Positions 1-64,000 of a DNA stretch of 64,000 nucleotides are shown here, in pieces. The stretch is from the NCBI RefSeq assembly GCF_000730285.1, contig NZ_CP007174.1, positions 310,001 through 374,000 of the forward strand, written 5' to 3'. A program made the position numbers and the translations under genes. The stretch is from Candidatus Nitrososphaera evergladensis SR1 (lineage in GTDB: Archaea > Thermoproteota > Nitrososphaeria > Nitrososphaerales > Nitrososphaeraceae). How positions within the stretch are numbered: the stretch's first letter is position 1; every line of letters starts with the position of its first letter. The notes beneath the pieces were generated by a model. That model did no database searches. It was given only the letters and a program-made list of their open reading frames with translations, and was not told the origin of the DNA.

Positions 1-159
1 GCTCTGGTCCTGTTTGGCTTTCTCAAAGAGTTTATCGCGTATGTTTTCATTGGCGATTTGTTGGCTATAGAATAGCACTGATATTGAAATGGCTGACGCA
101 ACTATTACAATTGTCAGGGACATGGCCAGCCATTTGGAGTTACCTATCGCATTCACCAC
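1..159 (-). CDS. Membrane protein, N-terminal part (cut by window edge)
   Basis: The minus strand reads from a GTG at 159 (or TTG at 162) into a protein with a hydrophobic helix at about residues 12-30, followed by a polar, charged stretch that runs off the window. An upstream in-frame ATG at 177 is followed by a stop three codons later, so it cannot be the start. One N-terminal membrane helix followed by a soluble helix-forming segment is typical of membrane sensor proteins, but the part seen is too short to name a family. Only 53 codons are visible. Confidence 0.55.
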   Translation of the reverse strand, partial: MVNAIGNSKWLAMSLTIVIVASAISISVLFYSQQIANENIRDKLFEKAKQDQS

Positions 160-389
160 CAAGCGTCATACACGCATATGCTCATATCCTTTTTTCTAAC
201 TGCTGCAAATTCAAAAAACCTGTACAAGCATCGCGATGACGATGATAACCCGCCTTGACGCGCATTTTATTCCCCAAGGATTGGCGATGATGCAAACCGG
301 GATCTACCTGTACTTCCTCCTACTACTACGAATGGCCTGCAGAGTCAGAGCTATCATCGTCCCGGCCTGCTTTTTTGGCAAGCACTTTC

Positions 390-743
390 TCACGCAATGA
401 TGGTGGCAGTAGCAGCGTGCCGTGGAGCTGAAGGCAAAGCTATGGCTTGCAACTGTTCCTTCTTCTTTTTCTCCCTGTCCCACATGGCTATAATTGCAGC
501 CTTGTATTCGGGGTCCCTGTACAGCCTTCTAAGGGCCTTGTCCTCTATGCAAGAGGGGCATATCAGCTTGTGCATCTTTGCATTAGTGGGATGTGCCACG
601 GCACGGCGGTTCCCAAACCTGTGCCTGCATACAAGGCATACGATCGCAAAATCCTGTACTAGTCTTATAGAAGAGCCGGATGTAGCGGCAATATCTTCAT
701 CTTCTTCTCTGGCATAATAGTACATCATAACGACTCTGTGCAT
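390..743 (-). CDS. Small zinc-ribbon protein, function unknown
   Basis: A 117-residue protein with two CxxC pairs (CLVC near residue 37 and CPSC near residue 62), spaced as in a treble-clef or zinc-ribbon fold, followed by a charged helix rich in Lys and Glu and a low-complexity Ala/Thr tail. The ATG at 743 gives the full reading; an internal MM at about 728 could be the real start. The overlapping plus-strand frame has no recognisable features and a poly-Ser end, so it is treated as a shadow. It could be a nucleic-acid-binding adaptor. No partner gene is evident: the neighbours are a partial membrane gene and the P450 gene. Confidence 0.55.
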   Translation of the reverse strand: MHRVVMMYYYAREEDEDIAATSGSSIRLVQDFAIVCLVCRHRFGNRRAVAHPTNAKMHKLICPSCIEDKALRRLYRDPEYKAAIIAMWDREKKKKEQLQAIALPSAPRHAATATIIA

Positions 744-1040
744 AACCAGCGTCGGGCTGACTAATTAGTACCCTGTCCAGCTGCAAGCGCAAAAACCTTG
801 TTTATGGTGAAATAGCCGGCTTTTTCATATTACGCTTGCAAGCCTTCGTAAACTATTATGGTCATTTTTTTGATGTCGATCCTCGCAGCTATGGCGCCGT
901 CGCTAACGGTTTGCGGTTTACCAGCACTGATCGCCGGTCTGTCCAAATATAGCAAATGAAATTACCTTACTTGTACATCTAAGGTCGTTACAGGTTCCCG
1001 ACGTAACCCATAAAGGCTTTTTATGTGGATCATAGTCTGG

Positions 1041-2282
1041 ATGCAAAAAAGCACAAGCTCGAATTATAATAACGAAAAACTAAACCCTTTTCCCTTCTAT
1101 TCTGTCATGCGAAAGAACAACCCCGTTGAATACAATGAAAAAGCCGACGTGTGGAACGTCTACAGGTACGACGACATAAAAAAGATACTTACCAACTACG
1201 TGGACTTTTCCTCCGACTTTACAAAGGCAGCGACCCGATTTCAAGACGAGCCTTTTAGGCGCTCTCTCTTGTCATCCGATCCTCCGGTGCACAGACACCT
1301 GCGCAGCACGATTTCATCGGCGTTTAGCACTACCACCATTGAGAGGCTGGAGCCCAGAATCCGGGAAATTGCAAATGACATGATAGACAAGGTGATTGAA
1401 AAGGGCTCGACGGACCTTGTGCGGGACTTTTCGTACCCGCTGCCAGTGACTGTGATAGCTGAATTGCTTGGCATACCGGCCAAGGATCGGGACCTCTTCA
1501 AGAGATGGGCTGATGAGCTGCTAAAATCAATAGACGAAGCTGTAGAAACAGGCAATCCCCGGAGAAATAATGACAAGCTACAAAAGCTGCAGAAGGAAAT
1601 GGACGATTATTTTCTTAAGGTGATTGCTGAAAAGAGGAAAAAGCCGGGGCAGGACCTTGTAACGCAACTTATTAACGCGGAAACCGACAATAAGAAACTC
1701 TCCCAGGACGACATACTGAGTTTCTGCGCCTTGCTCTTGCAGGCAGGGCACTTGACGACTGTAAACCTCATAAACAACTGCGTATGGTCGCTCTTGGAAC
1801 ATCCCAAACAACTGGCGCGGCTAAAGAGCAACCCTTCATCGTCATCACCATCATCATCCTCGTCTTCTCTGCTGACGTCTGCAATCGAGGAAACACTGCG
1901 CTACCGCTCTCCGGTTCAAGCTCTGGTTCGGTTTACCACAAAAGATGTACAAGTTGGTGGCAAGGCCATAAAATCTGGCCAAAGGGTTATCACATGGATA
2001 GGCTCGGCAAATCATGACGAGGTTGTTTTTGGAAACTCTGAAGAATTTGACATCATGCGCAATCCTAATCCGCATGTAGCATTTGGAGCGGGAATTCACC
2101 TGTGCTTGGGCGCTCCTCTGGCACGGCTGGAATCTCACATAGCTATGGAAATATTGCTGAGCCGTTTGCAGGGGCTTGAGCTAGGCGACGATCCAAAAAA
2201 TCTTGAACCCGCCAACGGCAGCGCGTTCCTGTACGGCATAAAGAGCCTGCCACTTTCATTTGAAGCCGCTGCTGCCGGATAA
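1041..2282 (+). CDS. Cytochrome P450 monooxygenase
   Basis: About 413 residues, the usual length for a soluble prokaryotic class I P450. The I-helix oxygen-activation motif is AGHLTT, the K-helix ExxR is EETLRYR, and the haem-binding loop near the C-terminus is FGAGIHLCLG with the axial Cys. I place the start at the ATG at 1041, because the ATG at 1023 adds only six hydrophobic residues. An unusual Ser-rich insertion (NPSSSSPSSSSSSLL) lies just before the K-helix and is encoded by a TCA/TCC/TCT microsatellite. Substrate is unknown. It would need a ferredoxin partner; the DnaJ-ferredoxin at 35.7-36.4 kb has a cluster motif of the P450-partner type, but no link is shown. It stands alone, with no operon partners. 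Confidence 0.93.
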   Translation: MQKSTSSNYNNEKLNPFPFYSVMRKNNPVEYNEKADVWNVYRYDDIKKILTNYVDFSSDFTKAATRFQDEPFRRSLLSSDPPVHRHLRSTISSAFSTTTIERLEPRIREIANDMIDKVIEKGSTDLVRDFSYPLPVTVIAELLGIPAKDRDLFKRWADELLKSIDEAVETGNPRRNNDKLQKLQKEMDDYFLKVIAEKRKKPGQDLVTQLINAETDNKKLSQDDILSFCALLLQAGHLTTVNLINNCVWSLLEHPKQLARLKSNPSSSSPSSSSSSLLTSAIEETLRYRSPVQALVRFTTKDVQVGGKAIKSGQRVITWIGSANHDEVVFGNSEEFDIMRNPNPHVAFGAGIHLCLGAPLARLESHIAMEILLSRLQGLELGDDPKNLEPANGSAFLYGIKSLPLSFEAAAAG

Positions 2283-2388
2283 CAGCACCGTGGAAAATAG
2301 CATGAATGAGATGATGATGTGATAGTTAACATGGTTGGCCTATACTGTAATTGCAGTTCTGCCAATTGCACACGCGTGTACATCATAC

Positions 2389-2970
2389 ATGTATGAAACC
2401 GGTTTCAATAACAATAACAGCAGTGGTAGTGGAGAACAAGAGAGAGCTTCTTCTATCAATGTTACTTTTCGGGTTAACGTTCGCATAATGAACAAGCTAC
2501 GCACAGAATCAGAAAAGAGGCAGACAAGCCTTAATGCATACATCAACCAGATTCTGCGACAGCACGTAGAGTGGGACTTGTTTGAGCCCAAGATTGGGAT
2601 GATACCTCATTCCCAAAGCCGGTGCTGGCCAATATTTTTGCCGGTCTGGACGGCGATGAGATCGTAAAACTGGCAAGCGGTATTGGAAAGAACACTGCAA
2701 TTGATATGTCGATATTTGTCCAAGGCAAAAATTCAACGTTGAGACGTTCCTTTCGTGGATTGAGATGCGTCTGAAAAACTCGAGGTGCAAAGTTGAGCGG
2801 CGGCGCGCAGAGGAAGACGGCACGGAAACCATCATCATAAAGCACGACCTGGGAAAAACTGGTCGCTGTACCTGAAGACCATGCTTGAATCGGCGCTGAA
2901 TGAAGCCTTTGGAAAAGCGCCGGCCTTTTTCATCACAGACTCGCTCGTGTCCCTCGAATGCAAAATCTGA
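2389..2970 (+). pseudogene. Broken ribbon-helix-helix-type regulator gene with three frameshifts
   Basis: The reading starts at the ATG at 2389 with an Asn/Ser-rich leader and then an RHH-like segment (SINVTFRVNVRIMNKL, then TSLNAYINQIL). Good coding sequence then continues in three successive frames. Around 2600 it moves to a frame reading PVLANIFAGLDGDEIVKLA. At the A-run near 2732 it moves to one reading ETFLSWIEMRLKNSRCK. At the A-run near 2855 it moves to one reading WSLYLKTMLESALNEAFGK and ends at the stop at 2968-2970. Each shift is repaired by adding one base, twice inside an A homopolymer. The restored protein would be about 190 residues. It is either a recently dead gene or a region of sequencing deletions; I favour a pseudogene because several neighbours are also broken. 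Confidence 0.7.
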
Positions 2971-2971
2971 C

Positions 2972-3000
2972 CTTTTTCTTTTTTTCAAAAAAAGAAAGAG
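2972..3000. terminator. A/T-rich hairpin between the pseudogene and amoC
   Basis: A T/C-rich arm is followed at once by its A/G-rich complement (CTTTTTC then T7, C, A7, G, AAAG), giving about 12-14 possible base pairs. It lies 76 bases beyond the amoC stop and just past the stop of the pseudogene. T-rich stretches on either strand could end transcription from both sides. No experimental support can be read from sequence. Confidence 0.4.
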
Positions 3001-3075
3001 TGAGGACAGAGGCCAAACATGAGATCCTCTGCCCTCGACGCAGATGCATGTGTGTATGTGTACCAGAGCTTGCTC

Positions 3076-3639
3076 TTACGGTATCGACCTGCTGTACAGC
3101 TTGCCTTCAAGCGCTAGCTTGTACATCTCTGCTACATACGGGTTCCTTGCCGGTGTTTCTGCACCCAGTTCCACCAGTCTGGCGTACACCCTTACCACAA
3201 ATGCTAATGCACCCATGAATGCCACTACGACACCCATGTTGAACATCCAGTGGTTGGGTACTGCAAATATCTCTTCTACGAACCAGAAGTGCCATAGCTC
3301 ATTCACACCGATTGTGAACATGGTCGCCAGATAGCCGAGGATGGTTATCTTCAAGCCCGTGTTCAACGAGTTGCCTGGACCCCGCAGTACTGGAATCCTT
3401 CTGCAGTACATTGCTACCATTCCCCATCCTAGCGGGAGGGCCACGAAGTGGCTGTACAGCCACCAGTGAGCTGGCGTGAATGCAGAGTCACGTATGGTCG
3501 TTTGGTGCAGCGAGCCATCGACGAAGTTGTCTACTTCGACGGAGGCTGCAATGGAACCCAGCACTATGCAAAAAATGTAGATCTTTTTCAGTCTCTGGAT
3601 TTCGACTTCTTTTGGTATCAGTGCGGGCATTTGTGCCAT
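3076..3639 (-). CDS. amoC: Ammonia monooxygenase subunit C (AmoC)
   Basis: 187 residues, the size of archaeal AmoC. AmoC is a membrane subunit of the copper ammonia monooxygenase, which oxidises ammonia to hydroxylamine at the cytoplasmic membrane. Five to six hydrophobic helices are visible, starting with IYIFCIVLGSIAASVEVDNF. The conserved stretches include AHWWLYSHFVALPLGWG and NELWHFWFVEEIFAVPNHW with the Asp/His metal-site candidates. The start at 3639 is supported by GAGGTA eight bases upstream. No amoA, amoB or amoX is adjacent, so this is an orphan copy, as is common in group I.1b archaea, which carry several amoC paralogues. A perfect 14-bp inverted repeat lies 51-87 bases upstream. 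Confidence 0.97.
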   Translation of the reverse strand: MAQMPALIPKEVEIQRLKKIYIFCIVLGSIAASVEVDNFVDGSLHQTTIRDSAFTPAHWWLYSHFVALPLGWGMVAMYCRRIPVLRGPGNSLNTGLKITILGYLATMFTIGVNELWHFWFVEEIFAVPNHWMFNMGVVVAFMGALAFVVRVYARLVELGAETPARNPYVAEMYKLALEGKLYSRSIP

Positions 3640-3689
3640 ATTTTAGTACCTCGTCATTCTACAGAAAATCATAATTCTAATTGCTTGTG

Positions 3690-3726
3690 TTGTAAAACCT
3701 ATAGCAAATGCATATAGGTTTTACAA
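3690..3726. promoter_or_regulatory. Perfect 14-bp inverted repeat upstream of amoC
   Basis: The arms TTGTAAAACCTATA (3690-3703) and TATAGGTTTTACAA (3713-3726) are exact reverse complements separated by nine bases (GCAAATGCA). The element lies 51-87 bases before the amoC start codon, where an archaeal TATA box or an upstream operator would be. The inner AT-rich part (CTATATGCA on the minus strand) could itself serve as the TATA element. An operator for a dimeric or tetrameric regulator is the simplest reading; a cruciform or a terminator are alternatives. Confidence 0.55.
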
Positions 3727-4097
3727 ACCTGCTCTTGACGGTGCGTTATTAGTTGTGTCATGGAAGAGCAATATTATAGAAATTATATGAGAAATTAGGC
3801 AATCAATTATGATTTATAATATTGATAGGTATTCTTTGCAAAAAAATGCGTTTCTGTGCAAGTCCATGCAATGTGTTGCATATGGTAGGCTCCTCCGCCT
3901 ATGCAACGGTCAAGACTGCAAATTGTCAAGGCCAAAACTACTGGATCACAAATCATTCTTTTACCAAAAAAATCTAGCGTTTTAATTCTGTCGATGGGTA
4001 CGCGCAAAACGCATGTTCAGACGGCCTTTCAAAAAATGAAGTAGGGCAGACAAGAAAAAAGATTTGGTTCGTTGTTGTTGTGATGTATGTGTGTATG
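3727..4097. other. Gene-poor gap between amoC promoter and ferredoxin gene
   Basis: About 370 bases with no convincing gene. The reading frames present are short, overlapping and without motifs. A GT-rich alternating tract runs over 4084-4111 at the 3' end of the ferredoxin gene. The rest is AT-rich and holds nothing else I can name. Confidence 0.4.
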
Positions 4098-4640
4098 TTA
4101 ATGTGCGTGTGGTGGAGGCGCGCTACCCTTTGCCAGCTCCTCGTTGAAGGTGCCTGCAGCCTTTTCGTGGAACTCCAGGTTGCTCTGGTCAACCTTGACT
4201 GCCTGCGGCGGGCACACTGAAACGCACGCCATGCACCATATGCAGTCGTGCTCCCTTATCGGATCCGACTTGTCGGTAAAATCCATGCGCCCATCTTTTG
4301 AATGGTCTTCGCCCTTGCCAGCGCTGGTTGCGTTTTGCATTTCTATCGCGGGCACATCCTGATGATCTGTCCTGTACCATTCATACACCTGGACCGGGCA
4401 CGCCTCTATGCAGGCACCATCGGCAATGCAAGAGTCCCAGTCGATTGCGACCATCGTGCCGTGAACGCCTAATGGAACAATCTGTTCGCCTCTTGTTTCA
4501 TACGCTTTCTTGACTTCCTCATTCTCCGCTGCTTCTGCTACCTTTCCCGGCCCCCACACAAAATGAAAGTGCTCTCCGTCTGCAAGTTTGTGTTTTCCTA
4601 TGACCTGGTGGTTTTTAGGAAACTCTGGGTCTATTGGCAT
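4098..4640 (-). CDS. Zinc-type dicluster ferredoxin (3Fe-4S / 4Fe-4S)
   Basis: 180 residues. The N-terminal extension carries His residues (GKHKLADGEHFHFVWGPG) like the Zn-binding extension of Sulfolobus ferredoxin. The first cluster motif is CIADGACIEACP: Cys-x5-Cys-x3-Cys-Pro with Asp in place of the second Cys, as expected for a 3Fe-4S cluster. The second motif is CIWCMACVSVCPP, a normal 4Fe-4S site. Between them is a longer linker of about 45 residues rich in Asp, Lys and Gly. The C-terminus ends in a His-rich tail. It is a soluble cytoplasmic electron carrier, probably accepting electrons from 2-oxoacid:ferredoxin oxidoreductases. It stands alone, with amoC downstream in the same orientation. 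Confidence 0.93.
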   Translation of the reverse strand: MPIDPEFPKNHQVIGKHKLADGEHFHFVWGPGKVAEAAENEEVKKAYETRGEQIVPLGVHGTMVAIDWDSCIADGACIEACPVQVYEWYRTDHQDVPAIEMQNATSAGKGEDHSKDGRMDFTDKSDPIREHDCIWCMACVSVCPPQAVKVDQSNLEFHEKAAGTFNEELAKGSAPPPHAH

Positions 4641-4949
4641 CTCTTGTACTCTATGTCGCCAATTCTTTTAACTCTTTAGAAATTATCTGCAATCTGCTCT
4701 AATAATTACCTATAATTACATAATAATTTTTATCAGGATAAAATAAATGTACAAAACAGACATGCGACAAAAAAATCTAACGCCAGCTGGGCGGTTAAAG
4801 GTGCTGCAAAGTTTATGCCATGTTATTTTTAGAAGGAAAAATACTTCTTGCAGTACACGTGGAAGCAAGCGGCGCGCTGAAATGCAGCTGATTTGAGGAA
4901 CAAAGTTACCCAGTGATTATATCGTCGGCATTGAGTATTTTGATTATAA
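4641..4949. other. Divergent intergenic region, AT-rich
   Basis: 309 bases between the divergently transcribed ferredoxin gene and a small zinc-protein gene. The part near 4700-4740 is very AT-rich (ATAATTACCTATAATTACAT) and is the likely promoter zone for the ferredoxin gene. A TTATAAAT-type box just before 4950 suggests a short or absent leader for the plus-strand gene. No other gene is supported. Confidence 0.4.
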
Positions 4950-5144
4950 ATGTCCAAGCCCTTCAAGACAAGGCCTCTGCTACCGATAAAGTATAAACCG
5001 CCCCAGCATTGCGGAACTTGCTCAAAAGAAGCGACAACTGAGGCGTTATTTAGGCTGGAAAATTGCATAGTAATCCAGAGATATTGCGATAGCTGTGTGT
5101 CCAAGGCCGAATACGAAATTAATCGTCATCAGAGCGCGGAATAA
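4950..5144 (+). CDS. Small protein with two CxxC pairs
   Basis: 64 residues from an ATG at 4950. Cys pairs CGTC (near residue 21) and CDSC (near residue 47) have zinc-ribbon spacing; between them is a short segment of predicted beta strands (ENCIVIQRYC). The N-terminus is basic and proline-rich. Tiny zinc-ribbon proteins of this kind are numerous in this window and are often nucleic-acid or protein-interaction adaptors, but no specific function can be assigned. The minus-strand frame across the same bases lacks motifs and is rejected. Confidence 0.6.
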   Translation: MSKPFKTRPLLPIKYKPPQHCGTCSKEATTEALFRLENCIVIQRYCDSCVSKAEYEINRHQSAE

Positions 5145-5321
5145 GGGTATAATGCCGGCCAAGAAAGTGGCAAGGTGAATCAGCTGTTATCATATATCGC
5201 GCGCCATATTGTGTTCAGTTCCGATTTGCTAGTCAAAACATCCGGTATGCGTGTGTGTATATTTCTGCCTGCTGTAGCAGCCGGAAGCACTTTAATTTGA
5301 TTAAATTTCTACGAGATCGAA

Positions 5322-5555
5322 TTGATTCCAATCGGCTTTATGTTTATAGAGTGTGTAGAAGGTAGCCAGAATGACCTATTGCAGAGGATAAAGGAAATTC
5401 CCGGGGTATCCTACGCTTACAAACTAGACAAGACATACAATCTAGTCGTCAAGGTAGAATCAGACTCGGTCGACAAATTCGCGCTGGCGATAGCGCAGAT
5501 CAGGAAATTGGGAAATCTCTTGAATACCGATACAATGGTAGGATTCAAAGGCTAG
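5322..5555 (+). CDS. Stand-alone Lrp/AsnC ligand-binding (RAM) domain protein
   Basis: 77 residues that match only the C-terminal effector domain of Lrp/AsnC regulators. The beta-alpha-beta pattern is visible: FMFIECVEGSQNDLLQRI, then GVSYAYKLDKTYNLVVKVE, then a final strand ending in DTMVGFKG. There is no DNA-binding helix-turn-helix. The TTG start at 5322 gives the IPIGFMF beginning usual for this group; ATG at 5340 would cut the first strand. Such proteins can form octamers, bind amino acids and act with full-length Lrp partners. An Lrp-like HTH protein is encoded at 8522-9283, but no direct link is evident. Confidence 0.8.
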   Translation: MIPIGFMFIECVEGSQNDLLQRIKEIPGVSYAYKLDKTYNLVVKVESDSVDKFALAIAQIRKLGNLLNTDTMVGFKG

Positions 5556-5596
5556 CGGGTTAGAGCCTGTTTTTTTCTTGGCTCTTTCGCTTCCAA

Positions 5597-5842
5597 CTAT
5601 TGCTTCTTTTGAAAGCCAAAATAGCAAGAGTAGCAATACTGCTTTCCGTATATCACGCCCTGCGAGCCGCAGCCCTGGCATTGCTTCTCGTGCTCAATTG
5701 TGGAATTGAGCGACTTTGCCTTTTGCAAGCATTTGCCGCAGATTGGCGCTTCCAGGTGGTAGCTAGACAGAAAGCCTTCTCCACACTGGCCACATCTCAA
5801 ACTATACATCTTGCCTTTTGGTTTCCAGCCAAATAATCTCAT
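5597..5842 (-). CDS. Small double zinc-ribbon protein
   Basis: 81 residues from an ATG at 5842 (the open frame extends further upstream to 5935 but without a better start). Four CxxC-type pairs are visible: CGQC, CGKC, CGSQG preceded by CQGC, and CYSC near the C-terminus, making two consecutive treble-clef or ribbon units. It ends with a short basic tail. It is probably a nucleic-acid-binding or assembly adaptor. Its 3' end faces the RAM-domain gene, with 41 bases between the stops. Confidence 0.65.
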   Translation of the reverse strand: MRLFGWKPKGKMYSLRCGQCGEGFLSSYHLEAPICGKCLQKAKSLNSTIEHEKQCQGCGSQGVIYGKQYCYSCYFGFQKKQ

Positions 5843-6284
5843 ATTCTTAAAGACGTCAATACTGTATTGACACTTCCTACTTAAAAATAAACGGTAACAC
5901 AGTTCTCCTATTGATCTGTGTATGTGCGTGTACATATGGAGCGCAGCTCAAGCCGAGTTATTCAAATGCTGAGGTTATTGTGTGCGCCGCGTACTGCTTC
6001 TCATCATCCGCCTTTGACAGCGGATGAATCCTCCCCATAATGATGCTATCCTTCAATGTTGCAGTATCCGCAATCGCACATGCATTCTCCAAACGATTCA
6101 CATCTGCTTTCTTCAAAAGCATACGATGCTGTTGTTATTTTTTCTTCTTTTTCCATGGAAAAAGTTAGCCAGAATTCTGTTTAATTACTTGCTAGCACAT
6201 AGCTTTGAAATTTCAAACACACGTTTGATTTGTCGGTGGCCGTCAGGCTAACGTCAAATCATTTATGATTAATTTGACTGCGTT
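5843..6284. other. Intergenic region with GT tract and two hairpins
   Basis: About 440 bases without a convincing gene. It holds an alternating purine-pyrimidine tract at 5917-5938. A hairpin with 8-bp arms TCATCCGC / GCGGATGA lies at 6004-6027 and may be a terminator. An interrupted repeat GTCAAATCAT / ATTTGAC lies at about 6254-6277, just before the ATG at 6285. Short plus-strand frames at 6024-6251 have no recognisable features. Confidence 0.4.
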
Positions 6285-6479
6285 ATGAATGGTAATAACC
6301 AAGAGCTAGGATCCTTAATCCCTAATCTCTACGTAACTTGGTCTGCAATGAACCTGCTTGAATCTATTTCATGGGTAGCCCTCGGCTTTGTGCCAACATT
6401 TGCGGCAATGGAGGCGGCGTGGAGAATGGCTAAGTGGAGACAGGCAAAACTGTTTGGAGCAACACAGGTGAGGCTGTAA
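6285..6479 (+). CDS. Small single-span membrane protein (cassette copy 1, gene A)
   Basis: 64 residues. One membrane helix (SISWVALGFVPTFAAMEAAW) is followed by a basic tail. The core GF-x2-TFAAMEAAWR-x-AK is shared with the small protein at 51934-52110, so the two are paralogues. In both places the gene is followed within a few bases by a second tiny membrane-protein gene beginning MEP. The copy here has a longer N-terminus (NGNNQELGSLIPNLYVTWS). The product is probably a small subunit of a membrane complex. The archaeal ammonia monooxygenase has recently been reported to have extra small single-helix subunits (AmoX, AmoY, AmoZ), and I note this only as a possibility. Confidence 0.7.
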   Translation: MNGNNQELGSLIPNLYVTWSAMNLLESISWVALGFVPTFAAMEAAWRMAKWRQAKLFGATQVRL

Positions 6480-6484
6480 AAAAA

Positions 6485-6648
6485 TGGAACCTGTAGGCCT
6501 TGTATCTGTTGTACTGGGATCTATAGTCCTGGCTGCAATGGCAACGTTGATAGTCGTTGATGGGATAAAAAGAAGATCAATGGGCAGACAAGCTATCTCT
6601 GCCATAGACGGTAGATGGAAAAAGCTAAAGGTAGAAATCCCTGCCTGA
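6485..6648 (+). pseudogene. Frameshifted small membrane protein (cassette copy 1, gene B)
   Basis: An ATG at 6485, five bases after the stop of gene A, begins MEPVGLVSVVLGSIVLAAM and then runs into a stop after 21 codons. Adding one base near 6540 restores a reading that continues through the membrane helix into a basic tail (IKRRSMGRQ) and ends at 6646-6648. The intact paralogue at 52113-52229 has the same plan: MEP start, one helix, basic tail. So this copy seems broken by a one-base deletion, unless it is a sequencing error. Confidence 0.5.
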
Positions 6649-6789
6649 CAGCCAAGCCCATATTCTTGCACGACAAGTATGCGCGCAGACTTGCCCGATG
6701 TTGCACACGAGCTGCAAGCACGCACCATATATGCACACAACGACAGGGAAAAATATTTTCAGCGTCTTTTGACAAAAACCTGTACTCGG

Positions 6790-7263
6790 TTAGCCGGCTA
6801 CATCGCTCTTGTCGGGCGGCGGGTTTTCCTTCCAGCTTTGTTCCGCCCGTTGCTTTAGCGCCACGTTCATGCTTTCTAGCTGCTTGCCAAGCAGCGGCTG
6901 CAGGTTTCTTGCAACAAGCGAAACAATGTCTCCTCCAAACCGCACGGTCTGAAGGAACGTCACACGGCTGTACGCAAGAGGCTGTATTGCAAGCCGGTGC
7001 TCCACGCCAAAGAGATTTCCTCCATTTTTTCCGCCCCAAGCTATTTCGCGTTCTGTCTCCGCGTCCAACACTACAAATTCGTCGTGCACGATCTTCTCGT
7101 TGGCAAGCTTGATCTCCATTTCAAGTTTGGAGTCTATTTTCAGCTCGCCGCTTATCTTTAGGATGAAAGGATTCCATTCGGGATACTTTGGAAAATCTGC
7201 AATTATATTCCACACTACAAACGCTGGAGTGTCAATAACGACCGTTGTGTGGATTTCTTCCAC
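6790..7263 (-). CDS. SRPBCC (START-like) domain protein
   Basis: 157 residues with the helix-grip pattern of the SRPBCC fold: an opening strand (IHTTVVIDTPAFVVW), the ADFPKYPEWNPF loop typical of polyketide-cyclase-like members, a run of strands, and a long C-terminal helix (LLGKQLESMNVALKQRAEQ). These proteins have a deep hydrophobic ligand pocket and act as lipid or small-molecule binders or cyclases. No substrate can be read from the sequence. It is transcribed alone; the plus-strand frames across it are shadows. Confidence 0.85.
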   Translation of the reverse strand: MEEIHTTVVIDTPAFVVWNIIADFPKYPEWNPFILKISGELKIDSKLEMEIKLANEKIVHDEFVVLDAETEREIAWGGKNGGNLFGVEHRLAIQPLAYSRVTFLQTVRFGGDIVSLVARNLQPLLGKQLESMNVALKQRAEQSWKENPPPDKSDVAG

Positions 7264-7563
7264 GAAAAACTAGATGGCCATGATGCTATTAAGTCAAACT
7301 GAACAATATGCATGTTGTTTCAACAAAGACTATGTTGCCCTTACTACTACAACAAAAGACGATATCCCGCAACTCTACATTTCTGTCTAATTACACTAAA
7401 AATGTGTTAGTTAGATTGTTTAGTAAAATGCTACCATGGGGTCAGGATTGTCTCACCTAATCCTTAACATAGAAAAAATGTGACTTACCCGCAGGTACAG
7501 TGGTCATGAGAAAGAGCGCTTGTATCACGAGTATAACCACTCAAAAGTTGGAGGTGCAACCTC
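7264..7563. other. Intergenic region, AT-rich, with a spaced inverted repeat
   Basis: 300 bases between the SRPBCC start and a broken plus-strand gene. An imperfect inverted repeat of the form TCTAA...CAC...GTG...TTAGA lies at about 7387-7416 and could be an operator. Nothing else can be supported. Confidence 0.3.
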
Positions 7564-7830
7564 ATGATGACTATTCGCAATAATGACATAAGTGAAGGAG
7601 TGATTGCATTTAGCATGTGGCTGAGCTTGCATGAAAGGAAGAATTTTTCTGCAACCGAGATATCTCTTACAAATTTGTAGTGGATCGCCTTGTCCAGCTG
7701 CATGACTATGTTCGGCAAAAAGATGTCGCTGTTGAAATCTCTGACGGTGTACCATTCTGCACAGAATGCGACTCGAATGATTGTGCACATGTCGGCTTTG
7801 CTATTGCGCAGAGCAGATGCATAGGAATTC
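7564..7830 (+). pseudogene. Probable broken regulator with C-terminal zinc motif
   Basis: The first frame starts at ATG 7564 and reads a short helix-rich segment (SEGVIAFSMWLSLHERK, then SATEISLTN) before a TAG at 7678. The coding signal continues one frame over from about 7677 (VDRLVQLHDYVRQKDVAVEI). It ends in a compact metal-binding motif, CTECDSNDCAHVGFAIA (Cys-x2-Cys-x4-Cys-x-His). Joined by one base, the parts give a small helix-rich DNA-binding-like domain plus zinc tail. The gene could alternatively be two overlapping genes with a GTG restart at 7680. Its 3' boundary is uncertain and it overlaps no other supported gene. Confidence 0.4.
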
Positions 7831-7927
7831 GGCCTTGGAATAATAATATGATAATACGTTTTTTCAATAATAAAATCTGCAGAAAATCTTTATTGCCGGT
7901 TTGTCCTAAATGTTCGTCGTCTTCTAT

Positions 7928-8119
7928 TTACGGCTGTCGCATTTCTCTAGTTTTGCTTCCGACAAGTCCGAATGCATAGTCGGCCTCTTCCGTAATCTCT
8001 CTGTTTAGAAACGGCTCGAGCAGGTCATGATCTTCAACTCCAAAATAATCCATCAGCGCGTCAATCTGGTCCCTAGTAAAGAATGGATGTCCATACCTTT
8101 GCAAAAGTTCGTGCTCCAT
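7928..8119 (-). CDS. Small hypothetical acidic protein
   Basis: 63 residues from an ATG at 8119, rich in acidic and aromatic residues (HELLQRYGHPFFTRDQIDAL, then YFGVEDHDLLEPFL). It is predicted to be mostly helical with no Cys and no membrane segment. I do not recognise a family. The composition is like real coding sequence, and there is a clear start with a nearby AT-rich upstream region. It is a stand-alone gene. Confidence 0.5.
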   Translation of the reverse strand: MEHELLQRYGHPFFTRDQIDALMDYFGVEDHDLLEPFLNREITEEADYAFGLVGSKTREMRQP

Positions 8120-8271
8120 AACGTCCTGTTGGTATACGGGCTAGATCTATATCCTGTCCAAAAATGCTCAATATAGAGGGTAATTATGTCATTTAATACT
8201 AATAGATAATTCTACCCTTTGAATGTGTAAACGCAAAGGCATGCTGACTCTGCCGTAAGGAGGTTCCCCAT

Positions 8272-8400
8272 ATGAAGGAATTGACCTTGTTGTTTATTGC
8301 TGGCATAGGAGCCATACAAGCTTATTATTTTTACCTATTATGGAAACAACTATGCATTATATCCCGAGAAAGGATTTGCAGCAAAATCAATTCATCCTGA
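8272..8400 (+). CDS. 42-residue single-span membrane microprotein
   Basis: The ATG at 8272 is preceded by a strong Shine-Dalgarno sequence (TAAGGAGGTT) at the right distance. The product has a charged start (MKEL), one hydrophobic helix (LTLLFIAGIGAIQAYYFY), and a short basic tail with two Cys. Upstream is an interrupted inverted repeat AGGGTA...TACCCT (8177-8218) that may mark the promoter or operator. Function is unknown. Confidence 0.6.
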   Translation: MKELTLLFIAGIGAIQAYYFYLLWKQLCIISRERICSKINSS

Positions 8401-8521
8401 AACATCCTTAGTGAAAAGTTTAACCATTTACTATAACTCGTAGTGACTAAAATGTTCATTTTGCTGGGTATTTACGAACGCTTTCTCTATATCACTAGCT
8501 ACTATCTTCTCCTACTAGAAG

Positions 8522-9283
8522 ATGATACCGGTGGCTGCATCGCTAACAACCGAACAATACAATAGCTCTGCATCATCCAAAAAAGCTGACGAATATGCAA
8601 TTGAAGTAGGAACAAGTCCAGAAATGCACAAGGAATGTCAATCCAGACATGAAATCCTGAAAGAATTGGAGGATCTTGGCGTTAATTCAGAAGAACTGGC
8701 TTCAGTGTCGATAGATAGTCTTGCAGGTCTTTTGAAGGGACTGCACGCCTTGATTGACGCTCATAGCGAGCAGCACAGGAGGAGACCTGGAAGGCCAAAA
8801 AGAAGTGAAAGCGACATGCCGGTTTTGACAAAGTCGGACAAGACTATACTGCATCATCTGTTCTCATCACAGGGGCACGTCTCATCTCTTAAACTATCAA
8901 GAGAACTGGACATTCCCTTAAGTACAATTCAAAGGAGACGAAAGCGTCTGCAAGATGGCCTACTTGAGACCCATTACTCTCTTCGGATAGAAAAGCTTGG
9001 TTGGAGAAGTGCGACTCTGTTGATTTCAACAACGAATAGGGCAATAGAAAGTATCGGAACGGAGATTCTAGGCATGAGTGATCTTGTGTCTTCTGTTTCA
9101 AGAGCAATGGGAGGCAGTAACTTTGATCTCCGTGTGGAAGTGGTGTTCAAGACAAATGCGGATCTGATGACACTAATAGATAGAATAAAGTTGACCGAAG
9201 GGGTAAGTGGCATCATTTGGAGTGAATCTCTAAAGTTAATCGGTAAGAAAGACACCAACGACAAGATTATCAATTCGACCTGA
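8522..9283 (+). CDS. Lrp/AsnC-like transcription regulator with AT-hook-like motif
   Basis: 253 residues. The N-terminal 80 residues are acidic and helical. An AT-hook-like patch (RRRPGRPKR) comes next, followed by a winged-helix/HTH of the AsnC type (TKSDKTILHHLFSSQG, then LKLSRELDIPLSTIQRRRKRL) at about residues 103-145. A C-terminal domain has RAM-like strands (LRIEKLGWRSATLLIST, then FDLRVEVVFKTNADLMTLID). It is probably a DNA-binding regulator with a ligand- or signal-sensing C-terminus. The start at 8522 has no better rival. It is monocistronic. Confidence 0.8.
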   Translation: MIPVAASLTTEQYNSSASSKKADEYAIEVGTSPEMHKECQSRHEILKELEDLGVNSEELASVSIDSLAGLLKGLHALIDAHSEQHRRRPGRPKRSESDMPVLTKSDKTILHHLFSSQGHVSSLKLSRELDIPLSTIQRRRKRLQDGLLETHYSLRIEKLGWRSATLLISTTNRAIESIGTEILGMSDLVSSVSRAMGGSNFDLRVEVVFKTNADLMTLIDRIKLTEGVSGIIWSESLKLIGKKDTNDKIINST

Positions 9284-9700
9284 TGATGGCGGCAATGATG
9301 GTGATGCTGCCGCCACATAGGTCTGCCAACACTTAGTGTCGTGATACGCACGTAAATGAAAAGTTTCCATAGTCAAGAAAGAGATGTCTTTTATTGGAAA
9401 TTCCCAAGCGATATAACCATTATTGTCATTCTCATCATTTCCTCGGTCATCACCTTGCCCCTTTTCCTCTCTCACTCCTCCTCAAACTCTATCTGTTTTT
9501 CTCTGTTGGATGCGAAGACAGAGAGATGAGCGCACTTTCTACCATACCGCAAAAAGCTTAATGCGCATTGTGATTATCATTCCGAATAGAATTTTCTTAT
9601 CGTTTCAGATGCTAGTATTTAATTAGATAATTACCCACAAAATTCTGCCATAATGAGCCGGGAATTTTCATTGAGCTGCAAGCGACATTGTTGTTGACAA
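9284..9700. other. Intergenic region without a supported gene
   Basis: About 420 bases. The 3' part is AT-rich (TTTAATTAGATAATTACCCAC near 9620) and is the likely promoter of the truncated secreted-protein gene that follows. Short frames on both strands have no recognisable features. I see nothing else. Confidence 0.35.
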
Positions 9701-10111
9701 ATGAATTCCGTTAGAGACGGTCGCTTCAAGAGTGTTGCAAGAACATTTACAGGCGCGCACAAGACAAGTGTCAACGGCAAGGCTGCTGCTCCCGTTGTGG
9801 GCCTGCTGTTGTTAGGAATGCTGGCAACTTCACTGCTCTCCTTTTCAACCAATTCTGCGCTAGCCGCGACGTCTTCTTCTTCTTCGTCATCATTGGTAGG
9901 TGATTCTAGCCGCGATGCTTTTCAACTTGCCGTTACCCCTATCGCGCCAAAACTGCCTGCGGACGGCAATGACTATTTGATCATGGTCCAGCTGCAGACG
10001 GCCAAGGATGGCAAACCCCGCGAAGCACCCTATGACATCGATGTCACCCTGCTAACTTCAGATAACACCGTAGCTTCGCCACAGGGTAAAGTGACAATAA
10101 AGACTGGATGA
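9701..10111 (+). pseudogene. Secreted protein gene, 3' end missing
   Basis: 136 residues. A basic N-terminus is followed by a signal peptide (GLLLLGMLATSLLSFSTNSALAA), a Ser tract, and the beginning of an Ig-like or beta-sandwich domain (FQLAVTPIAPKLPADG, then YDIDVTLLTSD). The frame ends abruptly after GKVTIKTG, in the middle of what should be a beta domain. The sequence directly beyond encodes, on the other strand, the N-terminal part of a pilin. Both genes seem to have lost their 3' halves at a junction near 10,105-10,120. Confidence 0.6.
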
Positions 10112-10237
10112 GAAGCCGGCCAGCGCTGCGGCTATCACGACTGCGACTGCAACGAGTATGACTGTTGCAATGACAGGCGAGATGCCTTTTTTTGCCCTTC
10201 TATTGTTGTTTCTTGCGTCAAATGTCTTGTTAGACAT
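10100..10237 (-). pseudogene. Archaeal type IV pilin, N-terminal fragment
   Basis: From an ATG at 10237 (the frame extends to 10270) the product begins with a short basic leader and a typical class III signal sequence, RRAKKGISPVIATVIL, with cleavage expected after KKG. A hydrophobic helix ending AAALAGFSS follows. The rest of a pilin should follow, but the frame reads into the antisense of the truncated secreted gene. The fragment is probably non-functional; an N-terminal pilin leader alone is unlikely to assemble. Confidence 0.6.
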
Positions 10238-10611
10238 AGCATCCGATATAGAATGGAATTCTATAACCATAAGCTCTGTTTTACTTCTATTTTAGTAAGG
10301 CAATTACCCACGTAATTCCTTTAAATTGAACAATCTTCTATTCGGTAATACCTAGTTTAAATACTAGTAGCTGCTTTCTGTCAAATTGCAAATCCTGACC
10401 TCTGCTTACGGGTAAAGAAGTTCAACTGCTTCTTCTGATCCCGTCGCTTTCCTTTACCAGTCATATCAAGGCAACAGAAAAACATAATGGCAAACCCTGC
10501 ACTTTTCATAAACACGTATGCACATGTCATTGCAGTTATTGGATAATGCAAACCATGATACCAAAATTTTTCGCGTACATTTTTAACCAATGCTATCTAC
10601 TACTAACACAG
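10238..10611. other. Intergenic region with TATA-like palindrome
   Basis: About 370 bases. An inverted repeat CTAGT/ACTAG (10352-10367) encloses TTTAAAT, a good TATA core that could serve either direction. If it drives the antiporter gene, the leader would be over 200 bases. A minus-strand frame at 10381-10590 has no recognisable features and is not called. Confidence 0.35.
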
Positions 10612-11859
10612 ATGGTAGCAGAAGCAGCCCAAGTTATCCAGGATTTTGCAATTGTGATGGTAATTGCTTCTGTCATGGCCCTTGTCTTTTACAAGATAAA
10701 GCAACCAATGGTCATAGGCTACATCGCGGCAGGGATGGTCATCGGCCCTTACACCCCGCCGTTTTCATTAATCTCCCATCCAGAGGTTGTCAATCTTCTT
10801 GCAGAGATAGGGATTGTCTTGCTGCTATTCGTTGTCGGCCTAGAATATCCTATAGCCAAGCTGCGGTCGGTTGGAAAGAAGGCCCTTGTCATAGCAATGA
10901 CCGAGGCTTTTGGCACGTTGGCTCTTGGCTATGTCGTAGGCCAGGCGATGGGGCTGGCGCTGTTTGACAGCCTGTTTCTGGCGCTTTCAATCTCTGTCAC
11001 AAGCACGGTGATAGTGATGCGCGTGCTTGAAGAGCTTGGAATGTTGCAAGACAAGGCATCGGTTCTACTTCTTGGTGTTGCAGTAATCGAAGATATCATC
11101 ATAGTCTCTATCCTTGCAGTATTGCAGTCAGTTGCATCAACCGGCAGCCTTTCAATACTGGAAATAGGCGTCTCTATCGGCCTTGTTCTAGCGTTCATTG
11201 GAGGCGCTTTGTTTATCGGATCCAAGACCGTTCCCAAGTTCGTAGACCTTATTGGCAGGACCAACCACCACGATCTGGTCATAGTAGCTGTTTTGGGCGT
11301 GGCCTTTGGCTTGTCGTTCATTGCAAACGAGATAGGGATATCTGTTGCAGCCGGAGCCTTTTTTGCAGGCGTGCTTGTAGCAGAATCCAAGTCTCATGCG
11401 GTGGCTCGAGTATTGTCAATGCCTTTGAGGGACATGTTTGCAGCCCTCTTCTTTGTCTCTGTGGGCGCGCTTATGGATATTTCCCTGCTTCCGCTCTTTA
11501 TAGCACCTGCCCTAATACTTATTGCAACGTCCTTTGGGTCAAAATTTGCAACCGTGTACTTTTCTGCCAAGCTGCTTCGCACTGACAAAAAGACCTCAAT
11601 GAAGGCGGGCTTTGCCCTGTCCGCATCTGGAGGCGAGCTTGCACTTGTGACAGCCAAGGGTGGCGCTGACGTTGGCGCGACAAGCGCCTTCATACTTCCC
11701 ATGGTCGGTACGATGACTATAATCACCACATTCCTTTCGCCTTATGTCATCAAGTTTGGCTGGAAGCTTGCCAACTCTTTAAGGGGAGAAAAGAAGGAAG
11801 AAGAAGAAAAAGAAAAAGAGGAAAAACGGGAAGAAGGCGGCGACCTGCCTCCATCTTAA
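10612..11859 (+). CDS. CPA2-family cation:proton antiporter (KefB/NapA-like)
   Basis: 415 residues with 12-13 membrane helices. The family signature GIVLLLFVVGLEYPI and the discontinuous-helix regions (GYIAAGMVIGPYTPP; ISVTSTVIVMRVLEELG) are clear. The polar patch GVAVIEDIIIVSILA carries the conserved ED pair expected in the ion-binding site. There is no C-terminal RCK/TrkA domain; instead there is a short Lys/Glu-rich cytoplasmic tail (KKEEEEKEKEEKREEGG). I choose the ATG at 10612, since upstream codons to 10546 only add an unlikely extension. It probably exchanges Na+ or K+ for protons at the cytoplasmic membrane. It is a single gene. Confidence 0.92.
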   Translation: MVAEAAQVIQDFAIVMVIASVMALVFYKIKQPMVIGYIAAGMVIGPYTPPFSLISHPEVVNLLAEIGIVLLLFVVGLEYPIAKLRSVGKKALVIAMTEAFGTLALGYVVGQAMGLALFDSLFLALSISVTSTVIVMRVLEELGMLQDKASVLLLGVAVIEDIIIVSILAVLQSVASTGSLSILEIGVSIGLVLAFIGGALFIGSKTVPKFVDLIGRTNHHDLVIVAVLGVAFGLSFIANEIGISVAAGAFFAGVLVAESKSHAVARVLSMPLRDMFAALFFVSVGALMDISLLPLFIAPALILIATSFGSKFATVYFSAKLLRTDKKTSMKAGFALSASGGELALVTAKGGADVGATSAFILPMVGTMTIITTFLSPYVIKFGWKLANSLRGEKKEEEEKEKEEKREEGGDLPPS

Positions 11860-11936
11860 TCTGTAAAAAATTATCGTACTACATCATCGTTTGGATTTCA
11901 AGTATCTGCAGAGAGAGCGTGTGAGTGGAGTGGAGT

Positions 11937-12380
11937 TCAGTTATGAAGCAACTGATGCAGAGTAGAGTTGTTCTCGACTTGCAATTCTGCCTCTTCACGC
12001 CAATCATCCACGTAAATTACAGCAAGATGATGCGCGACTTCTTCTCTTGTATGATCCATCATTAGGTGTCGACGCATACTTTCTGATGCATACGTGCGAT
12101 TGCATATGTAACACAATGGATGCTTGAGGTCAAGGGTGGTGGATTTGGCTTGATGTCTGTCCAGCACTTTGTTAATTCTTGACGCAACGATTTCTGCGCT
12201 ATCGCCCAGCATCTCTTCCAGATAATTTGTAAATTCTCCTCTGTATCTGACAAGAGTGTTCAGATCCATCCCATACCTGTCTTGGATGTAATTTAGAATC
12301 ACGTTTCTTGATTCGGTTCCAACAATTGCCAACGCTTTCTCTATGGCATCCAAGGTTATGCTATGGCTGTCAGAGGACAT
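11937..12380 (-). CDS. KaiC-island protein: shared helical module plus C2H2-type zinc finger
   Basis: 147 residues. Residues about 8-72 form a helical module (AIEKALAIVGTESRNVILNY, then EFTNYLEEMLGDSAEIVASR) that also occurs at the start of the protein at 15047-15670 and, more distantly, at the end of the MEDS protein at 15801-16595. It is like the small output-type domains (NitrOD) proposed for archaeal KaiC signalling systems. Residues about 88-108 form a C2H2 zinc finger (Cys-x2-Cys-x11-His-x4-His: CYICNRTYASESMRRHLMMDH without its last residue is the visible core). It is probably a signalling or DNA-binding partner in the island. Zinc fingers of this type are uncommon in archaea. Confidence 0.75.
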   Translation of the reverse strand: MSSDSHSITLDAIEKALAIVGTESRNVILNYIQDRYGMDLNTLVRYRGEFTNYLEEMLGDSAEIVASRINKVLDRHQAKSTTLDLKHPLCYICNRTYASESMRRHLMMDHTREEVAHHLAVIYVDDWREEAELQVENNSTLHQLLHN

Positions 12381-12535
12381 GTGTTCAAAAAATAAAGTTT
12401 CTAATATAAGTATTTTGATGAGGTACGCAACTCTAATTGATTATAGTTTACTTTGTTTTCAAATGATGAAAAAATGTGAAGTTTATTCTAGGTAATATAG
12501 TAGTGTGTTTGTCTTTGGATGGTGTCCTTTTCTCC

Positions 12536-14110
12536 TTATCTTATGAACGCGTTGCAAATAGTCGCAATAGCCTCTACCTCATTTCGAGGATGTGCATTCT
12601 CATTGATCAATACAATTATTCTCGAATTTGGATACGGTGAAACTTCATCAGACACACTTTGGATAAGTGAAAATACCTTTGCAAATCCAAGCTTATGAAT
12701 TAATTCTGTAATATTGTCCAAAACTATTACAGAATTTGGATTTTCCCGTAAGGTGCGTTTGATGGCTTCCAAGATTAGTGACGTCTGGTTGATTGATATG
12801 ACTAAAAGCCCATCTGCTGATGTTGTAATTGGATCTTGCGATGACGATGACAGGACATAAATTGTTGCACCCGCGTTGCGCCCAAGCGAATACAGATTGC
12901 TGGTCCTCTTCGTTATCAGCACGAGATTGGTTTTTTTATCTCTGGCAGAGGATTCTGATGATGGCGACGATGACGATGTTGTTCTTAATGATGTTGATGA
13001 TGAGGATGGCGATGATGAGGCGTCGCCGGTAGCTGTCGTAAGGTAGTAATCAAGCAGAGAATCGGCTACTGTTCTTATCCTTGTCTGTTGTTGATTATCT
13101 TCGGATGCATGCTGTCTCTCCATTAATTCTTTGTATTGGCTGAAATGCAGTAGTATCATTGGTCCTTTCTGCAATAGGTCTCCAACTTGCTCCTCAAGCT
13201 CTTCGGGTACAAGATTGTCATTATTATTGTTGTCACTATTGTTCCTACCAGTCTGAATTAATGCAGAGGGAGTTGATTCACTAGTTTTTTCTTTCTGCAC
13301 GTTGTTGGTCGAGATTGTAGTAGCTAGCTTTGACGAGTCGTCATTGCCTCTTCCTTTGCCGCCAATGCCTTTTGAAATAAACATCTCGATCTTCTTTCTT
13401 GCTTCCCTCTGCAATTCGTCGACCGAAGGAGCAAGCCTTTTGGAGATGAGAAAAGCTGCTGCAACTGCAAAGGCGATGGATGAGGCAGACGTAATAACTG
13501 CAAATGTATACGCTTGCTTGGCAACTGACTGAGATTCATCAAACATTATGGATGCCAAGTTGTTGTTCAGGTCTACAATTTTGTTGTAGCTTGTTGCCAG
13601 CTTTGAGAACCTGTCTGCGGCAACTGTATTGGAATACGCCGTTGCGTTCTCTCTCGATCCTTCGTTGGTTAAAGTGATGACCATGTTTCTCGCTTGCTGA
13701 TATTCTAGCCAGTCGTCATTAACCTGAGTAAGCAGCGAATCCTCATACGAGGTCATGTTGCTCAGCCCTCGACGTTGAAGTATGTCTATTTGCAATGGAA
13801 AGTCATCTATCTCTTTGTATCCTATTAGGGTCCTTAGAAAATTGCCTTCGTTCTGCTCTATTTGCTTTAAAATGCCTTGTTTCTGTTGATCGTCAGTGGC
13901 AGAGATAAGACGGCCCACGTTTAGCCTCATTTCTATCAGATCTTTGTGACCATCCGATAGATTGCTGATAATAGTCACGGTTCCAAGGTAAATGTTGGAT
14001 ATACTTTGCTCCAGTCTTGAAAGAGAAAAGAACGATATCGCAGATAGAAGCGAAGCTGGAATTACCGAAATTATTACGAATGACAAGACAAGCAACGCCC
14101 TAGTCTGCAT
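12536..14110 (-). CDS. Membrane sensor with four-helix-bundle domain and C-terminal DUF835-like domain
   Basis: 524 residues from an ATG at 14110 that directly precedes the first membrane helix (ALLVLSFVIISVIPASLLSA). An extracytoplasmic region of about 170 residues, helical and like the 4HB_MCP sensor fold, is followed by a second helix (FAVITSASSIAFAVAAAFLI) and a juxtamembrane coiled segment. Then come Asn- and Ser-rich linkers and a C-terminal alpha/beta domain (ILLHFSQYKELM; NSVIVLDNITELIHKLGF; SRIIVLINE) that resembles DUF835. There is no kinase or methyl-accepting region, so signal output is probably by protein contact. The gene is divergent from the KaiC-like gene with 89 bases between the starts, suggesting shared control. 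Confidence 0.8.
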   Translation of the reverse strand: MQTRALLVLSFVIISVIPASLLSAISFFSLSRLEQSISNIYLGTVTIISNLSDGHKDLIEMRLNVGRLISATDDQQKQGILKQIEQNEGNFLRTLIGYKEIDDFPLQIDILQRRGLSNMTSYEDSLLTQVNDDWLEYQQARNMVITLTNEGSRENATAYSNTVAADRFSKLATSYNKIVDLNNNLASIMFDESQSVAKQAYTFAVITSASSIAFAVAAAFLISKRLAPSVDELQREARKKIEMFISKGIGGKGRGNDDSSKLATTISTNNVQKEKTSESTPSALIQTGRNNSDNNNNDNLVPEELEEQVGDLLQKGPMILLHFSQYKELMERQHASEDNQQQTRIRTVADSLLDYYLTTATGDASSSPSSSSTSLRTTSSSSPSSESSARDKKTNLVLITKRTSNLYSLGRNAGATIYVLSSSSQDPITTSADGLLVISINQTSLILEAIKRTLRENPNSVIVLDNITELIHKLGFAKVFSLIQSVSDEVSPYPNSRIIVLINENAHPRNEVEAIATICNAFIR

Positions 14111-14199
14111 TGAAAATGTACTTGCTTGGCTTCGACACTTCCGACTAAAAAGTGCTTGTTTTAGGGCACATATTGCGCCTAAAATAAGAGAGTATAAAA

Positions 14200-14931
14200 A
14201 TGCCTTACAAACCGATAATGGTGGGGTACATATTGTCAAACTCTGCAGCGTTGGCCAAAACTTGGATCCCCGGATTTGATAGTTTGATAGGGGGTGGATT
14301 TCCCCGCTCAAGCTTTATCATACTTGCGGGTCATCCTGGGACCGGCAAGTCTACTTTTGCAATACAATTCTTGTTAAATGGCGCTATGAATGCAAAGGAG
14401 CCGGGTGTTTACGCCTCATTTCTTGAGCGTGAAGAAATTTTTATGCGCAACATGTCAAAGAGCTATGGCTTTGACATCAAAAAATCTATCGAAGAAAATA
14501 CCCTCCGTTTTCTAGAATTCACGCCCCTAGCATCAGAAGCAGTATCGGATACTCTGAATAAAATTGTCAAGACAGTTATGGAAACTGGCGCCAAGAGGCT
14601 GGTAATAGATTCGCTGAATGCGCTCTTTGGTGATGTGCCTCCTACGGAACAGAGAAGGATCCTAGAGATCGTATTAAACAGGATAATAAAAGACCAAGGG
14701 TGTACAGTCATCGCCATACTGGAGCAGAGCATAGGCAAAACCGAGATTGGCTTTGGAATTGAGGAATTTGTCGCAGATGGCTTAATTGTCTTTGAGTCTT
14801 ACATTGAAGGCTACGAGGCAAAGAAAAGAGCAATAATCAGAAAGCTGCGCGGGACCCAGCATAGTTCTAGGTATCAGGCCATTCTCTTGAATCCGAGAGA
14901 AGGGATCTCATTTCTACAGTTGGCCGGATAG
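14200..14931 (+). CDS. KaiC-like RecA-fold ATPase
   Basis: 243 residues, a single KaiC domain. Walker A is GHPGTGKST (near residue 47), preceded by the classic PGFDSLIGGGFPRSS. The catalytic Glu pair appears at ASFLEREEIF and Walker B is RLVIDSLNAL. The KaiC/RadA C-terminal hairpin (VADGLIVFE, then RKLRGTQHSSRYQ) is present. Single-domain KaiC proteins in archaea are proposed hubs of signal transduction, switching partners by ATP state and autophosphorylation. It lies in an island with a DUF835 sensor, a MEDS protein and module-bearing small proteins. ATG 14200 is used; 14218 is an alternative. Confidence 0.93.
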   Translation: MPYKPIMVGYILSNSAALAKTWIPGFDSLIGGGFPRSSFIILAGHPGTGKSTFAIQFLLNGAMNAKEPGVYASFLEREEIFMRNMSKSYGFDIKKSIEENTLRFLEFTPLASEAVSDTLNKIVKTVMETGAKRLVIDSLNALFGDVPPTEQRRILEIVLNRIIKDQGCTVIAILEQSIGKTEIGFGIEEFVADGLIVFESYIEGYEAKKRAIIRKLRGTQHSSRYQAILLNPREGISFLQLAG

Positions 14932-14968
14932 AGCGACACAAAAGTTTGTTAGTATTTGTACCAGTATT

Positions 14969-14986
14969 TGTGTGCATATGCACACA
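14969..14986. repeat. 18-bp perfect palindrome of alternating bases
   Basis: TGTGTGCATATGCACACA is an exact palindrome made entirely of alternating purine and pyrimidine. It is followed at 15000-15046 by more GT/CA-rich alternation. It sits between the convergent stops of the KaiC-like gene and the protein at 15047-15670. It could be a terminator hairpin for both genes or a Z-DNA-prone site. Confidence 0.5.
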
Positions 14987-15046
14987 GGTCTAGGTGTTCA
15001 TGTGTGTGTGTTGTGAAGTATGCGTATGCATGCACAGACGTGCACA

Positions 15047-15670
15047 CTACTGTGGCTTTACTACCTGCTGCTTATTGATGCCGACTTCACGGAATGACAG
15101 CGAAATTCCACGCTTTTCGTCAACTTCAACTAGGAATTTTTCATTACTCATAACTGGTACGGTAGAAACTATCTTGCTTCCGCATGACAGGCATTTTGGT
15201 TCATGACACTCTCGAAGAACCGATGCACACCAGAAGCAGCTATCGCAGATTAGGAAATGCACGACATCTGTTATTCTTTTCCTTTCATATCCCGCTGGCT
15301 TGCCGGAAACAGATCTTTTTTGTTCTTGTAAGACAGTAGTGTTGGTATTTTTGTTATGGTTATGGTTATGGTTATGATGGCCGTTGCCATTGGTATTGTT
15401 ATTACAATTGTCGTTGTAGCGGTTGTTGTTATTATTTCTGGATTCGTACAGTGTCGCATCAATCTTCGAAATTATTATTTCGGCGCTGTCCCCAATTGTC
15501 TCGCGCAGATAATTTTCAAATTCATCTTTATAATCTACAATTAGCTTCGTGTTCATGCCGTATCTGACATTCAAGTAATCGAGAATAACTTGCTTTGATC
15601 CTTTTCCTATCAGTTCAAGAGCTGATTCAATAACGTGTAGGATGTGAGAATTGTCGTAGTCCTGGGGCAT
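15047..15670 (-). CDS. KaiC-island protein: shared helical module plus zinc-ribbon domain
   Basis: 207 residues. Residues about 8-75 hold the same helical module as the protein at 11937-12380 (VIESALELIGKGSKQVILDY, then EFENYLRETIGDSAEIIISK). A low-complexity Asn/His linker follows (NGNGHHNHNHNHNKN), encoded by a GTT/ATG microsatellite. Then comes a zinc ribbon with FLICDSCFWCASVL and CLSCGSK, and a C-terminal strand-rich tail. The zinc part is paralogous to the small protein at 17259-17465. This looks like a two-part adaptor: module plus metal-binding reader. It is convergent with the KaiC-like gene. Confidence 0.75.
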   Translation of the reverse strand: MPQDYDNSHILHVIESALELIGKGSKQVILDYLNVRYGMNTKLIVDYKDEFENYLRETIGDSAEIIISKIDATLYESRNNNNNRYNDNCNNNTNGNGHHNHNHNHNKNTNTTVLQEQKRSVSGKPAGYERKRITDVVHFLICDSCFWCASVLRECHEPKCLSCGSKIVSTVPVMSNEKFLVEVDEKRGISLSFREVGINKQQVVKPQ

Positions 15671-15800
15671 TGCACGCCATTATTTTAATTTACCATATTT
15701 AAAGATCATGTGTACAACCGCAACAAACGAAATCGTCATAAGGCGTAATGATCGTGAACATTTATAAGCTCTCAGAGATAGTTGCAATGCAATTATTCTC

Positions 15801-16595
15801 ATGCTACGTGAAACGCACTCTTTATGTCTGCTTCAGCAAACCGAGTATGCTTACCTCTATGACATAATTGGCAGATACCTTTCGAATGGATATGCGGTGA
15901 TTTATGCCGCTGAACCTAATACTGATAAAGTGCTGGAAAGGATGGCTCGAGCAGGAATTGACGTTGAACAATATTTTGAAAATGGCATGTTAAAAGTAAT
16001 GTCATTAGATTCGGTCTATATCTCTGACCATGAAAAGAACTTATCTGTGTCGCAAACACTGGAGTCGTGGCACAATATTATCTCACGAACAATGGATGAG
16101 ACAAAGGCTAAGGGCATTCTGGCAATAGGCAGTACAGACGCCTTCATCCAAGATGGTCAGGAAGAACACGTCAAAGAATATGAAGACAGTATTGGCAAAA
16201 GACCTCGATCTCTTACTGAAGCGGTATGTTGCTACGATACAGACTCTTTTTCTGATACGTCTGTAAGCACTCTAATCGCCATCCTAAATGCCCATGAATA
16301 TACCATTCATTACGGTGCGCAATATGCGGAATGGAAGGAAGACAAATTGCAGAGCGTATTGGCCTCTGCCTTCAATAAGGTTCTTGGCTCTACAACTTCT
16401 GATCTAATGCTAAAGACTCTAAAGTCAGTTTACAAGATAGATGAAAAAACAATCCTTTCTGATCCAGAAGTTTTAGAAAGTGCTGTAGCCAAGTTCTTCA
16501 AAGATTCTTCGCCTGCCATCTTGGCAGCTGTGTTAAAAGATTTAAAGACCGAAATAGCATTTCGCCGTCAAGTACCTGCCGTGTCAGCAAGCTAA
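15801..16595 (+). CDS. MEDS-domain sensor protein with C-terminal helical module
   Basis: 264 residues. The N-terminal 190 residues read as a MEDS domain (methanogen/methylotroph DcmR sensory), a degenerate KaiC/RecA-like fold: HSLCLLQQTEYAYLYDIIGR, YAVIYAAEPNTDKVLERM, GILAIGSTDAFI. There is no Walker A. The last 70 residues (LGSTTSDLMLKTLKSVYKID, then FFKDSSPAILAAVLKDLK) resemble the helical module found in the two other island proteins. It probably binds a small ligand or a KaiC partner and passes the state on. Divergent from the gene at 15047-15670, with 130 bases between the starts. Confidence 0.75.
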   Translation: MLRETHSLCLLQQTEYAYLYDIIGRYLSNGYAVIYAAEPNTDKVLERMARAGIDVEQYFENGMLKVMSLDSVYISDHEKNLSVSQTLESWHNIISRTMDETKAKGILAIGSTDAFIQDGQEEHVKEYEDSIGKRPRSLTEAVCCYDTDSFSDTSVSTLIAILNAHEYTIHYGAQYAEWKEDKLQSVLASAFNKVLGSTTSDLMLKTLKSVYKIDEKTILSDPEVLESAVAKFFKDSSPAILAAVLKDLKTEIAFRRQVPAVSAS

Positions 16596-16781
16596 CAAAA
16601 TAAGCACGACGCGCGACTCCTGTCATAAGAGTGAGGGACTATCCCAGTAGCGCTTCTTTGAGACCCACATATGCTCGCACACACACAAATACAAGCAGGT
16701 TCGCTCCGTGTATTTGTGAGAGAGATATGCTGACGGTCTAAAATTAGACCGCGGTGATTATGATGGCAATAATAAGAATGT

Positions 16782-17014
16782 GCCAACTGGCTTTCGAGGA
16801 CATGTGGCTTTCCCTTCGAGACTACCTTCAAGGGTCCCAGCGGCCCCGTGGTTTGCCCCTGCAAAATACATTCGGACTATCCTCATACCCTTGCGGGCAG
16901 CGGATTACCTTTTCCAGCGTCTTGCAGGCACTGCTTTTTAACCTAGGCTCAGCAGGCCTTTACCTGCTGCGCGGCGCCGAACAGTGCATCTGTCTTCTTT
17001 TTCGGCCAGTTGGC
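16782..17014 (-). ncRNA. Candidate structured RNA
   Basis: The ends GCCAACTGGC and GCCAGTTGGC are perfect complements 213 bases apart and would close the whole structure. Inside, CAGCAGG/CCTGCTG (about 16950-16970) forms a 7-bp hairpin, and CCCTT/AAGGG (about 16812-16833) and GAATGT/ACATTC type pairings are possible on the minus strand. The minus strand also reads GAGGATAGTCCG near 16875-16886, reminiscent of RNase P conserved region I, but the other RNase P conserved blocks are not found in the right order. Strand is uncertain. It could also be only a fossil sequence. Confidence 0.3.
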
Positions 17015-17151
17015 TACGTGTCTTTTACAAAAATTAGCCTTAAGGCTTTCTGTCACTATCTTTAGTTTTAATGAAATATTGGACGTAAGCTTGGTCCCTT
17101 CATGATTCTTCGTGTACTATCTTATATGATATTTTGACCGTATTTGCTGGA

Positions 17152-17181
17152 ACATATGCGCATACGCACACGCGCATATGT
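17152..17181. repeat. 10-bp inverted repeat inside an alternating purine-pyrimidine tract
   Basis: ACATATGCGC (17152-17161) and GCGCATATGT (17172-17181) are exact complements around a 10-base loop. The tract from 17153 to 17189 alternates purine and pyrimidine almost without a break, which favours Z-DNA or cruciform extrusion. It lies 80 bases beyond the stop of the zinc-ribbon gene at 17259-17465, so it may end that transcript. Confidence 0.5.
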
Positions 17182-17258
17182 GTATATGCTTTTGAGATGT
17201 ACTGTAGAGAGAGAGGATATGTGGGCTCGTCAAGAAACTTGGTCTAGCCGCAGAGAGC

Positions 17259-17465
17259 TTAATGAAGAGCAGCGGGTGCACTAGTACCGTTATCCAGTTT
17301 GACTGGGATGCAACTTACCTGAGTGTTTTTGCAAACAGGACAGGCATCTGGCTTCCAATTCGCAATGTCAGAAGCGGCCCAGAAGCATGACGGACAGAGC
17401 AAGAAATTCAACATCCTAGACTGTGACCGTCGAATACCTGGTAGATGAAGTTGAGTAGCTTCCAC
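17259..17465 (-). CDS. Small zinc-ribbon protein related to the 15047-15670 protein
   Basis: 68 residues. The motif FLLCPSCFWAASD followed by CPVCKNT repeats the zinc-ribbon part of the protein at 15047-15670 (FLICDSCFWCAS...CLSCG), down to the unusual SCFWxAS. The N-terminus is short and basic, without the helical module. It may therefore be a free-standing version of the metal-binding part, possibly competing or pairing with the longer protein. Start at 17465 chosen as the longest ATG frame; MLNFLLCPS is a later option. Confidence 0.6.
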   Translation of the reverse strand: MEATQLHLPGIRRSQSRMLNFLLCPSCFWAASDIANWKPDACPVCKNTQVSCIPVKLDNGTSAPAALH

Positions 17466-17622
17466 ATTCTGGCCCCCAGACGCTTCCGGTTCTATAAACC
17501 GCGAACAAAAAATAAAAGGGTTTATACGATTATCGAAAAATTTACTGTGGGATTCGGATGAAAGAATCCTGTAGCACCGAATAACGACATTATTATCGCC
17601 AATTCTTTTTGTGGTTATTCGG

Positions 17623-17799
17623 TTAAAGCCCTGTAGTATTGCCTAGATGACGTTGTTGTTGCTGCTGCGAGCAATACTCTCTTGTTTTCTCCTGCAACCT
17701 TTTCAACACCTGGTTTGCTTGCTCTGGCGTGACAAGCCCGGAATCCAGATAAGTCCTCATCATAAAGAAAATGGCACCTTCCAAAGCTGATTCGCTCAT
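17623..17799 (-). CDS. 58-residue hypothetical protein, Gln-rich tail
   Basis: The ATG at 17799 opens a frame reading SESALEGAIFFMMRTYLDSG, then a helix with regular charge (TPEQANQVLKRLQEKTREY), then a Gln run and a stop at 17623-17625. The first half is amphipathic, the second a likely short coiled coil. The helix LVTPEQANQVLKRLQEK is convincing protein-like sequence and the start follows an AT-rich stretch. Function unknown; it is on the same strand as the zinc-ribbon gene downstream. Confidence 0.5.
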   Translation of the reverse strand: MSESALEGAIFFMMRTYLDSGLVTPEQANQVLKRLQEKTREYCSQQQQQRHLGNTTGL

Positions 17800-17975
17800 G
17801 TCAATTATTGTCCATCATAAAGCTGCCCATTATAGAAACGTATAGTGGTCAAAATGTAAAATAATCCTAATCAATAACGCCAATCGTCAACTTTTTGGTA
17901 TGGTTAAACTAGGATTTAATGCCAACTGGAGGCGTCTTGTGTTATTCTTTCAATTGAACACATATAATTACAAGC

Positions 17976-18554
17976 TTGGATTATAAAGAAAAAGTGATCG
18001 AGGAAAAGCAGCACCGCATCGTATCGCCGTACTCCATGCTGACCCTCCTAGTTCCAATAGCGGGCCTTATCTTTGCCCTTGTTTATGGAAACCTGCTCGT
18101 TCTTAATTACGTCCACGTGATCACCGGAGGTACCTGGACAGGCATCGACCTCTTTATGGGGCTTGTTATGAGCAGGGTGATGAAAGGATTGGAGCCGCAG
18201 GCAAGAACGCAGGTGATCAAAAAACTGGTGCCCGTCATGCTCTTTCTCATGCCGTCTCTTGCATCGGTGGCGATAACCTCCGGGATAAACATGGCAGGCA
18301 AGCTTGGCCTGCTGACGCTGGAATCGCCCACCATAATTGCGGCCATAGTCATCGTGATCATCCTCTCAGTCCAAGGATTTGGAATGATGATGCCAACCGA
18401 GATCAGGGTTTACCTTGAACTTCGCAAAAAAGAGCCCGACCGGAACAAGATCATAAAATGGGGCATGAGAAACGTCAAGCTGGCAGGAAGCCAGGGAGTA
18501 TTTCAGGTGGCCTTGATATTCGTGATGGCAAACCTGGCACTGGGCTTTGTATGA
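17976..18554 (+). CDS. Multi-span membrane protein, DUF2269-like
   Basis: 192 residues from a TTG at 17976 (no ATG precedes the first charged stretch). About five membrane helices: LTLLVPIAGLIFALVYG, a short one with NYVHVITGGTWTGIDLFMG, VMLFLMPSLASVAITSG, IIAAIVIVIILSVQGFGMM and VFQVALIFVMANLALGFV. The His in VHVITGGTWTG recalls the haem- or copper-related DUF2269/CopD-type proteins. No operon partner; function is unknown. Confidence 0.75.
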   Translation: MDYKEKVIEEKQHRIVSPYSMLTLLVPIAGLIFALVYGNLLVLNYVHVITGGTWTGIDLFMGLVMSRVMKGLEPQARTQVIKKLVPVMLFLMPSLASVAITSGINMAGKLGLLTLESPTIIAAIVIVIILSVQGFGMMMPTEIRVYLELRKKEPDRNKIIKWGMRNVKLAGSQGVFQVALIFVMANLALGFV

Positions 18555-18700
18555 TGGGTTTATCATGTGTATGTATATGCATATGTAGATGGCGCAAAAG
18601 AAGGGCGCAGAAAAAAATATGGTGCGGGGAAAAGTGAGTTGCGTAAATATATACAAATACGCTAATCTCTTTCCGGAAGATAACAGCATAATTTCCGACT

Positions 18701-19672
18701 ATGGAAGAACCGTTTAGATTAAAATACTACTTTTTGCGTGCTGATCGCATGGGGAAAACTGAAAAATTTTCTGGACTAAATACCGACCTAGAAAGGCTTG
18801 CCAACAGGGTGGAGATGTACCTGCAGGAAAACGGGTTTGAAGTAGCATTCTCAAAAGACCCTACCGCGCCTGCATCGTGGTTCTTTATCCAAGCAAGAAA
18901 GGCCAGCGCCTTGCGCACCGTTGCGGGGGCAAGAAGGAGCACGGACATCACCATAAAGGGCTCTCCAGGCAGCTTTGAGGTTTCTGTGGGCACGGGTGAG
19001 TGGGGCAAAAACTTGGTAACTTCTGCGCCGCTCTTTATCGTGCCCGTCGTCGGCATAAGCGCCACCTTGGTAAAACTGTACACTGCCAAGAAATTCGAGG
19101 ACAACCTCTGGAAGTACATCCGGGACCAGTCAAGGTTCCTTGCAGATAGTGCACTTTCTACTGCTACTGAAAAGTCGTCTTCTTCCTCTTCTGCCGCCTC
19201 TGGAGTCGGCATAGATAGCAGGGCGTACGAATGCGACTATGTCGAAGGCTATCCCGGGTGGAATGAGCAGATTCTTGGAGGCAAGCTGCTCCTTGTGCGA
19301 GAAAAAGGTGGCGGCAAGAACAGACTCGCCTTCAAGTCGCCGGATTCCAAGGAAATCATGATACCATCTGCCAACGTCATCGAGGCTCACATCATTGCAA
19401 GAAAGAAGGGGCTCAACGAGGACGACTTGATGATCCAGCTGACGTGCAAGGATGCCAGCGACGGTAGAACTGTCAGGCCGGTGTTCAACCTTAACGATGA
19501 CATCATACGGGGTGTCTTGGCGGGTATTAACGAGCTTGTGGGAGAGGACAAGGTGCTAAGGAGCTTTGAGCAGGTAAACGTGACGACAGAAACAAAGTAC
19601 TGCACCAGCTGCGGCGTCCAGATACCAAAAGAGGCCAAGTTCTGCTCGTCTTGCGGCACAAAGCAATCCTGA
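18701..19672 (+). CDS. Hypothetical protein with C-terminal double-CxxC zinc ribbon
   Basis: 323 residues. The N-terminal 150 residues are alpha/beta with a hydrophobic segment (LVTSAPLFIVPVVGISATLV) that could touch or span the membrane. A Ser-rich linker follows (TEKSSSSSSAASG). The middle domain is strand-rich (LGGKLLLVREKGGGKNRLAF). The C-terminus is a zinc ribbon, CTSCGVQIPKEAKFCSSCG, of the type found on many archaeal membrane-associated and signalling proteins. Function is not recognised. The start at 18701 follows a TATA-like stretch. Confidence 0.75.
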   Translation: MEEPFRLKYYFLRADRMGKTEKFSGLNTDLERLANRVEMYLQENGFEVAFSKDPTAPASWFFIQARKASALRTVAGARRSTDITIKGSPGSFEVSVGTGEWGKNLVTSAPLFIVPVVGISATLVKLYTAKKFEDNLWKYIRDQSRFLADSALSTATEKSSSSSSAASGVGIDSRAYECDYVEGYPGWNEQILGGKLLLVREKGGGKNRLAFKSPDSKEIMIPSANVIEAHIIARKKGLNEDDLMIQLTCKDASDGRTVRPVFNLNDDIIRGVLAGINELVGEDKVLRSFEQVNVTTETKYCTSCGVQIPKEAKFCSSCGTKQS

Positions 19673-19858
19673 AAATATTTTCTTCTCCTTTTCTTCTTTT
19701 TTATAAGCATGTATACAAGCAGCGGTAAAGGCCGCTTGTTCGCTGGGTAATAACAATGATGATTATATTATGGTGGACGACACTTCCATTACCTTTATCT
19801 GGTCCTTTGCATTCGTTCTATCCGAACTTTCCATGTTTACGAACGTGAGGGGGAACGA

Positions 19859-20014
19859 ATGAGCTACTCGGACAACCGCAACGAGGTATTCATCTCAAAA
19901 CGGAGGATTGATACTACAAGCAACTACGTCATCGAGCAAACAGACGTCAGCTTGAAAAGCAAAGATCTCTCGATCGACGAACTGATAAAGAAGGCAAAGG
20001 AAGCCGTGCATTAA
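19859..20014 (+). CDS. 51-residue charged hypothetical protein
   Basis: An ATG at 19859 is preceded by GTGAGGGGG, a usable ribosome-binding site. The product is hydrophilic (NRNEVFISKRRIDTTSNYVI, then SIDELIKKAKEAVH) with a C-terminal helix. It overlaps by four bases a possible 30-codon upstream frame (19770-19862), whose stop shares the ATGA. T-rich sequence directly after the stop may end transcription. Function unknown. Confidence 0.5.
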   Translation: MSYSDNRNEVFISKRRIDTTSNYVIEQTDVSLKSKDLSIDELIKKAKEAVH

Positions 20015-20198
20015 AAGAGCCGACTTCTTCTTTTTTCACTTTTTTCTACAGCAATATGTTATTTGTATATACACGTACAATATCGCAGGATTTTGTTTTT
20101 TGTACATACAGACGTTCCGCCCTCGGCCTGTACGAAAAAGTGCAACTTGAGAGGAAGCTAAATATGATGACCTCTTAGCTTGCAGAGAGCTGGTTTCT

Positions 20199-22316
20199 CT
20201 ATTCCTGTTGTATTATTTTCTCGATTGTGTCCTCTAGTAGATGATGGTGCCTACTCCATCTAGAGCCGTCTTCATCGTCATCATCGTTGTGGCGTTCCGA
20301 CTGGCGATTTCGTCTGTCGTCATCATCATTGTTATTATTATCATGTTGATGATCATGCCTGTCGTCTCGTCCATTCCCGTCTCCCTCCTCATGCTCATCT
20401 CCGCCACCATTATTATTATCATCCCCCTTATTACTATCCCTCTCTTCATCGTCATCATCATTGTGTTCATTCCGATCTCCGTCACTTGCTGACCAATGCT
20501 TCTCCTCTTTTTCACCCGAATTGTCATCATCTGCTTGTTCTTGCTCGTCATCGTTGCTGTCGTTGTTGTCATCATTACCATTATTGCTATTCTGCGTTGC
20601 TTGCGTCGGCTTTTCCTCCTGCACCGTCCCGGTCCCATTATGCGCCGCAGGTGTGGATGCAGCAGCAGTAATAGGAGGAGGCTGCAGCATGCTGCCTCCA
20701 GCCGTACTCCCTGACGCGACGGCTGTCGTGTTGGATACCGCTGCAGTTGCATTGCCTGCAATGGCTTCCTGCGCAGCGACAGCAGCGTTATCGTCTCCTC
20801 CTTCCTGTTCTCCCTCTTCTTCGGGAGGCATCAGCCCATTGGCAATGTCCTCTCTCAGATAGAACATCACCTTCTCATTCTCGTCAAACCGGCCGTCCTT
20901 GAGCTCGCCCATAAACTCCTCAAACGAGACGTCTGTCCCAAACTGCTTTGCAAAGCTGCTGTCCCTTTCAAAGAGGTCTATGGTGAAGAGGTTTGGCGGC
21001 GGGTTGGGAGGAGGCAGGAATATGGTGACGTTTCTGAACACGGGGTCAAACGTCCCATCAAGCGGCTTTGACAGCTGCTGCATGTCCTCATCAGATAGCG
21101 TTTTTCCTCTGAGCGATGGGTCAAGTATCATCGTGTCGACTCCATTTACCATGATGTGGCCCGGGACGTACGAGTGGATGGCCCTCAGTGAAAGATCGCC
21201 TGTAAGGTTCTCCTCTCCGTTCTCCTGCACTTCATGCTCGCTAGGCGCCGCATCAGGAAATGGCTCGTGGAACGTGTCTTCATAGGCTTTTGCCACCATC
21301 TGCAGGTAGACTTGGACGGTCTGTGCTCTTGCAGCTTCCGGACTCATCTTCTTGTCTATCACGAGGTCAAGGTACATCTTGCCTAGCTTTACCGCCACCG
21401 TGTGAAGCGCAATGTTCTCGCTGTTCCTTGGCTCGCCGCCCAGAATTATCTGGTCCTCTCCATGGTCAAGCAATGTACTTAGGTTCAGCCTCTCGTCTTC
21501 AATGCTTCCCGGGTTTGGCCCATCGCGGATGGTGTTGTACAGGTCGTGGGATACAAGCTGCAATACTCCAAGGTCTTCAAGCGTAACCCTGTCGCCTTTG
21601 TTGTATACTCCTAGGAGATTCAGAGATGACCCGTCGGCCGGCAAGGTGATGTCGCGCGTCCTGCTTCTGTCGTTGTTGTCTTGCCAGTGATTGAAGATGA
21701 TGCTGATTGGCGCGGGTCCAGAGAGCGACGCGGCTCCTTCGCCAAGAGAAGCACTTTCGGCCTCCTGGTTTCCAACTGTCAGCTGGTACGTTCTGCCCGG
21801 CGCCCCACTAAATGTAAAGGGCGTCAGCCCAGAGCCTACAGTTTGCAAGCCCGACCTGACAGTCGTCCACATGTGGAGCTCTTCGCCATTTGGCGTCATA
21901 GCATTTACAGTAAGGTTTGGAGGCATGGAGACCTTTTTGAAAAAGGCCGCCAGCGTAGTATCTTCTGAAAGCAATATCGCCTTGGTATTGCTCTTGCTGC
22001 CATCCTGCCAGTGGTCAAATGCATAGCTCTGGCTGTTACTTACCTTGATGGTGTATATCGTGCCGGCTTGTGCTGCAATGGTCAGCGGGGCAAATCCCGA
22101 CTTTATCAGGTTGCCTCCAGCCCGGATCTCCACCAATACGCTGACCGCGTCGCCATCTGGCAGGGAAAACGCGTTTATGGTGAGGCTCTCTGACGTGGCG
22201 GCCTGTGCAGCGCCTATCAGAGGATACGCCGCATAGCCAACAATTAGCAACAACAGCACCCCCGCCACTAACGTATATTCTACTGCTACCTTCCTTGCGT
22301 CTGAATAAAGATTCAT
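20199..22316 (-). CDS. Large secreted or surface protein with Asp/Asn/His-rich C-terminal tail
   Basis: 705 residues. A signal-anchor helix is near the N-terminus (YTLVAGVLLLLIVGYAAYPL). Two repeats of a beta domain follow, each with a FDHWQDGS / FNHWQDNN motif (about residues 50-120 and 140-235), as in surface repeats of the Big or InlB type. The middle region (about 240-500) is not recognised. The last 150 residues are almost wholly Asp, Asn, Glu, His, Gly and Arg, encoded by GAT/AAT/CAT microsatellites. Such tails can bind divalent metal ions. The tail ends with a short helix. It is probably displayed on the cell surface. Confidence 0.8.
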   Translation of the reverse strand: MNLYSDARKVAVEYTLVAGVLLLLIVGYAAYPLIGAAQAATSESLTINAFSLPDGDAVSVLVEIRAGGNLIKSGFAPLTIAAQAGTIYTIKVSNSQSYAFDHWQDGSKSNTKAILLSEDTTLAAFFKKVSMPPNLTVNAMTPNGEELHMWTTVRSGLQTVGSGLTPFTFSGAPGRTYQLTVGNQEAESASLGEGAASLSGPAPISIIFNHWQDNNDRSRTRDITLPADGSSLNLLGVYNKGDRVTLEDLGVLQLVSHDLYNTIRDGPNPGSIEDERLNLSTLLDHGEDQIILGGEPRNSENIALHTVAVKLGKMYLDLVIDKKMSPEAARAQTVQVYLQMVAKAYEDTFHEPFPDAAPSEHEVQENGEENLTGDLSLRAIHSYVPGHIMVNGVDTMILDPSLRGKTLSDEDMQQLSKPLDGTFDPVFRNVTIFLPPPNPPPNLFTIDLFERDSSFAKQFGTDVSFEEFMGELKDGRFDENEKVMFYLREDIANGLMPPEEEGEQEGGDDNAAVAAQEAIAGNATAAVSNTTAVASGSTAGGSMLQPPPITAAASTPAAHNGTGTVQEEKPTQATQNSNNGNDDNNDSNDDEQEQADDDNSGEKEEKHWSASDGDRNEHNDDDDEERDSNKGDDNNNGGGDEHEEGDGNGRDDRHDHQHDNNNNDDDDRRNRQSERHNDDDDEDGSRWSRHHHLLEDTIEKIIQQE

Positions 22317-22541
22317 CCTTACCCTTGCGCATCAGGAAAAAGATAACTTAAAGAGATTATGGAAGGTAAAACTCAACTCTTATTACCTACAAATATTATA
22401 TGAGAGCGACGTGCACTAATGTCGCCTCATCTGGCGTAAAGTATCATCTCAACAACAGCATGTAAGGCAAAAAGTCTTTTCGTCGCTTTTTTTACATCAT
22501 CGCTAAAAGACTCCGTCTCTCTGCTGCTATCGCAGAGTCTC

Positions 22542-23363
22542 TTACTTTCCGTACCGGCGTACTCTGCGCTGGTACGTCCTGATCGCGCGCATAAGGTCTA
22601 TCTTGCGAAACTCTGGCCAGAAAACGTCCATGAACATGAGCTCGCTGTAGGCGCTCTGCCATATCAAAAACCCGCTCAGGCGCTTTTCGCCCGAAGTCCT
22701 CAGGATAAGGTCAGGCGACGACTGGGGCAGGTGAGACGTGTAGAGACACGCCTCTATTGTTTTTTCATTGATGTCTTCTATCTTTATCTCGTTGTTCTTG
22801 GCCATGCCTGCAATCTTTTTCACGGCATCCACAAGTTCCTTCTGGCCGCCGTACGCAACTGCGATGTTGAGAAACATCTTTTCGTACTCTGCAGTCGCTT
22901 CTTCAAGCTTGCCCAGTATCTCCTGCAGGCTGCGGGGGAGCCTGTGCTTGTCGCCTATTGCCTTTATCTTCATCTGGCGCCTGTGTATCCTCTCGTCATT
23001 GTACAGCCTGTTCAGCTTGACCTCAAGCAGCCTGTAAATGTTTTCGAGTTCTTCGTCATCTCGCTCCAGGTTCTCGTTTGAAAGGATGTAAAGGGTGGTT
23101 ATCCTGACGCCAATATCGTGTATCCAGTTGAGCAGATCCTCTGCCCTGTCTGCGCCGTGGGCGTGACCCATTTCCGTGTCAAGGAAATGGTAGCGGGCCC
23201 ACCTCCTGTTGCCGTCAAGGATTATTGCGATGTGGTTTGGCAGGGGCTGGCTCAATATCTCGTTTTCCAGCCTGCGCTCATAATAGGAATAGATGCGGCT
23301 TGCGTGGAGCAGGCCATCCATCACGGCTCTCCCTCCCCTATCAAAATCCTCGCTTAGGCCCAT
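22542..23363 (-). CDS. uppS: Cis-prenyltransferase (undecaprenyl / polyprenyl diphosphate synthase)
   Basis: 273 residues with the family signature HIAIILDGNRRWAR near residue 44 (the catalytic Asp is in LDGN). The C-terminal block (SSPDLILRTSGEKRLSGFL, then FMDVFWPEF) contains the conserved RTSG and the E-x-R equivalents. It condenses isopentenyl diphosphate onto farnesyl or geranylgeranyl diphosphate to make long cis-prenyl carriers. In archaea these serve as dolichol-type lipid carriers for N-glycosylation, not murein. The next gene downstream on the same strand, across a gap, is an unrelated energy or surface gene. Confidence 0.93.
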   Translation of the reverse strand: MGLSEDFDRGGRAVMDGLLHASRIYSYYERRLENEILSQPLPNHIAIILDGNRRWARYHFLDTEMGHAHGADRAEDLLNWIHDIGVRITTLYILSNENLERDDEELENIYRLLEVKLNRLYNDERIHRRQMKIKAIGDKHRLPRSLQEILGKLEEATAEYEKMFLNIAVAYGGQKELVDAVKKIAGMAKNNEIKIEDINEKTIEACLYTSHLPQSSPDLILRTSGEKRLSGFLIWQSAYSELMFMDVFWPEFRKIDLMRAIRTYQRRVRRYGK

Positions 23364-23920
23364 CTATAATACACACTCACCTGTGGAATTCTGTGCCTCT
23401 ATATTTCAATATTCAGGAGGACTGGACCATAATTAGGAACAATGATGATGATAATGATGGGATATGTTCAGATGCTTGCACGGCCCGCCCAATGCACGTC
23501 ATACGGGCCGGCGCACCTTTTTTGCTAGTTTTCTCGATTCACGTCGTCACGCTTTGGCTGCTGCTATCAACAGCACGACTGAAAGCATTTCTCCAGATAT
23601 CCCTCATCGCAGGCAGCATGGTTGCAACTGGCCCGCGTTGCACCATTGTGCAAGCGCAGGCTCATGCCGCCCACGCATAGCCAGCTAGTTGTGTTATCTC
23701 CCTCCCCGCTCTTTTCTTCTGCTTTATCGTTTTTCCCTGCGTCACCTGCGTCTTTTCTTCTCTTGCTTCAGCAATTTTTTCCTCGTTATCCGCTTTTTGC
23801 TGGCTGAGGCTCTGGGCTTTCGTTTCGCATCACTTGCTTGCTATGTCGTTTAATGAAAGCAATAGTCAGCTTTGTGGACGCTTCAATTAATTTTGCCTTA
23901 ACCTACCAAAATATTGGTTG
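23364..23920. other. Intergenic region without a supported gene
   Basis: About 560 bases between uppS (start side) and the racemase-like gene (stop side). The sequence is moderately GC-rich with several overlapping frames on the plus strand, but none has a clear start, motif or codon pattern. Its length and the density of short frames would fit an eroded gene. I see no hairpin or promoter I would name. Confidence 0.35.
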
Positions 23921-24721
23921 TTAAAACGTCAAAAACACTTCTTCTACGGGCTCTCTCACGCCCATGGCCCGAATGGACTTTTCAAACTCGCGCTTGCCGT
24001 CAGAGACAAGGATCTGCAATCTGCCGCTGCCGCTCTTTTTTGCCATCCTGTAAAAGCTCAGAAACTTTCTCACGTCTTTTGCGACCATCTGGGCAGGGTC
24101 AACAAACCTGACGGTGGGAAGGAGCGCGTTGAGATAACTTTTCACAAACGGCAGGTGCGTGCTTGACAGGGTCATGACGTCTATCTTTTCGTCCACGCCG
24201 TCGCCAAGCACCCTTGACACCACGTCAAACGTCCTGCGCTCGTTTTCAAGGTGCACGCCGTTTTCCACGAGCTCGACTATGGGAGACGCGTTGAATTTTG
24301 TGACAAGTATGTGCTGCGGGACCTCGCGCCGGATCTGGTTTTCAAGCTCTTTGCTGTTTATTGTCCCGGCAGTCGCCATGATCCCGATGTGTTTTTTCTT
24401 GGTCAGCCGCACGGCCTCCTTGAGGGGCGGCCGCACGCCGATTATCGGCATCCCGCCGACCCTCTTTTTGACTTCCTCAAGCACCTGTACGCTTGGAGTG
24501 TTTGACGCCATGACCACGAGCTTGGGCTTGTAGCGCTTCAGGTAGTTTATCGTATTGACCGTTATCTCCAAGAGCTGTTGGTGCGACTTGTTTCCGTAGG
24601 GAAAGTGCGCCCTGTCGGCAAAGTACAGCAGGTCCTCGGCAGGCACCGCCTTTTTCAGCTCGCGTATTATGGAAAGCGAGCCTATGCCAGAGTCGAAAAC
24701 CGCCACGGGGTTGTTGGTCAA
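23921..24721 (-). CDS. Glutamate racemase-family protein lacking both catalytic cysteines
   Basis: 266 residues, the full size of MurI. The fold markers are all present: FDSGIGSLSII with the conserved Asp-Ser, LLYFADRAHFPYGNKS, and VVMASNTPSV. However, the catalytic Cys of the CNT motif is Ser (ASNTPS) and that of the second GCTHYP motif is also Ser (SSTHLPF). A two-base proton shuttle is therefore unlikely in the usual form. It may be a ligand-binding protein, have another activity or moonlight as a gyrase-binding protein, as some racemases do. Archaea of this group make no murein. The gene at 24749 lies 27 bases upstream on the same strand. Confidence 0.88.
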   Translation of the reverse strand: MTNNPVAVFDSGIGSLSIIRELKKAVPAEDLLYFADRAHFPYGNKSHQQLLEITVNTINYLKRYKPKLVVMASNTPSVQVLEEVKKRVGGMPIIGVRPPLKEAVRLTKKKHIGIMATAGTINSKELENQIRREVPQHILVTKFNASPIVELVENGVHLENERRTFDVVSRVLGDGVDEKIDVMTLSSTHLPFVKSYLNALLPTVRFVDPAQMVAKDVRKFLSFYRMAKKSGSGRLQILVSDGKREFEKSIRAMGVREPVEEVFLTF

Positions 24722-24748
24722 TGGGTGGTTTGTACGTGCCTTGTGGGG

Positions 24749-25123
24749 TTATTGTAGGTTCTCTTTTCTAGACCGCAGTATGCCGGAGACCTTTTTTGCA
24801 AGCACCTCCATCCTGTAGGGCCTCTTTACCCTCACCACGAGCATGGACTTTTCGTCCCTGCCATGGTCAAACAGCAGAACGTCCGAATCGTCGTACCGGC
24901 CTGCGACATAGTGCAGCCTGCCAAGGAACGTTTCATGATTCTTTGCCAGCGACATCATGATAAACCTCTGCATCATCACGCCCTCCATCTCATGAGACCC
25001 GGGCATCCTGATGCCGGGCCGGGCCCTCCATTCCACTATCGCCCCGTCCTGTACAAAAAACACTGCAAGTATGTTCTCATGCAGCCTGGCTATCGCATGG
25101 CATATCTCCTTTTGCTGCTGCAT
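24749..25123 (-). CDS. Hypothetical protein, possible roadblock/profilin-like fold
   Basis: 124 residues. An N-terminal helix (EICHAIARLHENILAVFFVQ) leads into a five-strand pattern, with GRLHYVAGRYDDSDVLLFDHG and SMLVVRVKRPY as the central strands and a C-terminal helix with basic residues. This order fits a roadblock or longin-like fold, but there is no family signature I would trust. It is encoded just upstream of the racemase-like gene, with 27 bases between them, so they are probably co-transcribed. Confidence 0.65.
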   Translation of the reverse strand: MQQQKEICHAIARLHENILAVFFVQDGAIVEWRARPGIRMPGSHEMEGVMMQRFIMMSLAKNHETFLGRLHYVAGRYDDSDVLLFDHGRDEKSMLVVRVKRPYRMEVLAKKVSGILRSRKENLQ

Positions 25124-25278
25124 GATGCAGTGATCTCGGCTTTCCGGGATCTAGATAAGATTTTTCCCAGATCTATATGACATTCTACTAGAGTTAGGTG
25201 TGGGAAACTCTTCTGATAATTTCATTTTTGGTGAACAATATACAGTTATCTACCTTCTAATAAGAACAGCAGGAATCG

Positions 25279-26871
25279 ATGTCTTCTAGACCTATTCTTA
25301 GCAGTTTTGCTCTAAAATTCCTGTCACCGTTAACAACGCTAGTAAAGTCTGCGCCTTTTTCCCGTGTGCTTGGCTCCCGCCGCTTGCTTGCCTTTGCAAT
25401 GTTTGCCCTGATTGCCATGAGTGCGGCCATGCCCAGCGCGTTTGCACAGAGACCGGCGGACAAAAACCTTGACCGGGCCGGCAATGTCGTGCATAAAGTA
25501 GTTGGCAGCGCCCTTGGTTCAGTGGCCGACATTGCCAAGATGCATGATAATGGGCATGATCATTCTAACAACGATGATGATAATAGGACTGACAGGCATG
25601 ATGACGAACGCGATGACGACGGTAGCAGACACAGCGGTGGTAGAAATAGTAGTAACAGCGATGACGACGACAACGGCGGCGGCAATGATGACAGAGGCAG
25701 AAGAGGCAATAATGACGATGATGACGATAATAATAACGATGACAGAGACAGAGACAGCAGCACTAACAATAGTAGTAGCGGGAATGGTAGTAATGATGGC
25801 GGCGGCAGCAGCAGCGGCAACGATGGCGACCGCTGCAATTGCATCGTAATGCGTTTGGACGACGTGCAGGATGAATGGGTCAGAGACGTGCAGCTTGCCC
25901 TCCTGAACCGCCTGATCTCTAACCATGTGCATACGTCTACTGCGATCATAATGAAAGATTTTGGCAATGACTCTGCAATAGTATCAAAAGTCCGGGAAGG
26001 CGGAGATGCAGGCTTGTTTGAATACTCTATCCACGGCTGGGACCATGTCGACTATGCTACCCTTTCCCTTGAAGAGCAGAAAAGCACTCTGGAGAAGGCC
26101 AAGGCCAAACTTGTAGACGTCCTTGGCAAGGATTCTGACATCTTTGTCACGCCCTACAACAACTTTAGCGAAAATACGCTAAGCGCCATGGATCAGCTTG
26201 GGATGACTATCATAAGCTCCGACGAAACCGACCTTTTCCCGGCGGCTCCAAAAGAATCGCCACTCTATCCCAACATTGCGCACATGCCGCAGACGATAAA
26301 TTTTGCAGAGCAGGTTGGAGAGGTGAAGGTCCTCCGTCCCCTTAACGAGATTGTTTCCGCTGTCAGCGCGGACATACGGGACAAGGGGTACGCAGTTCTC
26401 ACACTGCACCCGCAGGACTTTACGCAATACAAGGGTACAGAAGTGCAGAATGAAGTAAACCCCGTGGCGATGCTGCGGTTGGAGCAGTTTATCAAGAGCG
26501 CCAGAGACGCAGGCTTCTCCTTTGCAGGCTTTGAGCAAGCGCTTGAGGATAACCATCCTGACCTTTCGACCATACCTGACAAGTCAAAGCCTTACGAGAG
26601 CGTCCTGACCCCGAGCCCCGGGTCGTCGTTTTCGGTAAACTCGGAGGTTACGGTCACGGGCAGGGCGTTTGATGACACTGCAATAAAATCGGTAGAAGTG
26701 CGGACAACTGATTCGTCGTACCGCGCTGCGTCTACTGACAACAACTTTGAGGACTGGACGGAAACTGTCCAGATGCCGTCAGCACCCGGAACCGTCGACA
26801 TCATTGCCAAAGCGACTGATATCGAGGGGAAACAAACTTGGGTGTACGTCCCAGTCAACGTCACGCAATAA
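25279..26871 (+). CDS. Secreted NodB-like polysaccharide deacetylase with Asp/Asn-rich linker and Ig-like domain
   Basis: 530 residues. The signal peptide (LLAFAMFALIAMSAAMPSAFA) sits near residues 35-55. Residues about 88-190 are a low-complexity Asp/Asn/Gly/Ser linker. The catalytic domain (about 190-420) has motif 1 MRLDDVQD with the Asp pair, motif 2 HGWDH (His-x3-His) and motif 3 TPYNNF, as in carbohydrate esterase family 4. It probably deacetylates surface glycans, using a metal ion. The C-terminal 90 residues are an Ig-like domain (VTGRAFDDTAIKSVEVR, then DIIAKATDIEG) also found in the protein at 30205-31668. Confidence 0.87.
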   Translation: MSSRPILSSFALKFLSPLTTLVKSAPFSRVLGSRRLLAFAMFALIAMSAAMPSAFAQRPADKNLDRAGNVVHKVVGSALGSVADIAKMHDNGHDHSNNDDDNRTDRHDDERDDDGSRHSGGRNSSNSDDDDNGGGNDDRGRRGNNDDDDDNNNDDRDRDSSTNNSSSGNGSNDGGGSSSGNDGDRCNCIVMRLDDVQDEWVRDVQLALLNRLISNHVHTSTAIIMKDFGNDSAIVSKVREGGDAGLFEYSIHGWDHVDYATLSLEEQKSTLEKAKAKLVDVLGKDSDIFVTPYNNFSENTLSAMDQLGMTIISSDETDLFPAAPKESPLYPNIAHMPQTINFAEQVGEVKVLRPLNEIVSAVSADIRDKGYAVLTLHPQDFTQYKGTEVQNEVNPVAMLRLEQFIKSARDAGFSFAGFEQALEDNHPDLSTIPDKSKPYESVLTPSPGSSFSVNSEVTVTGRAFDDTAIKSVEVRTTDSSYRAASTDNNFEDWTETVQMPSAPGTVDIIAKATDIEGKQTWVYVPVNVTQ

Positions 26872-26895
26872 TATAGTAGCCGCAACGAGGGATGA

Positions 26896-26963
26896 TGATA
26901 TGTGTGTGTGTGCCTATGCGCGAATGAATAAGATTTTTTTCACAGGCACATATACACACACTC
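26896..26963. repeat. GT/CA alternating tracts forming an imperfect hairpin
   Basis: A tract reading ATATGTGTGTGTGTGCC (26897-26914) is followed, after about 30 bases with a T run, by AGGCACATATACACACA (26944-26961), its approximate complement. The element directly follows the deacetylase stop, so it may be its terminator. Confidence 0.4.
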
Positions 26964-27154
26964 GAGCGATGCTAAAAACATACACTGCGGCTCGCATAAG
27001 CTTTGGACGCCGCCACGCTTGCGGCAATGCCTTTTGAGTCCCCCTTTATAGTATAGAAACTATATAGCTTTATTCTATTTTTCGCTATTATAGGGGAATA
27101 TACATGATATTCACACTATACTTTGATATATCTAACTATTAGTTCTTGTTGTGG

Positions 27155-27340
27155 ATGATGTCAGCAAAACTGCCGCAGAATATTCATGACAGAGCCCTGC
27201 TAACGGAACATGGCATCGACAGGCAGTTTCTGTCGATGTTGACTGACCAACAGGCACAAGACCTTCTAAAGGGCATCCTCTACCTTAAGGAAAAACACAA
27301 ACACCTGCTTCAATCTTGTACCGACCTGTCATGCAATTAG
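27155..27340 (+). CDS. Small helical hypothetical protein
   Basis: 61 residues from the ATG at 27155 (an in-frame TTG at 27146 is less likely). It is fully helical by composition (NIHDRALLTEHGIDRQFLS, then QQAQDLLKGILYLKEKHKH) with two Cys near the end. No membrane segment. An inverted repeat with CCCC/GGGG ends (27041-27096) and several TATA-like elements lie upstream, so the gene is probably regulated. Function unknown. Confidence 0.5.
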   Translation: MMSAKLPQNIHDRALLTEHGIDRQFLSMLTDQQAQDLLKGILYLKEKHKHLLQSCTDLSCN

Positions 27341-27422
27341 GTGCCGCAATATTCTGGAGCCTAGGCGATTTTTCTCTGAATCTCAAGTGTGTATATTCTC
27401 CATAACGCCAATCGAAGGACCG

Positions 27423-27458
27423 TTTAAATATTAGGCTAACCTAATTAGGCTTGCCTAA
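27423..27458 (+). promoter_or_regulatory. TATA box with two tandem DtxR/IdeR-like boxes
   Basis: A textbook archaeal TATA box, TTTAAATA (27423-27430), preceded by a BRE-like GACCG, is directly followed by TTAGGCTAACCTAA (27431-27444) and TTAGGCTTGCCTAA (27445-27458). Each is a near-palindrome of the TTAGG-TTAG-CCTAA kind bound by metal-dependent repressors of the DtxR/IdeR/MntR family. Binding would cover the start site (expected at about 27450), so repression when iron or manganese is plentiful is the simplest model. Transcription would run to the right. Confidence 0.7.
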
Positions 27459-27565
27459 TTTCCAGGAAGTCTGGCATATTGGCATCTACCAGCAAGTCTC
27501 AAATCACCTCCCGCCCAGTGTGTCACGCTTCAGCTGGGCGGGCCTAACCCTTCTTCTTCTTTGCA
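27452..27565 (+). ncRNA. Candidate metal-regulated small RNA
   Basis: The promoter at 27423-27458 points into a stretch with no ATG frame. It contains a perfect 9-bp inverted repeat, CCCGCCCAG (27510-27518) and CTGGGCGGG (27534-27542), followed by a pyrimidine-rich run (CCCTTCTTCTTCTTT) that could end transcription in an archaeon. A 22-codon frame from a TTG near 27479 that ends at a TAA at about 27545 is a weak coding alternative. The transcript could also be the leader of the secreted protein gene at 27691. The boundaries are estimates. Confidence 0.4.
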
Positions 27566-27690
27566 AAGCTTGCACATCTTCTGCTAGAAGAGACATCAAT
27601 AATGTGCCAAATGTACACACATAATTTCATGTTACGCATTATTATAGGGAATTCTTCTCAGATATTGTTGCAGAACAAGTCCAGTTTCTT

Positions 27691-28413
27691 TTGTATGCAG
27701 GATGGAACCTGTGTCTTGTGTACGCAAGAGCAATCACGACGACATTGGTTGGTGTGATTGCTGCGATTATTATTGTCATCAATAATCTGCCGGCTGCATA
27801 TTCTTGCAGAGCACCCGAGCAGCACATGAACGTTTTAGTGATCTCTGACGACAGCGGGTGTTCCGCAGAGCTGATAAAAAAGGGAATGCTGCTCCCGGAT
27901 GTTGAAGGCAACAAGCAGTATTTTCCAAGGGATTATGACGTGACGTGCATCGACGGGCTGGTCAAAAAAGGGACAAACACTTTTCAATATATAGAGAAGG
28001 TGACAGTGCCTGCACTTCGCAAGGCCGCGCAGGAAAAGGCGGGAAATATTGAAGAGCTCTACATCTTTGTGTACCCGCAATCGCTTGAAAAACAGTTTAC
28101 GGATTACATTTCCATGCGCTTTGGAGCCGAGCGCGCTAGAACAGCGGATGGGTGGGCAAACGTTGCCGAAAATACGGCATTCTCTCCTGTCTGGGCGGCC
28201 ACGATATACCACGAAGGAAGGCACCTTGCAATTCATGGTACTTGGCACGATGACGCTGGCAGGCTGCTTCCAAACAACCAGATAAACTACTATCCCGGCT
28301 TTGGTCCCAGTCAGAATGACAATGGCAATGACGCTGGAGCGGGGCTGCTAAAGTTCCTCAACATCCGGCCGGCAAGCCTGCCGGGCTGCGGCCTTTCTGT
28401 CGTGAACAGCTAA
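27691..28413 (+). CDS. Secreted putative HExxH metallopeptidase
   Basis: 240 residues from a TTG at 27691. An N-terminal signal or anchor helix (LVGVIAAIIIVINNLPAAYS) precedes a domain with paired Cys and the motif YHEGRHLAIHG, which has the HExxH pattern of zinc peptidases. A third ligand could be in HDDAG or further on. The LYIFVYPQ strand before the motif resembles LIFVYD in the secreted protein at 36596-37279. The metal-box promoter lies about 230 bases upstream and might control it. It is not a known family to me. Confidence 0.65.
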   Translation: MYAGWNLCLVYARAITTTLVGVIAAIIIVINNLPAAYSCRAPEQHMNVLVISDDSGCSAELIKKGMLLPDVEGNKQYFPRDYDVTCIDGLVKKGTNTFQYIEKVTVPALRKAAQEKAGNIEELYIFVYPQSLEKQFTDYISMRFGAERARTADGWANVAENTAFSPVWAATIYHEGRHLAIHGTWHDDAGRLLPNNQINYYPGFGPSQNDNGNDAGAGLLKFLNIRPASLPGCGLSVVNS

Positions 28414-28484
28414 TGAAGCCTCTGTTTGTCTGATTAGCCACCGTGCAAAAAATAATATAATAATATTCTTCTCCTTCTTTTGTG

Positions 28485-28955
28485 TCAAAGCTCGTTTTTC
28501 CTTATTCTGTCAACCATAGTCCCGCCCTTGACATCTTGAATTGCCAAAAACTCTACTGCGTCTACGAACGCATACTGCGCAAGCACGTCAAACTTTTGCG
28601 GCTTTGTTATGTCCTGCCAGCCGAACTTGATGTACGTGCGCCCGTCGTGAGTCTCTTTGAACTTGTGCAGGGACGCCAGGCTTGAAAACGACCTGTATAT
28701 GACATAGTTTATTTGCGCCGGGTTCATCGCAAGCGGATATGCGATAAACTCGTACTTGGCAGGATGCTCTACAAACACCGCATGAAACGCCGGAGAATTG
28801 CCGTGCATATCCATGACCCTTGACCAGCCTTTCTCTGCATTGTGCCGAGAGTCAAATATCGGCGCGACAACGTCCTGCCGCTCGTCGCCGAAATAGCCCA
28901 TACCGAGAAATTCGGAGAATCTGACCACCGGGGCGCGAGGCTCTTCTTCTTGCAA
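28485..28955 (-). CDS. Hypothetical soluble protein
   Basis: 156 residues from a TTG at 28955, 24 bases after the stop of the gene upstream on the same strand, so they probably form an operon. It has no membrane segment. The sequence has strands and helices without Cys clusters (VAPIFDSRHNAEKGWSRV, then EFIAYPLAMNPAQINYVI). I do not recognise the family. The composition and length look like a real gene. Confidence 0.65.
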   Translation of the reverse strand: MQEEEPRAPVVRFSEFLGMGYFGDERQDVVAPIFDSRHNAEKGWSRVMDMHGNSPAFHAVFVEHPAKYEFIAYPLAMNPAQINYVIYRSFSSLASLHKFKETHDGRTYIKFGWQDITKPQKFDVLAQYAFVDAVEFLAIQDVKGGTMVDRIRKNEL

Positions 28956-28979
28956 TACACGCGCAAAAACGCACTTTCG

Positions 28980-29597
28980 CTATATATTGCTACTTTGCCG
29001 CTGCAATCGTTCTTTGAACCATACGTACACCGGTATCAGAGGATGCGAGCCAAGCTCCTGCTCGCTCTTTCTGTTGTAGCACACCATTATCATCCTGCCC
29101 AAGAGCATGCTGCGAATGTCGGCTGTCAGCTCGCCTTCCTTCAGCGGCCCGTACAGGCCAAAGAAATAATCCTGCTTGTAAAACGCAACATGCTGCGCAA
29201 AGCAGTCTGAAATGATTGCAGGGTCGCCTGCAAGCCTGCCCGCGCCGCTGCTATTCTTTTTTTCCACCGCAAGCTGGAGCTCCCGGTTTAGGTACTTGCT
29301 CCTGATGTACTCGGAATCAAGCTTGCCGGCGGAGCTGTTGAGGTAGCTGTCGATGTCGATTGACACCTGCCCTGCCGTGCGCTGGGCAAGCGCTGCTGCC
29401 TCGGCAACCTCTTCATGCCTGACCCCTGCCGACCTGCCATAAAGGTACATGATGCACGCAAGCTCGTCTTTTTCAATGAATGGAAAAGCCCGCTTACCTG
29501 CAACAAACGCAGAGATCCGCTCTGAAATATCATCTGGGAGCACCATTGCCATGTGCGAATCGGCCACTATCATGACCCCTGACAGGGATACTAACAC
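28980..29597 (-). CDS. Hypothetical protein
   Basis: 205 residues from a GTG at 29597; an ATG at 29573 is a good alternative. It is a helical, moderately acidic protein (DDISERISAFVAGKRAFPF, then EEVAEAAALAQRTAGQ). It has no Cys cluster. It is the upstream gene of a two-gene operon with that at 28485-28955. A TTTATAG box sits just upstream, between this gene and the divergent gene at 29630. Confidence 0.65.
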   Translation of the reverse strand: MLVSLSGVMIVADSHMAMVLPDDISERISAFVAGKRAFPFIEKDELACIMYLYGRSAGVRHEEVAEAAALAQRTAGQVSIDIDSYLNSSAGKLDSEYIRSKYLNRELQLAVEKKNSSGAGRLAGDPAIISDCFAQHVAFYKQDYFFGLYGPLKEGELTADIRSMLLGRMIMVCYNRKSEQELGSHPLIPVYVWFKERLQRQSSNI

Positions 29598-29629
29598 GTT
29601 TATAGTCCTACCCGCGATCCATGTGTGTT

Positions 29630-29926
29630 ATGTCCCAAATAGATAGCACTAAAAAGGTCTATGTGATTGTGCACGGCCAGCGCAATCTGGTAGAGCCGGT
29701 GAAGGAGAAGCTTGCGGCGGCAGGATTCAAGAACACCGAGATGGCGTCCTTGGACAAGGCCGGCAACGCCGGCGAATATGTCGCCATGCTGTGGCCTCCA
29801 ATGGCTGCAAGCGAGATTATGGTAAGCGTCATAACTGGCCCGGCCGAGCCGGGCAAGAGCCAGGGCATGGGGGCATGGGGCTCTGTAGCCACCAAGGAAG
29901 TTATGCGCCTACCGCTAAAGAAGTAA
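29630..29926 (+). CDS. Small hypothetical protein
   Basis: 98 residues from an ATG at 29630 (29621 also possible). Reads KKVYVIVHGQRNLVEPVKEK, then a loop rich in Ala and Gly, and a C-terminal strand pattern with WPPMAASEIMVSVITG, like a small ferredoxin-fold or ACT-like domain. The TATA-like TTTATAG at 29599-29605 about 25 bases upstream suggests a leaderless transcript. Function unknown. Divergent to the operon at 28485-29597. Confidence 0.6.
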   Translation: MSQIDSTKKVYVIVHGQRNLVEPVKEKLAAAGFKNTEMASLDKAGNAGEYVAMLWPPMAASEIMVSVITGPAEPGKSQGMGAWGSVATKEVMRLPLKK

Positions 29927-29973
29927 GAAAGAAAAAAATGCGCCATCCATTCTTTTTTTGTGCCGTCTGATGG

Positions 29974-30001
29974 GTAATTTTTCGGCAACACCAAAAATTA
30001 C
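29974..30001. terminator. 9-bp hairpin downstream of 29630-29926
   Basis: GTAATTTTT (29974-29982) and AAAAATTAC (29993-30001) are exact complements around a 10-base loop. It follows the gene at 29630-29926 by about 50 bases, after a T-rich run, and may end its transcript. Confidence 0.4.
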
Positions 30002-30204
30002 GGCCCAGTAACTTGCAGGATGTGGCGGCCGTGATAGCTACAAGCAGCGCGCTAGAATTCTTGCTCATCAGTTGCCGATATGACAAAAAGTTCCGGTATC
30101 ACTTGTGCCGTTGACGTGTTTATTGATATATCTTGCATGTATCCGACAATCGAGACATCATCGTGTACGCACGCATATGAGCCACAAACAACAGGAGAGA
30201 AAAT

Positions 30205-31668
30205 TTGCCTGTAAAAAGACATTCCAAAAAAAGCAATGCTAACCACCGAGCTGGTATTGGCCAAGAAGAAGATGAAAAAAGCACGAGAGGTTCCACAGCA
30301 AACGCTGCCGGCCCTTTTGGTGATATTATCATTATCTGCAAGTGGCTTGTTTTTGCAGCCTTGTCCGCAATGCTGGCATTGTCTCTTTTTTTGACGGGCG
30401 GAGCTATTGGAAATGATGATGTCGTCTCTGCGATAGAAGGAAATGGCAAAAAAGCTGCGCCTTCAATAACTATCGATCCGCTGCCTGCAAACAACAACAA
30501 TAGTAGTGGTGAGCCTATAGCGTCCAACTCCACCACTACTGCCATCATCATCAACGGCAAGGCATCGGGTTTTGGCAACAGCACGATAAAGATGGTCGAA
30601 GTCCGGATCGAAAACGCCACCTATGAGCCTGCGACGCCTGCCTCCCCGGGTGACTGGTCAACGTGGACCTACCATTACTATTATTATCCATACCTGCTGC
30701 AGCCTGGAATCCATGAAATAGTTGCGCGTGCGACAGACAGCGACGGGAGCCGCCAATGGTACGTCATGCCCATAACGGTTTCCCAAGCCCAAGATCCGAG
30801 CCAGTCCGTTCAGGCGGCAAGTCCTTTGCCTGTGCCAGCAGCAGCGACAACAGACAGGTTTGGGATCACCAAGCTGTACCCGACTGCAGCCGGCGGGCTG
30901 GAATGGTCTTCAAGCTGGGACAACGACAATCCCCGGCAAATCGGCAACGAAATTGATCCTGACGACAGCTGGTTTGATACCGACCACGGTGAAGGGACAT
31001 ACACCGTCGACGGCAACGGCACCCTGACGGCGGCCGGCAACTTTACACGGATGTACGTGCACGACCCTGCCAACGTCAGGGAATGGTCAGAGAACCTGGA
31101 AATAACCGTGTATGTCAATAGGATAAACGAAACGCAGCTTGTTGACTATTCTGGGCCAGAGATATTTGCCCGTACAAACCACGGCACGAACGCCGATGAA
31201 AACGTGAACCTCTGTGACGACAGGGGTTATGGCGGTGTAGTGCTAGACAGTGGCAAGTGGGCGTTTGTAAAGGAAATAGCCCACCATCTGCCAAATGGCT
31301 ACACCGAAGTAGGGACTGTAAATCCCTGGAGCGAGCTTCCAAAGAACACCTGGGTGGGCATCAAGTTTGTGCTCCGCAACATGGACAACGACACCAAGGT
31401 AAAGCTGGAACTGTACCGCGACATGACTGGAGGATTGAACGGCGGCAGGTGGGAGAAAATGACCGAGTTTATAGACAACGGCACGAACTTCGGGGTCGGC
31501 ATGGAGCCGTGCAAGTCCTTGGTAAATCCTGCACTGCCACTTGTGCACTCGCTCGTAGACGCCAGCAGCGAATCGAAAAAGCCCATGCTTTCTGTCTATA
31601 TAAGAAGCGAGTTTGCTACGGTAGGATTCTCTAACTTTAGCATAAGGGAGATCAACCCTCTCCCCTGA
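30205..31668 (+). CDS. Secreted protein with Ig-like and concanavalin-like beta domains
   Basis: 487 residues. A basic N-terminus precedes a membrane or signal helix (FAALSAMLALSLFLTGGAIG). An Asn/Ser linker follows. The Ig-like domain (ITIDPLPANN..., IKMVEVRIENATYEPATP, IHEIVARATDSDGSRQW) matches the C-terminal domain of the deacetylase at 25279-26871. The last 270 residues form a jelly-roll (LEWSSSWDND, NTWVGIKFVLRNMDNDTK) with many possible N-glycosylation sites, of the alginate-lyase or glucanase-like fold type. A sugar-binding or degrading role on the surface is likely; no catalytic residues are assigned. Confidence 0.8.
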   Translation: MPVKRHSKKSNANHRAGIGQEEDEKSTRGSTANAAGPFGDIIIICKWLVFAALSAMLALSLFLTGGAIGNDDVVSAIEGNGKKAAPSITIDPLPANNNNSSGEPIASNSTTTAIIINGKASGFGNSTIKMVEVRIENATYEPATPASPGDWSTWTYHYYYYPYLLQPGIHEIVARATDSDGSRQWYVMPITVSQAQDPSQSVQAASPLPVPAAATTDRFGITKLYPTAAGGLEWSSSWDNDNPRQIGNEIDPDDSWFDTDHGEGTYTVDGNGTLTAAGNFTRMYVHDPANVREWSENLEITVYVNRINETQLVDYSGPEIFARTNHGTNADENVNLCDDRGYGGVVLDSGKWAFVKEIAHHLPNGYTEVGTVNPWSELPKNTWVGIKFVLRNMDNDTKVKLELYRDMTGGLNGGRWEKMTEFIDNGTNFGVGMEPCKSLVNPALPLVHSLVDASSESKKPMLSVYIRSEFATVGFSNFSIREINPLP

Positions 31669-31841
31669 CCTGAGTGTGTGAATTTGCGTTTTATTGCCGT
31701 ATCAATGTTTGCACAAATGTAGCTTTTTGCTACATTTTTCCTCTATAACATGCGCGCCTCAACAACGCGGCTTGCTAGCTGACCTGCTGGTTTACCGGAT
31801 TATACACCCGAAATTAATAACAAAAAACAGCATGGCAATCC

Positions 31842-32492
31842 ATGACTGGCTTCGACAAGAACTGGAGCAACCAGAGCAAGGCTTCGGCCAGCGATAAACT
31901 GAAAGAGTCCCTGAGACCGCAGGGACCGCTGAAACCGAGGATCGAGACGGCTGTTAACAAGCTTCAGCTGCAGACATCAAAATTAGACACAATGATCACC
32001 AAGATGAACGAGAGGGACGCCGCCCTGTTCAGGAGGGTGGTGGACGCGATGCAGAGGCACGACGCCGACACTGCAAAGGTCCTCTCAAACGAGCTTGCAG
32101 AAGTGCGCAAGATCTCCAAGACGCTTGGAAACGCCAAGATGGCAATAGAGCAGGTAAACATGAGGCTGTCCACGGTGCACGACCTTGGAGACGCAATGGT
32201 GGCGCTTGGCCCTGCAATGGCCTCGATAAAGGGCCTAAAGTCAGGGCTCACACGCTTTATGCCAGGCGCGGACGCCGAGATAGGCAACATGCAGAACCTG
32301 CTCCAAGGCATCATGATGGACTCGCTGCAGGGAAGCGGCATGGGAGTCGAGCTGAACGCAGGCTCGGGCGGCGACATCGACCAGATAATGATGGAAGCAT
32401 CCGCCGTTGCAGAGCAGAGGGTGACAGACAAGTTCCCCTCAATCCCGGTCGGTAGCACGAGGGTGTCTGTGGAGGGACACCAGCAGCAATAA
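31842..32492 (+). CDS. ESCRT-III-like (CdvB-type) protein
   Basis: 216 residues. The helical pattern of an archaeal Snf7/Vps2 domain is clear: a basic first helix (RIETAVNKLQLQTSKLDTM), a long second helix (ERDAALFRRVVDAMQRHDA) and an acidic third part (LQGIMMDSLQGSGMGVELN, with DIDQIMMEASAVAEQRV at the end). It polymerises on membranes, in cell division or vesicle release. In this group several CdvB paralogues occur; which paralogue this is cannot be fixed. A small two-helix membrane gene follows 22 bases later. Confidence 0.85.
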   Translation: MTGFDKNWSNQSKASASDKLKESLRPQGPLKPRIETAVNKLQLQTSKLDTMITKMNERDAALFRRVVDAMQRHDADTAKVLSNELAEVRKISKTLGNAKMAIEQVNMRLSTVHDLGDAMVALGPAMASIKGLKSGLTRFMPGADAEIGNMQNLLQGIMMDSLQGSGMGVELNAGSGGDIDQIMMEASAVAEQRVTDKFPSIPVGSTRVSVEGHQQQ

Positions 32493-32514
32493 AACAGCAG
32501 TAGGTGAGTATGAG

Positions 32515-32724
32515 ATGGCATCAAGAGCAGGCATAATAGGAATATTTGCAGCCATTGGCTTTGCGATAGGCTTCATGGCGTACCTTGCAACCCCTGCGGT
32601 TGGGCAGTACCTCAAGGACATGTGGCCTATGCTGGACCAGAGCATCATCCTTGCCATGATCTGTGGCGGAGCAGGCGCGGCGATAAGCACCATAACCGTC
32701 ACGGCGTGGGCAAAAAGGGCCTAA
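32515..32724 (+). CDS. Small two-helix membrane protein
   Basis: 69 residues. Two membrane helices (GIIGIFAAIGFAIGFMAYLA and ILAMICGGAGAAISTITVTA) are joined by a short polar loop and end in AKRA. It lies 22 bases after the CdvB-like gene, so co-transcription is likely and a membrane anchor for the CdvB paralogue is conceivable. T-rich sequence follows the stop. Confidence 0.65.
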   Translation: MASRAGIIGIFAAIGFAIGFMAYLATPAVGQYLKDMWPMLDQSIILAMICGGAGAAISTITVTAWAKRA

Positions 32725-32908
32725 AAGCAAGCAAAAAACAAGCAAAAAATCATCTCTCTCTTTTTCCCTTTTCTTTTTTCATTTCATTTCTTGTGAAATT
32801 AGCGCGCTCTCTGTTTTCTAAACCATCAAAAAAGATCATCATCTTTTTTTGACGCAGGCTTGCATGACGCAAAGTCTGGGCAGTTGGTCAAAAGAAGACC
32901 CCTGACCG

Positions 32909-33721
32909 CTAGGTTGTTGTCTGCAGCTTTTGCTTGTTGCTACCTTCTTCTGCCTTTCTGTACCCGTGCGTAAAGCCGGCGTCGTACACTTTTGCGTGCT
33001 CGTATTTTTTGGGCGCAATCACGTCTCCGACTATGATGAGCGCAGTCTTGATTATCCTTTCCTTCTTTGTTTTTTCCGCAATGTCGCCAAGGGTGCCCTT
33101 GATTATCTTTTCATCCTCCCAGGTCGCGCGGTATACCACTGCCGCCGGCGTCTGCTCCGTGTACACGCCGCCTTTCAGCAGTTCCTTCACGACGTCGCCT
33201 ATCAGGTGCACGCTCAGGTAGAAGGCCATCGTGGCGCCGTGCTTGGCAAGCTCTGATATCGCCTCGCGCTCTGGCACCGGCGTGCGAAGCTCTGCCCTCG
33301 TTATTATCAGGGTCTGCGTGATGCCTGGCAGAGTCAACTCTAGCTTCAAGTCTGCCGCCGCGCCAAGGATCGCAGTCACGCCGGGCACCACCTTGCACGC
33401 GATGCCGTCAGCTTCAAGCTTGTCTATCTGCTCTCGAATGGTGCTGAAAAGCGCCGGGTCGCCGTCGTGGAACCTGACTGCCAGCTTGCCCGCAAGTGCG
33501 CTGTCGCGGAGGATCTGGTAGATCTTTTCCCGGTCAATAAGTGCCGCATCGTGCAGCTCGGCATCCTTGCGGGCGTACTCTAGGTTCTTTGGGTTGAAAA
33601 GCGAGCCAGAGTAGATGATGACGTCTGCCTGCTCGACGAGTCTTTTTGCCTTGAGCGTGATAAGCTCGGGGTCGCCCGGGCCGGAGCCAACAAAGTATAC
33701 CGTCTTCTTATCGCCTTGCAT
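32909..33721 (-). CDS. cbiF: Cobalt-precorrin-4 C11-methyltransferase (CbiF/CobM)
   Basis: 270 residues of the SAM-dependent tetrapyrrole methylase family. The family motif GSGPGDPELITLKA is at the start. The Y-SGSLF region and RFHDGDPALFSTIRE are typical of CbiF/CobM. It methylates C11 of cobalt-precorrin-4 in cobalamin synthesis. Its start overlaps the 3' end of cbiL by 14 bases. The 3' end is followed by a T-rich region. Ammonia-oxidising archaea make their own cobalamin, which fits. Confidence 0.93.
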   Translation of the reverse strand: MQGDKKTVYFVGSGPGDPELITLKAKRLVEQADVIIYSGSLFNPKNLEYARKDAELHDAALIDREKIYQILRDSALAGKLAVRFHDGDPALFSTIREQIDKLEADGIACKVVPGVTAILGAAADLKLELTLPGITQTLIITRAELRTPVPEREAISELAKHGATMAFYLSVHLIGDVVKELLKGGVYTEQTPAAVVYRATWEDEKIIKGTLGDIAEKTKKERIIKTALIIVGDVIAPKKYEHAKVYDAGFTHGYRKAEEGSNKQKLQTTT

Positions 33722-34442
33722 TTTTCTTTGCCACCATTATCGAGAAGTATTTCTCTGTAGGCCCTTTTCTGCCACGCTGCTCTGCAAGCGTCGTCATTTC
33801 AAGGATCTCGCCTTCCGAGTCGACGTCCTGCGCTATGGCAAGGGACGCGTCGTCGGGGAACCCCGCCTCGCCGAGTGTGGAAATCACGTTGTCAAAGTAC
33901 CTGCCGTCCTTTAGGAAAATCACCGTGTCGCATGCCGCAGCGGTCCTTTTCACGCGCTCCATGTCGTAGCACGCCGGGACGACTGCCACGGTCTCGTCGC
34001 CCTCTGCCAAGCTTATCTTGGCCTTGTTTGCGATGGCAAATATCGAAGTCACACCGGGCACTATCTCCACCTCGACGTCCGGGTGGTTTTTCTTTAGCTC
34101 GCGGTGTATGTATATCCACGTGCTGTACAGCGCCGGGTCTCCAACCGTCAGGTAGACGACCTTTTTTCCGGACCTGACCGCGGAGGCAATCTCGCCGGCG
34201 TTCCGGATCCAATAATCCTTGAGCGACTCTCTGTCTTTTACCATCGGGAAAACTAGGCTGACTGCTTTTGCAGCCTTGTCGACATACTGTTCGACCACCG
34301 AAAGCGCGATGCTGGGCTTGCCCTCCCTTGCAGTCGGCGCAAATATCACCTCGGCTGCCCTTATCAGGTTCACGGCCCTGACTGTCAGAAGCTCCGGGTC
34401 TCCGGGGCCGCAACCGACGCAGTAAAGCTTCATGGGGTACAC
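33708..34442 (-). CDS. cbiL: Cobalt-precorrin-2 C20-methyltransferase (CbiL/CobI)
   Basis: 244 residues, with the motif GCGPGDPELLTVRA at the start and TVGDPALYSTWIY, characteristic of the C20-methyltransferase. The product methylates cobalt-precorrin-2 at C20 in cobalamin synthesis. It is the upstream gene of a two-gene operon with cbiF (14-base overlap). The IS605-type element is inserted just upstream of its start. Confidence 0.92.
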   Translation of the reverse strand: MYPMKLYCVGCGPGDPELLTVRAVNLIRAAEVIFAPTAREGKPSIALSVVEQYVDKAAKAVSLVFPMVKDRESLKDYWIRNAGEIASAVRSGKKVVYLTVGDPALYSTWIYIHRELKKNHPDVEVEIVPGVTSIFAIANKAKISLAEGDETVAVVPACYDMERVKRTAAACDTVIFLKDGRYFDNVISTLGEAGFPDDASLAIAQDVDSEGEILEMTTLAEQRGRKGPTEKYFSIMVAKKNARR

Positions 34443-34499
34443 GCAGTCTAGTTCTGCAATTTAAGTTATCAGAATGGAGGGTACGGGAGCCAGAGAAAA

Positions 34500-34520
34500 C
34501 CCACACCGTTTACGGGTGGG
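34500..34520 (+). repeat. Left-end hairpin of the IS605-like element
   Basis: CCCAC / GTGGG and CCGT / ACGG arms with one bulged A make a 9-bp stem. It is followed by GATGATGAATCC, and lies about 90 bases before the tnpB start. Such subterminal hairpins are recognised by TnpA of the same family in trans. Confidence 0.6.
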
Positions 34521-34612
34521 ATGATGAATCCTGTTCCAGTCACGTAACAGACCAGACCCTCTCCCCACAGTACACCTGTTTTTAAATAATAACAAACCTA
34601 GCAAACAATATC

Positions 34613-35726
34613 GTGCTCAACTACAAGTTCCGCCTCTATCCCACAAAAGAGCAGGAGCTTGTACTGGGACATACACTTAATGGCTGCAGATGGGTGTACA
34701 ACTATTTTCTGTCAATTCCACCAATGTCGGAATATGATATGAACTATGCCTTAACCGAATTAAAGGAGCAGCACCCTTGGCTCAGGAACTATCATTCTAA
34801 GATGCTCCAGATGGTGGGAAAGCAGGTGGCAGCAGCAAGAAAGGTTACTACTGGCAAATTAAAGTACAGAAGAGACTATGACTACAATGCTTTCACGTAC
34901 AACCAGACAGGATTTCGACTTGACAATAGAGGAGTACTGATATTATCCAAGGTTGGAAGAATCAAGATCCTCCTCCATCGTCAGCCTGTTAATGTCAAGC
35001 AAGTAACAGTCTGTAGAAAGTATGGAAAATGGTACGCAATTGCGGCATGCGAAATATTGCGCAGTTCATACTCCAACATAATCTACAAAAAACCTGTGGG
35101 AATAGACGTTGGCATAGCCAAGTTTGCTCATGACTCAGATAACCATGTAATCGAGAACCCCCAGTTTCTGTCGAGAATGCTCAAACCATTGCGAAGGGCG
35201 CATCGCATCAAGAAGGCAGATAGGCAGCAACAACCACGGGAAAGCCAAACACATGCTCGCCAGCCTGTACGAGCGCATAAACAACAAGCGCAGAGACTTT
35301 TTGCACAAAACATCGATGTACTATGCCAGCCACTATAACCTGATATTCTTGGAGCGTTTACGAGTGGCAAACCTGACAAAGAACCACAGACTCGCACGCA
35401 AGATACTTGACGCAAGCTGGTCAACGTTCAAGACCATGTTGCAGTACAAAGCCAATCGCGTTGTAGAAGTAGAACCGGCGTACTCTTCCATTGACTGCTC
35501 TCGATGCGGCCATCCTGTTCCAAAGTCACTCGCAATGCGCACTCATGTATGTCCAAAGTGTGGGGCGGTGCTTGACAGAGATTATAACTCTGCTATAAAC
35601 CACCTGCAGAATGGAATAGAACTTTTACGCCTACTACCGGTGGAGCGCCGGGAAGTCACGCCTGTGGAGATTGCATCACTGCGGCAGTCGAAGAAGCAGG
35701 AAGCCTGTGGATTTATTCACGGGTAG
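34613..35726 (+). pseudogene. tnpB: tnpB (RNA-guided nuclease of IS605 family), frameshifted
   Basis: The first frame from GTG 34613 reads KFRLYPTKEQE and the first RuvC motif (KKPVGIDVGIAKFAHDS, with the catalytic Asp). It ends at 35338. The second frame picks up from 35210 or so and reads LASLYERINNKRRDFLHK, then the Glu motif (LIFLERLRVANL), then the zinc ribbon CSRCGHPVP / CPKCGAVLD and the final Asp in DRDYNSAINHL. A one-base indel near 35205-35220 separates the parts. All three catalytic acidic residues remain. The total would be about 370 residues. The reRNA expected at the 3' end would lie within 35600-35723. Confidence 0.8.
35704..35723 (+). repeat. Right-end hairpin of the IS605-like element
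   Basis: CCTGTG and CACGGG (35704-35709, 35718-35723) make a 6-bp stem with one T-G wobble around an 8-base loop. It overlaps the last codons of tnpB, as usual in this family. Confidence 0.6.
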
Positions 35727-35727
35727 T

Positions 35728-36369
35728 TCACGGGAAGAGCTGCTCGCCGGTGTACCGGTCAATTATCCTGATGGCCTTTGTGGGGCACATCTGCGCCGCC
35801 GCGTGTATTGTCTCGTAATCGGCGCCCACCTCTGATTCGACCCTTGCCTTTGGGTTTACGCGCTTGTTCTTTTCCACGACAAACACCTTTGGCGCAAGCG
35901 TCTCGCAACTGCCAAACGCCATGCACAGCGACGGCTCGACAATGATGTGGAACCTGCTCTTTGGCGTCTCGATGTACGTGGGTCCACCGTAGTAATAGTC
36001 ACTGGTATCCTTTTTTGCTTCAGACTTTTTCGCCCTTGCATGTTGTTGCTGCTCTGCCGCGTAGTACTCTGTAGCAGCTGCATGCTCTTCTTGTTCTTGC
36101 ACATGCCGCGGCTCCTCCTCTTGTTGCACGTGCGCCTCTTGCTCGACCACGTCGCCAAAGCTTGATTTGTCGTACTGCTCGCGCTTGTGGATGTCTGATA
36201 AAACTTCGTATGCCGCGTTTATCTTTTTGATCATGTCCTCGGCGTGTACCGTGCCGTTCCTGTCAGGATGGTATTTCCTTGCAAGGCGCCTGTATGCCTT
36301 TTTGATCTCAAGCTGGCTTGCCCTCTCTGGCACCCCAAGAATGGCGTAGTAACCCTTGTTGTCGGCCAA
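35728..36369 (-). CDS. DnaJ-ferredoxin fusion protein (DnaJ-Fer)
   Basis: About 213 residues from a TTG at 36369 (the frame opens at a TTG at 36381). The J-domain is complete ([20 protein letters not shown], then the HPD motif in YHPDRNG). A Glu/Gln-rich linker follows. The C-terminal ferredoxin domain has Cys-x5-Cys (CMAFGSC) and CP (MCPTKAI), the pattern of one 3Fe-4S or 4Fe-4S cluster ferredoxin, as in P450 partners. The fusion is known from plant chloroplasts and Thaumarchaeota, and a horizontal transfer has been proposed. It may couple chaperone work to redox state. Its stop is one base from the tnpB stop. Confidence 0.92.
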
Positions 36370-36595
36370 AACCTGAAGCAAGTGTGTATTTTAGCATTAT
36401 TATGTCTTTTATGGGTCGTACTGTAAAACCATGCCTCTAGCCGTGTAAAAAAAGACACACACGTACATGTCTGTAATTGTGCCCTTGTGTCCCTTGTTGC
36501 TGCCGCCCAGTGCCTATTGACTTGCCCTGGTTGTTGCTCGTTCGGCTAAACATACACCCGGATAATTTTGGCCTCTGCCTGCTTGGAAGGCATAC

Positions 36596-37279
36596 ATGCT
36601 CAATAAAAAAGCAAGCACGATAGCAGTACTAGTCACGTCAATGCTGTTGATAGGGATTTTGGCCTCCGTCCCGCCAAGTAATAATGCGGTTGCGGAAGAG
36701 GAGAAGCAAGACGATAACAACAATAATGATGATGGAGCCATCCATACGCGTGTGTTTATCACCAAGCCGTCGTGCACGGACAAAAGCGCATGGGAGCTCC
36801 AGCAGAGCATAACGCTAAACAAGTACGGGTATTATTCTTATACCAACAATTCATCGCTTGATGTGGTTTGTTTTCCGCACGTCAGCCTGCTTACTCTGGA
36901 CCGCACCGTGGAAAAGGCGAGGGTGGCTTATCCAAAAGACATGCTGATCTTTGTCTACGACCTTTCTTCTCCAAGGGCCGCAAGTAACAACAATAGCAAG
37001 AACGCTCAAACCTCGCTTGTCTCTGACCAGTGGGAGTGGAATCTCTGGCTGAGGTTGTATTCAAATATCCCGTCCACTTTTGACTACAGCCTCCTTCTGG
37101 GCAAGGCGTGGATAGACAAGGGCTACGCGGTAGCAGACTATAATTCAGAAGTCATAAACCACGAATGGGCCCACCTAGCGACCTGCAAGATCCACGGGCC
37201 AAACACCGACGAGGGCAACCCTGCAACGTGGCAACCATTCTTTGCTCAAAACGAAACCCGGCCATGGTGCACCAGCTGA
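36596..37279 (+). CDS. Secreted putative HExxH metallopeptidase
   Basis: 227 residues. The signal peptide (TIAVLVTSMLLIGILASVPP) is followed by an acidic/Asn linker. The domain has two Cys-containing strands (TKPSCTDKS and VVCFPHV) and the metal motif NHEWAHLATCKIHG (HExxH). A strand DMLIFVYDL and the layout are similar to the protein at 27691-28413. It is likely a surface zinc peptidase or a metal-binding protein without activity. Confidence 0.7.
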   Translation: MLNKKASTIAVLVTSMLLIGILASVPPSNNAVAEEEKQDDNNNNDDGAIHTRVFITKPSCTDKSAWELQQSITLNKYGYYSYTNNSSLDVVCFPHVSLLTLDRTVEKARVAYPKDMLIFVYDLSSPRAASNNNSKNAQTSLVSDQWEWNLWLRLYSNIPSTFDYSLLLGKAWIDKGYAVADYNSEVINHEWAHLATCKIHGPNTDEGNPATWQPFFAQNETRPWCTS

Positions 37280-37327
37280 TGATGTCGCCGAATCACATTA
37301 TAAAGGGTCAGTACACTCTTCACAGGC

Positions 37328-37921
37328 GTGGAACAGAGTTTCGACGATTTCACCAAGGCCGGCTTTGCGCGCCTTTTGAAGCATTTTGAGGGTAACACAG
37401 ACGAGGTCGTCAAGCTGACAAGGGCCTTTGCCCTTGCGACCAAGGCCCACAAGGGCCACGTCATAGACAACAAGGAGCCGCACGTGAACCACTCGCTCCG
37501 GACTGCGCTCATACTTTCAGAGGAATTGCAGATGCGCGACGTTGACATTGCTTCCGCTGCGCTCTTGCACGACGCGCTGGAAGGCGTGCAAGAACAGGAG
37601 GTGAGGGAAGAATGCGGCGACAGAGTTGCCGAGATGGTGCGCGCCGTGGCAGAGCCCCGGCCAACGCGCCAGCAGCAGGGAGACGAGCGCGACAAAATCC
37701 TGGGCGAATACTTTGCAAAGCTTGCCAAGAGCCCAAAAGAGGCGCGCTGCGTCAAGCTTGCAGACAGGCTCGACACTGCAAGGTCGATGAAGAATCACGC
37801 CTACCGCGACAGCGCCTTGCGCTTCAAGGAAGAGGCGCAAAGACACGCCGTGCCGCTTGCGCAGGCAACCGACGAGCGCCTTGCCTTCAAGCTGTCGGTC
37901 GCGCTGTACGAGATCAAGTGA
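37328..37921 (+). CDS. HD-domain phosphohydrolase (RelA/SpoT hydrolase-like)
   Basis: 197 residues from a GTG at 37328. The HD pattern is H (HKGHVIDNKEPHVNHSLRT), then AALLHDALEG with the His-Asp pair, then RLDTARSM. It resembles the hydrolase domain of RelA/SpoT homologues without synthetase or regulatory domains. It may hydrolyse ppGpp-like or other nucleotides using a metal ion. It is 49 bases after the secreted peptidase gene on the same strand. Confidence 0.85.
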   Translation: MEQSFDDFTKAGFARLLKHFEGNTDEVVKLTRAFALATKAHKGHVIDNKEPHVNHSLRTALILSEELQMRDVDIASAALLHDALEGVQEQEVREECGDRVAEMVRAVAEPRPTRQQQGDERDKILGEYFAKLAKSPKEARCVKLADRLDTARSMKNHAYRDSALRFKEEAQRHAVPLAQATDERLAFKLSVALYEIK

Positions 37922-37970
37922 CGAGGGCTATAGAATTTTTTTTCAAAAGGCTTATCACGAATCTTACCTT

Positions 37971-38783
37971 ATGCTGTACATGTTTGCACCTTTAGGAAAA
38001 AGCAGCATGCTTGCTATACAGCTGGCAGCAATAGCAGCAGCTGTACTTGCAACAAGCCACCTTCTTTACGGCAGCAACGCGTTTGCCCAAATCGCTCCCG
38101 TTCCGTCGCCGCCACCTCCTCCACCGCCGCAACCGCCGCAGAACTTCACCACTCTCGAACACACGATCCTAGTCTCTGGCACGGCTTCTACAAAGGCGAT
38201 TCCCGATAGGGCCATCGTCACGTTTGCAGTCGAGACAAGGGATGCCACGGCCGCGGCGGCCCTTGAAAGGAACTCTGACGCCATGAACAAAGTCCTTGCC
38301 GCATTAGAAGAAGTAGGAGTGCAAAAGAACGAGACCAGCACGGCGTATTTCAACATCTTTCCCATCTACAACTATACCCAGACTGGAAACGTCCAGTCGC
38401 TTCAGGGCTACACTGTGACCAACTCGCTTACCGTGTCAAGCGCAAATACGGGTAACGTGTCTTCTTGGATTGACGCCGCCGTGCAGGCAGGTGCAAACAG
38501 GGTCGACAACGTCCAGTTTGTGTTCTCAAACGAGCAGCTAGCCAAGATCCAGTCCGACCTGCTTGAAAACGCCATAGACAACGCAAGGGCCAAGGCCGAC
38601 ACGATAGCCGCAAAACTTGGAGTGCAGATAACAGGTGTGCAGAGCATAGTTTCAATCGACTCTGGGTATATTCCCGGCCCGCTCTATGCGGCGCAAGCCC
38701 GGCTTGGCCCGTCCGGGACGCCAATAGTGGTAGGCGCGCAGGAAATCTCGGCAAGCGTCAGCGTGATATACATAATAAGTTAA
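37971..38783 (+). CDS. Secreted SIMPL-domain (DUF541) protein
   Basis: 270 residues. From ATG 37971 (or 38007) a signal peptide (LAIQLAAIAAAVLATSHLLYG) and a Pro-rich linker (APVPSPPPPPPPQPP) lead to the SIMPL domain: VSGTASTKAIPDRAIVTFAV near the start, and AKADTIAAKLGVQITGVQSI near the end. The domain is common in periplasmic or surface proteins of unclear role, in some cases stress resistance. Upstream ATGs within the HD-domain gene are not used. A terminator hairpin follows. Confidence 0.85.
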   Translation: MLYMFAPLGKSSMLAIQLAAIAAAVLATSHLLYGSNAFAQIAPVPSPPPPPPPQPPQNFTTLEHTILVSGTASTKAIPDRAIVTFAVETRDATAAAALERNSDAMNKVLAALEEVGVQKNETSTAYFNIFPIYNYTQTGNVQSLQGYTVTNSLTVSSANTGNVSSWIDAAVQAGANRVDNVQFVFSNEQLAKIQSDLLENAIDNARAKADTIAAKLGVQITGVQSIVSIDSGYIPGPLYAAQARLGPSGTPIVVGAQEISASVSVIYIIS

Positions 38784-38796
38784 AAGCCCTCACACA

Positions 38797-38841
38797 CAGA
38801 GAGAGGCACCCTCCTCTCTCTCTGGCGTCCTGCTTTTTTTT
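38797..38841 (+). terminator. Hairpin plus T-run terminator
   Basis: CAGAGAGAGG pairs with CCTCTCTCTG (with slippage possible), and a run of eight T follows at 38834-38841. It lies right after the SIMPL gene. Confidence 0.6.
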
Positions 38842-38895
38842 ATTATCTTTCATTATCTATATATGATGAATGCGCGCTGCTCAGGCATCTCTCTA

Positions 38896-39198
38896 CTACA
38901 GTATGTGCATCATGCCACCGGAAACAACGTTGACGAACTGCACTGATGCAAGCTCTTTTGTCCTTGCGATCACCGCGTCCATCCACAGGCTGTCTATGCC
39001 CTGGCTCCATATCGTCACCTTCTTGTAAATCCGCTGGCCTCCGTGGAAAAAGCCGGTGCAGTCCTCAATGGTCATGTTGGGGTATTTCTGGCTCACGTCC
39101 TCGACTACAGCTGCCGCTTCGGCCGGCAGGTACAGGATTGTAAGCGTGGGAAAAGGGATTGCCTCGTTTGACGCGGCCGGAGACGTGTCTTCTGACAT
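38896..39198 (-). CDS. Hypothetical protein, 100 residues
   Basis: From an ATG at 39198 the protein reads SEDTSPAASNEAIPFPTL, then TILYLPAEAAAVVEDVSQ, a strand-helix pattern, then WSQGIDSLWMDAVIARTK, ending in MMHIL. It has no Cys cluster. An in-frame extension upstream to 39423 has a different composition and overlaps the parvulin gene, so it is not used. Function unknown. It is divergent from the parvulin gene with 88 bases between. Confidence 0.6.
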   Translation of the reverse strand: MSEDTSPAASNEAIPFPTLTILYLPAEAAAVVEDVSQKYPNMTIEDCTGFFHGGQRIYKKVTIWSQGIDSLWMDAVIARTKELASVQFVNVVSGGMMHIL

Positions 39199-39286
39199 AG
39201 GTTTACGCCTGCTGACGATTATATCATGATTTCGGGTATATGGAGCAAAGGTTAATTCCTGCCGTACGCCTGTTTCCTGCTGCAAA

Positions 39287-39565
39287 ATGTCAAACAAGAT
39301 CAAGTGTTCACACATACTTGTCCAGAAGCAGAGCGAGGCTTTGGCCGTCCTTGAGCGGCTGAAAAAGGGCGAGAGCTTTTCCAAGCTGGCGCAAGAGCTG
39401 TCGCAGGACAGGGGATCTGGCAAGCGCGGCGGTGACTTGGGTTATTTTGCAAAGGGGGTGATGGTCAAGCCCTTTGAAGAGGCAGCGTTCAAGCTGGAAA
39501 AGGGACAGCTGTCAGAACCAGTCAAGACCGAGTTTGGCTACCATATCATCAAGCGGGTGGACTAG
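39287..39565 (+). CDS. Parvulin-type peptidyl-prolyl cis-trans isomerase
   Basis: 92 residues, a lone parvulin domain. The family blocks are complete: KCSHILVQKQSEALAVLERL, GSGKRGGDLGYFAKGVMV and FGYHIIKRVD, with the catalytic Cys/His region at the first and last. Lone parvulins of this kind are typical of Thaumarchaeota and fold cytoplasmic proteins. The next gene begins six bases later. Confidence 0.93.
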   Translation: MSNKIKCSHILVQKQSEALAVLERLKKGESFSKLAQELSQDRGSGKRGGDLGYFAKGVMVKPFEEAAFKLEKGQLSEPVKTEFGYHIIKRVD

Positions 39566-39571
39566 TGTAGT

Positions 39572-39826
39572 TTGGACGCCTATCTGGAAGAGGAGCTGTA
39601 CGACTTGCTCACGTTCTGCATCCAAAACCCGTCTGCGACTTCTGACATTGCAAGCAAAAAGGGGCGCGTCGCCGAGATAGGCAGGGAGCTTGCCGCCGAC
39701 GGTGGCGCGGATGCGATGGAAAACATGTTCTTTGCGATTGAAAACCGCATACAGGGCGAGATAGGGGCCGACGCCCGGCCGTACCGGGCGTGGTGGAACG
39801 GCATCGCTTCGGAGTGGAAGTACTAG
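39572..39826 (+). CDS. Hypothetical protein, 84 residues
   Basis: From a TTG at 39572, six bases after the parvulin stop. The protein is acidic and helical (DAYLEEELYDLLTFCIQN, then AIENRIQGEIGADARPYRAW). It has a possible SD in the parvulin tail. Its position suggests co-transcription and a shared role; the family is not known to me. It ends two bases before the stop of the next, convergent, gene. Confidence 0.6.
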   Translation: MDAYLEEELYDLLTFCIQNPSATSDIASKKGRVAEIGRELAADGGADAMENMFFAIENRIQGEIGADARPYRAWWNGIASEWKY

Positions 39827-39828
39827 TG

Positions 39829-40860
39829 CTAGCGCCGCGCTTTAAGCAGCACAAACACCGCTATTGCGCCCATCATGCCTCCAAGGGCCATCAGCACCTG
39901 CAGCTGAAAGCCGAGCGCCGGCACCACCGTGTGCTTGCTGCTTGAAGTCACGTACTCGACGCCGTTCTGCTCCTCTGCCTTGGCATAGCCGGCGACGGTC
40001 ACCTGCCCGCTTGGCGGGGGAGTGCTTGCGTGCATCTTTACCTGCGCACCGTCTACGTCAATCGTGGCGTCCATCTCTTTTGGCACGTACACGCCTTCGC
40101 GAAAGCTGCTCTCGCCTATCGAAAACACCGATACCGTCTCGCCCTCGCCCGGCCTGAACACGCCATAGTTCTTCAGTTGCTCGCCTGTCACGTCAAAGAG
40201 AAAGTGCCACTGCTGCATCGGCAGGTTAAACCGGCCAAAGTCAAGGATAGGGTCCTGCATTATCTTCTTGCTTGCTTCTGCAGCCAAGAGCTTGTCTGCA
40301 AGTTCAGGTACAATTGCGGCAAGCGCGCCGACTGGCTGGTTGATATTTATTACTTCGCCATGACCTGCCGCTGCAACAGTAACCGGGCCCTGCACGGACA
40401 GGTTGCGCCATGCAAGGTCGAGGATTGCAGGCTTGCTGTCCTGCTCTTTTTGCAACACGTATTTTGATATCTGCGCCTTGATGTCTACCCTGTACGATAT
40501 CTGCGCCCTGTCTGCATAGTCCTTTAGCGTTGCTGCATAGTTTACAGTCGCGTTTTCAAGCACAAGCAGGCTTGCCCTCTCACGGGCCGCCCTGTTCAGC
40601 GCGTCGACTACTGCCTGCGCGTCCTTGCCCTGCACGGAAAATTCCAGCCTCTCGCCCTTGCCGGCAAGCGTCTTGGCAAGCGCGCTTGCCTCGGGGTAGC
40701 GCAGCTCGATTGTGCGGAACGCCGTAAAGTGCACCTGTGAGCTGTCCTGCGCGGGAAGCAAGAGCGCGTCCATCTGGTTTGCATGTGCCGCCTGCGACGA
40801 TGCAAGGCCTGCAAAAAGAACTGCTGCAACCGCGGCTGAAATCATCGCATGTTGTTTCAC
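39829..40860 (-). CDS. Secreted protein with C-terminal membrane anchor
   Basis: About 343 residues from a GTG at 40860. This start gives a good signal peptide (KQHAMISAAVAAVLFAGLA); the frame extends to a TTG at 40908. The extracellular part is beta-rich with Asp- and Gly-rich loops (DFGRFNLPMQQWHFLFDV, then VFSIGESSFREGVYVPKEM). A C-terminal helix (LQVLMALGGMMGAIAVFVLL) and KARR tail anchor it in the membrane. It is a surface protein of unknown role, convergent with the hypothetical gene at 39572. Confidence 0.75.
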   Translation of the reverse strand: MKQHAMISAAVAAVLFAGLASSQAAHANQMDALLLPAQDSSQVHFTAFRTIELRYPEASALAKTLAGKGERLEFSVQGKDAQAVVDALNRAARERASLLVLENATVNYAATLKDYADRAQISYRVDIKAQISKYVLQKEQDSKPAILDLAWRNLSVQGPVTVAAAGHGEVININQPVGALAAIVPELADKLLAAEASKKIMQDPILDFGRFNLPMQQWHFLFDVTGEQLKNYGVFRPGEGETVSVFSIGESSFREGVYVPKEMDATIDVDGAQVKMHASTPPPSGQVTVAGYAKAEEQNGVEYVTSSSKHTVVPALGFQLQVLMALGGMMGAIAVFVLLKARR

Positions 40861-40983
40861 GGTACATGTGTATTGGCGCGACGTTTTCTTATCGCTTGTT
40901 TTTGGCAAGATTTTGGGCGCGTCTCACGCGCGCCTTCATCTTGGGGATGTACTTTTGGGGCTCCCTTGAGGTGAGTAATGCAT

Positions 40984-42450
40984 CTATACGTCGGCGTACA
41001 GCGCAAATTCGTGGGGGTGGGGCCTCACCGAGACTTCGACGTTCTCCCTTTCCTCGTGCTCGATTATCTTTTCAATAGTCGCGTCGTCAAATATCGGCTT
41101 GAGGAACGCGCTGTCGCTTTCAAGCGCCTCGTACGCCTGGCGCAGCGACGCCGGCAGCTGCGTGATGCCAAGCTCGCGCCTGCGCTTTGGAGCCATCTTG
41201 AAAATGTCCTCGTTTATAGGGTCGCCAATGTCGCGCTTTTTCCTGATGCCGTCAAGGCCGGCGGCCATGATTGCGCAGAACGCAAGGTACGGGTTGCATG
41301 ACGGGTCTGGCGCGCGGAACTCTATCCTCTTCATCGCAGAGAATTTCTGGCCCTTGTAGTGCGCCGGGATCCTGATTATCGCAGAGCGGTTGCCGGTGCT
41401 CCACGCCACGTACACGGGCGCCTCGTAGCCGGGCACGAGCCTGCGATACGAGTTGGTGGTGGGCGCAACTATGGAGGCAAGGGCCTGCGCGTGCTCCATG
41501 ATGCCTCCGCCGAAATAGCGCGCGGTCTGCGACATTTCCGCGTAGTCGTCGTCTGCATCGTAAAAGAGGTTCTTGCCCTTGTTCCAGAGGCTGACGTTTA
41601 CGTGCATGCCCGAGCCATTGTCAAGCGCAATGGGCTTTGGCATCATAGTCGCCATCATGCTGCGCTTTTGCGCGATGTTCTTTACTATGTACTTGTAGCT
41701 CTGGACGCTGTCGGCCGCGTTCACGAGAGTGTCAAAGCGGATGTCTATCTCGCACTGCCCGGCTGTGGCCACCTCGTGGTGGTGCGCGTCGCAGACTATG
41801 CCAAAGTTGTTGGTAAGCACGTCGACGCACTGGTTGCGGTATTCCATGAGCGTGTCGCCGGGCGCGCTTGGCAAATATCCGTCCTTCAGGCGCAGGGCGT
41901 AGCCGACGTTGTCGCTTGACCAGGGGGCCTCCCTTGACGTGATGTGGTAGCTCTGCCCCTGGTACGGAGTCATAGTGTTTACCTCTAGCTTGTCAAACAC
42001 GAAAAACTCGACTTCCGGGCCCCAGTACGAAGTATCATAACCTTGCTGGCTGCAGTATTTTTCCGCCTTTTTTGCAAGGCCGCGGGGGTCGCGAGGAAAA
42101 ATGTCCCGCTTTTCTCCGCCGCTCAAAATGTCACAGATGAGCCTTGCGGTGGGAGCCTGCTCTATCCACGGGATGGTCGCATACGTGGCGGGGTCCGGCC
42201 TGATTATGAGGTCGGATTCGTGGATTTCAGTAAAGCCCCGGATCGACGAGCCGTCGACCTTGGGGAGGCCGTCGGCGAAATCCTCAATGCGGAACATCTT
42301 GGCGTCCATCGTGGTGTGGTGGAACCTGCCAAAGAGGCCGGTGAACTGGAGGTCAATGAATTTTATCTTGTCCTCCTTCAGGCGCTTCATAACTTCTTCG
42401 GCAGTAAATGTTAACGGGACTATCTTACCGTCAATTAATTTATAAGGCAA
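40984..42450 (-). CDS. glnA: Glutamine synthetase
   Basis: 488 residues, type I. The start is a TTG at 42450, supported by GAGAGGTT six to seven bases upstream and no in-frame ATG or GTG. Key blocks: GSSIRGFTEIHESD, NGSGMHVNVSLWNKGKN, NRSAIIRIP and KRIEFRAPDPSCNPYLAF, with the Glu/His metal ligands and Arg. It makes glutamine from glutamate and ammonia with ATP. An ammonia oxidiser needs this for nitrogen assimilation. The upstream region (42470-42500) has a TATA-like TTAAATTATAGGG and is shared with the divergent gins51 gene. Confidence 0.96.
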   Translation of the reverse strand: MPYKLIDGKIVPLTFTAEEVMKRLKEDKIKFIDLQFTGLFGRFHHTTMDAKMFRIEDFADGLPKVDGSSIRGFTEIHESDLIIRPDPATYATIPWIEQAPTARLICDILSGGEKRDIFPRDPRGLAKKAEKYCSQQGYDTSYWGPEVEFFVFDKLEVNTMTPYQGQSYHITSREAPWSSDNVGYALRLKDGYLPSAPGDTLMEYRNQCVDVLTNNFGIVCDAHHHEVATAGQCEIDIRFDTLVNAADSVQSYKYIVKNIAQKRSMMATMMPKPIALDNGSGMHVNVSLWNKGKNLFYDADDDYAEMSQTARYFGGGIMEHAQALASIVAPTTNSYRRLVPGYEAPVYVAWSTGNRSAIIRIPAHYKGQKFSAMKRIEFRAPDPSCNPYLAFCAIMAAGLDGIRKKRDIGDPINEDIFKMAPKRRRELGITQLPASLRQAYEALESDSAFLKPIFDDATIEKIIEHEERENVEVSVRPHPHEFALYADV

Positions 42451-42528
42451 CCAGCTAACCTCTCTTCCAGTAGGACACGCGAACCCTATAATTTAAGGCT
42501 TCCATGCCAATAGTTGGCGACCAAAAAA

Positions 42529-43098
42529 ATGAGCGAAAACGAGAACGACATCTCCCTCAAGTACATTTACGAGCTTCTCAAAAAAGAGATAGAAAATCCT
42601 GCGCTCCAGCAGATCGAGCCGGACACCTACCAAAAGGTCGCCACGTCTCTTGGCAGCCTGAAGGGCCAGGGGTTTGAGGGCGTCGAGGCAAAGGTCCGGG
42701 ATCGCATGGTCGAGCTCCTTTCCGCTTCTGCAAGGCTGCTTTTCGAGGTGCGCCAGCGCAAGGTGCACGAAGAAGGATCGGAACCTCTTGACTATTCGAG
42801 GCTGACTGACGAGGAGAAATACGTCCTTGACGGCGAGCAAGAGGCCGCCGGCAGGCTGGATGAGGTAGTTGCAGCGACCACGAAGGGCAGGCCAAAGGTG
42901 CTTGAGGCAATATCTGGACGCGTACGTGAAAAGCGCATCGTCGTGCGCTTTGTCAAGGCGCAGGAGCAGTTTGTAGGGGTGGACATGACAAAATACGGGC
43001 CGTTCCAGCAGGAGGACGTAGCCACGCTACCGCTTGAAAATGCGCGCTCGTTCATAGAAGCAGGCGCGGCAGTGCAGGTGCACGCCCGGCTGCTGTAA
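42529..43098 (+). CDS. GINS complex subunit Gins51 (Gins15)
   Basis: 189 residues from an ATG at 42529 (a TTG at 42514 is also in frame). The N-terminal helical domain (KYIYELLKKEIENPALQQI, then DRMVELLSASARLLFEV) and the C-terminal beta domain (VRFVKAQEQFVGVDMTKYG, then FIEAGAAVQVHARL) match archaeal Gins51. It binds Gins23 and the MCM helicase and Cdc45/GAN in the replisome. It is divergent from glnA. Confidence 0.87.
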   Translation: MSENENDISLKYIYELLKKEIENPALQQIEPDTYQKVATSLGSLKGQGFEGVEAKVRDRMVELLSASARLLFEVRQRKVHEEGSEPLDYSRLTDEEKYVLDGEQEAAGRLDEVVAATTKGRPKVLEAISGRVREKRIVVRFVKAQEQFVGVDMTKYGPFQQEDVATLPLENARSFIEAGAAVQVHARLL

Positions 43099-43136
43099 TA
43101 AAATTAAATACCCAATTTGCATAGTTTACTCCACAA

Positions 43137-43427
43137 TTGACGCACAACGGCGTTGACATTGTCGACTTTGTGCTATACACCATTTACCCGACTGCCGCGT
43201 TCTTTGCGATAGGCATAGCCGCCAAAAAGACCGGCCTGCGCCAGCTGTACGTCTACCTGATACAGGCGTTCGTGTGCTTTGCGTTCTCTATCGCCTATAT
43301 TGCGTTCATCCCGCTTGGGGGCGGCCAGGGCATTGCCATCCTGCTTGCGATGTTTGGCGCGCTGCTCTTGTTCATGGCAAGAAAGCAAAAGGTCCAGCCT
43401 GCAGAGGAAGAGCAAAAGAGCACCTGA
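43137..43427 (+). CDS. Small three-helix membrane protein
   Basis: 96 residues from a TTG at 43137. Three hydrophobic helices: VLYTIYPTAAFFAIGIAA, LYVYLIQAFVCFAFSIAYI and GIAILLAMFGALLLFMA, with a basic tail (RKQKVQPAEEEQKST). It lies 38 bases after gins51, on the same strand. Function unknown. Confidence 0.65.
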   Translation: MTHNGVDIVDFVLYTIYPTAAFFAIGIAAKKTGLRQLYVYLIQAFVCFAFSIAYIAFIPLGGGQGIAILLAMFGALLLFMARKQKVQPAEEEQKST

Positions 43428-43550
43428 TAAAATTTTTACACATTTGTTGGTTATTTATTGATAAAACTTTGTTACGTCCAAATTGTCTGTAACATATTAC
43501 AAATAATCTAGTAAGTACCCTAAAATATTTGAAATACGTATAGACTCTAT

Positions 43551-44126
43551 ATGCAGTTAGTAAGGATCAATTCGGCAACCCTCATTGACTCTGTCAAGGC
43601 CGGCATAGCTGCAGGCCAGGCCGCCGCGTGGGCTATATTTGGGCTGATTCTGGCAGTGGACGCGACTCTGGTAACTCCGCCGGGCACATTTTACAAGATG
43701 ATAGGAATGGCCCTTGGGCAGGGGCCTTCTGCAGATGTCTACCTGGGCTTTCTCATGCACATGATAACTGCCACGGTGATAGGCATAATCTACATGATAA
43801 TCTCCAATTCGGTGAAAAAGCTGTACATCAGGTCCGTACCCAAGGGCCTTGCGACTGGCGTCATCACCGGCATAGTGGTGTGGGCAATCCTGTTCCTTCC
43901 GCTGAACTTTGGCTTGGTGCAGCCGATGCTGCAGGGCATAGTCGCGCAAGGGCCGCAGGCACCTATGTTCCAGCTTGCAGAAAAGCTGCTCACGCTTTCA
44001 ACTACAATCCTTGCAGGCTCGCTTGCGCTGCACATAGTCTTTGGAGGGGTACTGGGGTTCATTGGCAGAATAGCGACTTCGTCTGGCGAAATTCTGGGAG
44101 AGCAGGAGCAGGAACAGGGGCGCTAG
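43551..44126 (+). CDS. Multi-span membrane protein
   Basis: 191 residues with about five helices (AAAWAIFGLILAVDATLV, FLMHMITATVIGIIYMII, GVITGIVVWAILFLPLNFG, ILAGSLALHIVFGGVLGFIG). The two middle helices with short loops resemble small conserved archaeal membrane proteins of unknown role. The C-terminus is acidic and Gln-rich. A TATA-like TTTGAAATA precedes it. Confidence 0.75.
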   Translation: MQLVRINSATLIDSVKAGIAAGQAAAWAIFGLILAVDATLVTPPGTFYKMIGMALGQGPSADVYLGFLMHMITATVIGIIYMIISNSVKKLYIRSVPKGLATGVITGIVVWAILFLPLNFGLVQPMLQGIVAQGPQAPMFQLAEKLLTLSTTILAGSLALHIVFGGVLGFIGRIATSSGEILGEQEQEQGR

Positions 44127-44144
44127 TTAGCTCCGTTCCTCGAC

Positions 44145-44510
44145 TCATTTTTTTTGCTGCGCCTTTTTTTTGCGCTTTTTTGCCGGCAACAAAGAAACGT
44201 AATCTATGCCCATTTCGACGCACTTTAGCAATATCGCGTCCTTTTGCCAGCCGCCGGGGCCGACATAGACAAAACCCTTCATCGGTTTGCCTGTAAAGTC
44301 CATCGGCCTTGCATGGGGCAGCGCCAGCGCCTCGTCGTTTCGCTCGGCTCCAACGCGCAGCACAAGGTCGTCGTTGAGTATTCCTACGCACATCTTGCCG
44401 CCAATCATGAACGACAGCCCGCCAAACATCTTTTTCTCGCTATAGTCTTTTTTGCTGCGGCTTGCAAGCAAGATGCGAAGCTTCTCTGCAAGGTTTTCAT
44501 TGTAACCCAT
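44145..44510 (-). CDS. TfoX/Sxy N-terminal domain protein
   Basis: 121 residues. The TfoX_N core is clear: KKMFGGLSFMIGGKMCVGIL, DLVLRVGAERNDEALALP, MKGFVYVGPGGW. It lacks the C-terminal TfoX domain. In bacteria TfoX/Sxy controls competence through CRP; lone N-domains have unknown roles in archaea. The C-terminus is very basic (KKRKKKAQQKK), compatible with nucleic-acid binding. It is convergent with the membrane gene upstream. Confidence 0.85.
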   Translation of the reverse strand: MGYNENLAEKLRILLASRSKKDYSEKKMFGGLSFMIGGKMCVGILNDDLVLRVGAERNDEALALPHARPMDFTGKPMKGFVYVGPGGWQKDAILLKCVEMGIDYVSLLPAKKRKKKAQQKK

Positions 44511-44680
44511 ATTTTACGACATCATCATATCCTATCCCGAACGCTTTGGTAATTCGCGGGGATCGTAATAGATTTTCTGTTTTGCAATCTTGGCCTTGGG
44601 CGACACTTGGATCCAGCCATAATGATGTTTTTATTTGTAAAATGCCGCACAAAAAAATAAAGAGAAAGGGCCGGCCGGTC

Positions 44681-45184
44681 TTAACTGCTTGGCTCTAGCG
44701 CGGTGGCCTTGACAGAGTACGTTACGGTAAAGGGCTTGCCGCTAAGCGTGTGGAAAGCAAGCGCTGACCCGGTAAAATGCGTCGATCCGCCGGCTGCAGG
44801 GGTGTTGCTGGCTTCTTTGTAGAGCGAAATTGCAACCTTGCCGTTTCCAAATGGCGCGTTCAGCGGTTCGCCGTGTGCATCGTCAGCACCTGTGCTGTTG
44901 TACACGTGCAATACCACTATCTCCACAGGCTGGGATGCTGTCCACGTGACGTCGCCGTCCCATATCCTGCCGTCGTCCCTTGGTGGCACGGCAAGCACGG
45001 CTTGGTGCATAGAGTGTCCTGGCAGAGGGTCGGGCGCGGATTCGCCAGTCTTTTGCGCCACAAAAAGTTCGTTCTGATTTACTTGTGCCTGCACGTTTTT
45101 CTGGGAGGCTGCAACAGCGCCAAAAATAATGACTGCTGCGATAGCCGATATGCCTGCGATCGTGTAAGTTTGTTTCGTGTTCAT
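44681..45184 (-). CDS. Secreted hypothetical protein
   Basis: 167 residues. An N-terminal signal peptide or anchor (YTIAGISAIAAVIIFGAVAA) is followed by a beta-rich domain (IWDGDVTWTASQPVEIVVLH, then HTLSGKPFTVTYSVKA). It has no Cys. Function unknown; it could be a surface or periplasmic-space protein. Confidence 0.7.
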   Translation of the reverse strand: MNTKQTYTIAGISAIAAVIIFGAVAASQKNVQAQVNQNELFVAQKTGESAPDPLPGHSMHQAVLAVPPRDDGRIWDGDVTWTASQPVEIVVLHVYNSTGADDAHGEPLNAPFGNGKVAISLYKEASNTPAAGGSTHFTGSALAFHTLSGKPFTVTYSVKATALEPSS

Positions 45185-45512
45185 GGCAAGTCAGTGTTGT
45201 TCAGTTGTATATTTATCAATACAAGTAACTAAATTATCTATAAAATAGAAAGAAAGAAAGCCAGAATTGTAATATCTGTCGATAAAAGTGCAATATTCAA
45301 AAGGCTAAACTGCATTGGCGGCTATTACCAATGAAAAGGCGCACGGCGTCAGTTCGCAATCACATAGTATCAATTTGTGACTACCGATCGCAAGAACTAC
45401 ACACGCGCAACTTTTTAGAGTCGCCGCGCCTGTATAGGGTGGCCGTATTTTGTAAAAAGCCTTGGGCTAACACACATATTATGACAATCATGCATCATAG
45501 CATCCACATTAT
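45185..45512. other. Intergenic region without a supported gene
   Basis: About 330 bases between divergent genes. AT-rich near 45200-45260 with GAAAGAAAGAAAG, the probable promoter of the secreted-protein gene. A plus-strand frame at 45331-45516 has no recognisable features. Confidence 0.35.
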
Positions 45513-46256
45513 ATGACGATAAAGGGCAAGGTTGCAATAGTTACAGGCGCAAGCAGCGGCATCGGGCAAGCAACAGCGCTTGCGCTGGCAAAAGCCGGCG
45601 CCAAGGTTGCCGGAGGCGCAAGGCGCACGGACAAGCTTGACGCTCTGAAAGCCGAGATTAAAAAGGCAGGAGGCGAGGCGTTTGTACAAAAGCTGGACGT
45701 CACAAAAAAACCAGAGTGCGACGCCTTTGTCGACGCGGTGGTCAAAGAGTGGGGCACAGTCGACATACTTGTCAACAACGCGGGTTTGATGCCGCTGTCG
45801 TTTTTCAAGAACATGAAGGTCGACGAATGGGACAGGATGATAGACGTCAACCTGAAGGGCGTGATCTATTGCACCGCCGCGGCAATACCGCACATGATGG
45901 CCAAAAAATCAGGCCACATCGTCAACCTTTCCTCAATCGCAGGCAGGGTCGTCTTTCCTGCGGGAAGCGTCTATTGCGCTACAAAACACGCCGTCACGGC
46001 GTTTAGCGAGGGCCTGCGCCAGGAGTTCAGCCAGCGCTCAGGCATCCGCGTGACATGCATCGAGCCGGGGGTAGTCGACACGGAGCTTAACAACAGCATC
46101 ACCGACGCGTCGCTTGCAAAATTCGTCGAGTCTACAAAGCAGATGGAGTCGCTAAAGGCGCAGGACATTGCCAACGCCATCCTGTTTGCCGTCGACTCGC
46201 CTCATTATGTCAATGTAAACGAGATAATGCTGCGGCCTACTTCGCAGGAGCGCTAG
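45513..46256 (+). CDS. Short-chain dehydrogenase/reductase
   Basis: 247 residues, classical SDR. The cofactor motif is TGASSGIG, then NNAG, and the active site is Ser (SSIAGR) with Tyr-x3-Lys (YCATK). An Arg in GGARRTDK after the second strand suggests NADP(H). The product is likely an alcohol or keto reductase; the substrate is unknown. Its stop overlaps the stop of the convergent small gene at 46253-46429 by four bases. Confidence 0.93.
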   Translation: MTIKGKVAIVTGASSGIGQATALALAKAGAKVAGGARRTDKLDALKAEIKKAGGEAFVQKLDVTKKPECDAFVDAVVKEWGTVDILVNNAGLMPLSFFKNMKVDEWDRMIDVNLKGVIYCTAAAIPHMMAKKSGHIVNLSSIAGRVVFPAGSVYCATKHAVTAFSEGLRQEFSQRSGIRVTCIEPGVVDTELNNSITDASLAKFVESTKQMESLKAQDIANAILFAVDSPHYVNVNEIMLRPTSQER

Positions 46257-46429
46257 TCGTAGTTGTGTTCAAAGTGTCTGTGCATACCATAGCGCTTGAT
46301 GTACCTTAACAGGTCGTCGTAGCTAGAAAAATGGTGCTGCAGCTTTTCCAGAGTCGCGTCGTCGTACGTATAGCGGCCGGCAACAGCATTTCTTTCTTCT
46401 TCCTGCATCTTTTCGGCCGCTTCTTTCAT
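46253..46429 (-). CDS. 58-residue hypothetical protein
   Basis: An ATG at 46429 opens a frame of 58 residues: KEAAEKMQEEERNAVAG, then YTYDDATLEKLQHHFSSY, then a basic tail with His. It is helical and charged, and the frame ends overlapping the stop of the SDR gene. Protein-like composition and a clean start support it. Function unknown. Confidence 0.55.
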   Translation of the reverse strand: MKEAAEKMQEEERNAVAGRYTYDDATLEKLQHHFSSYDDLLRYIKRYGMHRHFEHNYD

Positions 46430-46498
46430 TGTACCATTATTTCAATGCATGTGCTATGCTAAAAGGTTTTTACCGACACATGCTCATCGTTTATTGGC

Positions 46499-47680
46499 AT
46501 GGGCAAGCAAAAAGTGACAACAACAATAGTCATTCTGGGCGCCGGCTTTGGCGGCCTTGCCTGCGCAAACGCGTTGCGAAAGGGCCTTTCCCGGGACCAC
46601 CGCGTGATTGTAATTGACAGGAAAAAATCGTTCATGATGGGCCTTGTCAACCTGTGGATACTTACCGGGAGCAGAAAGCCAGATGAGCCGCAGGCGCCGC
46701 TTGCCGGCCTAAATGCAAGAGGAATGGAATACCTGAACGACGAGGCAATTAGGATCGACGTTTCAGCAAAGAGGGTGCAGGCAAAAGAACACGGCTTGAT
46801 AGAGTATGATTATCTTGTAGTTGCGCTTGGAAGCGAGCTTGTGCCTGAAAAAATAGAGGGGTTTGTTGGCCGGGGCTACAACCTCTATGACGCAGAGCAG
46901 GTGCAGCCGTTGCGCGAAAAGCTGCTTGCGCTCAAGCAAGGGAGGGTGGCGGTATCGGTGATGGGGATGCCATACAAGTGCCCTCCTGCCCCGTACGAGG
47001 CGGCCATGATAATAAGCGACATCCTGGAAAAGAATGGCACGCGCAAAAATGTGCAGGTGGACATGTACGTGCCGGCGCCAATAGCGCTTCCAGTGGTGGG
47101 TCCGCAGGTGAGCAAGGAAGTAGTGGACATGATGGCCCGCTACAACATCGGCTTTCATCCAAACTGCAAACCAAAGGTGGTGAGGGATGACGAGATAGAG
47201 TTTGAGAGTGGTGAAAAGGCGGCGTACGACGTGCTCGCCGGTGTCCCTCCGCACAGGTCGCCTGAAGTGGTCAGGATCTCAAGCCTTACGACATCGTCTG
47301 CAGCAGGAGAATGGGTGCCAGTCGACAGGCTTTCTCTGCGCACCGGCCACCCGGGCGTGTTTGCAATAGGAGACGTTGCCGAGGTAAAATCCGGAACCGT
47401 CACGGTGCCCAAGGCTGGAATATTTGCCGAGGGGCAGGCCAAGGTCGTGGCGCAAGAGATTATAGATGAAATAAACAACAACGGCGCGCCGGCGTCGTCA
47501 GCAGCATACAACGGCCAGGGGTTCTGCTTCATGGAAGTGGGCAACAACATGGCCGGATTTGTCGAGGCCGACTTTTATCACGAGGGCGGTCCTGCGGTGA
47601 GGCTGGAACCTCCGTCCGCGCAAAACTACGAGAAAAAGCACGACTTTGAGAGAAGCAGGCTAAAAGAGTGGCTACTGTAG
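46499..47680 (+). CDS. Sulfide:quinone oxidoreductase-like flavoprotein
   Basis: 393 residues. The FAD motif is ILGAGFGGLACANALR, and the second dinucleotide region is ADVMGMPYKCPPAPYE with the family Cys in YKCPPAPYE; GVFAIGDVAEVK is the C-terminal FAD motif. GFCFMEVGNNMAG is typical of SQR and related type II NADH dehydrogenase-like enzymes. It probably works at the membrane face, reducing quinone or another acceptor. Only one of the redox Cys pair is clearly in place. Its stop overlaps by nine bases the convergent membrane-protein gene. Confidence 0.88.
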   Translation: MGKQKVTTTIVILGAGFGGLACANALRKGLSRDHRVIVIDRKKSFMMGLVNLWILTGSRKPDEPQAPLAGLNARGMEYLNDEAIRIDVSAKRVQAKEHGLIEYDYLVVALGSELVPEKIEGFVGRGYNLYDAEQVQPLREKLLALKQGRVAVSVMGMPYKCPPAPYEAAMIISDILEKNGTRKNVQVDMYVPAPIALPVVGPQVSKEVVDMMARYNIGFHPNCKPKVVRDDEIEFESGEKAAYDVLAGVPPHRSPEVVRISSLTTSSAAGEWVPVDRLSLRTGHPGVFAIGDVAEVKSGTVTVPKAGIFAEGQAKVVAQEIIDEINNNGAPASSAAYNGQGFCFMEVGNNMAGFVEADFYHEGGPAVRLEPPSAQNYEKKHDFERSRLKEWLL

Positions 47681-48235
47681 CACCTGGTCGCGCTTGTTCG
47701 GCTTGGACATGGTGTAAAAGCCGTGAGCCGCTATGAGAAATGCTGCAAGGGACATCTTGGTCGCAAACACCAAGTTCCAAGGCGTCTCTGGGTTGGGATA
47801 CTCGACGCTCTTGTTGTCAAAGTCCAAGACACCCTTTATCGCGTCAGCGGTGATAAGTGAGTTCCACACGATAAAGTTGTACACAAACTCGTACAGCGCG
47901 ACAACTGCTATCATGAGCACCACCAGCTGCAGTATCGACTTGATCCACTTGGGCATCCCGCTTACCTTATCGCCTCCAAGCCTGACCACGCAGTACCATG
48001 CGACCACCGACACTATCATGAGGTACGTCACAAGCTTGGCGACTCCTGGAACCGGCCACTCTGTGTCGACAAGCACCTTGCCTATTATGACGCTGCCAGT
48101 CCTCTGGTACTCGTCAAGGCTGACGTACATGGCGTAAAACGTTATCAATGCCATGGCCGTGGCGCAGACGTAAAAGACGGCCAGAAATACCTTCCTCGTC
48201 CGCCTGTCATCGTCCTTTTCCAGAGCCGAGCGCAC
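47672..48235 (-). CDS. Four-helix membrane protein
   Basis: 187 residues with four helices (VFLAVFYVCATAMALITFYA, VTYLMIVSVVAWYCVVRL, LQLVVLMIAVVALYEFVYNF, FATKMSLAAFLIAAHGFY). A charged N-terminal cytoplasmic stretch precedes the first helix. No family is recognised. It is next to the flavoprotein in tail-to-tail orientation. Confidence 0.75.
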   Translation of the reverse strand: MRSALEKDDDRRTRKVFLAVFYVCATAMALITFYAMYVSLDEYQRTGSVIIGKVLVDTEWPVPGVAKLVTYLMIVSVVAWYCVVRLGGDKVSGMPKWIKSILQLVVLMIAVVALYEFVYNFIVWNSLITADAIKGVLDFDNKSVEYPNPETPWNLVFATKMSLAAFLIAAHGFYTMSKPNKRDQVLQ

Positions 48236-48274
48236 AGCCTACCGTACATGAATTCGGGATATATCGTTTACTTG

Positions 48275-49999
48275 CTACTTTAGCGCCTTTAGGAGCCTGT
48301 CTGCCGGCAATGTGTTGAGGACGTCCGCGGCTGTAGCCCACCCGCGCCGGGTCTGCCCTATGCCAAACTGCAGAAAAGCATAGTGCACAGGGTGGTGCGC
48401 GTCAGAGTCTATCGTCAGTTTCACGCCCTTTCTGACGGCCATCCTGACGTACTCGTCCTTGAGGTCAAGGCGGTTGTAGTGGGCATCTATCTCTAGCGCA
48501 GTGCTGGTGTCCCTTGCAACGTCTGTCAGCTTGGAAATATCCACGGGGTAGCCCTCGCGCCTGTTGATGAGCCGGCCAGTCGGGTGAAAGATGATGTCGA
48601 CGCTTGGGTTCTTTGCGGCATTTACAAGGCGCGCAGTCTGCTCCTCCATTGGCAGGCCAAAGTGGGAATGTATTGCGGCACCTACGATGTCCAGTTTGTC
48701 AAGTACGTTGTTTGCAATATCAAGTGACCCGTCCTTGCCAATGTTGACCTCTGCAGAGGAAAGCACCCTGATGCTATCAAGTTTATCGTTGAGCTCTGCT
48801 ATTTTCTGCGCCTGGTCCAAAAGCTCCTGCTCGTCAAGCCCGCCGGCCATCGCAAGGCTTTTCGTGTGGTCGGTAATGGCAATATAGTCAAGGCCAAACT
48901 CTTTGGCGGCAAGGGCCATCTCCTGTATAGTCGCCGTGCCGTCGCTGTTGTCGCTGTGCACTTGCAGGTCTCCCTTTAGGCTGCCGTACTCTATCAGGCT
49001 TGGCAGCCTGCCTTTGGCGGCAAGGTCTATCTCGCCGGCGTTTTCCCTCATCTCTGGCGCTATCCACGCAAGCCCCAGGGCCTTGTAGACATCCTCCTCG
49101 CTTGCGCCGGCTACCATTTTCTCGTTGTTTTCAAAGACGCCCCACTCGTTGAGGCGCAGGCCCCGTGCAATCGCTATCCTGCGAAGCTCCACGTTGTGCT
49201 CCTTGTTCCCTGTGAAATACAAGAGCGCAGAGCCCCAGCTTTTCTCCGGCACCGCCAAGAGGTCGCAGTCAATCCCGCCTGCAAGCCTCACAAACGCCTT
49301 GGCCGGCCCCCTGCTCTTTATCTCCTCGACCTCCGGCATTTTCACAAAAAAGTCCATGACGCTTTCCGGCTCGGAAGCGCACACGATATAGTCAAGGTCG
49401 CCTATTGTCTCTTTCATCCTGCGCGCCGAGCCCGCAAGAGCCGCAAGCTTGACACCTTTTAGCCCTTTCAGGCGCGCCTCTATTTTTTTTGCAAGAGGCC
49501 ACACTTCTCCTATTATGCTCCTTCCTCCGCTCTTTTTTGTAAACTCGATTTTCTTCAAGATGTCCTGCTCTTTTCTTGCAGTGATGCCCGGTACTGTCTT
49601 TAGCCGGCCTTCGCGCGCGGCTTTTTCAAGGCCGGCTAGGTCCGTCACCCCCAGCTTTTGGTGGATGGCCTTGAGCGTCTTTGGACCGATGCCCTCTATT
49701 GCTCCAAGCTGGCTGATGTCTATCGGGATCTTTTCCCTCAGCTCGTCAAGGTGCTTTATCCTGCCAGTCGTCAGGTACTCTTCAATTTTTGAAGCGATTG
49801 CCTTTCCGATGCCCGGCAGCTCTAGCAGCGCGTTAATGCCTCCTTTTTCATAGACATCCGCAACATCCTGCTCTAGCACCTCGATGCTGTCCGCCGCTTT
49901 GTAGTATGCACGAGACTTGAACTGGGCGTTCTCGGCGTCTTCGACTTCTGTCAGAAAGCCGATGTCGCGCAGCGCCTTGGCAACCTGTCCGTTTTTCAA
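48275..49999 (-). CDS. polX: DNA polymerase X family protein with PHP domain
   Basis: 574 residues, like bacterial and archaeal PolX. The N-terminal helix-hairpin-helix region (LLELPGIGKAIASKIEE and GIGPKTLKAIHQKLG) is followed by the nucleotidyltransferase motif GSARRMKETIGDLDYIV with the DxD metal ligands. From about residue 340 comes the PHP phosphoesterase domain (DLQVHSDNSDGTATIQEMA, IAITDHTKSLAM, GAAIHSHFGLP). It fills gaps in base-excision repair and may have 3'-5' exonuclease activity through the PHP domain. It is monocistronic. Confidence 0.94.
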   Translation of the reverse strand: MKNGQVAKALRDIGFLTEVEDAENAQFKSRAYYKAADSIEVLEQDVADVYEKGGINALLELPGIGKAIASKIEEYLTTGRIKHLDELREKIPIDISQLGAIEGIGPKTLKAIHQKLGVTDLAGLEKAAREGRLKTVPGITARKEQDILKKIEFTKKSGGRSIIGEVWPLAKKIEARLKGLKGVKLAALAGSARRMKETIGDLDYIVCASEPESVMDFFVKMPEVEEIKSRGPAKAFVRLAGGIDCDLLAVPEKSWGSALLYFTGNKEHNVELRRIAIARGLRLNEWGVFENNEKMVAGASEEDVYKALGLAWIAPEMRENAGEIDLAAKGRLPSLIEYGSLKGDLQVHSDNSDGTATIQEMALAAKEFGLDYIAITDHTKSLAMAGGLDEQELLDQAQKIAELNDKLDSIRVLSSAEVNIGKDGSLDIANNVLDKLDIVGAAIHSHFGLPMEEQTARLVNAAKNPSVDIIFHPTGRLINRREGYPVDISKLTDVARDTSTALEIDAHYNRLDLKDEYVRMAVRKGVKLTIDSDAHHPVHYAFLQFGIGQTRRGWATAADVLNTLPADRLLKALK

Positions 50000-50247
50000 G
50001 TGATCATACTACCTTACTGCGCATGGTTCTTAACGTTTATCAGTGAGCTTGCAGAAAATACGGGCACTGTTACTGCTGAACGGTAATGATGATGGCTTTC
50101 TAGCTCTGAGCCGTTCAGATTCTATTAATATTATGACCCCTAGCTTGCACACACACAAAGTGCCACTGTAAAGAGAGAGACGAAAAATGGGAGTGTATAG
50201 AGCCCGCGGCTGTACAAGCTTTGCCGGCGTGGTGCTGTGGACTACTA

Positions 50248-50403
50248 CTACTCCTCTCCAAGTCTGGCCAGCGTGTATCCTCCATCGACATATTTCTCGA
50301 TTGCAGGGTAGCCAGGGTCTTCCTGCACTATGAATGAGGCCGCAGTGTCAATGTCTGCTGTCTTCAACCCATTGAGCTTGGCAAGGCTTGCGCTTGTCTT
50401 CAT
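50248..50403 (-). CDS. 51-residue hypothetical protein, possibly truncated
   Basis: From an ATG at 50403 the frame reads KTSASLAKLNGLKTADIDTA, then IVQEDPGYPAIEKYVDGG and ends GEE. The frame is open upstream to about 50480 with protein-like sequence (CDAGNTAEGGISIDDETC) but has no start codon there, so an N-terminal part may be missing. Function unknown. Confidence 0.45.
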   Translation of the reverse strand: MKTSASLAKLNGLKTADIDTAASFIVQEDPGYPAIEKYVDGGYTLARLGEE

Positions 50404-50642
50404 GGTGCAGGTTTCATCATCGATCGAGATTCCGCCTTCAGCCGTATTTCCCGCATCGCATAGTTTACCTTTACTCCGATATGGGGGGAAAGCCTAGTTG
50501 CCGATAGCCAGAAGTTTCGTTCGGCGTCGGCGATAAAGAATTCTTGGGTACGTAAGCAAGCGGAGTGAATCCTGATCCCTACCTAGTACATTTCAAAAAA
50601 TCTTGCTTTATAGGTCTGTACTGCTATACTGTATGCATCACC

Positions 50643-51647
50643 ATGCAAACAACTCTTGTTTGCTTTGCATGCGGAAACGAGCTGTTGATATCCGACCAAG
50701 AGTCAGGAGAGATTGTCTGTGGTTATTGCGGAGTCGTATTAGCTGAACGAGAAGAGGATCTTGCGCACGATGCCCGGACCTTTTTTGACGATTTTAAAGA
50801 CGGAAGGAGGACCGGCCCCCGTTATTCTTTATCGCAAAATAACAAAGGATTCTCTACAAAGATGGGCAGAAGGATCTACGTGTCAGGCACACTGCCTGAA
50901 GGTTCTTCCATAAAATTGCGCGATTTTGGTAGAATCAAGGTTTGGGACTCGAGAATAAGGAATTCCCATGAAAAGGGGCTTAGGCCTGCCTTTCATTATC
51001 TTCAAGGGATCCGTGAAAACCTTGGCCTTCCAGACGCGGTGGTTGAAAGGTCTGCATACTTTATCAGAAAGGCAAGCGAATTGGGCCTAACAAAGGGGCG
51101 CACCATCGTATCGATTACAGCGGCATCCGTGTATCTTGCATGTCGAGAGTCTGAAACCCCGCGGAGCCTTGCCGAAGTCGCTAAGGCTAGTAACACTGAC
51201 CGCAGACGGCTTTCAAAAGACTACAGGCTTCTCTTGCGTACCTTTAACGAAAATCTCCCAGTCACTTCCATGTCTAGATGTGTCACCAAAATAGCAAACA
51301 TGGTTGGTGTTAGCGAATCCAAAAAGAGGCAGGCAATTGAGCTCGTAAATGCATTGGAGTCTGTCGGAGTGTCTACTGGCAAGTCCCCTCTCGGATTTGC
51401 GGCTTCGGTTATCTATCTTGTTTGCAAGAATACCAATGAAGAGAGAACCCAAAAACTTCTTGCCGAAGTTGCCGGTGTCACAGAAGTGACGATAAGGAAC
51501 AGGTATGCCGAGCTGGTTAAACTGATTACGTCAAGAAAGGTACTGGTTTTTGATGCGTCATTACTATCCATTTTGGCGCCGGTTTCTGTATATCTTGTCG
51601 TGATAGCTCAGCATATGTGGAGACATTTGCCAGTGATTGCACATTAA
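50643..51647 (+). CDS. tfb: Transcription initiation factor B (TFB)
   Basis: 334 residues from an ATG at 50643; the upstream frame adds no motif. The N-terminal zinc ribbon is CFACGNE...CGYCGVVL. Then follows a B-finger/linker region, then two cyclin repeats (IVSITAASVYLACRESETPR and LGFAASVIYLVCKNTNEERT). It recruits RNA polymerase to TATA-bound TBP. The C-terminus ends in an extra hydrophobic stretch (LLSILAPVSVYLVVIAQ) not typical of TFB, which may come from readthrough of a changed 3' end. Nitrososphaera genomes carry several TFB copies. Confidence 0.9.
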   Translation: MQTTLVCFACGNELLISDQESGEIVCGYCGVVLAEREEDLAHDARTFFDDFKDGRRTGPRYSLSQNNKGFSTKMGRRIYVSGTLPEGSSIKLRDFGRIKVWDSRIRNSHEKGLRPAFHYLQGIRENLGLPDAVVERSAYFIRKASELGLTKGRTIVSITAASVYLACRESETPRSLAEVAKASNTDRRRLSKDYRLLLRTFNENLPVTSMSRCVTKIANMVGVSESKKRQAIELVNALESVGVSTGKSPLGFAASVIYLVCKNTNEERTQKLLAEVAGVTEVTIRNRYAELVKLITSRKVLVFDASLLSILAPVSVYLVVIAQHMWRHLPVIAH

Positions 51648-51701
51648 AGAATTTGCGAACATATAGCAGTCAAAGACTGATGCTTAATTATTATACTAAA
51701 G

Positions 51702-51756
51702 GAACATGGGAAATGGGACTTGGTGGAAATGCCGTAAATGACCACTTCCCATGTTC
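51702..51756. repeat. 11-bp inverted repeat with long loop
   Basis: GAACATGGGAA (51702-51712) and TTCCCATGTTC (51746-51756) are exact complements around 33 bases, in which GTGG / CCAC can add four more pairs. It follows the tfb stop by about 55 bases and may be a terminator or a regulatory RNA element. Confidence 0.5.
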
Positions 51757-51843
51757 ATGTGAGTCGTTACTAGCGGTTATATGATATGCGATTTTACCAT
51801 TGATAATACGCCTTTTTGCGCTATCATAAGCGATAGCTATTAC

Positions 51844-51897
51844 TCAAAAGCGCCGCTGATACAATTTGTACAAGCTGATTATTCAACGCGCTTTTGA
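51844..51897. repeat. 10-bp inverted repeat upstream of the small-protein cassette
   Basis: TCAAAAGCGC (51844-51853) and GCGCTTTTGA (51888-51897) are exact complements. The loop of 34 bases contains TTGTACAA, itself a palindrome. It lies 37 bases before the ATG at 51934, so it may act as an operator or mRNA leader structure. Confidence 0.45.
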
Positions 51898-51933
51898 TTC
51901 CTACAAAGTCCCGCTGACGCCTATGTCCGTGCT

Positions 51934-52110
51934 ATGAGCATCGTTAATCTCTGTTCTTTGCAATATTATGTCGTGATCGAAATGATCGAAGCAATCGGAT
52001 ACGTGGCAATGGGCTTTATTGCGACATTCGCGGCAATGGAAGCTGCCTGGAGGATCGCAAAGCGCGATGCACCTGCTCTGCAAGCGGCCGCTGCGGCAAG
52101 GGTCAAGTAA
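51934..52110 (+). CDS. Small single-span membrane protein (cassette copy 2, gene A)
   Basis: 58 residues from an ATG at 51934 (51982 is a shorter option). The helix MIEAIGYVAMGFIATFAAME is followed by AAWRIAKRD and an Ala-rich tail. It shares the GF-x2-TFAAMEAAWR-x-AK core with the protein at 6285-6479. The next tiny gene begins two bases after the stop. A small subunit of a membrane complex is likely; see the finding on the duplicated cassette. Confidence 0.7.
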   Translation: MSIVNLCSLQYYVVIEMIEAIGYVAMGFIATFAAMEAAWRIAKRDAPALQAAAAARVK

Positions 52111-52112
52111 AA

Positions 52113-52229
52113 ATGGAACCCTATGAAATCGCCGGCATTGCCGGCGTAGCCTTTATCGCGTGGCTTGTATGCTCTAAAGTGCTCGACGACGAGATGCGCC
52201 TGCGGCTCAAGAGAAAGTCCTCTGGGTAG
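52113..52229 (+). CDS. 38-residue membrane microprotein (cassette copy 2, gene B)
   Basis: ATG at 52113, two bases after gene A, opens a frame MEPYEIAGIAGVAFIAWLVC with one helix and a basic tail (DDEMRLRLKRKSSG). The plan (MEP start, one helix, basic tail) matches the frameshifted copy at 6485-6648. It is too short for standard gene callers. Confidence 0.65.
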   Translation: MEPYEIAGIAGVAFIAWLVCSKVLDDEMRLRLKRKSSG

Positions 52230-52245
52230 GTAATATTATAAGGCA

Positions 52246-52695
52246 ATGGGCAGGCACAGCTGCTCTGCACACATGCCGCCGTACCAGGACGCAGACGAAG
52301 GGCACAGGATTTTGATAGACGACGTTTTAGCGCACTGCAGGCAGGTCTTTGGCCAAGGCCTGCAGCTTGAAGCGATACTTTTGGCGCACGAATACCTTGA
52401 GCAGAGGCTCAACAACTTTTACAAACACGGAGACGTGCAGGTGCACCGCAAGTTCAAGCATATCATTGACGCCCTGCATTCAAACCGCCACCTTTCAGAC
52501 GAGGATTACACTGTTCTAAACGAGTTCAACAGGCTGCGCAACATAAACTCGCACAGGGCGCTTGACGATACGCTTGAGCTGCGGGGCGCAAAAAAGGGCG
52601 ACATGGCAAGGGCAATGGATCTTGCACAGGAATGCGATGCGATAATTTCCAGGCTGCCAAAGAAGAGGGCGGCTGGAAAAAAGAAGCGCATCTAG
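52246..52695 (+). CDS. HEPN-like hypothetical protein
   Basis: 149 residues, fully helical (DVLAHCRQVFGQGLQLEAIL, then VLNEFNRLRNINSHRAL). The motif RNINSH fits the R-x4-6-H pattern of HEPN RNases and HEPN-like domains. The C-terminus is basic (KKRAAGKKKRI). It could be a toxin-like RNase or a nucleotide-binding helper, but only the motif supports this. The gene starts 17 bases after the cassette and the dCMP deaminase gene follows. Confidence 0.65.
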   Translation: MGRHSCSAHMPPYQDADEGHRILIDDVLAHCRQVFGQGLQLEAILLAHEYLEQRLNNFYKHGDVQVHRKFKHIIDALHSNRHLSDEDYTVLNEFNRLRNINSHRALDDTLELRGAKKGDMARAMDLAQECDAIISRLPKKRAAGKKKRI

Positions 52696-52730
52696 CCGAC
52701 AGCTTTTATAGTAATCCTGCCAACTACCGC

Positions 52731-53273
52731 ATGATGCAAAGGCCCGACTGGGATACCTATTTCATGCTGCAGGCCGAGATAGCCAAGCTCCGCTCAAACT
52801 GCCTGACGCGCCACATCGGCGCAGTCATTGTCAAGGAAAACAGGCAGATAGCGACCGGCTACAACGGCACCCCGCCGGGGATAAAGAATTGCTTTGAGGG
52901 CGGATGCCCAAGGTGCCTTGCCCGGGTCAGGGGTGAGGTCAAGTCCGGCGAGAGCCTTGACAGGTGCCTGTGCACGCACGCTGAGGCAAACGCAATAATG
53001 CAGTGCGCCATGTTTGGAAACGCCGGCAGCACCCGGGGTGCAACCCTGTATTCCACTTTTGCACCGTGCATTGAATGCAGCAAGATGGCGATAAGCGTCG
53101 GCATCAAGAGAATAGTGGTAATTGCAGATTATCCTGAGGACGGGACGCAGCTACTGCGTGACGCAGGAGTAGAGCTTGTCAAGCTGAACCCTGAAAAACT
53201 AAGTCCCTGGCTCACCATCATCCCGCAGGACCCCGAGTCGTCGGCTAAGGCAGTTAGCAGTAGCCGCAAATAA
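52731..53273 (+). CDS. dCMP deaminase-family protein
   Basis: 180 residues from ATG 52731. The zinc deaminase motifs are CTHAEANAIMQ (His-Ala-Glu) and FAPCIECSKM (Pro-Cys-x2-Cys). The dCMP deaminase-type insert is GYNGTPPGIKNCFEGGCPR. It converts dCMP to dUMP for thymidylate synthesis. The C-terminus is a short tail. It follows the HEPN-like gene by 35 bases. Confidence 0.92.
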   Translation: MMQRPDWDTYFMLQAEIAKLRSNCLTRHIGAVIVKENRQIATGYNGTPPGIKNCFEGGCPRCLARVRGEVKSGESLDRCLCTHAEANAIMQCAMFGNAGSTRGATLYSTFAPCIECSKMAISVGIKRIVVIADYPEDGTQLLRDAGVELVKLNPEKLSPWLTIIPQDPESSAKAVSSSRK

Positions 53274-53287
53274 TATAGTTGTAAAAT

Positions 53288-53962
53288 ATGAACAACGTCC
53301 ACACCACGCAGTTCAACGTGCAGCTGTATTTTCGCAGGCCGGCACTTGACAGCGAGCTTTTGGGAACCATGTTTTCAAGCGCGCAGGGGTTTGAGGCCAA
53401 GCCGGTCACGGACGATTATGGCACGCACCCCATGCAGGGGGCGATGTCGTTTTACCGCGAGGGGTTCCGGATTGCGCCTGTGCAGTCAAACGTGCTGCCG
53501 TTTCGCATCTTGCAGGTGATGAGCTACCCAAACGTGCTGAAAGAACCTGACTCGGAGACGCTTGCGTGCCTGCGCTTTGCCGTGTCGAAGTTGCAGGAGC
53601 ACTTGCATATTGACATTGAAAACGACATCTACGCCGTGCGCGTCGTTTCGCACGCCATAGTGGACGGCAGCAAGCAATACGTCCTTTCAAAACTGACAAC
53701 CATTGAAAACGTGCCTGCGCTTGCCGGCAGGTACGTCGCCCACAAGAACCCGATGGACGCGCTGCAAATAGTGACGAAAACCGGAAGCGAGCTGTCGCAA
53801 AAATCGTGGAGCGACATCCGCGTGAGCCAGTTCAAAGAGAGCTCGTACGTGGTGACGATTTTCCATGAAGCCGAGTCGCTTGCCCTTGCGCTGGACTGGA
53901 TAGCGCAGGTAAAGCAGTTTGTCGCGACAATGATCCAAGAGATGGAACAGGCAGTATCATGA
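53288..53962 (+). CDS. Hypothetical protein
   Basis: 224 residues. Alpha/beta pattern with TTQFNVQLYFRRPALDSEL and YVLSKLTTIENVPALAGRYV. No motif I recognise. Its last four bases overlap the start of the GNAT gene (ATGA), so they are translationally coupled. Confidence 0.7.
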   Translation: MNNVHTTQFNVQLYFRRPALDSELLGTMFSSAQGFEAKPVTDDYGTHPMQGAMSFYREGFRIAPVQSNVLPFRILQVMSYPNVLKEPDSETLACLRFAVSKLQEHLHIDIENDIYAVRVVSHAIVDGSKQYVLSKLTTIENVPALAGRYVAHKNPMDALQIVTKTGSELSQKSWSDIRVSQFKESSYVVTIFHEAESLALALDWIAQVKQFVATMIQEMEQAVS

Positions 53963-54834
53963 CTATAAAGATACGACGGGCGAAAAGCTCTGACAAGGAA
54001 GAGATCCTCAGCTTTTGCACCAACACGTTCAGCTGGGGCGACTATATTGACCAGGTATGGGACTATTGGTTTTCTGGCAAGAACGGGCGGCTGTTTGTCG
54101 TCGAAGATGACAAAGGCAGGCGGCGGATAGGCATGTCGCACGTCGCAATGTGTCCGAGAGGCAGATCGGCATGGCTTGAAGGCGTAAGGGTACGCCCCGA
54201 ATACAGGAGGTTCAATATTGCCACGGAGCTCTTGAACGAGATGCTTGCCTATGCAGGCAGGCATGGGGCAAGGCAGGCATCTGCCATAGTCTCTAGCGAG
54301 AACGTGCCGTCACAGCGTATGATGGAGAAAAACGGCTTTGCCGTTGTTTCAAGGTGGGTCTATTACAGCACCGACCAAAAGTTTGGACGACAGAAAACCA
54401 AGGCGAGGCTTGCCACCTCGGCAGATATCGACAGAATCTGGACATACCTGCAAAAGTCACGGATCTACCGCCTGTCTGCCGGCACGTACGTCAGGGCATG
54501 GCACTGGTATCCTCTTGACAAAAAAGCGTTGCGAGGACTCATCAGGAAAAAGAGCGTCGTCATGACGGGCGAGATCGACGGCGTCGTTATCATCAATGCC
54601 AAGGGCTACTGGAAAAGGACTGACGTGCTGCAGATCGTGTACCTTGACTCGGCATCGAAAAAGTCCTTGCAAGATCTCCTTGCATTTGCCGCCAACATGT
54701 ACAGCAAAGGCAGGTATGAGCGCATGCACGTTGTATGCTACGACAGCAAGAGCATCACGTCAATGCTTAAGAGCTTCAAGAAGGAAGAGGATTCGGAACT
54801 ATTTTTGCTATATAACAAGAAATTTAAGCAGTGA
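53959..54834 (+). CDS. GNAT-family N-acetyltransferase
   Basis: 291 residues. The acetyl-CoA-binding region is VRPEYRRFNIATELLNEMLA, then RHGARQASAIVSSENVPSQR and MMEKNGFAVVSRW. The motif A sequence is R-x2-N-I-A rather than the usual R-x2-G-x-G/A. A C-terminal domain of about 130 residues follows that may be a second, degenerate GNAT domain. The substrate is unknown. It overlaps the preceding gene by four bases. Confidence 0.85.
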   Translation: MTIKIRRAKSSDKEEILSFCTNTFSWGDYIDQVWDYWFSGKNGRLFVVEDDKGRRRIGMSHVAMCPRGRSAWLEGVRVRPEYRRFNIATELLNEMLAYAGRHGARQASAIVSSENVPSQRMMEKNGFAVVSRWVYYSTDQKFGRQKTKARLATSADIDRIWTYLQKSRIYRLSAGTYVRAWHWYPLDKKALRGLIRKKSVVMTGEIDGVVIINAKGYWKRTDVLQIVYLDSASKKSLQDLLAFAANMYSKGRYERMHVVCYDSKSITSMLKSFKKEEDSELFLLYNKKFKQ

Positions 54835-54847
54835 TGCTTGCAGGCAC

Positions 54848-55675
54848 ATGATGATGGCGCTGGCAATGGACTTTAAATTCCTTCAAGTCGGCGGGCTGCG
54901 TGTGCGCTATGTCGACTTGGGCAACAGCGGCAGCAGGCCCTTGCTCTTGTTGCACGGCTTGGGGGGTGCGATAGAGAGCTGGACAAACAATATCGACAGG
55001 CTTGCAAAGGAGGAGAATCTGCGCGTGGTAGCCCTTGACCTGCCTGGCTTTGGATTTAGCGACAAGCCGAAAATGAGATACACGATAAAGTTCTATGTTG
55101 ATTTTGTCGCAAAATTTGCAAAGGCGCTCGACATTGCGCCATTTGCAGTCGCCGGCTCGTCGCTTGGCGGCCACGTTGCCTGCGAGCTTGCCCTCACGCA
55201 CCCTGACCTCGTTTCAAAGTTGATCCTGATAAGCCCGTCCGGGGCACTTCCAAAATCGTTCAAGGGATCGCCGGCGCTCTGGCGCTACGTCAAGGTGCTC
55301 AAGGCAAAGTCGGTGGGAGGGGCAAAAAAGGCGCTTTACGCTGTCGACAACAAGCCTGTGAGTGACGCTTATGCCAAGGCCGCGTACGACAAGTTTGCCA
55401 TGCCCGGGGCAAAGGAGGCGTTTCTGTCCGCCTTGGCGGGGAGCGCACGAGCTCCGCGCCTCACCATCAGCCGGCTGTCAAAAATCAGGGCGCCGGCCCT
55501 AGTGCTGTGGGGCAAGGACGACACCATGATCCCTGCCAAGTATGTTGAGCCGTTTGTGAAAACAAAGAACATCCGCGTCGTGCTCTTGGAGAACTGTGGC
55601 CACCGCCCGCACGTCGACAGGCCGCAGCTCTTTGACAAGATAGTTGCAGACTTTGTAAAGGAAAATGATGGCTAG
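54848..55675 (+). CDS. Alpha/beta hydrolase
   Basis: 275 residues from ATG 54848. The oxyanion region is LLLLHGLGGAIESW, the nucleophile elbow is AGSSLGGHVA with Ser, the acid is in VLWGKDDTMIP and the catalytic His in LENCGHRPHVDR. It is a typical small-molecule ester or C-C hydrolase. The substrate is unknown. It follows the GNAT gene by 13 bases; its stop overlaps the stop of the convergent aminopeptidase gene. Confidence 0.9.
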   Translation: MMMALAMDFKFLQVGGLRVRYVDLGNSGSRPLLLLHGLGGAIESWTNNIDRLAKEENLRVVALDLPGFGFSDKPKMRYTIKFYVDFVAKFAKALDIAPFAVAGSSLGGHVACELALTHPDLVSKLILISPSGALPKSFKGSPALWRYVKVLKAKSVGGAKKALYAVDNKPVSDAYAKAAYDKFAMPGAKEAFLSALAGSARAPRLTISRLSKIRAPALVLWGKDDTMIPAKYVEPFVKTKNIRVVLLENCGHRPHVDRPQLFDKIVADFVKENDG

Positions 55676-58158
55676 CGGAGGCCGCCCCGCTCAAGCCTGT
55701 CCATCCTTTGCATCATCTCTAGGCTCTTTGCCTTCATCCTGTCAAGCTCGTCACGCATCTGCGCAACCTCCTTTGGCTTCTTTGCCGCGTCCTTTATCAG
55801 GTTGATGCACTCTTCGGCCACGCGCCTTACCCTGTGGTCAAGGTCGGTCTCTGACACCCTTGTCAGATCTGGTATCGCCTTGACGTATTCTGCGTCGGCA
55901 AAAGCCCTGCACGCGTTTATCCTGACGCGGAACCAGCTGTCTGTCAGCAAGAGCTTCAGCTGATCCACTACTGCATTGCTATTGCTGCTGTCGACAAACT
56001 TGGCAAGCGCAAACGTGGCGGCTTCTCTTATGCGGTGGTGGTTGCCTACCCTGCTCTTTTCGACCAGCAGGCTTGCGATGTCTCTGTCGTCTGGGAATTC
56101 CTTGAGGCCGGAAATCGCGCCCTGCGCCACGACGTTCTGGAACGAAGTCGTTTCAACGGCTTTTTTCAGGATGGGCACAGCGTCGCTGCTCTTTGTCCTG
56201 CCCATCGCAGTGAGAGCCTCCGACTCGACGAAATAGCTTTCTTCGTGCAGGTACGGCCTTAGCATAGCGATAGTCTCGTGGCGCTTGAAGTCGCCAAGCG
56301 CCTTTACCACTGCGCGCCTTGCCTTTGGATGGCTCACCTTCAAGCACTTTTCAAGCGCCCTGTATGCGCGGTCGGTCCTGATTGCGCCAAGGGTCTTTGC
56401 CGCCTCTGCCGCAACTCCCCAGAACCTGTCGTTCATAACTGCCTTGTACAGCGCGTCGACCACGATGTCTGCGGAATGCTCTTTCAGTGCGCGCGCAGCC
56501 TCGACCCTCTCGACCACGGTCTGGCCACTGTGCAGCTGTTTTACCAGCATCTCCTTTGGAGCCTTGACCGACACTGTTTTTAAGACTTTGAACTCGGGGT
56601 CGACAGAGAACCACTCTATCTGTCTTTCCACTGGGATCTGAAATACGCTTTCCTTGCCCGTAACGTCGAACGTGTACGTCTTGGCATCGCCACCCCTTGC
56701 AAATGCCAGCTTTACCTCAAGCGCAAAGGAGAATGGCTCTTGCTGCTGCGCCTGTTCTACCCTTATCCTGGCCGTCTTTTTGTTGTCCTGCGAAAATTCT
56801 ACCTTTAGGTCTGGATGGCCCTCGCGGAATACCCACTGGTCAAAGAACTGCTGCAGACTCTTGCCCGTTTCCAGCTCAAACACCTTTCTCAGGTCGTCTG
56901 TTTCCGCGGTGCCGTTGGCAAACCTCTGGAGGTACGTCTTTAGTGAACGGCGAAAGTACTTGTCGCCGACAAAATTGCGCAGCATGTGGAGCACGCACCC
57001 GCCCTTTTCGTACGTGTGCCTGTCAAAGAGGTCGTCGGGGTGCTTGTACGTCTTGGTCACTATGGGGCGCACGTAGCGGCTGGCCGCCTCGTCAAAATAG
57101 TCGTCGGCCGTCTGTATCGTGTAGTAATGGAATTCATTGATGCCCCTGCTTGCCTCCCAGTACAGCGCCTCGCAGTAGGTCGCAAACCCCTCGTTGAGCC
57201 AGATGTGCTGCCAGTCCCTGCAGGTGACAAGGTCGCCAAACCACTGGTGCGCAAGCTCGTGCGACACGAGGTGGTCGCTTGTAAAGTCGACGTGGGCTTT
57301 TCTGTCATGCAAGGTGTCCTGCGTCAACGTGGTGCAGCTGGAATTTTCCATGCCTCCATAAACGAAATCCTGAACGCACACCTGCGAGTATTTCTCGTAC
57401 GGGTATCTCGTGCCGAGGTATTCCTCGAAGAACTGCACCATGTCGCCCGTCCTATCAAACGAGCGCTTTGCATCGTGCGCCAGCTCCGTCGGGACGTAAT
57501 AGTAGAGGCTGCCCTCGTTTATCTCGACGTACTTGCCCACCACCACTGACGTGAGGTACGCCGGGTGCGAGTTGCTCTCTACCCAGTGGTACTTACATTT
57601 CTTGCTGCTGTTGTTTTTTTCAGAATTGGCGAGCCGGCCGTTAGAGATTGCCGTAAAGCCCTCCGGCACTGTCACTATGGTCTCGCTTGAGAATTTCACC
57701 TGTGGGTGGTCGATGCAGGGAAACCAGTGCTTTGCCTCGACCGTCTCGCCCTGCGTCCATGCCTCTACCCGCTTGTTTGGGTAGTGCTTGTCGGGCGCCA
57801 CAAAGTAAAAGCCCTTCCTTGGCTTTGCAGAATATGAAATGGAGATTTGCGCTCGGTCGCCTTCCTTGAGGGGTTTTGGCAGTTTTATGACAAGCCTGTC
57901 GTCGATGTTGCGGAAGGAAACTGCCTTTTTGCTGCTGCCAAAAAGGACGGATTTTACCTCAAGCTCGGCGGCATCCAGCTCGATTTCGTCCGTGTTCTGA
58001 ACAGCGACGATATCTAGCCCTTGCCTGCATGAAATGGTATGCGCCTTGAGGTCAGGTTCTATTTCCAGCCTCATGTGGCTTATGGTGAAAACAAGCGACG
58101 GGGCATAGTGCGCCTTGCTTCCTGCAAGCTCGAACTTTCTTCTGGTCTCTTCCTGCAT
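55672..58158 (-). CDS. M1-family aminopeptidase (with HEAT-repeat C-terminus)
   Basis: 828 residues. The exopeptidase motif is VYGGMENSSC and the zinc motif is HELAHQWFGDLVTCRDW, with the third ligand Glu in WLNEGFATYCEAL. It cleaves N-terminal residues in the cytoplasm. The C-terminal 300 residues carry repeated helix pairs (DRAYRALEKCLKVSHPKARR, HETIAMLRPYLHEESYFVE), HEAT-like and longer than in most bacterial aminopeptidase N. The gene is monocistronic. Confidence 0.95.
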   Translation of the reverse strand: MQEETRRKFELAGSKAHYAPSLVFTISHMRLEIEPDLKAHTISCRQGLDIVAVQNTDEIELDAAELEVKSVLFGSSKKAVSFRNIDDRLVIKLPKPLKEGDRAQISISYSAKPRKGFYFVAPDKHYPNKRVEAWTQGETVEAKHWFPCIDHPQVKFSSETIVTVPEGFTAISNGRLANSEKNNSSKKCKYHWVESNSHPAYLTSVVVGKYVEINEGSLYYYVPTELAHDAKRSFDRTGDMVQFFEEYLGTRYPYEKYSQVCVQDFVYGGMENSSCTTLTQDTLHDRKAHVDFTSDHLVSHELAHQWFGDLVTCRDWQHIWLNEGFATYCEALYWEASRGINEFHYYTIQTADDYFDEAASRYVRPIVTKTYKHPDDLFDRHTYEKGGCVLHMLRNFVGDKYFRRSLKTYLQRFANGTAETDDLRKVFELETGKSLQQFFDQWVFREGHPDLKVEFSQDNKKTARIRVEQAQQQEPFSFALEVKLAFARGGDAKTYTFDVTGKESVFQIPVERQIEWFSVDPEFKVLKTVSVKAPKEMLVKQLHSGQTVVERVEAARALKEHSADIVVDALYKAVMNDRFWGVAAEAAKTLGAIRTDRAYRALEKCLKVSHPKARRAVVKALGDFKRHETIAMLRPYLHEESYFVESEALTAMGRTKSSDAVPILKKAVETTSFQNVVAQGAISGLKEFPDDRDIASLLVEKSRVGNHHRIREAATFALAKFVDSSNSNAVVDQLKLLLTDSWFRVRINACRAFADAEYVKAIPDLTRVSETDLDHRVRRVAEECINLIKDAAKKPKEVAQMRDELDRMKAKSLEMMQRMDRLERGGLR

Positions 58159-58215
58159 ATGTCTATACGACCCCTGCTAGCAAAAGTCAGTAGGATAAAG
58201 GTTGCTAGTATATAG

Positions 58216-60141
58216 CTAGATCAGGTCGAGGCAGTGGGGATTTTCGACGGTAGAGACGTCCTGCCCTGACATGCTCTCGCCGGCCACCTTTGCCCTCACG
58301 AGGCGCCTAACCAACTTGCCTGTCCTTGTCTTTGGAAGCTCTGGCACGAGCCTCACCTCGTCAGGTCTTGCAAACCTGCCTATCGCCTCTTCTACCTTTT
58401 TTGCTATCTCTGATTTTAGACCCTCATCAGGACGATGGCCGTCCTTTATTACCGCGCAAATCACGATAATCTCGCCCTTGAGGTCGTCGGGCCTGCCGAC
58501 TGCCACCGCCTCTGCCACCGCTGGGTGCGACGCTGCTGCGGCTTCCACCTCCGCGGTCCCGATCCTGTGGCCAGACACCTTGATGACGTCGTCGGCCCTC
58601 CCCCGCATGTACCACAGCCCGTCGCTGTCAACCAGCACGATGTCGCCGTGGTACCAGACGTTTTTTCCGTATCTTGACCAGTAAGTCTCGATGAACCTTG
58701 CAGGGTCGTTCAGTATCCCCCTGCTCATCGAAGGCCACGGCTTTTTTATCACGAGCAGGCCTTCGCTTGCCGGCCTGCCGCTTTCATCGAGTACATCTGC
58801 ATCAAAGCCCGGTATCGGGCAGCCGACCGTGCAGGGGCGCAATGGCATGACTGGAAGCGCGCTCAATATGGCGCCCCCTATCTCCGTCCCGCCAGAGAGG
58901 TTGATGACTGGGCACTTTTTCCTGCCCACCTTGTCAAAATACCAGTTCCATGCCTCCCTGTTTATCGGCTCGCCCGTGCACGCAAGCACGCGAAGCGAAG
59001 AAAGGTCGTAACTGTCGGTATTGACGTTGCTCTTCATGAACAGCCGTATCGCAGTTGGCGCCGCGCCAAAGATGCTGACTCTGTGTTTTTCGACGAGCCT
59101 GCACCAGATGTCCGGCGCAGGATAGTCAAGCGCCTCTTCGTACACGAGCGCCGTGGCGCCCACAATCGGGCTTCCGTACACCACCCACACCTGCCCAGTT
59201 ATCCAGCCAATGTCCGCGTACCAGAACAGGACATCGTCAGGCTTTAAGTCAATAAGGTACGCGGCCTGCTGGGCGGCAACTGCCATAAAGCCGCCGTGCA
59301 CCTGCAGCGTGCCCTTTGGCTGACCGGTGGTGCCAGAAGTATACAGTATGAAAAGCGGGTCTTCTGCGTCCATGACCTCGGTTCTTGCCTGTCCCTTGCC
59401 TTGTACAAAATCGCCGTAATTGACAATATTGTTGCTTCCTGCACTCTTGCCTCCGACCGTGACTACCCTTTCGACTTTTGTGCCCTCTTCTATTGCCTGC
59501 GACCACTGCGCCTTTAGGTCAATGTCCTTGCCGCGCCTTTTTGCGCTGTCTGCCGTTATCAAGAGCCGGGCACCAGAATCGACAAGCCGGGAGCGCAGCG
59601 CCGGCGCAGAAAACCCGGAAAACACTGTCGTGTGCACTGCGCCAATCTTGGAGCAGGCAAAAATAGCAAAGAACGCCTCCGGCACCATTGGCAGGTAGAT
59701 GCCCACCACGTCGCCTTTCTTTATGCCCGCGTCTAAAAGTGCAGATGCAAGCCTGCCTACTTCAAGGTCAAGCTCGCCGTACGTGACCTTTCTTGTACTC
59801 CTTTCATTGGCAAATATGTACGCGATTTTGTCAGGGTTTTTCTTGGCGTGCCTGTCAATCGCGTTTGCCACAATGTTGCACTTGCCGCCAACGAACCACT
59901 TTGTCCACGGTACGCCGGCGGAAGAAGAATCATAGACATTGTCATATTTCTGGAACCATTCAAGGCCGAGGTCGTCGTTGACTGCGTCCCAGTACCACGA
60001 AATGTCGCCGTTTGCCTTTTCTACAAGCTCTTTGTAGCCGGAAATGTCGTGCTTTTTCATAAAGCGCGCCACGTTGCTGTCCGCTAGGTGGCCTGCACCG
60101 GGCTGGAACGCAAACGGCTCTTCCCGCTCTTCTTCCTCCAA
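58216..60141 (-). CDS. AMP-forming acyl-CoA synthetase (acetyl-CoA synthetase family)
   Basis: 641 residues. The P-loop motif is YTSGTTGQPKGT, the tryptophan-rich acetate site is WYADIGWITGQVW, and the C-terminal Lys motif is PKTRTGKLVRRL. The size and motifs fit acetyl-CoA synthetase or 3-hydroxypropionyl/propionyl-CoA-type enzymes; the exact acid cannot be fixed. It makes acyl-CoA and AMP from the acid and ATP. It may serve carbon entry near the 3-hydroxypropionate/4-hydroxybutyrate cycle. The gene is alone. Confidence 0.93.
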   Translation of the reverse strand: MEEEEREEPFAFQPGAGHLADSNVARFMKKHDISGYKELVEKANGDISWYWDAVNDDLGLEWFQKYDNVYDSSSAGVPWTKWFVGGKCNIVANAIDRHAKKNPDKIAYIFANERSTRKVTYGELDLEVGRLASALLDAGIKKGDVVGIYLPMVPEAFFAIFACSKIGAVHTTVFSGFSAPALRSRLVDSGARLLITADSAKRRGKDIDLKAQWSQAIEEGTKVERVVTVGGKSAGSNNIVNYGDFVQGKGQARTEVMDAEDPLFILYTSGTTGQPKGTLQVHGGFMAVAAQQAAYLIDLKPDDVLFWYADIGWITGQVWVVYGSPIVGATALVYEEALDYPAPDIWCRLVEKHRVSIFGAAPTAIRLFMKSNVNTDSYDLSSLRVLACTGEPINREAWNWYFDKVGRKKCPVINLSGGTEIGGAILSALPVMPLRPCTVGCPIPGFDADVLDESGRPASEGLLVIKKPWPSMSRGILNDPARFIETYWSRYGKNVWYHGDIVLVDSDGLWYMRGRADDVIKVSGHRIGTAEVEAAAASHPAVAEAVAVGRPDDLKGEIIVICAVIKDGHRPDEGLKSEIAKKVEEAIGRFARPDEVRLVPELPKTRTGKLVRRLVRAKVAGESMSGQDVSTVENPHCLDLI

Positions 60142-60272
60142 GTTGTGTTGAAAGCAAGCGCCACCAGACGTCTATTTTACTTAACTACCGGGCGGTATAG
60201 AGGAGTCAAGACAGCCCGGTACTGGCACAAGAAAAATTAAATGCAGATGCCCGGCCATACACAGAAGATAGC

Positions 60273-60941
60273 TTGGTCGTCGAAGAGGTCCGGTACGATT
60301 TTGCAGATTATCCAAAATATGCGGACGACTTTGTGCGCGACCTTGTAAAACTGATGATAATGTCAAAGATGAACTCTACCGCGCGCAACACCTCCTCAAA
60401 AGCGTATTTTCAAAAGCTGGTGTCGCAGATGGAAGGCTGCGAGGCAAACGTTGTAAAATATGGCCAGCCATTACTGTACGTAAAGTACCGCGGGGTCCAG
60501 TTCACTGACCAAAAGGTGACGTCGCAGTTTGTCCGGACCAAAGGCCATGTCATCGACGTGACTATGGAGTCCGTCTTTGGCGAGTTTGTCAAGACGTTTG
60601 ACAGCCTTGCGTCCATGTCTGAAAGCAAGGTGAAATGGGGTCTTGCTGGCGCCGACGAAAAGGAAAAGCCAGAGCCAATGTTTGCGCTTTTAGATAAATT
60701 CGTGGATGCCGTGGGCCGGCTGACTGCGCTTGACCCTGCAAGCCCAAACAGCCTCGCCGAAAAACGCTTTGGCATAAGAAACGCAAGTGTTGCAAGAAAG
60801 TCGCTACACCTGGAATTCCTGATAGACGGCCGGCTCCACATCGTAGAGCTGAACCCCTCCAAGAGGAAGGAAAAGGCAGTCGAGCTGTTGTTTGGCGCTT
60901 CTGAAGCTGCAAAGGCAATAGTTGCTCTCATTATGCAGTAA
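60273..60941 (+). CDS. Hypothetical protein
   Basis: 222 residues from a TTG at 60273. Helix-strand pattern with YPKYADDFVRDLVKLMIMS, KYGQPLLYVKYRGVQFTDQK and ASVARKSLHLEFLIDGRLH. No domain I recognise. It ends just before an AT-rich promoter for the ArsR gene at 60980. Confidence 0.7.
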   Translation: MVVEEVRYDFADYPKYADDFVRDLVKLMIMSKMNSTARNTSSKAYFQKLVSQMEGCEANVVKYGQPLLYVKYRGVQFTDQKVTSQFVRTKGHVIDVTMESVFGEFVKTFDSLASMSESKVKWGLAGADEKEKPEPMFALLDKFVDAVGRLTALDPASPNSLAEKRFGIRNASVARKSLHLEFLIDGRLHIVELNPSKRKEKAVELLFGASEAAKAIVALIMQ

Positions 60942-60979
60942 CTAAATACTTAAATAATTATTTAATTACTTAATGTGCC

Positions 60980-61285
60980 ATGGGATCACCCTGGAAAGCA
61001 GTAGCCGACGACAGCCGCCGGCAGATACTTGTGATGCTGAAGGAAAAGGAAAGGACGCCAAGCGAGATAGCCACGCATTTTGACTTTACGCTCCCCGCGC
61101 TTTCGACGCACTTGCGCGTGCTCAAAGAAGCTGGCCTCGTAAGTGAGCGCAAGGAAGGACAGAACAGGCTCTACTCGGTGAACAGGGCACAAATGTCTGA
61201 AATGATGCGGTTCTTTGACGCGTTCTGGGACGACCAGCTGGACAGCCTGAAGGAGTACGTGGAGAAGGAGGCGAAAAGAAAGTGA
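60980..61285 (+). CDS. ArsR-family winged-helix regulator
   Basis: 101 residues. The HTH is DFTLPALSTHLRVLKEAGLV, the wing SERKEGQNRLYSVN, all family hallmarks. There is no Cys metal site. It overlaps the downstream AHSA1 gene by four bases and starts after an AT-rich ATTTAATTACTTAATG promoter zone. This ArsR plus AHSA1 pair occurs often in bacteria and archaea; the regulator is probably not a metal sensor. Confidence 0.9.
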   Translation: MGSPWKAVADDSRRQILVMLKEKERTPSEIATHFDFTLPALSTHLRVLKEAGLVSERKEGQNRLYSVNRAQMSEMMRFFDAFWDDQLDSLKEYVEKEAKRK

Positions 61286-62643
61286 CCGGTACAATACAAA
61301 AGAGCCTGGTCGTCAATGCTCCGCCGGCCGTGGTATTCAAGGCACTGACAAGCGAAAACGACCTAACGCACTGGTTCCCAAACATTGCAAGACTTGAGCC
61401 GCGCGTAGGTGGCTCGGTGGAGTTCCGGTTTACACGCGACCACAAGGGCAGAAGCGGGCTGGACCACAGGGTTGTCGGCAAGGTGCTTGAATTCGTGCCC
61501 GACACAACATTCTCAATGTCGTGGAAAAACACCTCCGACCCGGACTTTCCAGATACCACAGTCACGTGGACGCTTGAGCCGGCGGGCAATGAAAGGACAA
61601 GAGTTACCTTGGTGCACGCCGGGTTTGAGAAAGGCAGCAGCTGGTTTGACCTGCATGATGACGGATGGTCGTACTTTACCGTCCAGCTTGCAGTATTCTG
61701 CAAGGACAACACAAAAGAGATCAGAAAGACGATAATCATCGACGCGCCTCGCGAGCTCGTGTTCAACATGTGGACCGATCCAGAACACGTGACAAAGTGG
61801 TGGGGTCCAAGAGGTTTTACGACTACCATTTATGAAATGGATGTAAGGCCAGGCGGCGTCTGGCGATTTGTCATGCACGGCCCGGACGGCACCGACTACC
61901 AGAACAAGATAATCTACGACGAGATCGTAAAACCAGAGCGCATAGTCTACTCGCATGTCTCAGGTCCGCAATTTCGCGTGACTGCTACTTTTGACGAACA
62001 GGAGGACGGCAAGACCAAGCTTACCATGCGAATGCTCTTTGAGTCGGCCGGAGAACGTGACAATGTCGTCAAAAAGTACGGAGCCATTGAGGGGCTGAAT
62101 CAGACTCTGGAACGCCTTGTGGAACAATTGGCAAAAGTGTCTGCAGAGCGGCAGGAGTTTGTCATCACACGCGTCTTTGATGCTCCCCGCGACCTTGTAT
62201 GGGAGGCGTTTGCCGAGTCTGAGCGTCTGGCGCGGTGGTGGGGCCCAAAAGGCTTTGCGATGCTTGTAAACAAGCTGGATTTCCATCCCGGCGGCATCTT
62301 TCACTTCAGCCTGCGATCCCCTGACGGTCAAGAGATGTGGGGCAAGTTTGTTTACCGCGAGATTGTCAAGCCGGAGCGAATCGTCTTTGTCAATTCTTTT
62401 TCAGACAAGGATGGTAACACGACCCGGGGTCCATTTAGCGCAACTTGGCCTCTAGAAATCCTGAGCACTCTGACGTTCTCTGAGGATGAAAAAGAAAAGA
62501 CGACGACACTCACCCTTCGGTGGAGACCCATAAACGCGACAGAGCAAGAGCACAGAACCTTCGAGGCTGAGTTCAAATCAATGCAGCAGGGCTTTGGCGG
62601 GACTTTTGACCAGCTTACGGAATACTTGGCAAAGCATAGGTAG
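61282..62643 (+). CDS. Triple AHSA1/SRPBCC-domain protein
   Basis: 453 residues built from three consecutive SRPBCC (AHSA1-like) domains. They open VFKALTSENDLTHWF (about residue 15), VFNMWTDPEHVTKWWGP (about 160) and VWEAFAESERLARWWGP (about 305). The last two are more like each other. Single-domain versions are usual after ArsR genes; three in one chain is uncommon. It may bind hydrophobic ligands cooperatively or act as a co-chaperone-like scaffold. It starts four bases inside the ArsR gene. Confidence 0.92.
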   Translation: MTGTIQKSLVVNAPPAVVFKALTSENDLTHWFPNIARLEPRVGGSVEFRFTRDHKGRSGLDHRVVGKVLEFVPDTTFSMSWKNTSDPDFPDTTVTWTLEPAGNERTRVTLVHAGFEKGSSWFDLHDDGWSYFTVQLAVFCKDNTKEIRKTIIIDAPRELVFNMWTDPEHVTKWWGPRGFTTTIYEMDVRPGGVWRFVMHGPDGTDYQNKIIYDEIVKPERIVYSHVSGPQFRVTATFDEQEDGKTKLTMRMLFESAGERDNVVKKYGAIEGLNQTLERLVEQLAKVSAERQEFVITRVFDAPRDLVWEAFAESERLARWWGPKGFAMLVNKLDFHPGGIFHFSLRSPDGQEMWGKFVYREIVKPERIVFVNSFSDKDGNTTRGPFSATWPLEILSTLTFSEDEKEKTTTLTLRWRPINATEQEHRTFEAEFKSMQQGFGGTFDQLTEYLAKHR

Positions 62644-62651
62644 GTTTCCAA

Positions 62652-62677
62652 AGGCTCGATTTTTTTCTTTCGAGCCT
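62652..62677 (+). terminator. Hairpin terminator after the AHSA1 gene
   Basis: AGGCTCGA (62652-62659) and TCGAGCCT (62670-62677) are exact complements; the loop is a T-rich run (TTTTTTTC). It follows the AHSA1 stop by eight bases. Confidence 0.6.
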
Positions 62678-62839
62678 ATTCAGACAAAGGACTGGCAAAA
62701 AGAAGAAGAAAAGTGATGTGCACCTAGGGCGACACACTTTTTTCAGTATGTCTCAGTCGAGGTGCATTTCCTCATCTCGCTGAATGGGCGATCGGCGCAG
62801 GTTAGTGTCATCACTGGAACTTGTGGAATTGGAGAGCGA

Positions 62840-63376
62840 TTAAATCTTTTCCTCCACTTGCTTGCCCCTTTCCGACGGTACTATCCTCATCTGGCCGCCT
62901 GCGACCTCTTTTTTGAACTGCTTTCCTTCAAAGACCCTGTCAAGGAATATCGCAAGAGCAGCTATCTCCGAGTGCGGCTGGTTCCCAATGGCGATGTTGT
63001 AATCGGCAAGTTCGTACGCTTCCCTTGGCACCTTTTCTGCGCCTATTATCACCAACAATTTTTCTTCCTTGCGCACCTTTTCGACCGCGTCATCAATGTT
63101 GATGCCGTACATCGTCAAATGCGCGATCTTGCCCCCTGATTTTTTCCATGCCCTTGCAACCCCCTTCCAGTCCTCGATTATCTCCATCTGGAAATTTCCA
63201 CCCCAGCGTTTGCCGACTGCGTCGACAGTTTTTTTCACCGACTGGTCTATGCCTGTCATGTAGATCCGCTCGGCGCCAAATGCCCTGGAGACGAGGGCCG
63301 CATGCGTCGTGACGCGGTCGTCCCTGACCAGCCTATGCCCTATCCTGAGCACCATCACTTGTTTTTTCTTCTTCAT
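62840..63376 (-). CDS. tRNA (cytidine(56)-2'-O)-methyltransferase (aTrm56)
   Basis: 178 residues from an ATG at 63376; the frame opens earlier at 63403 and a later ATG exists at 63355. The SPOUT knot region is GAEKVPREAYELADYNIAIG, with NQPHSEIAALAIFLDRV. The N-terminus is LRIGHRLVRDDRVTTHAALV. It methylates C56 of the T-loop of tRNA with SAM. Its 5' end overlaps the 3' end of the hflX gene by about 40 bases, so they are coupled. Confidence 0.9.
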   Translation of the reverse strand: MKKKKQVMVLRIGHRLVRDDRVTTHAALVSRAFGAERIYMTGIDQSVKKTVDAVGKRWGGNFQMEIIEDWKGVARAWKKSGGKIAHLTMYGINIDDAVEKVRKEEKLLVIIGAEKVPREAYELADYNIAIGNQPHSEIAALAIFLDRVFEGKQFKKEVAGGQMRIVPSERGKQVEEKI

Positions 63377-64000
63377 TGTCTTCTTTGATCTCCTCCGTTT
63401 CAAAAAGCAGGGACCTTGCCAGGCTTTTCAACTGATCCATGTTGTAGCCCGTCTTTGCCGACACCGGCAGGACGCGCCTTGACGCAAGCAGGCCAAGCTG
63501 GCCTGCCTTGTCAAAGGCATCCTCGTCTGTTGTCTTGTCTGCCTTGTTCAGGACATAAACAATCCTGGTCTCGGGCACCTCAAACTCCCTTATCACTTCA
63601 AGTGAGCTTGCAAGCTTGCGCCTTATCTCAAGGATGGGCTCGCTGATGTCTATTACAAGAAACACGAGGTTTGCGTATGACAGCTCTTCAAGTGTGGACT
63701 TGAACGCGTCAATCATGTACGCCGGCAGCTTGCTGATAAAGCCAACAGTATCAAGCAACAGCACTTTGTCGCCGTCAAGGTCTATTGCGCGGGTAAACGT
63801 GGAAAGCGTGGTAAAGACACTTGACGCCGTGCTCTTGGCCTCGCCGGTGAGCGCGTTGAAAAGCGTGGTCTTGCCTGCAGACGTGTAGCCTGCAAGGGAA
63901 ATCGACATCAACCCTGCCTTTGCGCGCTGGTTCCTGTGCAGCTGCCTCTTGGTCACTTCTTTTTCTAGCTTTTTCTTGAGCGCCTGGGCACGGTTTTTTA
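63333..64000 (-). CDS. hflX: GTPase HflX, C-terminal part (cut by window edge)
   Basis: At least 222 codons. G1 is GYTSAGKTTLF, G3 DTVGF and G4 NKAD. The N-terminal part seen is the Lys/Glu/Arg-rich helix (RAQALKKKLEKEV, then KRQLHRNQRAK), typical of the HflX linker. HflX binds and splits ribosomes. The C-terminal tail is acidic (EEIKEDNEEEK). It is upstream of, and overlaps, the aTrm56 gene. Confidence 0.88.
   Translation of the reverse strand, partial: KNRAQALKKKLEKEVTKRQLHRNQRAKAGLMSISLAGYTSAGKTTLFNALTGEAKSTASSVFTTLSTFTRAIDLDGDKVLLLDTVGFISKLPAYMIDAFKSTLEELSYANLVFLVIDISEPILEIRRKLASSLEVIREFEVPETRIVYVLNKADKTTDEDAFDKAGQLGLLASRRVLPVSAKTGYNMDQLKSLARSLLFETEEIKEDNEEEKTSDGAQDRA

Follow-up and report, generated by a model that had tools for sequence, protein, structure and literature searches.

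Archaeal signalling hubs centred on KaiC have been proposed from gene neighbourhoods, and a gene island in Candidatus Nitrososphaera evergladensis SR1 raises the question of which proteins might read the state of such an ATPase and what they would do with it. This soil ammonia-oxidising archaeon, from a family of ammonia oxidisers, carries in one compact set a sensor, an ATPase and zinc-headed outputs that can be tested together. The island lies in the window, the 64,000-nucleotide stretch analysed here (G000:C1:310001-374000), within a genome that is a single contig of 2.954 Mb. All open reading frames were recovered where an earlier note on this DNA had placed them, in the order C2H2 protein (minus strand), receptor (minus), KaiC (plus), module/zinc ribbon protein (minus) and MEDS-module protein (plus). 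TATA-like sequences were seen by eye approximately 20-35 bases upstream of the starts of the C2H2, ribbon and KaiC genes (taking 14218 for the last) and approximately 40 bases upstream of the MEDS gene. As several genes appear to have TATA-like sequences of their own, the island would not be one operon, and its genes are probably separate, partly leaderless transcripts.

A membrane receptor divergent from a single-domain KaiC

The receptor gene (12536..14110, minus strand) encodes a membrane protein with 4HB_MCP_1 (Pfam, 5e-18) and DUF835 (8e-11) domains. Hydropathy and Pfam matches give a layout of a transmembrane helix at residues ~1-31, an extracytoplasmic 4HB_MCP_1 domain, a second transmembrane helix at ~200-223, a low-complexity linker and a cytosolic DUF835 domain at residues 395-515. 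The protein resembles MCP chemoreceptors in holding a 4HB_MCP_1 ligand bundle between two transmembrane helices, and differs from them in carrying DUF835 in place of the MCP signalling domain, no MCPsignal domain being found by Pfam. Published work classes DUF835 as an inactivated KaiC-like ATPase. In hhalign comparisons with shallow alignments (4-15 sequences) no relation of DUF835 was detected to KaiC (0.4%) or to MEDS, so its kinship with KaiC rests on the literature.

Divergent from the receptor is a KaiC-like ATPase (14200..14931, plus strand; PF06745, 2e-47, 161.7 bits against a cut-off of 26.6), whose best PDB matches are KaiC; the pairing of a four-helix-bundle DUF835 receptor with a single-domain KaiC, as the earlier note had described it, thus stands. 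The gap between the two genes is 89 bp as annotated, and since TATAAAA occupies 14193-14199, the true start of KaiC is probably a leaderless ATG at 14218. The protein is 243 residues long, consists of one domain and stops at the end of the CI domain; neither a second domain nor a C-terminal phosphorylation tail was found in the alignment. Walker A (GHPGTGKST, residue 44) and Walker B (LVIDS, residue 134) are present, and the K-[LM]-RG-[TS] motif is conserved as KLRGT. Where cyanobacterial KaiC has its pair of catalytic glutamates (FEE), all five clade members have leucine in place of the first one, and hydrolysis of ATP may therefore be weak. From the conserved motifs, the leucine replacement and the CI-only length, we infer that this KaiC acts as an assembly switch dependent on ATP, not as a clock with autokinase activity.

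One helical module on zinc-binding and MEDS proteins

Three further proteins of the island each contain a helical module, joined to a different partner as the earlier note had read. The C2H2 protein (11937..12380, minus strand), identified from its sequence and from a collinear orthologue described below, has the module at residues 10-74 (12159..12353, minus) and one C2H2-like finger, C-x2-C-x11-H-x4-H, that falls below Pfam cut-offs. In the zinc ribbon protein (15047..15670, minus) the module spans residues 11-75 (15446..15640, minus) and the ribbon cysteines residues 142-163 (15182..15247, minus). The third protein (15801..16595, plus) has a MEDS domain at residues 16-158 (PF14417, 7e-18), followed by the module at residues 183-249 (16347..16547, plus). 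It also has a weak Pfam match to KaiC (2e-4), a fold search with its low-confidence model returned mostly KaiC/RecA-type ATPases, and hhalign of MEDS against KaiC gave a weak 16% (4-15 sequences).

CxxC...CxxC zinc ribbons that match no Pfam family are found both in the module/ribbon protein and in a fourth protein (17259..17465, minus strand), which is a zinc ribbon alone, as had been claimed. Its proposed place in the island did not hold. The ribbon, C-x2-CFWCAS...CxxCG, has approximately 15 copies in the genome and several in most other Nitrososphaera genomes, mostly stand-alone, and in a congener the nearest zinc ribbon lies on the opposite side of the island. As one of these dispersed copies, the stand-alone ribbon is outside the island and is not counted as a member. 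The two proteins of the genome that combine module and zinc domain are both in the island and are possible tandem duplicates; the modules give too short a tree for the C2H2 duplication to be placed.

Pfam and NCBIfam assign no family to the modules, the best Pfam matches being below gathering cut-offs (0.0077 to NitrOD5, from a member of A1; 0.18 to NitrOD2, from the MEDS protein's module in the window), and profile-profile comparison was therefore needed. Two sets were built: A1, with the modules of the C2H2 and zinc ribbon proteins from the window and their congener copies (10 sequences), and A2, with the C-terminal modules of MEDS proteins and their stand-alone relatives (8 sequences). Comparison with hhalign matched A1 to A2 over the full length at 96.8% (E 2.3e-10), with controls reaching at most 3.6% for column-shuffled profiles (60 shuffles per comparison) and 0.2% for reversed ones. 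Independent scans of whole genomes with the A2 profile alone recovered the window ribbon protein (2.8e-5) and the C2H2 protein (9.6e-4), together with one NitrOD2 and one NitrOD5 protein of the same genome. A NitrOD5-type set (A5) matched A1 at 96.2% and A2 at 93.5% over the whole domain. The relatedness of the three helical regions, on which the earlier note had staked its proposal, is borne out by these comparisons.

Galperin and colleagues placed NitrOD2, NitrOD4 and NitrOD5 in an archaeal Death-domain-like family (PMC5847659), and from these profile matches the shared module is assigned as a divergent member of the NitrOD2/NitrOD5 Death-like superfamily. The window modules match by profile the same helical domain as the NitrOD2 (PF18550) and NitrOD5 (PF11537) output domains of that study; they differ in missing the Pfam cut-offs and in having zinc or MEDS domains as partners rather than REC. 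The comparison of the modules with the NitrOD2 set (A-D) was weak, at 11.6%, possibly because two response-regulator fusions are included in that set. Ten NitrOD2 proteins above cut-off were found in the genome, of which two lie in longer frames that also encode a receiver domain, and this total equals the published count for N. evergladensis of 8 stand-alone NitrOD2 and 2 NitrOD2-REC proteins (PMC5847659).

AlphaFold2 models from shallow alignments predict the ribbon and MEDS modules to be helical with the same pattern, over residues 5-83 of the ribbon protein and 180-253 of the MEDS protein (local pLDDT ~75-86). A sequence search of the PDB with A1 and A2 gave no significant match. In a fold search the model of the ribbon protein had 2P9X (PH0832) as its top PDB match, at an E-value of 0.99 and probability of 0.57 that alone are not significant; the sequence of PH0832 matches the NitrOD5 profile at 1.7e-7. 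PH0832 is a probable solved relative of the module, and its structure could be used for modelling.

Gene linkage in the genus and the family

Synteny, the other point on which the earlier note had said its proposal could fall, is kept in two other Nitrososphaera. The five genes are collinear in G040, with identities of 81% for KaiC, 57% for the C2H2 protein, 56% for the MEDS protein, 52% for the receptor and 48% for the ribbon protein. G028 retains four of the five, namely the receptor, KaiC, module/ribbon and MEDS genes, and in both genomes the ribbon orthologue adjoins KaiC. The C2H2 protein is common to only two genomes. Among the 18 Nitrososphaera genomes, KaiC of the window type was found in only 3; outside them it was found in G023 and G024, which belong to another genus. 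DUF835 above cut-off occurs, within Nitrososphaera, in exactly the same three. The receptor is linked to this KaiC in all five genomes that have it, and is divergent from it in G040, G028, G023 and G024 as well.

The divergent receptor-KaiC pair lies on short contigs in G023 and G024, and there it was found without modules. An ammonium-transporter gene lies near the pair in both genomes, and G023 has a PII gene there as well; these neighbours hint that the pair may respond to a nitrogen-related cue in that genus. A weakly Cas4-like gene adjoins the same pair in G024 and G023 (L057 and L058, respectively). A divergent ribbon-module/MEDS-module pair without KaiC occurs in G026 and G041, which have no window-type KaiC, and at a second locus of G040. 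The KaiC-linked and KaiC-free MEDS proteins form separate, well-supported clades, with support of 99/98 for the KaiC-linked clade. The KaiC-free module/MEDS loci (L059-L062) share a conserved gene of 125-137 codons, with the motif YRDLCDELLxLDxI... and without a confident Pfam match, whose product appears Roadblock-like by eye; two of the four also contain a stand-alone module gene and a response regulator.

The association of KaiC with NitrOD-type genes extends to most canonical KaiC loci examined in the family. Neighbourhoods of KaiC loci from a whole-genome search were scanned with the module profiles, disregarding NitrOD2-profile matches to REC proteins; the NitrOD5 profile includes a member from G009 that stems from a scanned locus and was found by its Pfam model, not by position. 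Of the 15 canonical KaiC loci examined, 13 have a NitrOD-type gene within 2 kb (window type, 3/5; single-domain type in archaellum-like loci, 3/3; two-domain KaiC, 7/7), as against only 2 of 17 divergent KaiC-like loci; as this grouping was made after the data were seen and the loci lack phylogenetic independence, the Fisher value is descriptive only. The NitrOD-type gene follows the two-domain KaiC in the same direction in all seven cases. KaiB was not found in any of the 18 genomes of the genus, that of the window included, by a search whose control was positive in Synechococcus. At L119 and L123 genes for a receiver-domain protein and a NitrOD5-type protein come after a KaiC-like gene, and this arrangement may connect KaiC signalling to two-component systems.

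A candidate signal relay and its alternatives

The earlier note had proposed one KaiC hub surrounded by its own set of module-bearing readers. The hub itself gains further support from the NitrOD-type genes beside most canonical KaiC genes, the lack of a detectable KaiB and the co-occurrence of receptor and KaiC. The idea of a single hub with dedicated readers finds no support in that form, given the module pairs without KaiC, whose MEDS proteins group in a supported clade apart, the receptor-KaiC pairs without modules on the short contigs of G023 and G024, the restriction of the C2H2 protein to two genomes and the place of the stand-alone ribbon outside the island. As each pair is found without the other, the island joins two separable units and is not one obligate system; it is best seen as a receptor-KaiC pair joined to a MEDS/zinc adaptor pair that shares a KaiC-associated module.

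We put the probability that the island is a KaiC-centred signal relay, with NitrOD-type modules reading the state of KaiC, at about one half. In such a relay the chemoreceptor-type four-helix bundle would sense an external cue and the receptor would present it inside the cell through DUF835. The single-domain KaiC probably forms rings, whose state would change with binding and hydrolysis of ATP, and the modules would be the docking parts that read it. The MEDS domain with its module may serve as a second ligand sensor, one that is cytosolic and of KaiC-like descent, and the zinc-binding heads on the other two modules would deliver the output, in all likelihood transcriptional or some other event at nucleic acids. 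A broader form of this proposal, which we put forward tentatively, makes the NitrOD module the general archaeal partner of KaiC, in the position that KaiB has in cyanobacteria. Grafted in this island onto zinc-binding and MEDS heads, it would let a membrane chemoreceptor control transcription by way of a KaiC ring and its nucleotide state, with no need of kinases or two-component proteins. With a NitrOD-type gene beside 13 of 15 canonical KaiC loci, the question of KaiC's partner becomes directly testable.

The same separability could mean that two independent systems are merely neighbours, a receptor-KaiC pathway and a ribbon-module/MEDS-module pathway in which the modules pair homotypically and the ligand state of MEDS controls the zinc protein. 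The KaiC-free pairs of G026, G041 and G040:C10, which lie beside the small conserved gene and in G026 and G041 also adjoin a response regulator, speak in its favour, as do the module-free pairs of G023 and G024. This is a possible reading that we nevertheless doubt, since both pairs are adjacent in all three Nitrososphaera genomes with window-type KaiC, the MEDS proteins linked to KaiC make up a clade of their own and KaiC genes in general have NitrOD-type neighbours. It is less plausible still that the zinc proteins are small transcription factors of an ordinary kind, with a module that serves only for dimerisation, and that local duplication (the C2H2 gene from a ribbon copy) brought them close to KaiC. 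The dispersal of the ribbon, and the presence here of both module/zinc proteins of the genome as potential tandem duplicates, would fit such an origin; however, independent KaiC lineages have NitrOD neighbours without zinc domains, so that it is the module, not the zinc head, that tracks KaiC. A circadian-type oscillator like that of cyanobacterial Kai, suggested by KaiC homology, is very improbable and was rejected, because this KaiC is a single domain of 243 residues, not two in tandem with CII phosphorylation sites, and lacks the CII tail, and KaiB was found in 0 of the 18 genomes of the genus.

The island can be seen as a new variation on the KaiC signalling scheme predicted for archaea, and it offers a conserved, clear-cut case of a design that has until now been mostly a prediction. 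Like the hubs of KaiC-like ATPases proposed by Makarova, Galperin and Koonin (2017), as they are described in PMC5847659, it links KaiC, inactivated KaiC-like domains (DUF835, MEDS) and Death-like helical domains; relative to that description, it differs in the fusion of the Death-like module to zinc-binding heads and MEDS, and in having a chemoreceptor-type membrane protein as the DUF835 partner. A pair of KaiC (arCOG01174) and a DEATH-like helical protein (arCOG03758) has also been reported from archaeal type IV pilus loci (PMC4858521). The island likewise has a KaiC gene near Death-like helical genes, but it is outside a pilus locus, and its modules belong to subfamilies of their own. Probably of the same type as the pilus-locus pair are a KaiC and a NitrOD5 gene at 1938140-1939375 of this genome, in an archaellum-like locus (L103:7739-11463; G000:C1:1935738-1939462) that contains FlaH-like, FlaJ-like, NitrOD5 and second KaiC genes. 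The KaiC/NitrOD5/KaiC arrangement of this locus recurs in G042 and G029.

Follow-up and report, generated by a model that had tools for sequence, protein, structure and literature searches.

A conserved MurI-fold protein of ammonia-oxidizing archaea carries serine at both catalytic cysteine positions of glutamate racemase

A stretch of 64,000 nucleotides of the genome of Candidatus Nitrososphaera evergladensis SR1 (contig NZ_CP007174.1, positions 310,001 to 374,000, designated the window) encodes a protein of the glutamate racemase (MurI) fold that has serine residues in place of the two catalytic cysteines. Comparison with homologues showed that this protein belongs to an old and distinct paralogue family of the MurI fold, from which both racemase cysteines are absent. 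In ammonia-oxidizing archaea (AOA), the protein is probably not the racemase described in databases and in a 2025 paper (PMC12363236). From the residues that are conserved, we give about even weight to a non-racemizing protein that would bind a glutamate-like carboxylate and perform one-sided chemistry at Ser187-Thr188-His189.

The open reading frame comprises 266 codons, starts with TTG, and is devoid of internal stop codons. The coordinates of the two serine codons (Table 1) were counted from the start at position 24721. The translated protein exceeded the cut-off of the NCBIfam glutamate racemase model TIGR00067 (173.4 versus 146.65 bits) and scored 44.2 bits against PF01177 (Asp_Glu_race) in hmmscan. 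It was far below threshold for the PRK00865 models, which are narrower than TIGR00067. Alignment with glutamate racemases of the PDB was possible over the entire length of the protein, and the AlphaFold model (pLDDT 95.5) matched structure 2jfo with a Z-score of 33.8 and an rmsd of 1.9 Å over 259 residues (26% identity). These results indicate that the MurI fold is present over the full length, as originally predicted from the sequence of the window, but the two cysteines of MurI (motifs CNT and GCTH) are not. The replacement of both by serine, which had also been predicted, was verified in the codons, neither of which is TGC or TGT, and in the motifs. The protein contains no cysteine at any position, and therefore no other thiol able to substitute for the missing ones.

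Table 1. Features of the window discussed in the text.
Feature	Position in the window	Strand	Basis or location
MurI-fold protein gene, Ser73/Ser187	23921..24721	-	ORF and translation, TIGR00067 above cut-off, AlphaFold model
Ser73 codon TCA, motif ASNTPS, first catalytic Cys position	24503..24505	-	Codon read-out, alignments
Ser187 codon AGC, motif SSTHLPF, second catalytic Cys position	24161..24163	-	Codon read-out, alignments
124-aa ORF, no Pfam family	24749..25123	-	Just upstream, same strand
UppS-type cis-prenyltransferase	22542..23363	-	Next gene downstream, gap of 561 bp
CdvB (ESCRT-III-like) paralogue	31842..32291	+	Opposite strand, upstream; tblastn, neighbor clusters

The invariance of the two serines in AOA was primarily established by searching 398 genomes of the phylum with the whole protein, a procedure free of motif bias. 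The gene was detected in 68 of the 74 genomes of the AOA order, and 65 full-length and two partial homologues recovered there carried serine at both positions. A single homologue was found outside of the AOA order in the same search, and it harbored both cysteines. Sequences from named contigs of Nitrososphaera, Nitrosocosmicus, Nitrosopolaris, Nitrosotalea, Nitrosopumilus, and Nitrosarchaeum also displayed the Ser/Ser pair, although this second set was selected with patterns including DSGxGS, is thus biased towards the Ser/Ser family, and is used as supporting evidence only. In the combined sets, Ser73 and Ser187 were present in all 136 AOA sequences (130 distinct), as were Asp10, Ser11, Ser15, Thr75, and His189. 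Thr188 was found in 135 of these sequences and Leu190 in 133, with isoleucine in the remaining three. Cysteine was not found at either site in any AOA homologue. Conservation of the Ser-Ser pair in relatives, on which the original prediction of a new role depended, thus extends over 130 distinct sequences, and a new role associated with a conserved double change in a preserved fold is supported.

Ratios of dN/dS calculated for 310 pairs ranged from 0.03 to 0.29 (median of 0.16, all values below 0.30), and the Ser/Ser gene is under purifying selection rather than decaying. Decay of a racemase was ruled out by this result, by the invariance of the serines, and by the phylogenetic tree described below. 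Codon 73 was always TCN and codon 187 was AGY in 140 of 147 cases; these two sets of serine codons are not linked by single steps. Sequencing error, recoding, or a single mutant were likewise ruled out, based on the TCA and AGC codons of the window and on the occurrence of the Ser/Ser state in the 130 distinct AOA sequences. The gene was not found in six AOA genomes of the phylum search. In two Nitrosopumilaceae, it was broken by stop codons or frame changes at the same syntenic place, with intact copies in relatives. The broken AOA copies have serine at the first site, which is the sole site read in these copies. In one assembly, the gene was present twice, with one copy broken on the 5' side; this assembly may combine two strains. 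Absence or breakage of the gene in some AOA indicates that its function is dispensable in these organisms.

A tblastn search of plasmids identified, in Phyllobacterium, a protein annotated as Asp/Glu racemase (motifs ASNAPS and SSTHLPW) that was nearer than any MurI. Bacterial members were also found on genome contigs of Staphylococcus pettenkoferi, Staphylococcus argensis, Staphylococcus marylandisciuri, Bartonella, Bradyrhizobium, Phyllobacterium, Fusobacterium vincentii, and others. They are rare, occurring in 4 of 397 genomes of the order of Bartonella, 3 of 398 genomes of its phylum, and 1 of 398 genomes of the phylum of Staphylococcus. Four bacterial hosts that were searched whole encode a separate Cys/Cys MurI besides the Ser-family member, and a second match besides that member was obtained for a fifth. 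No viral copies were detected in scans of IMG/VR. In the tree, the Ser/Ser proteins were divided from 15 true MurIs by a branch with 100/99 support, and the window protein did not group with the latter enzymes. The bacterial Ser/Ser proteins formed a single clade (100/99). This sister clade, which is patchily distributed, retains Ser187 and usually Ser73, indicating that the serine state is a trait of an old family rather than of one archaeon. The AOA portion of the tree tracks the archaeal families, with a family designated f3 in a basal position (weak support of 86/54). The ancestor shared by the AOA families sampled already possessed a member of the family, and inheritance among them was mostly vertical.

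A comparison of alignment columns with those of MurI revealed that G15S, C73S, A76P, G186S (in most sequences), C187S, and Y190L were switched jointly, whereas Asp10, Asp36, Pro41, Tyr42, Gly43, Glu153, Thr188, and His189 were unchanged. The second glycine of the MurI motif DSGxGG was replaced by serine (DSGxGS or DAGxGS) in all AOA and bacterial members. Ser187 and His189 were invariant over archaea and bacteria, and Leu190 was also found as a trait of the family. Ser11, Thr75, and Thr117, which we take to contact glutamate in MurI (structures such as 1zuw and 2jfn), are retained in AOA, whereas the bacterial branch carries S11A, T75A/V, and T117V/A. Two members from Rhizobiales have alanine at the first site (AANVLS and AANVLT) and PLG in place of PYG, and their genes are located directly behind prs. 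Since Ala73 is combined with Ser187 in these two proteins, the second half-site was never given up, and a two-base mechanism is not what the family has kept.

Enzymes of the MurI fold normally racemize with a pair of thiols that flank the alpha carbon on opposite sides. Two-base racemization by the present family is unlikely in view of the Ser/Ser state and of the Ala/Ser state in some members. AOA retain Asp10, Ser11, Tyr42, Gly43, Thr75, Thr117, Glu153, Thr188, and His189, from which we infer that the pocket would still hold a small glutamate-like carboxylate. Ser187-Thr188-His189, with Glu153, may constitute a one-sided working site in which the serine would act as a proton relay or as a nucleophile. 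Decarboxylation, isomerization, cyclization or hydrolysis, and transfer are examples of reactions that such a site could catalyze. The precedent is arylmalonate decarboxylase, a protein of this fold that uses a single catalytic cysteine for one-sided chemistry. We tentatively propose, with somewhat less than even confidence, that the Ser/Ser protein is a MurI-fold member that works without any catalytic cysteine. To our knowledge, no other MurI-fold member does so. Comparison of gene neighborhoods did not reveal any partner gene conserved over the family that would name a pathway. If the protein has a reaction of its own, it would represent a function that is conserved throughout the AOA order, is undescribed in the literature searched, and has a directly testable active site.

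A purely binding role would account for the same conservation. The protein could be a pseudoenzyme acting through another protein as a non-catalytic sensor or regulator of a glutamate-like carboxylate, in relation to nitrogen status. The disappearance of the catalytic thiols with preservation in AOA of most of the positions that contact the ligand in MurI is consistent with this proposal, as is the presence of potential regulators upstream from the gene (an AsnC/Lrp-like ORF of 100 amino acids in two loci and a DtxR-like regulator in Nitrosocosmicus). However, the invariance or near-invariance of Ser187-Thr188-His189, combined with the tolerance of position 73 for alanine, is more reminiscent of a working residue than of a passive pocket. 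In addition, conservation of a partner gene was not observed, and the bacterial branch has altered the pocket at residues 11, 75, and 117. We consider a pseudoenzyme rather unlikely on these grounds.

Another reading is that the protein functions as a glutamate or aspartate racemase with serine in the role of cysteine and enables AOA to draw nitrogen or carbon from D-Glu, in line with a published proposal. The protein from a single-contig genome of 1,645,259 bp, which we take to be that of Nitrosopumilus maritimus SCM1, contains the motifs ASNTPS and SSTHLPF. The glutamate racemase of N. maritimus has been said to have the necessary catalytic residues, and use of D-Glu by AOA has been proposed (PMC12363236). 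The preserved fold and pocket and the score above the TIGR00067 cut-off agree with this published proposal, but the catalytic residues on which it is based are contradicted by the Ser/Ser state of every AOA sequence, including that of the 1,645,259-bp genome. In the fungal enzyme OpaE, from the same superfamily, the C90S substitution leaves 4.8% of the activity, and at most 0.3% is left by C199S or by the double substitution (PMC12661438). Serine mutants of a relative are thus nearly dead, two members of the family have alanine at the first position, and activation of the serines by an Asp10/His189 pair would be chemically hard. A serine-based racemase, including the slow racemase considered in the original prediction, is therefore improbable.

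The surroundings of the gene differ between lineages. In N. evergladensis, the 124-aa ORF is a possible co-transcribed partner; it also adjoins the gene at one further locus of Nitrososphaera. The distance from the Ser/Ser gene to the uppS gene that follows it is 43 to 85 bp in eight additional loci of this genus. The cdvB paralogue is divergently oriented at a distance of about 115 bp in Nitrosopumilaceae and the f3 family, where cobalamin genes also adjoin the Ser/Ser gene; in Nitrososphaera, these cdvB and cobalamin genes are located 1 to 9 kb upstream, cdvB being shifted by about 7 kb in the window. In most AOA, the divergent partner of the cdvB paralogue is the Ser/Ser gene, and the promoter region is possibly common to both. 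The fact that this locus is common to three families indicates that the gene was present there in their ancestor, and the general synteny of the region makes the neighborhood better evidence of descent than of function. The Ser/Ser gene is followed by genes for a HyuA-like protein, Prs, and RNase Z in Nitrosocosmicus and its sister clades. The prs gene, encoding ribose-phosphate pyrophosphokinase, was found next to or near the Ser/Ser gene in six loci of archaea and Rhizobiales (at 5.0-8.8 kb of the locus in one of them), and its recurrence in Nitrososphaeraceae and Rhizobiales hints weakly at a link with PRPP or nucleotide metabolism. The window also encodes a secreted-looking protein of 705 residues with a long low-complexity tail rich in Asp, Asn, and His (positions 20199-22316) and a protein of 530 residues that has a signal-like N-terminus, a segment rich in Asp and Asn, and, from visual inspection only, a part resembling a polysaccharide deacetylase (positions 25279-26871).

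These associations could mean that the protein is a partner or regulator of a neighboring process, namely cell division with CdvB, synthesis of the isoprenoid carrier with UppS, or a process involving the HyuA-like ATPase or Prs. The divergent cdvB gene, the position of uppS in Nitrososphaera, the HyuA-prs-RNase Z arrangement, and the proximity of prs, which adjoins the gene in two Rhizobiales and lies in its vicinity on a Phyllobacterium plasmid, all go in this direction, but every neighbor is lineage-bound and the cdvB region is syntenic anyway. Several genomes with the Ser/Ser gene have no HyuA gene, one genome that lost the Ser/Ser gene does have it, and prs was not seen in two further Proteobacteria. 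HyuA was rejected as a functional partner for lack of co-occurrence, and a search of four genomes did not detect HyuB. More generally, none of the candidates considered as partners (cdvB, cobalamin genes, uppS, HyuA, DtxR, and prs) was conserved over the family, and a role in a neighboring process appears quite improbable.

Inhibition of DNA gyrase, an activity known of some bacterial MurI proteins and mentioned in the original prediction, is very remote because a PF00521 search of the complete genome detected no gene of the GyrA/ParC family, whereas the control search was positive in 12 of 14 genomes. Profile searches of this kind can miss weak families, as PF01177 was missed in the genome of N. 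evergladensis itself, and isolated negative results were weighted lightly; PF00521 is long and strongly conserved. MurD was not found in the complete host genome either, leaving both a murein role and gyrase inhibition without a target.

Among known systems, the MurI/RacE enzymes (TIGR00067, COG0796, PDB 2jfo, 2gzm, and 1zuw) are similar to the window protein in the full-length fold, in Asp10, Tyr42, Gly43, Glu153, Thr188, and His189, and in most ligand contacts. The window protein differs by Ser/Ser instead of Cys/Cys, by G15S, A76P, G186S, and Y190L, by its location on a separate branch, and by a host in which no MurD was found. In the L-Asp/Glu racemase YgeA of E. coli, the N-terminal Cys is replaced by Thr and the C-terminal Cys is kept; this enzyme (PDB 5ell and 5elm) shares the superfamily fold (Z of 14.3) and belongs to a different subfamily. 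In arylmalonate decarboxylase, the N-terminal Cys is a Gly and the C-terminal Cys is again kept. The latter enzyme, which is no close sequence relative of the window protein, is a superfamily member that does not require two cysteines and carries out one-sided proton chemistry (PMC4996985), but its single C-terminal Cys corresponds to Ser187 in the window protein. The AOA 'GLUR', reported to occur throughout AOA and to be almost entirely missing from other Nitrososphaeria (PMC12363236, mSystems 2025), belongs to the same protein family as the window protein; our results confirm this distribution but not the claim on catalytic residues, since every AOA sequence examined here has serine at both catalytic sites. 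No description of the Ser/Ser state of the AOA protein was found in the literature searched. AOA rank with the most abundant organisms on Earth, and the gene is in use to infer consumption of D-glutamate, an inference built on catalytic residues that are absent from the AOA protein. As the protein passes a curated racemase model, annotation pipelines will repeat the racemase error.

Follow-up and report, generated by a model that had tools for sequence, protein, structure and literature searches.

The locus at 27423 of the window, by which we mean the whole stretch of 64,000 nucleotides analysed here, is best read as the gene of an iron-sparing small RNA that is repressed by a protein of the DtxR/IdeR type and lowers ferredoxin synthesis in iron shortage. 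We put the probability of this reading at about 0.6. When iron is sufficient, the Fe-loaded repressor would occupy a pair of operator boxes downstream of the TATA element, ahead of the site where transcription begins, and so block RNA polymerase. When iron is short, a free-standing RNA of about 105 nt would be made, its 3' end formed by a GC-rich hairpin and a pyrimidine tail. Its conserved 5' segment is predicted to pair around the start codon of the mRNA for a [4Fe-4S] ferredoxin (4098-4640, minus strand), and this pairing, itself inferred to occur in the cell, would lower ferredoxin translation and spare iron.

The promoter is readily observed. A TATA element, TTTAAATA (27423-27430, plus strand), is followed at the next base by two abutting 14-bp boxes of the TTAGG-N4-CCTAA form, TTAGGCTAACCTAA at 27431-27444 and TTAGGCTTGCCTAA at 27445-27458, exactly where the preliminary description had placed two adjacent near-palindromes. 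Chance falls far short of explaining the box pair: exact matches to TTAGGNNNNCCTAA occur twice in the window (27431 and 27445; expected 0.05), a number reached by none of 100 shuffles, and an abutting pair with at most three mismatches occurs once (expected 0.00). The single-contig genome to which the window belongs (G000; 2,954,373 bases) has TTAGGNNNNCCTAA at nine sites, against two for a reversed control pattern, and contains two abutting pairs, this one and another at 904889.

The same arrangement of TATA element and boxes is repeated in related loci, which an exact operator search found in the genus Nitrososphaera; the operator of one of them, G011, is a perfect palindrome. Of the 300 genomes of the order, 44 contain the TATA element plus box pair with at most three mismatches, and none contains the control pattern. 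Lack of conservation of the boxes would have counted against the original proposal, and as they are kept across related genomes this objection falls away.

Its comparison of the boxes with metal-repressor operators also holds, the TTAGG/CCTAA palindrome being found at metal-gene promoters. Operators of DtxR, IdeR and MntR are likewise TTAGG...CCTAA palindromes, but they form one 19-bp site, whereas here two 14-bp boxes abut. The DtxR consensus has 19 bp with a 9-nt centre, and neither box, with its 14 bp and 4-nt centre, satisfies it; box 1 is identical to the right 14 nt of that consensus. Archaeal DtxR regulons have reportedly been described by Leyn and Rodionov (2015). In genes driven by such promoters the start codon often overlaps box 2 or comes just after it, so that transcription is inferred to start near the end of the box pair, and a repressor bound there would therefore block initiation.

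Elsewhere in G000, a single box lies near an FTR1 permease and another in the intergenic region between a DtxR gene (an Fe-type paralogue) and a divergent ferritin; a box also precedes ferritin in G015. Outside the order, archaeon BMS3Abin16 has an exact TATA element and box pair before what we read as an FTR1-like permease (L199). Other boxes of G000 adjoin a hydantoinase-type gene, as in G004, precede a SUI1 gene with a long leader, or lie near a small protein that we read as winged-helix-like and for which Pfam gave no significant family. The box at 236793, near an AbiEi-type gene, is probably there by chance. Box-pair promoters of other genomes precede a permease that we read as ZIP-like, and small proteins of 61-70 amino acids. 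The latter include a conserved, box-driven protein with the motif ICxNTxGxLD, seen at L221, L223, L225 and L227 (g26), at L091-L094, L096 and L097 (g2) and at position 3994 of L208 (G015). The commonest product of tandem operators is a protein of 104-125 amino acids, probably of the winged-helix type and possibly a secondary regulator (L012, 4512-4889; relatives at L057, L060, L066, L067, L209, L220 and L229).

The identity of the repressor and its binding are inferred. Four genes of G000 match PF01325, one AsnC-like and three encoding DtxR proteins. The paralogue at 1881618 is MntR-like (E about 1e-28). Those at 1898046 and 2686542 read MYLKAIW in place of the DYIE or DYLE of MntR, and CGIEHH in place of its EGIEHH; Met and Cys thus occupy the positions of the Asp and Glu of MntR, a combination that we take to be DtxR/IdeR-like, that is, Fe-type. 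There are no binding data, and we hold DtxR-type control of the locus to be very probable, with the paralogues G000:2686542 and G000:1898046 as the best repressor candidates.

Behind the promoter we infer a small RNA of about 105 nt (27455-27562, plus strand), its start deduced from TATA spacing and related promoters; both ends are unmapped. As had been noted at the outset, no ATG frame follows the boxes (27459-27562 has no ATG, and the nearest ATG-started frame begins at 27602), and a perfect 9-bp GC-rich hairpin with a pyrimidine tail is present. The transcript would begin with a conserved 5' segment, domain A (GGAAGUCUGGCAUAUUGGCAUCU, 27465-27487), which is kept in two genera, is complementary to 4618-4642 of the minus strand and is proposed to act as antisense. 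A second conserved segment, domain B (27488-27509), is predicted to be mostly single-stranded. A small stem-loop UUGG-CAUCUA-CCAG is possible at 27479-27492, with weak covariation. The terminator-like hairpin (27510-27542) consists of nine perfect base pairs, formed by the arms CCCGCCCAG (27510-27518) and CTGGGCGGG (27534-27542), plus one U-G pair, and the tail CCCTTCTTCTTCTTT follows at 27548-27562.

Fold energy alone is insufficient to make this RNA convincing, that of 27445-27570 being only slightly better than in shuffled sequences (z -1.75); its conservation does. All ten pairs of the hairpin remain paired in six members and seven of them change on both sides, a covariation score reached by none of 500 shuffles; the alignment had been adjusted to the structure, however, and this favours the count. 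The count comes from alignment A5, which is the cleaner one since A6 holds two partial G014 rows of a single locus. In the G014 RNA (L052, 4868-5021) the conserved segments are separated by an additional strong hairpin, about 55 nt long and flanked by repeated CCAGCAAG. A search with the Rfam covariance models, RyhB included, returned no family match, only low-scoring miRNA models at 26893-26966. An alternating gtgtgtgt/cacacaca inverted repeat, located at 26898-26962 after a deacetylase gene, draws such spurious miRNA matches.

A search of related genomes for the box pair and hairpin had been suggested in the preliminary description, and boxes, RNA core and hairpin prove to be conserved jointly at several genomic positions. 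At the DNA level, a search of 40 relatives and G000 itself gave a 165-nt match at 91% in G015, where the RNA locus is 1596860-1596955 on the minus strand, and shorter matches in G014 and G011. With a covariance model built from G000 and G015 only, the RNA was recovered in G011, G014 and G007, and G000 proved to have another copy at 2058149, whose hairpin differs and which has its own TATA element and a box with one mismatch. A six-member model retrieved G012:C9:33616, likewise behind a box, and a third model G213:C413:3596 from another genus, at an E of only 0.11 and 23 nt behind a tandem operator. These last three copies were found without any box information, yet all lie directly behind boxes.

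After inspection of the matches, six of the 18 genus genomes are counted as carrying the RNA (eight copies), and locus inspection shows it in all five genomes of a second genus, g26. When the RNAs of G015 and G138 are aligned locally the score is 34, the best of 1000 shuffles giving 29; G011 against G138 scores 29 (2 of 1000). G019 is a weaker relative and possible member, its score of 28 being reached by 3 of 1000 shuffles; against G011 it scores 23 (26 of 1000). The covariance models did not detect the RNA in 12 of the 18 genus genomes, the nearly complete G008 and G016 included. Apart from the members just counted and G019, none of the remaining 58 of the family's 70 genomes yielded it with the methods used. 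We rejected the G230 RNA as a homologue, as alignment did not support it and only the terminator is similar; sequence-pattern matches outside the family had no tandem operator and were judged by eye to be chance. The RNA models also repeatedly match the sense strand of one coding gene, by our motif reading probably aconitase, in seven genomes (G004:C332:1351, G006:C7:10008, G013, G002, G011:2220046, G016 and G009).

The proposed target is a dicluster ferredoxin of 180 amino acids with Fer4 domains (4098-4640, minus strand), zinc-ferredoxin-like in that it shows partial similarity to the zinc-containing ferredoxin NF041165 (96.9 bits, below the cut-off of 280). A scan for GATGCCAA at the start codons of examined loci gave eight open reading frames, among them this gene and, in G016 and G114, a 4Fe-4S protein of 97 amino acids. 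The site complementary to domain A, AGAUGCCAAUAGACCCAGAGUUUCC, covers the ferredoxin start codon (4618-4642, minus strand). There, the RNA of the window is predicted to form 10 and 11 bp, interrupted by a small internal loop and a single bulge, at -30.0 kcal/mol, a value reached by none of 1000 shuffles of either strand. For the G015 RNA and its own ferredoxin orthologue we computed -26.3 kcal/mol (0 and 3 of 1000 shuffles), and for the G011 RNA and the start of its own 97-aa ferredoxin -29.2 kcal/mol (2 and 0 of 1000). These figures carry no correction for the target search, because the ferredoxin was noticed post hoc, after the examined loci had been scanned.

We also ranked duplexes over 318 start regions (201 open reading frames) of G000, which represent only about 6% of the genome. 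The ferredoxin start ranks 3rd for the RNA of the window, 8th for G015, 4th for G011 and 2nd to 7th for the five g26 RNAs; it is weaker for G019 (27), G007a (42) and G014 (65), and b-type copies place it at 129, 186 and 249. Three control transcripts of the same promoter class rank it 298, 279 and 203. Under slightly different settings it comes 2nd of 318 for the RNA of the window, and 3rd of 147 for the G015 RNA among G015's own start regions. Other starts pair equally well or better, such as that of a 117-aa frame (L070, 9518; -43.2).

The search for possible targets had null results as well. The seed TGGTAGATGCCAA, with one mismatch, gave 52 matches in five whole genomes, five of them the RNA gene itself; none of the 50 examined was convincing as a start-codon target (G014:C31:392230 and G007:C175:3110 excluded). 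The ferredoxin surfaced later than this search, through a shorter pattern. No zinc-type ferredoxin was found in the stretches of G011, G014 and G007 that had been chosen by synteny. On computed and partly post hoc complementarity, the balance leans modestly towards the ferredoxin as a real target.

A second family of box-driven RNAs bears on this point. Conserved sequence follows the box upstream of SUI1 in G000 (C1:1240774; L014, 4775) and G015 (L207, 3999), and in G012 (L058) it stands behind a tandem operator without SUI1, with a local score of 42 (maximum 25 in 1000 shuffles). In G015, the segment CTGGGTCTATTGGCATC of this family and the ferredoxin start GATGCCAATAGACCCAG are exact reverse complements, giving 17 contiguous base pairs at -45.6 kcal/mol and rank 1 of 318; the G000 and G012 members rank the ferredoxin 8th and 10th. 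As the G012 RNA of this family contains GGGTCAATTGGCA, the ferredoxin of G012 should begin with AUGCCAAUUGACCC. This complementarity was noticed once the ferredoxin idea had formed, and it is the strongest argument for the ferredoxin because the two families otherwise differ.

Several other explanations have to be weighed. The preliminary description had hesitated between a metal-repressed small RNA and a leader for the secreted HExxH protein encoded at 27691, in which case the hairpin would act as an attenuator. This gene does follow in the same direction in G000 and G015. However, it is absent from three of the five syntenic loci, which disfavours the leader role: G014, G011 and G007 keep the RNA with no HExxH gene, and the next gene is instead the convergent 156-aa gene that serves as synteny anchor (28485-28955, minus strand, in the window). 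RNA copies elsewhere have different neighbours again, and we leave the leader only the slightest chance. The anchor gene itself occurs without the RNA at 6 of 11 loci. Alternatively, the transcript could encode a very short peptide started at a TTG codon (LAST... in members read by eye). GGAAG, a spacer of 6-9 nt and TTG do resemble a ribosome site with a start, and the reading frames are largely open, but ATG is absent in G000 and G015, these two differ by indels of 1 and 2 nt, stops vary and the g26 set has small indels as well. We regard a peptide product as very improbable; judging from these alignments, the RNA is probably not coding, though a TTG-started peptide remains possible. The small-RNA alternative, by contrast, gained support, with boxes, core and hairpin kept as a unit and the models finding box-preceded copies. 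In synteny, hairpin covariation and indels the locus behaves as a stand-alone non-coding RNA with a terminator, which we consider highly likely on computational evidence alone, transcription being inferred.

Granting a small RNA, its signal and its target may still be others. Manganese could replace iron if the regulator were the MntR-like paralogue: one DtxR protein is clearly of this type, and a gene that we read as resembling it has the G007b copy of the RNA about 100 nt upstream. Against this, boxes accompany FTR1 and ferritin, and one stands in the intergenic spacer beside the gene of an Fe-type paralogue; manganese seems improbable, iron remaining an inferred signal. A metal-repressed RNA acting mainly on other mRNAs, or on a protein, is harder to dismiss: duplexes of equal strength are predicted with other starts, the b-type copies do not favour the ferredoxin, and the duplex scan was confined to a small part of the genome. 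We nevertheless find it unlikely: complementarity to the ferredoxin start codon is seen in two box-driven RNA families that are unrelated to each other, and the complementary stretch is the best-conserved part of the RNA. The preferred reading remains an iron-repressed RNA directed at the ferredoxin, the direction of its effect being inferred.

In bacteria, saving iron by means of small RNAs is a textbook strategy, and a small RNA controlled by an iron repressor is of a kind already known there. RyhB of enterobacteria is Fur-controlled and iron-repressed and lowers the synthesis of Fe-S proteins; the lowering of Fe-S protein synthesis proposed here is similar, but the control would be by DtxR and there is no Rfam match. 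Nearest in logic is MrsI (ncRv11846) of Mycobacterium tuberculosis, an RNA of about 100 nt expressed in iron starvation from a promoter with an IdeR box, with a short seed against iron-protein mRNAs (PMC8628891). Our candidate is like it in its inferred length and its DtxR/IdeR-like boxes, with expression in iron starvation and a seed against an iron-protein mRNA being predicted only; it differs in its archaeal TATA promoter, in the abutting pair of 14-bp boxes and in the ferredoxin as proposed target. In archaea, sRNA154 of Methanosarcina mazei likewise has a nutrient-repressor operator (NrpRI) in its promoter (PMC3177094); it responds to nitrogen rather than metal, and the repressor is unrelated. 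We found no iron-sparing or iron-controlled archaeal small RNA described in the literature searched, where subscription journals were poorly covered, and a term search of the main text of a Nitrososphaera transcriptome paper gave no mention of small RNAs (PMC7785015). That paper gives the accession DRA008627 for public RNA-seq data of Nitrososphaera viennensis under copper limitation.

With a named promoter, regulator candidates and a target site, the idea is directly testable. We can only tentatively extend it to an iron-sparing antisense response of ammonia-oxidising archaea, in which a DtxR/IdeR-type repressor would control two unrelated RNA families aimed at the same ferredoxin start codon; the odds of this wider picture fall a little short of even. 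If true, such a convergence of two RNA families on a single start codon would be uncommon anywhere in the tree of life. Altogether, the locus provides a conserved candidate in abundant soil nitrifiers for what would be an archaeal version of the bacterial iron-saving RNA switches.
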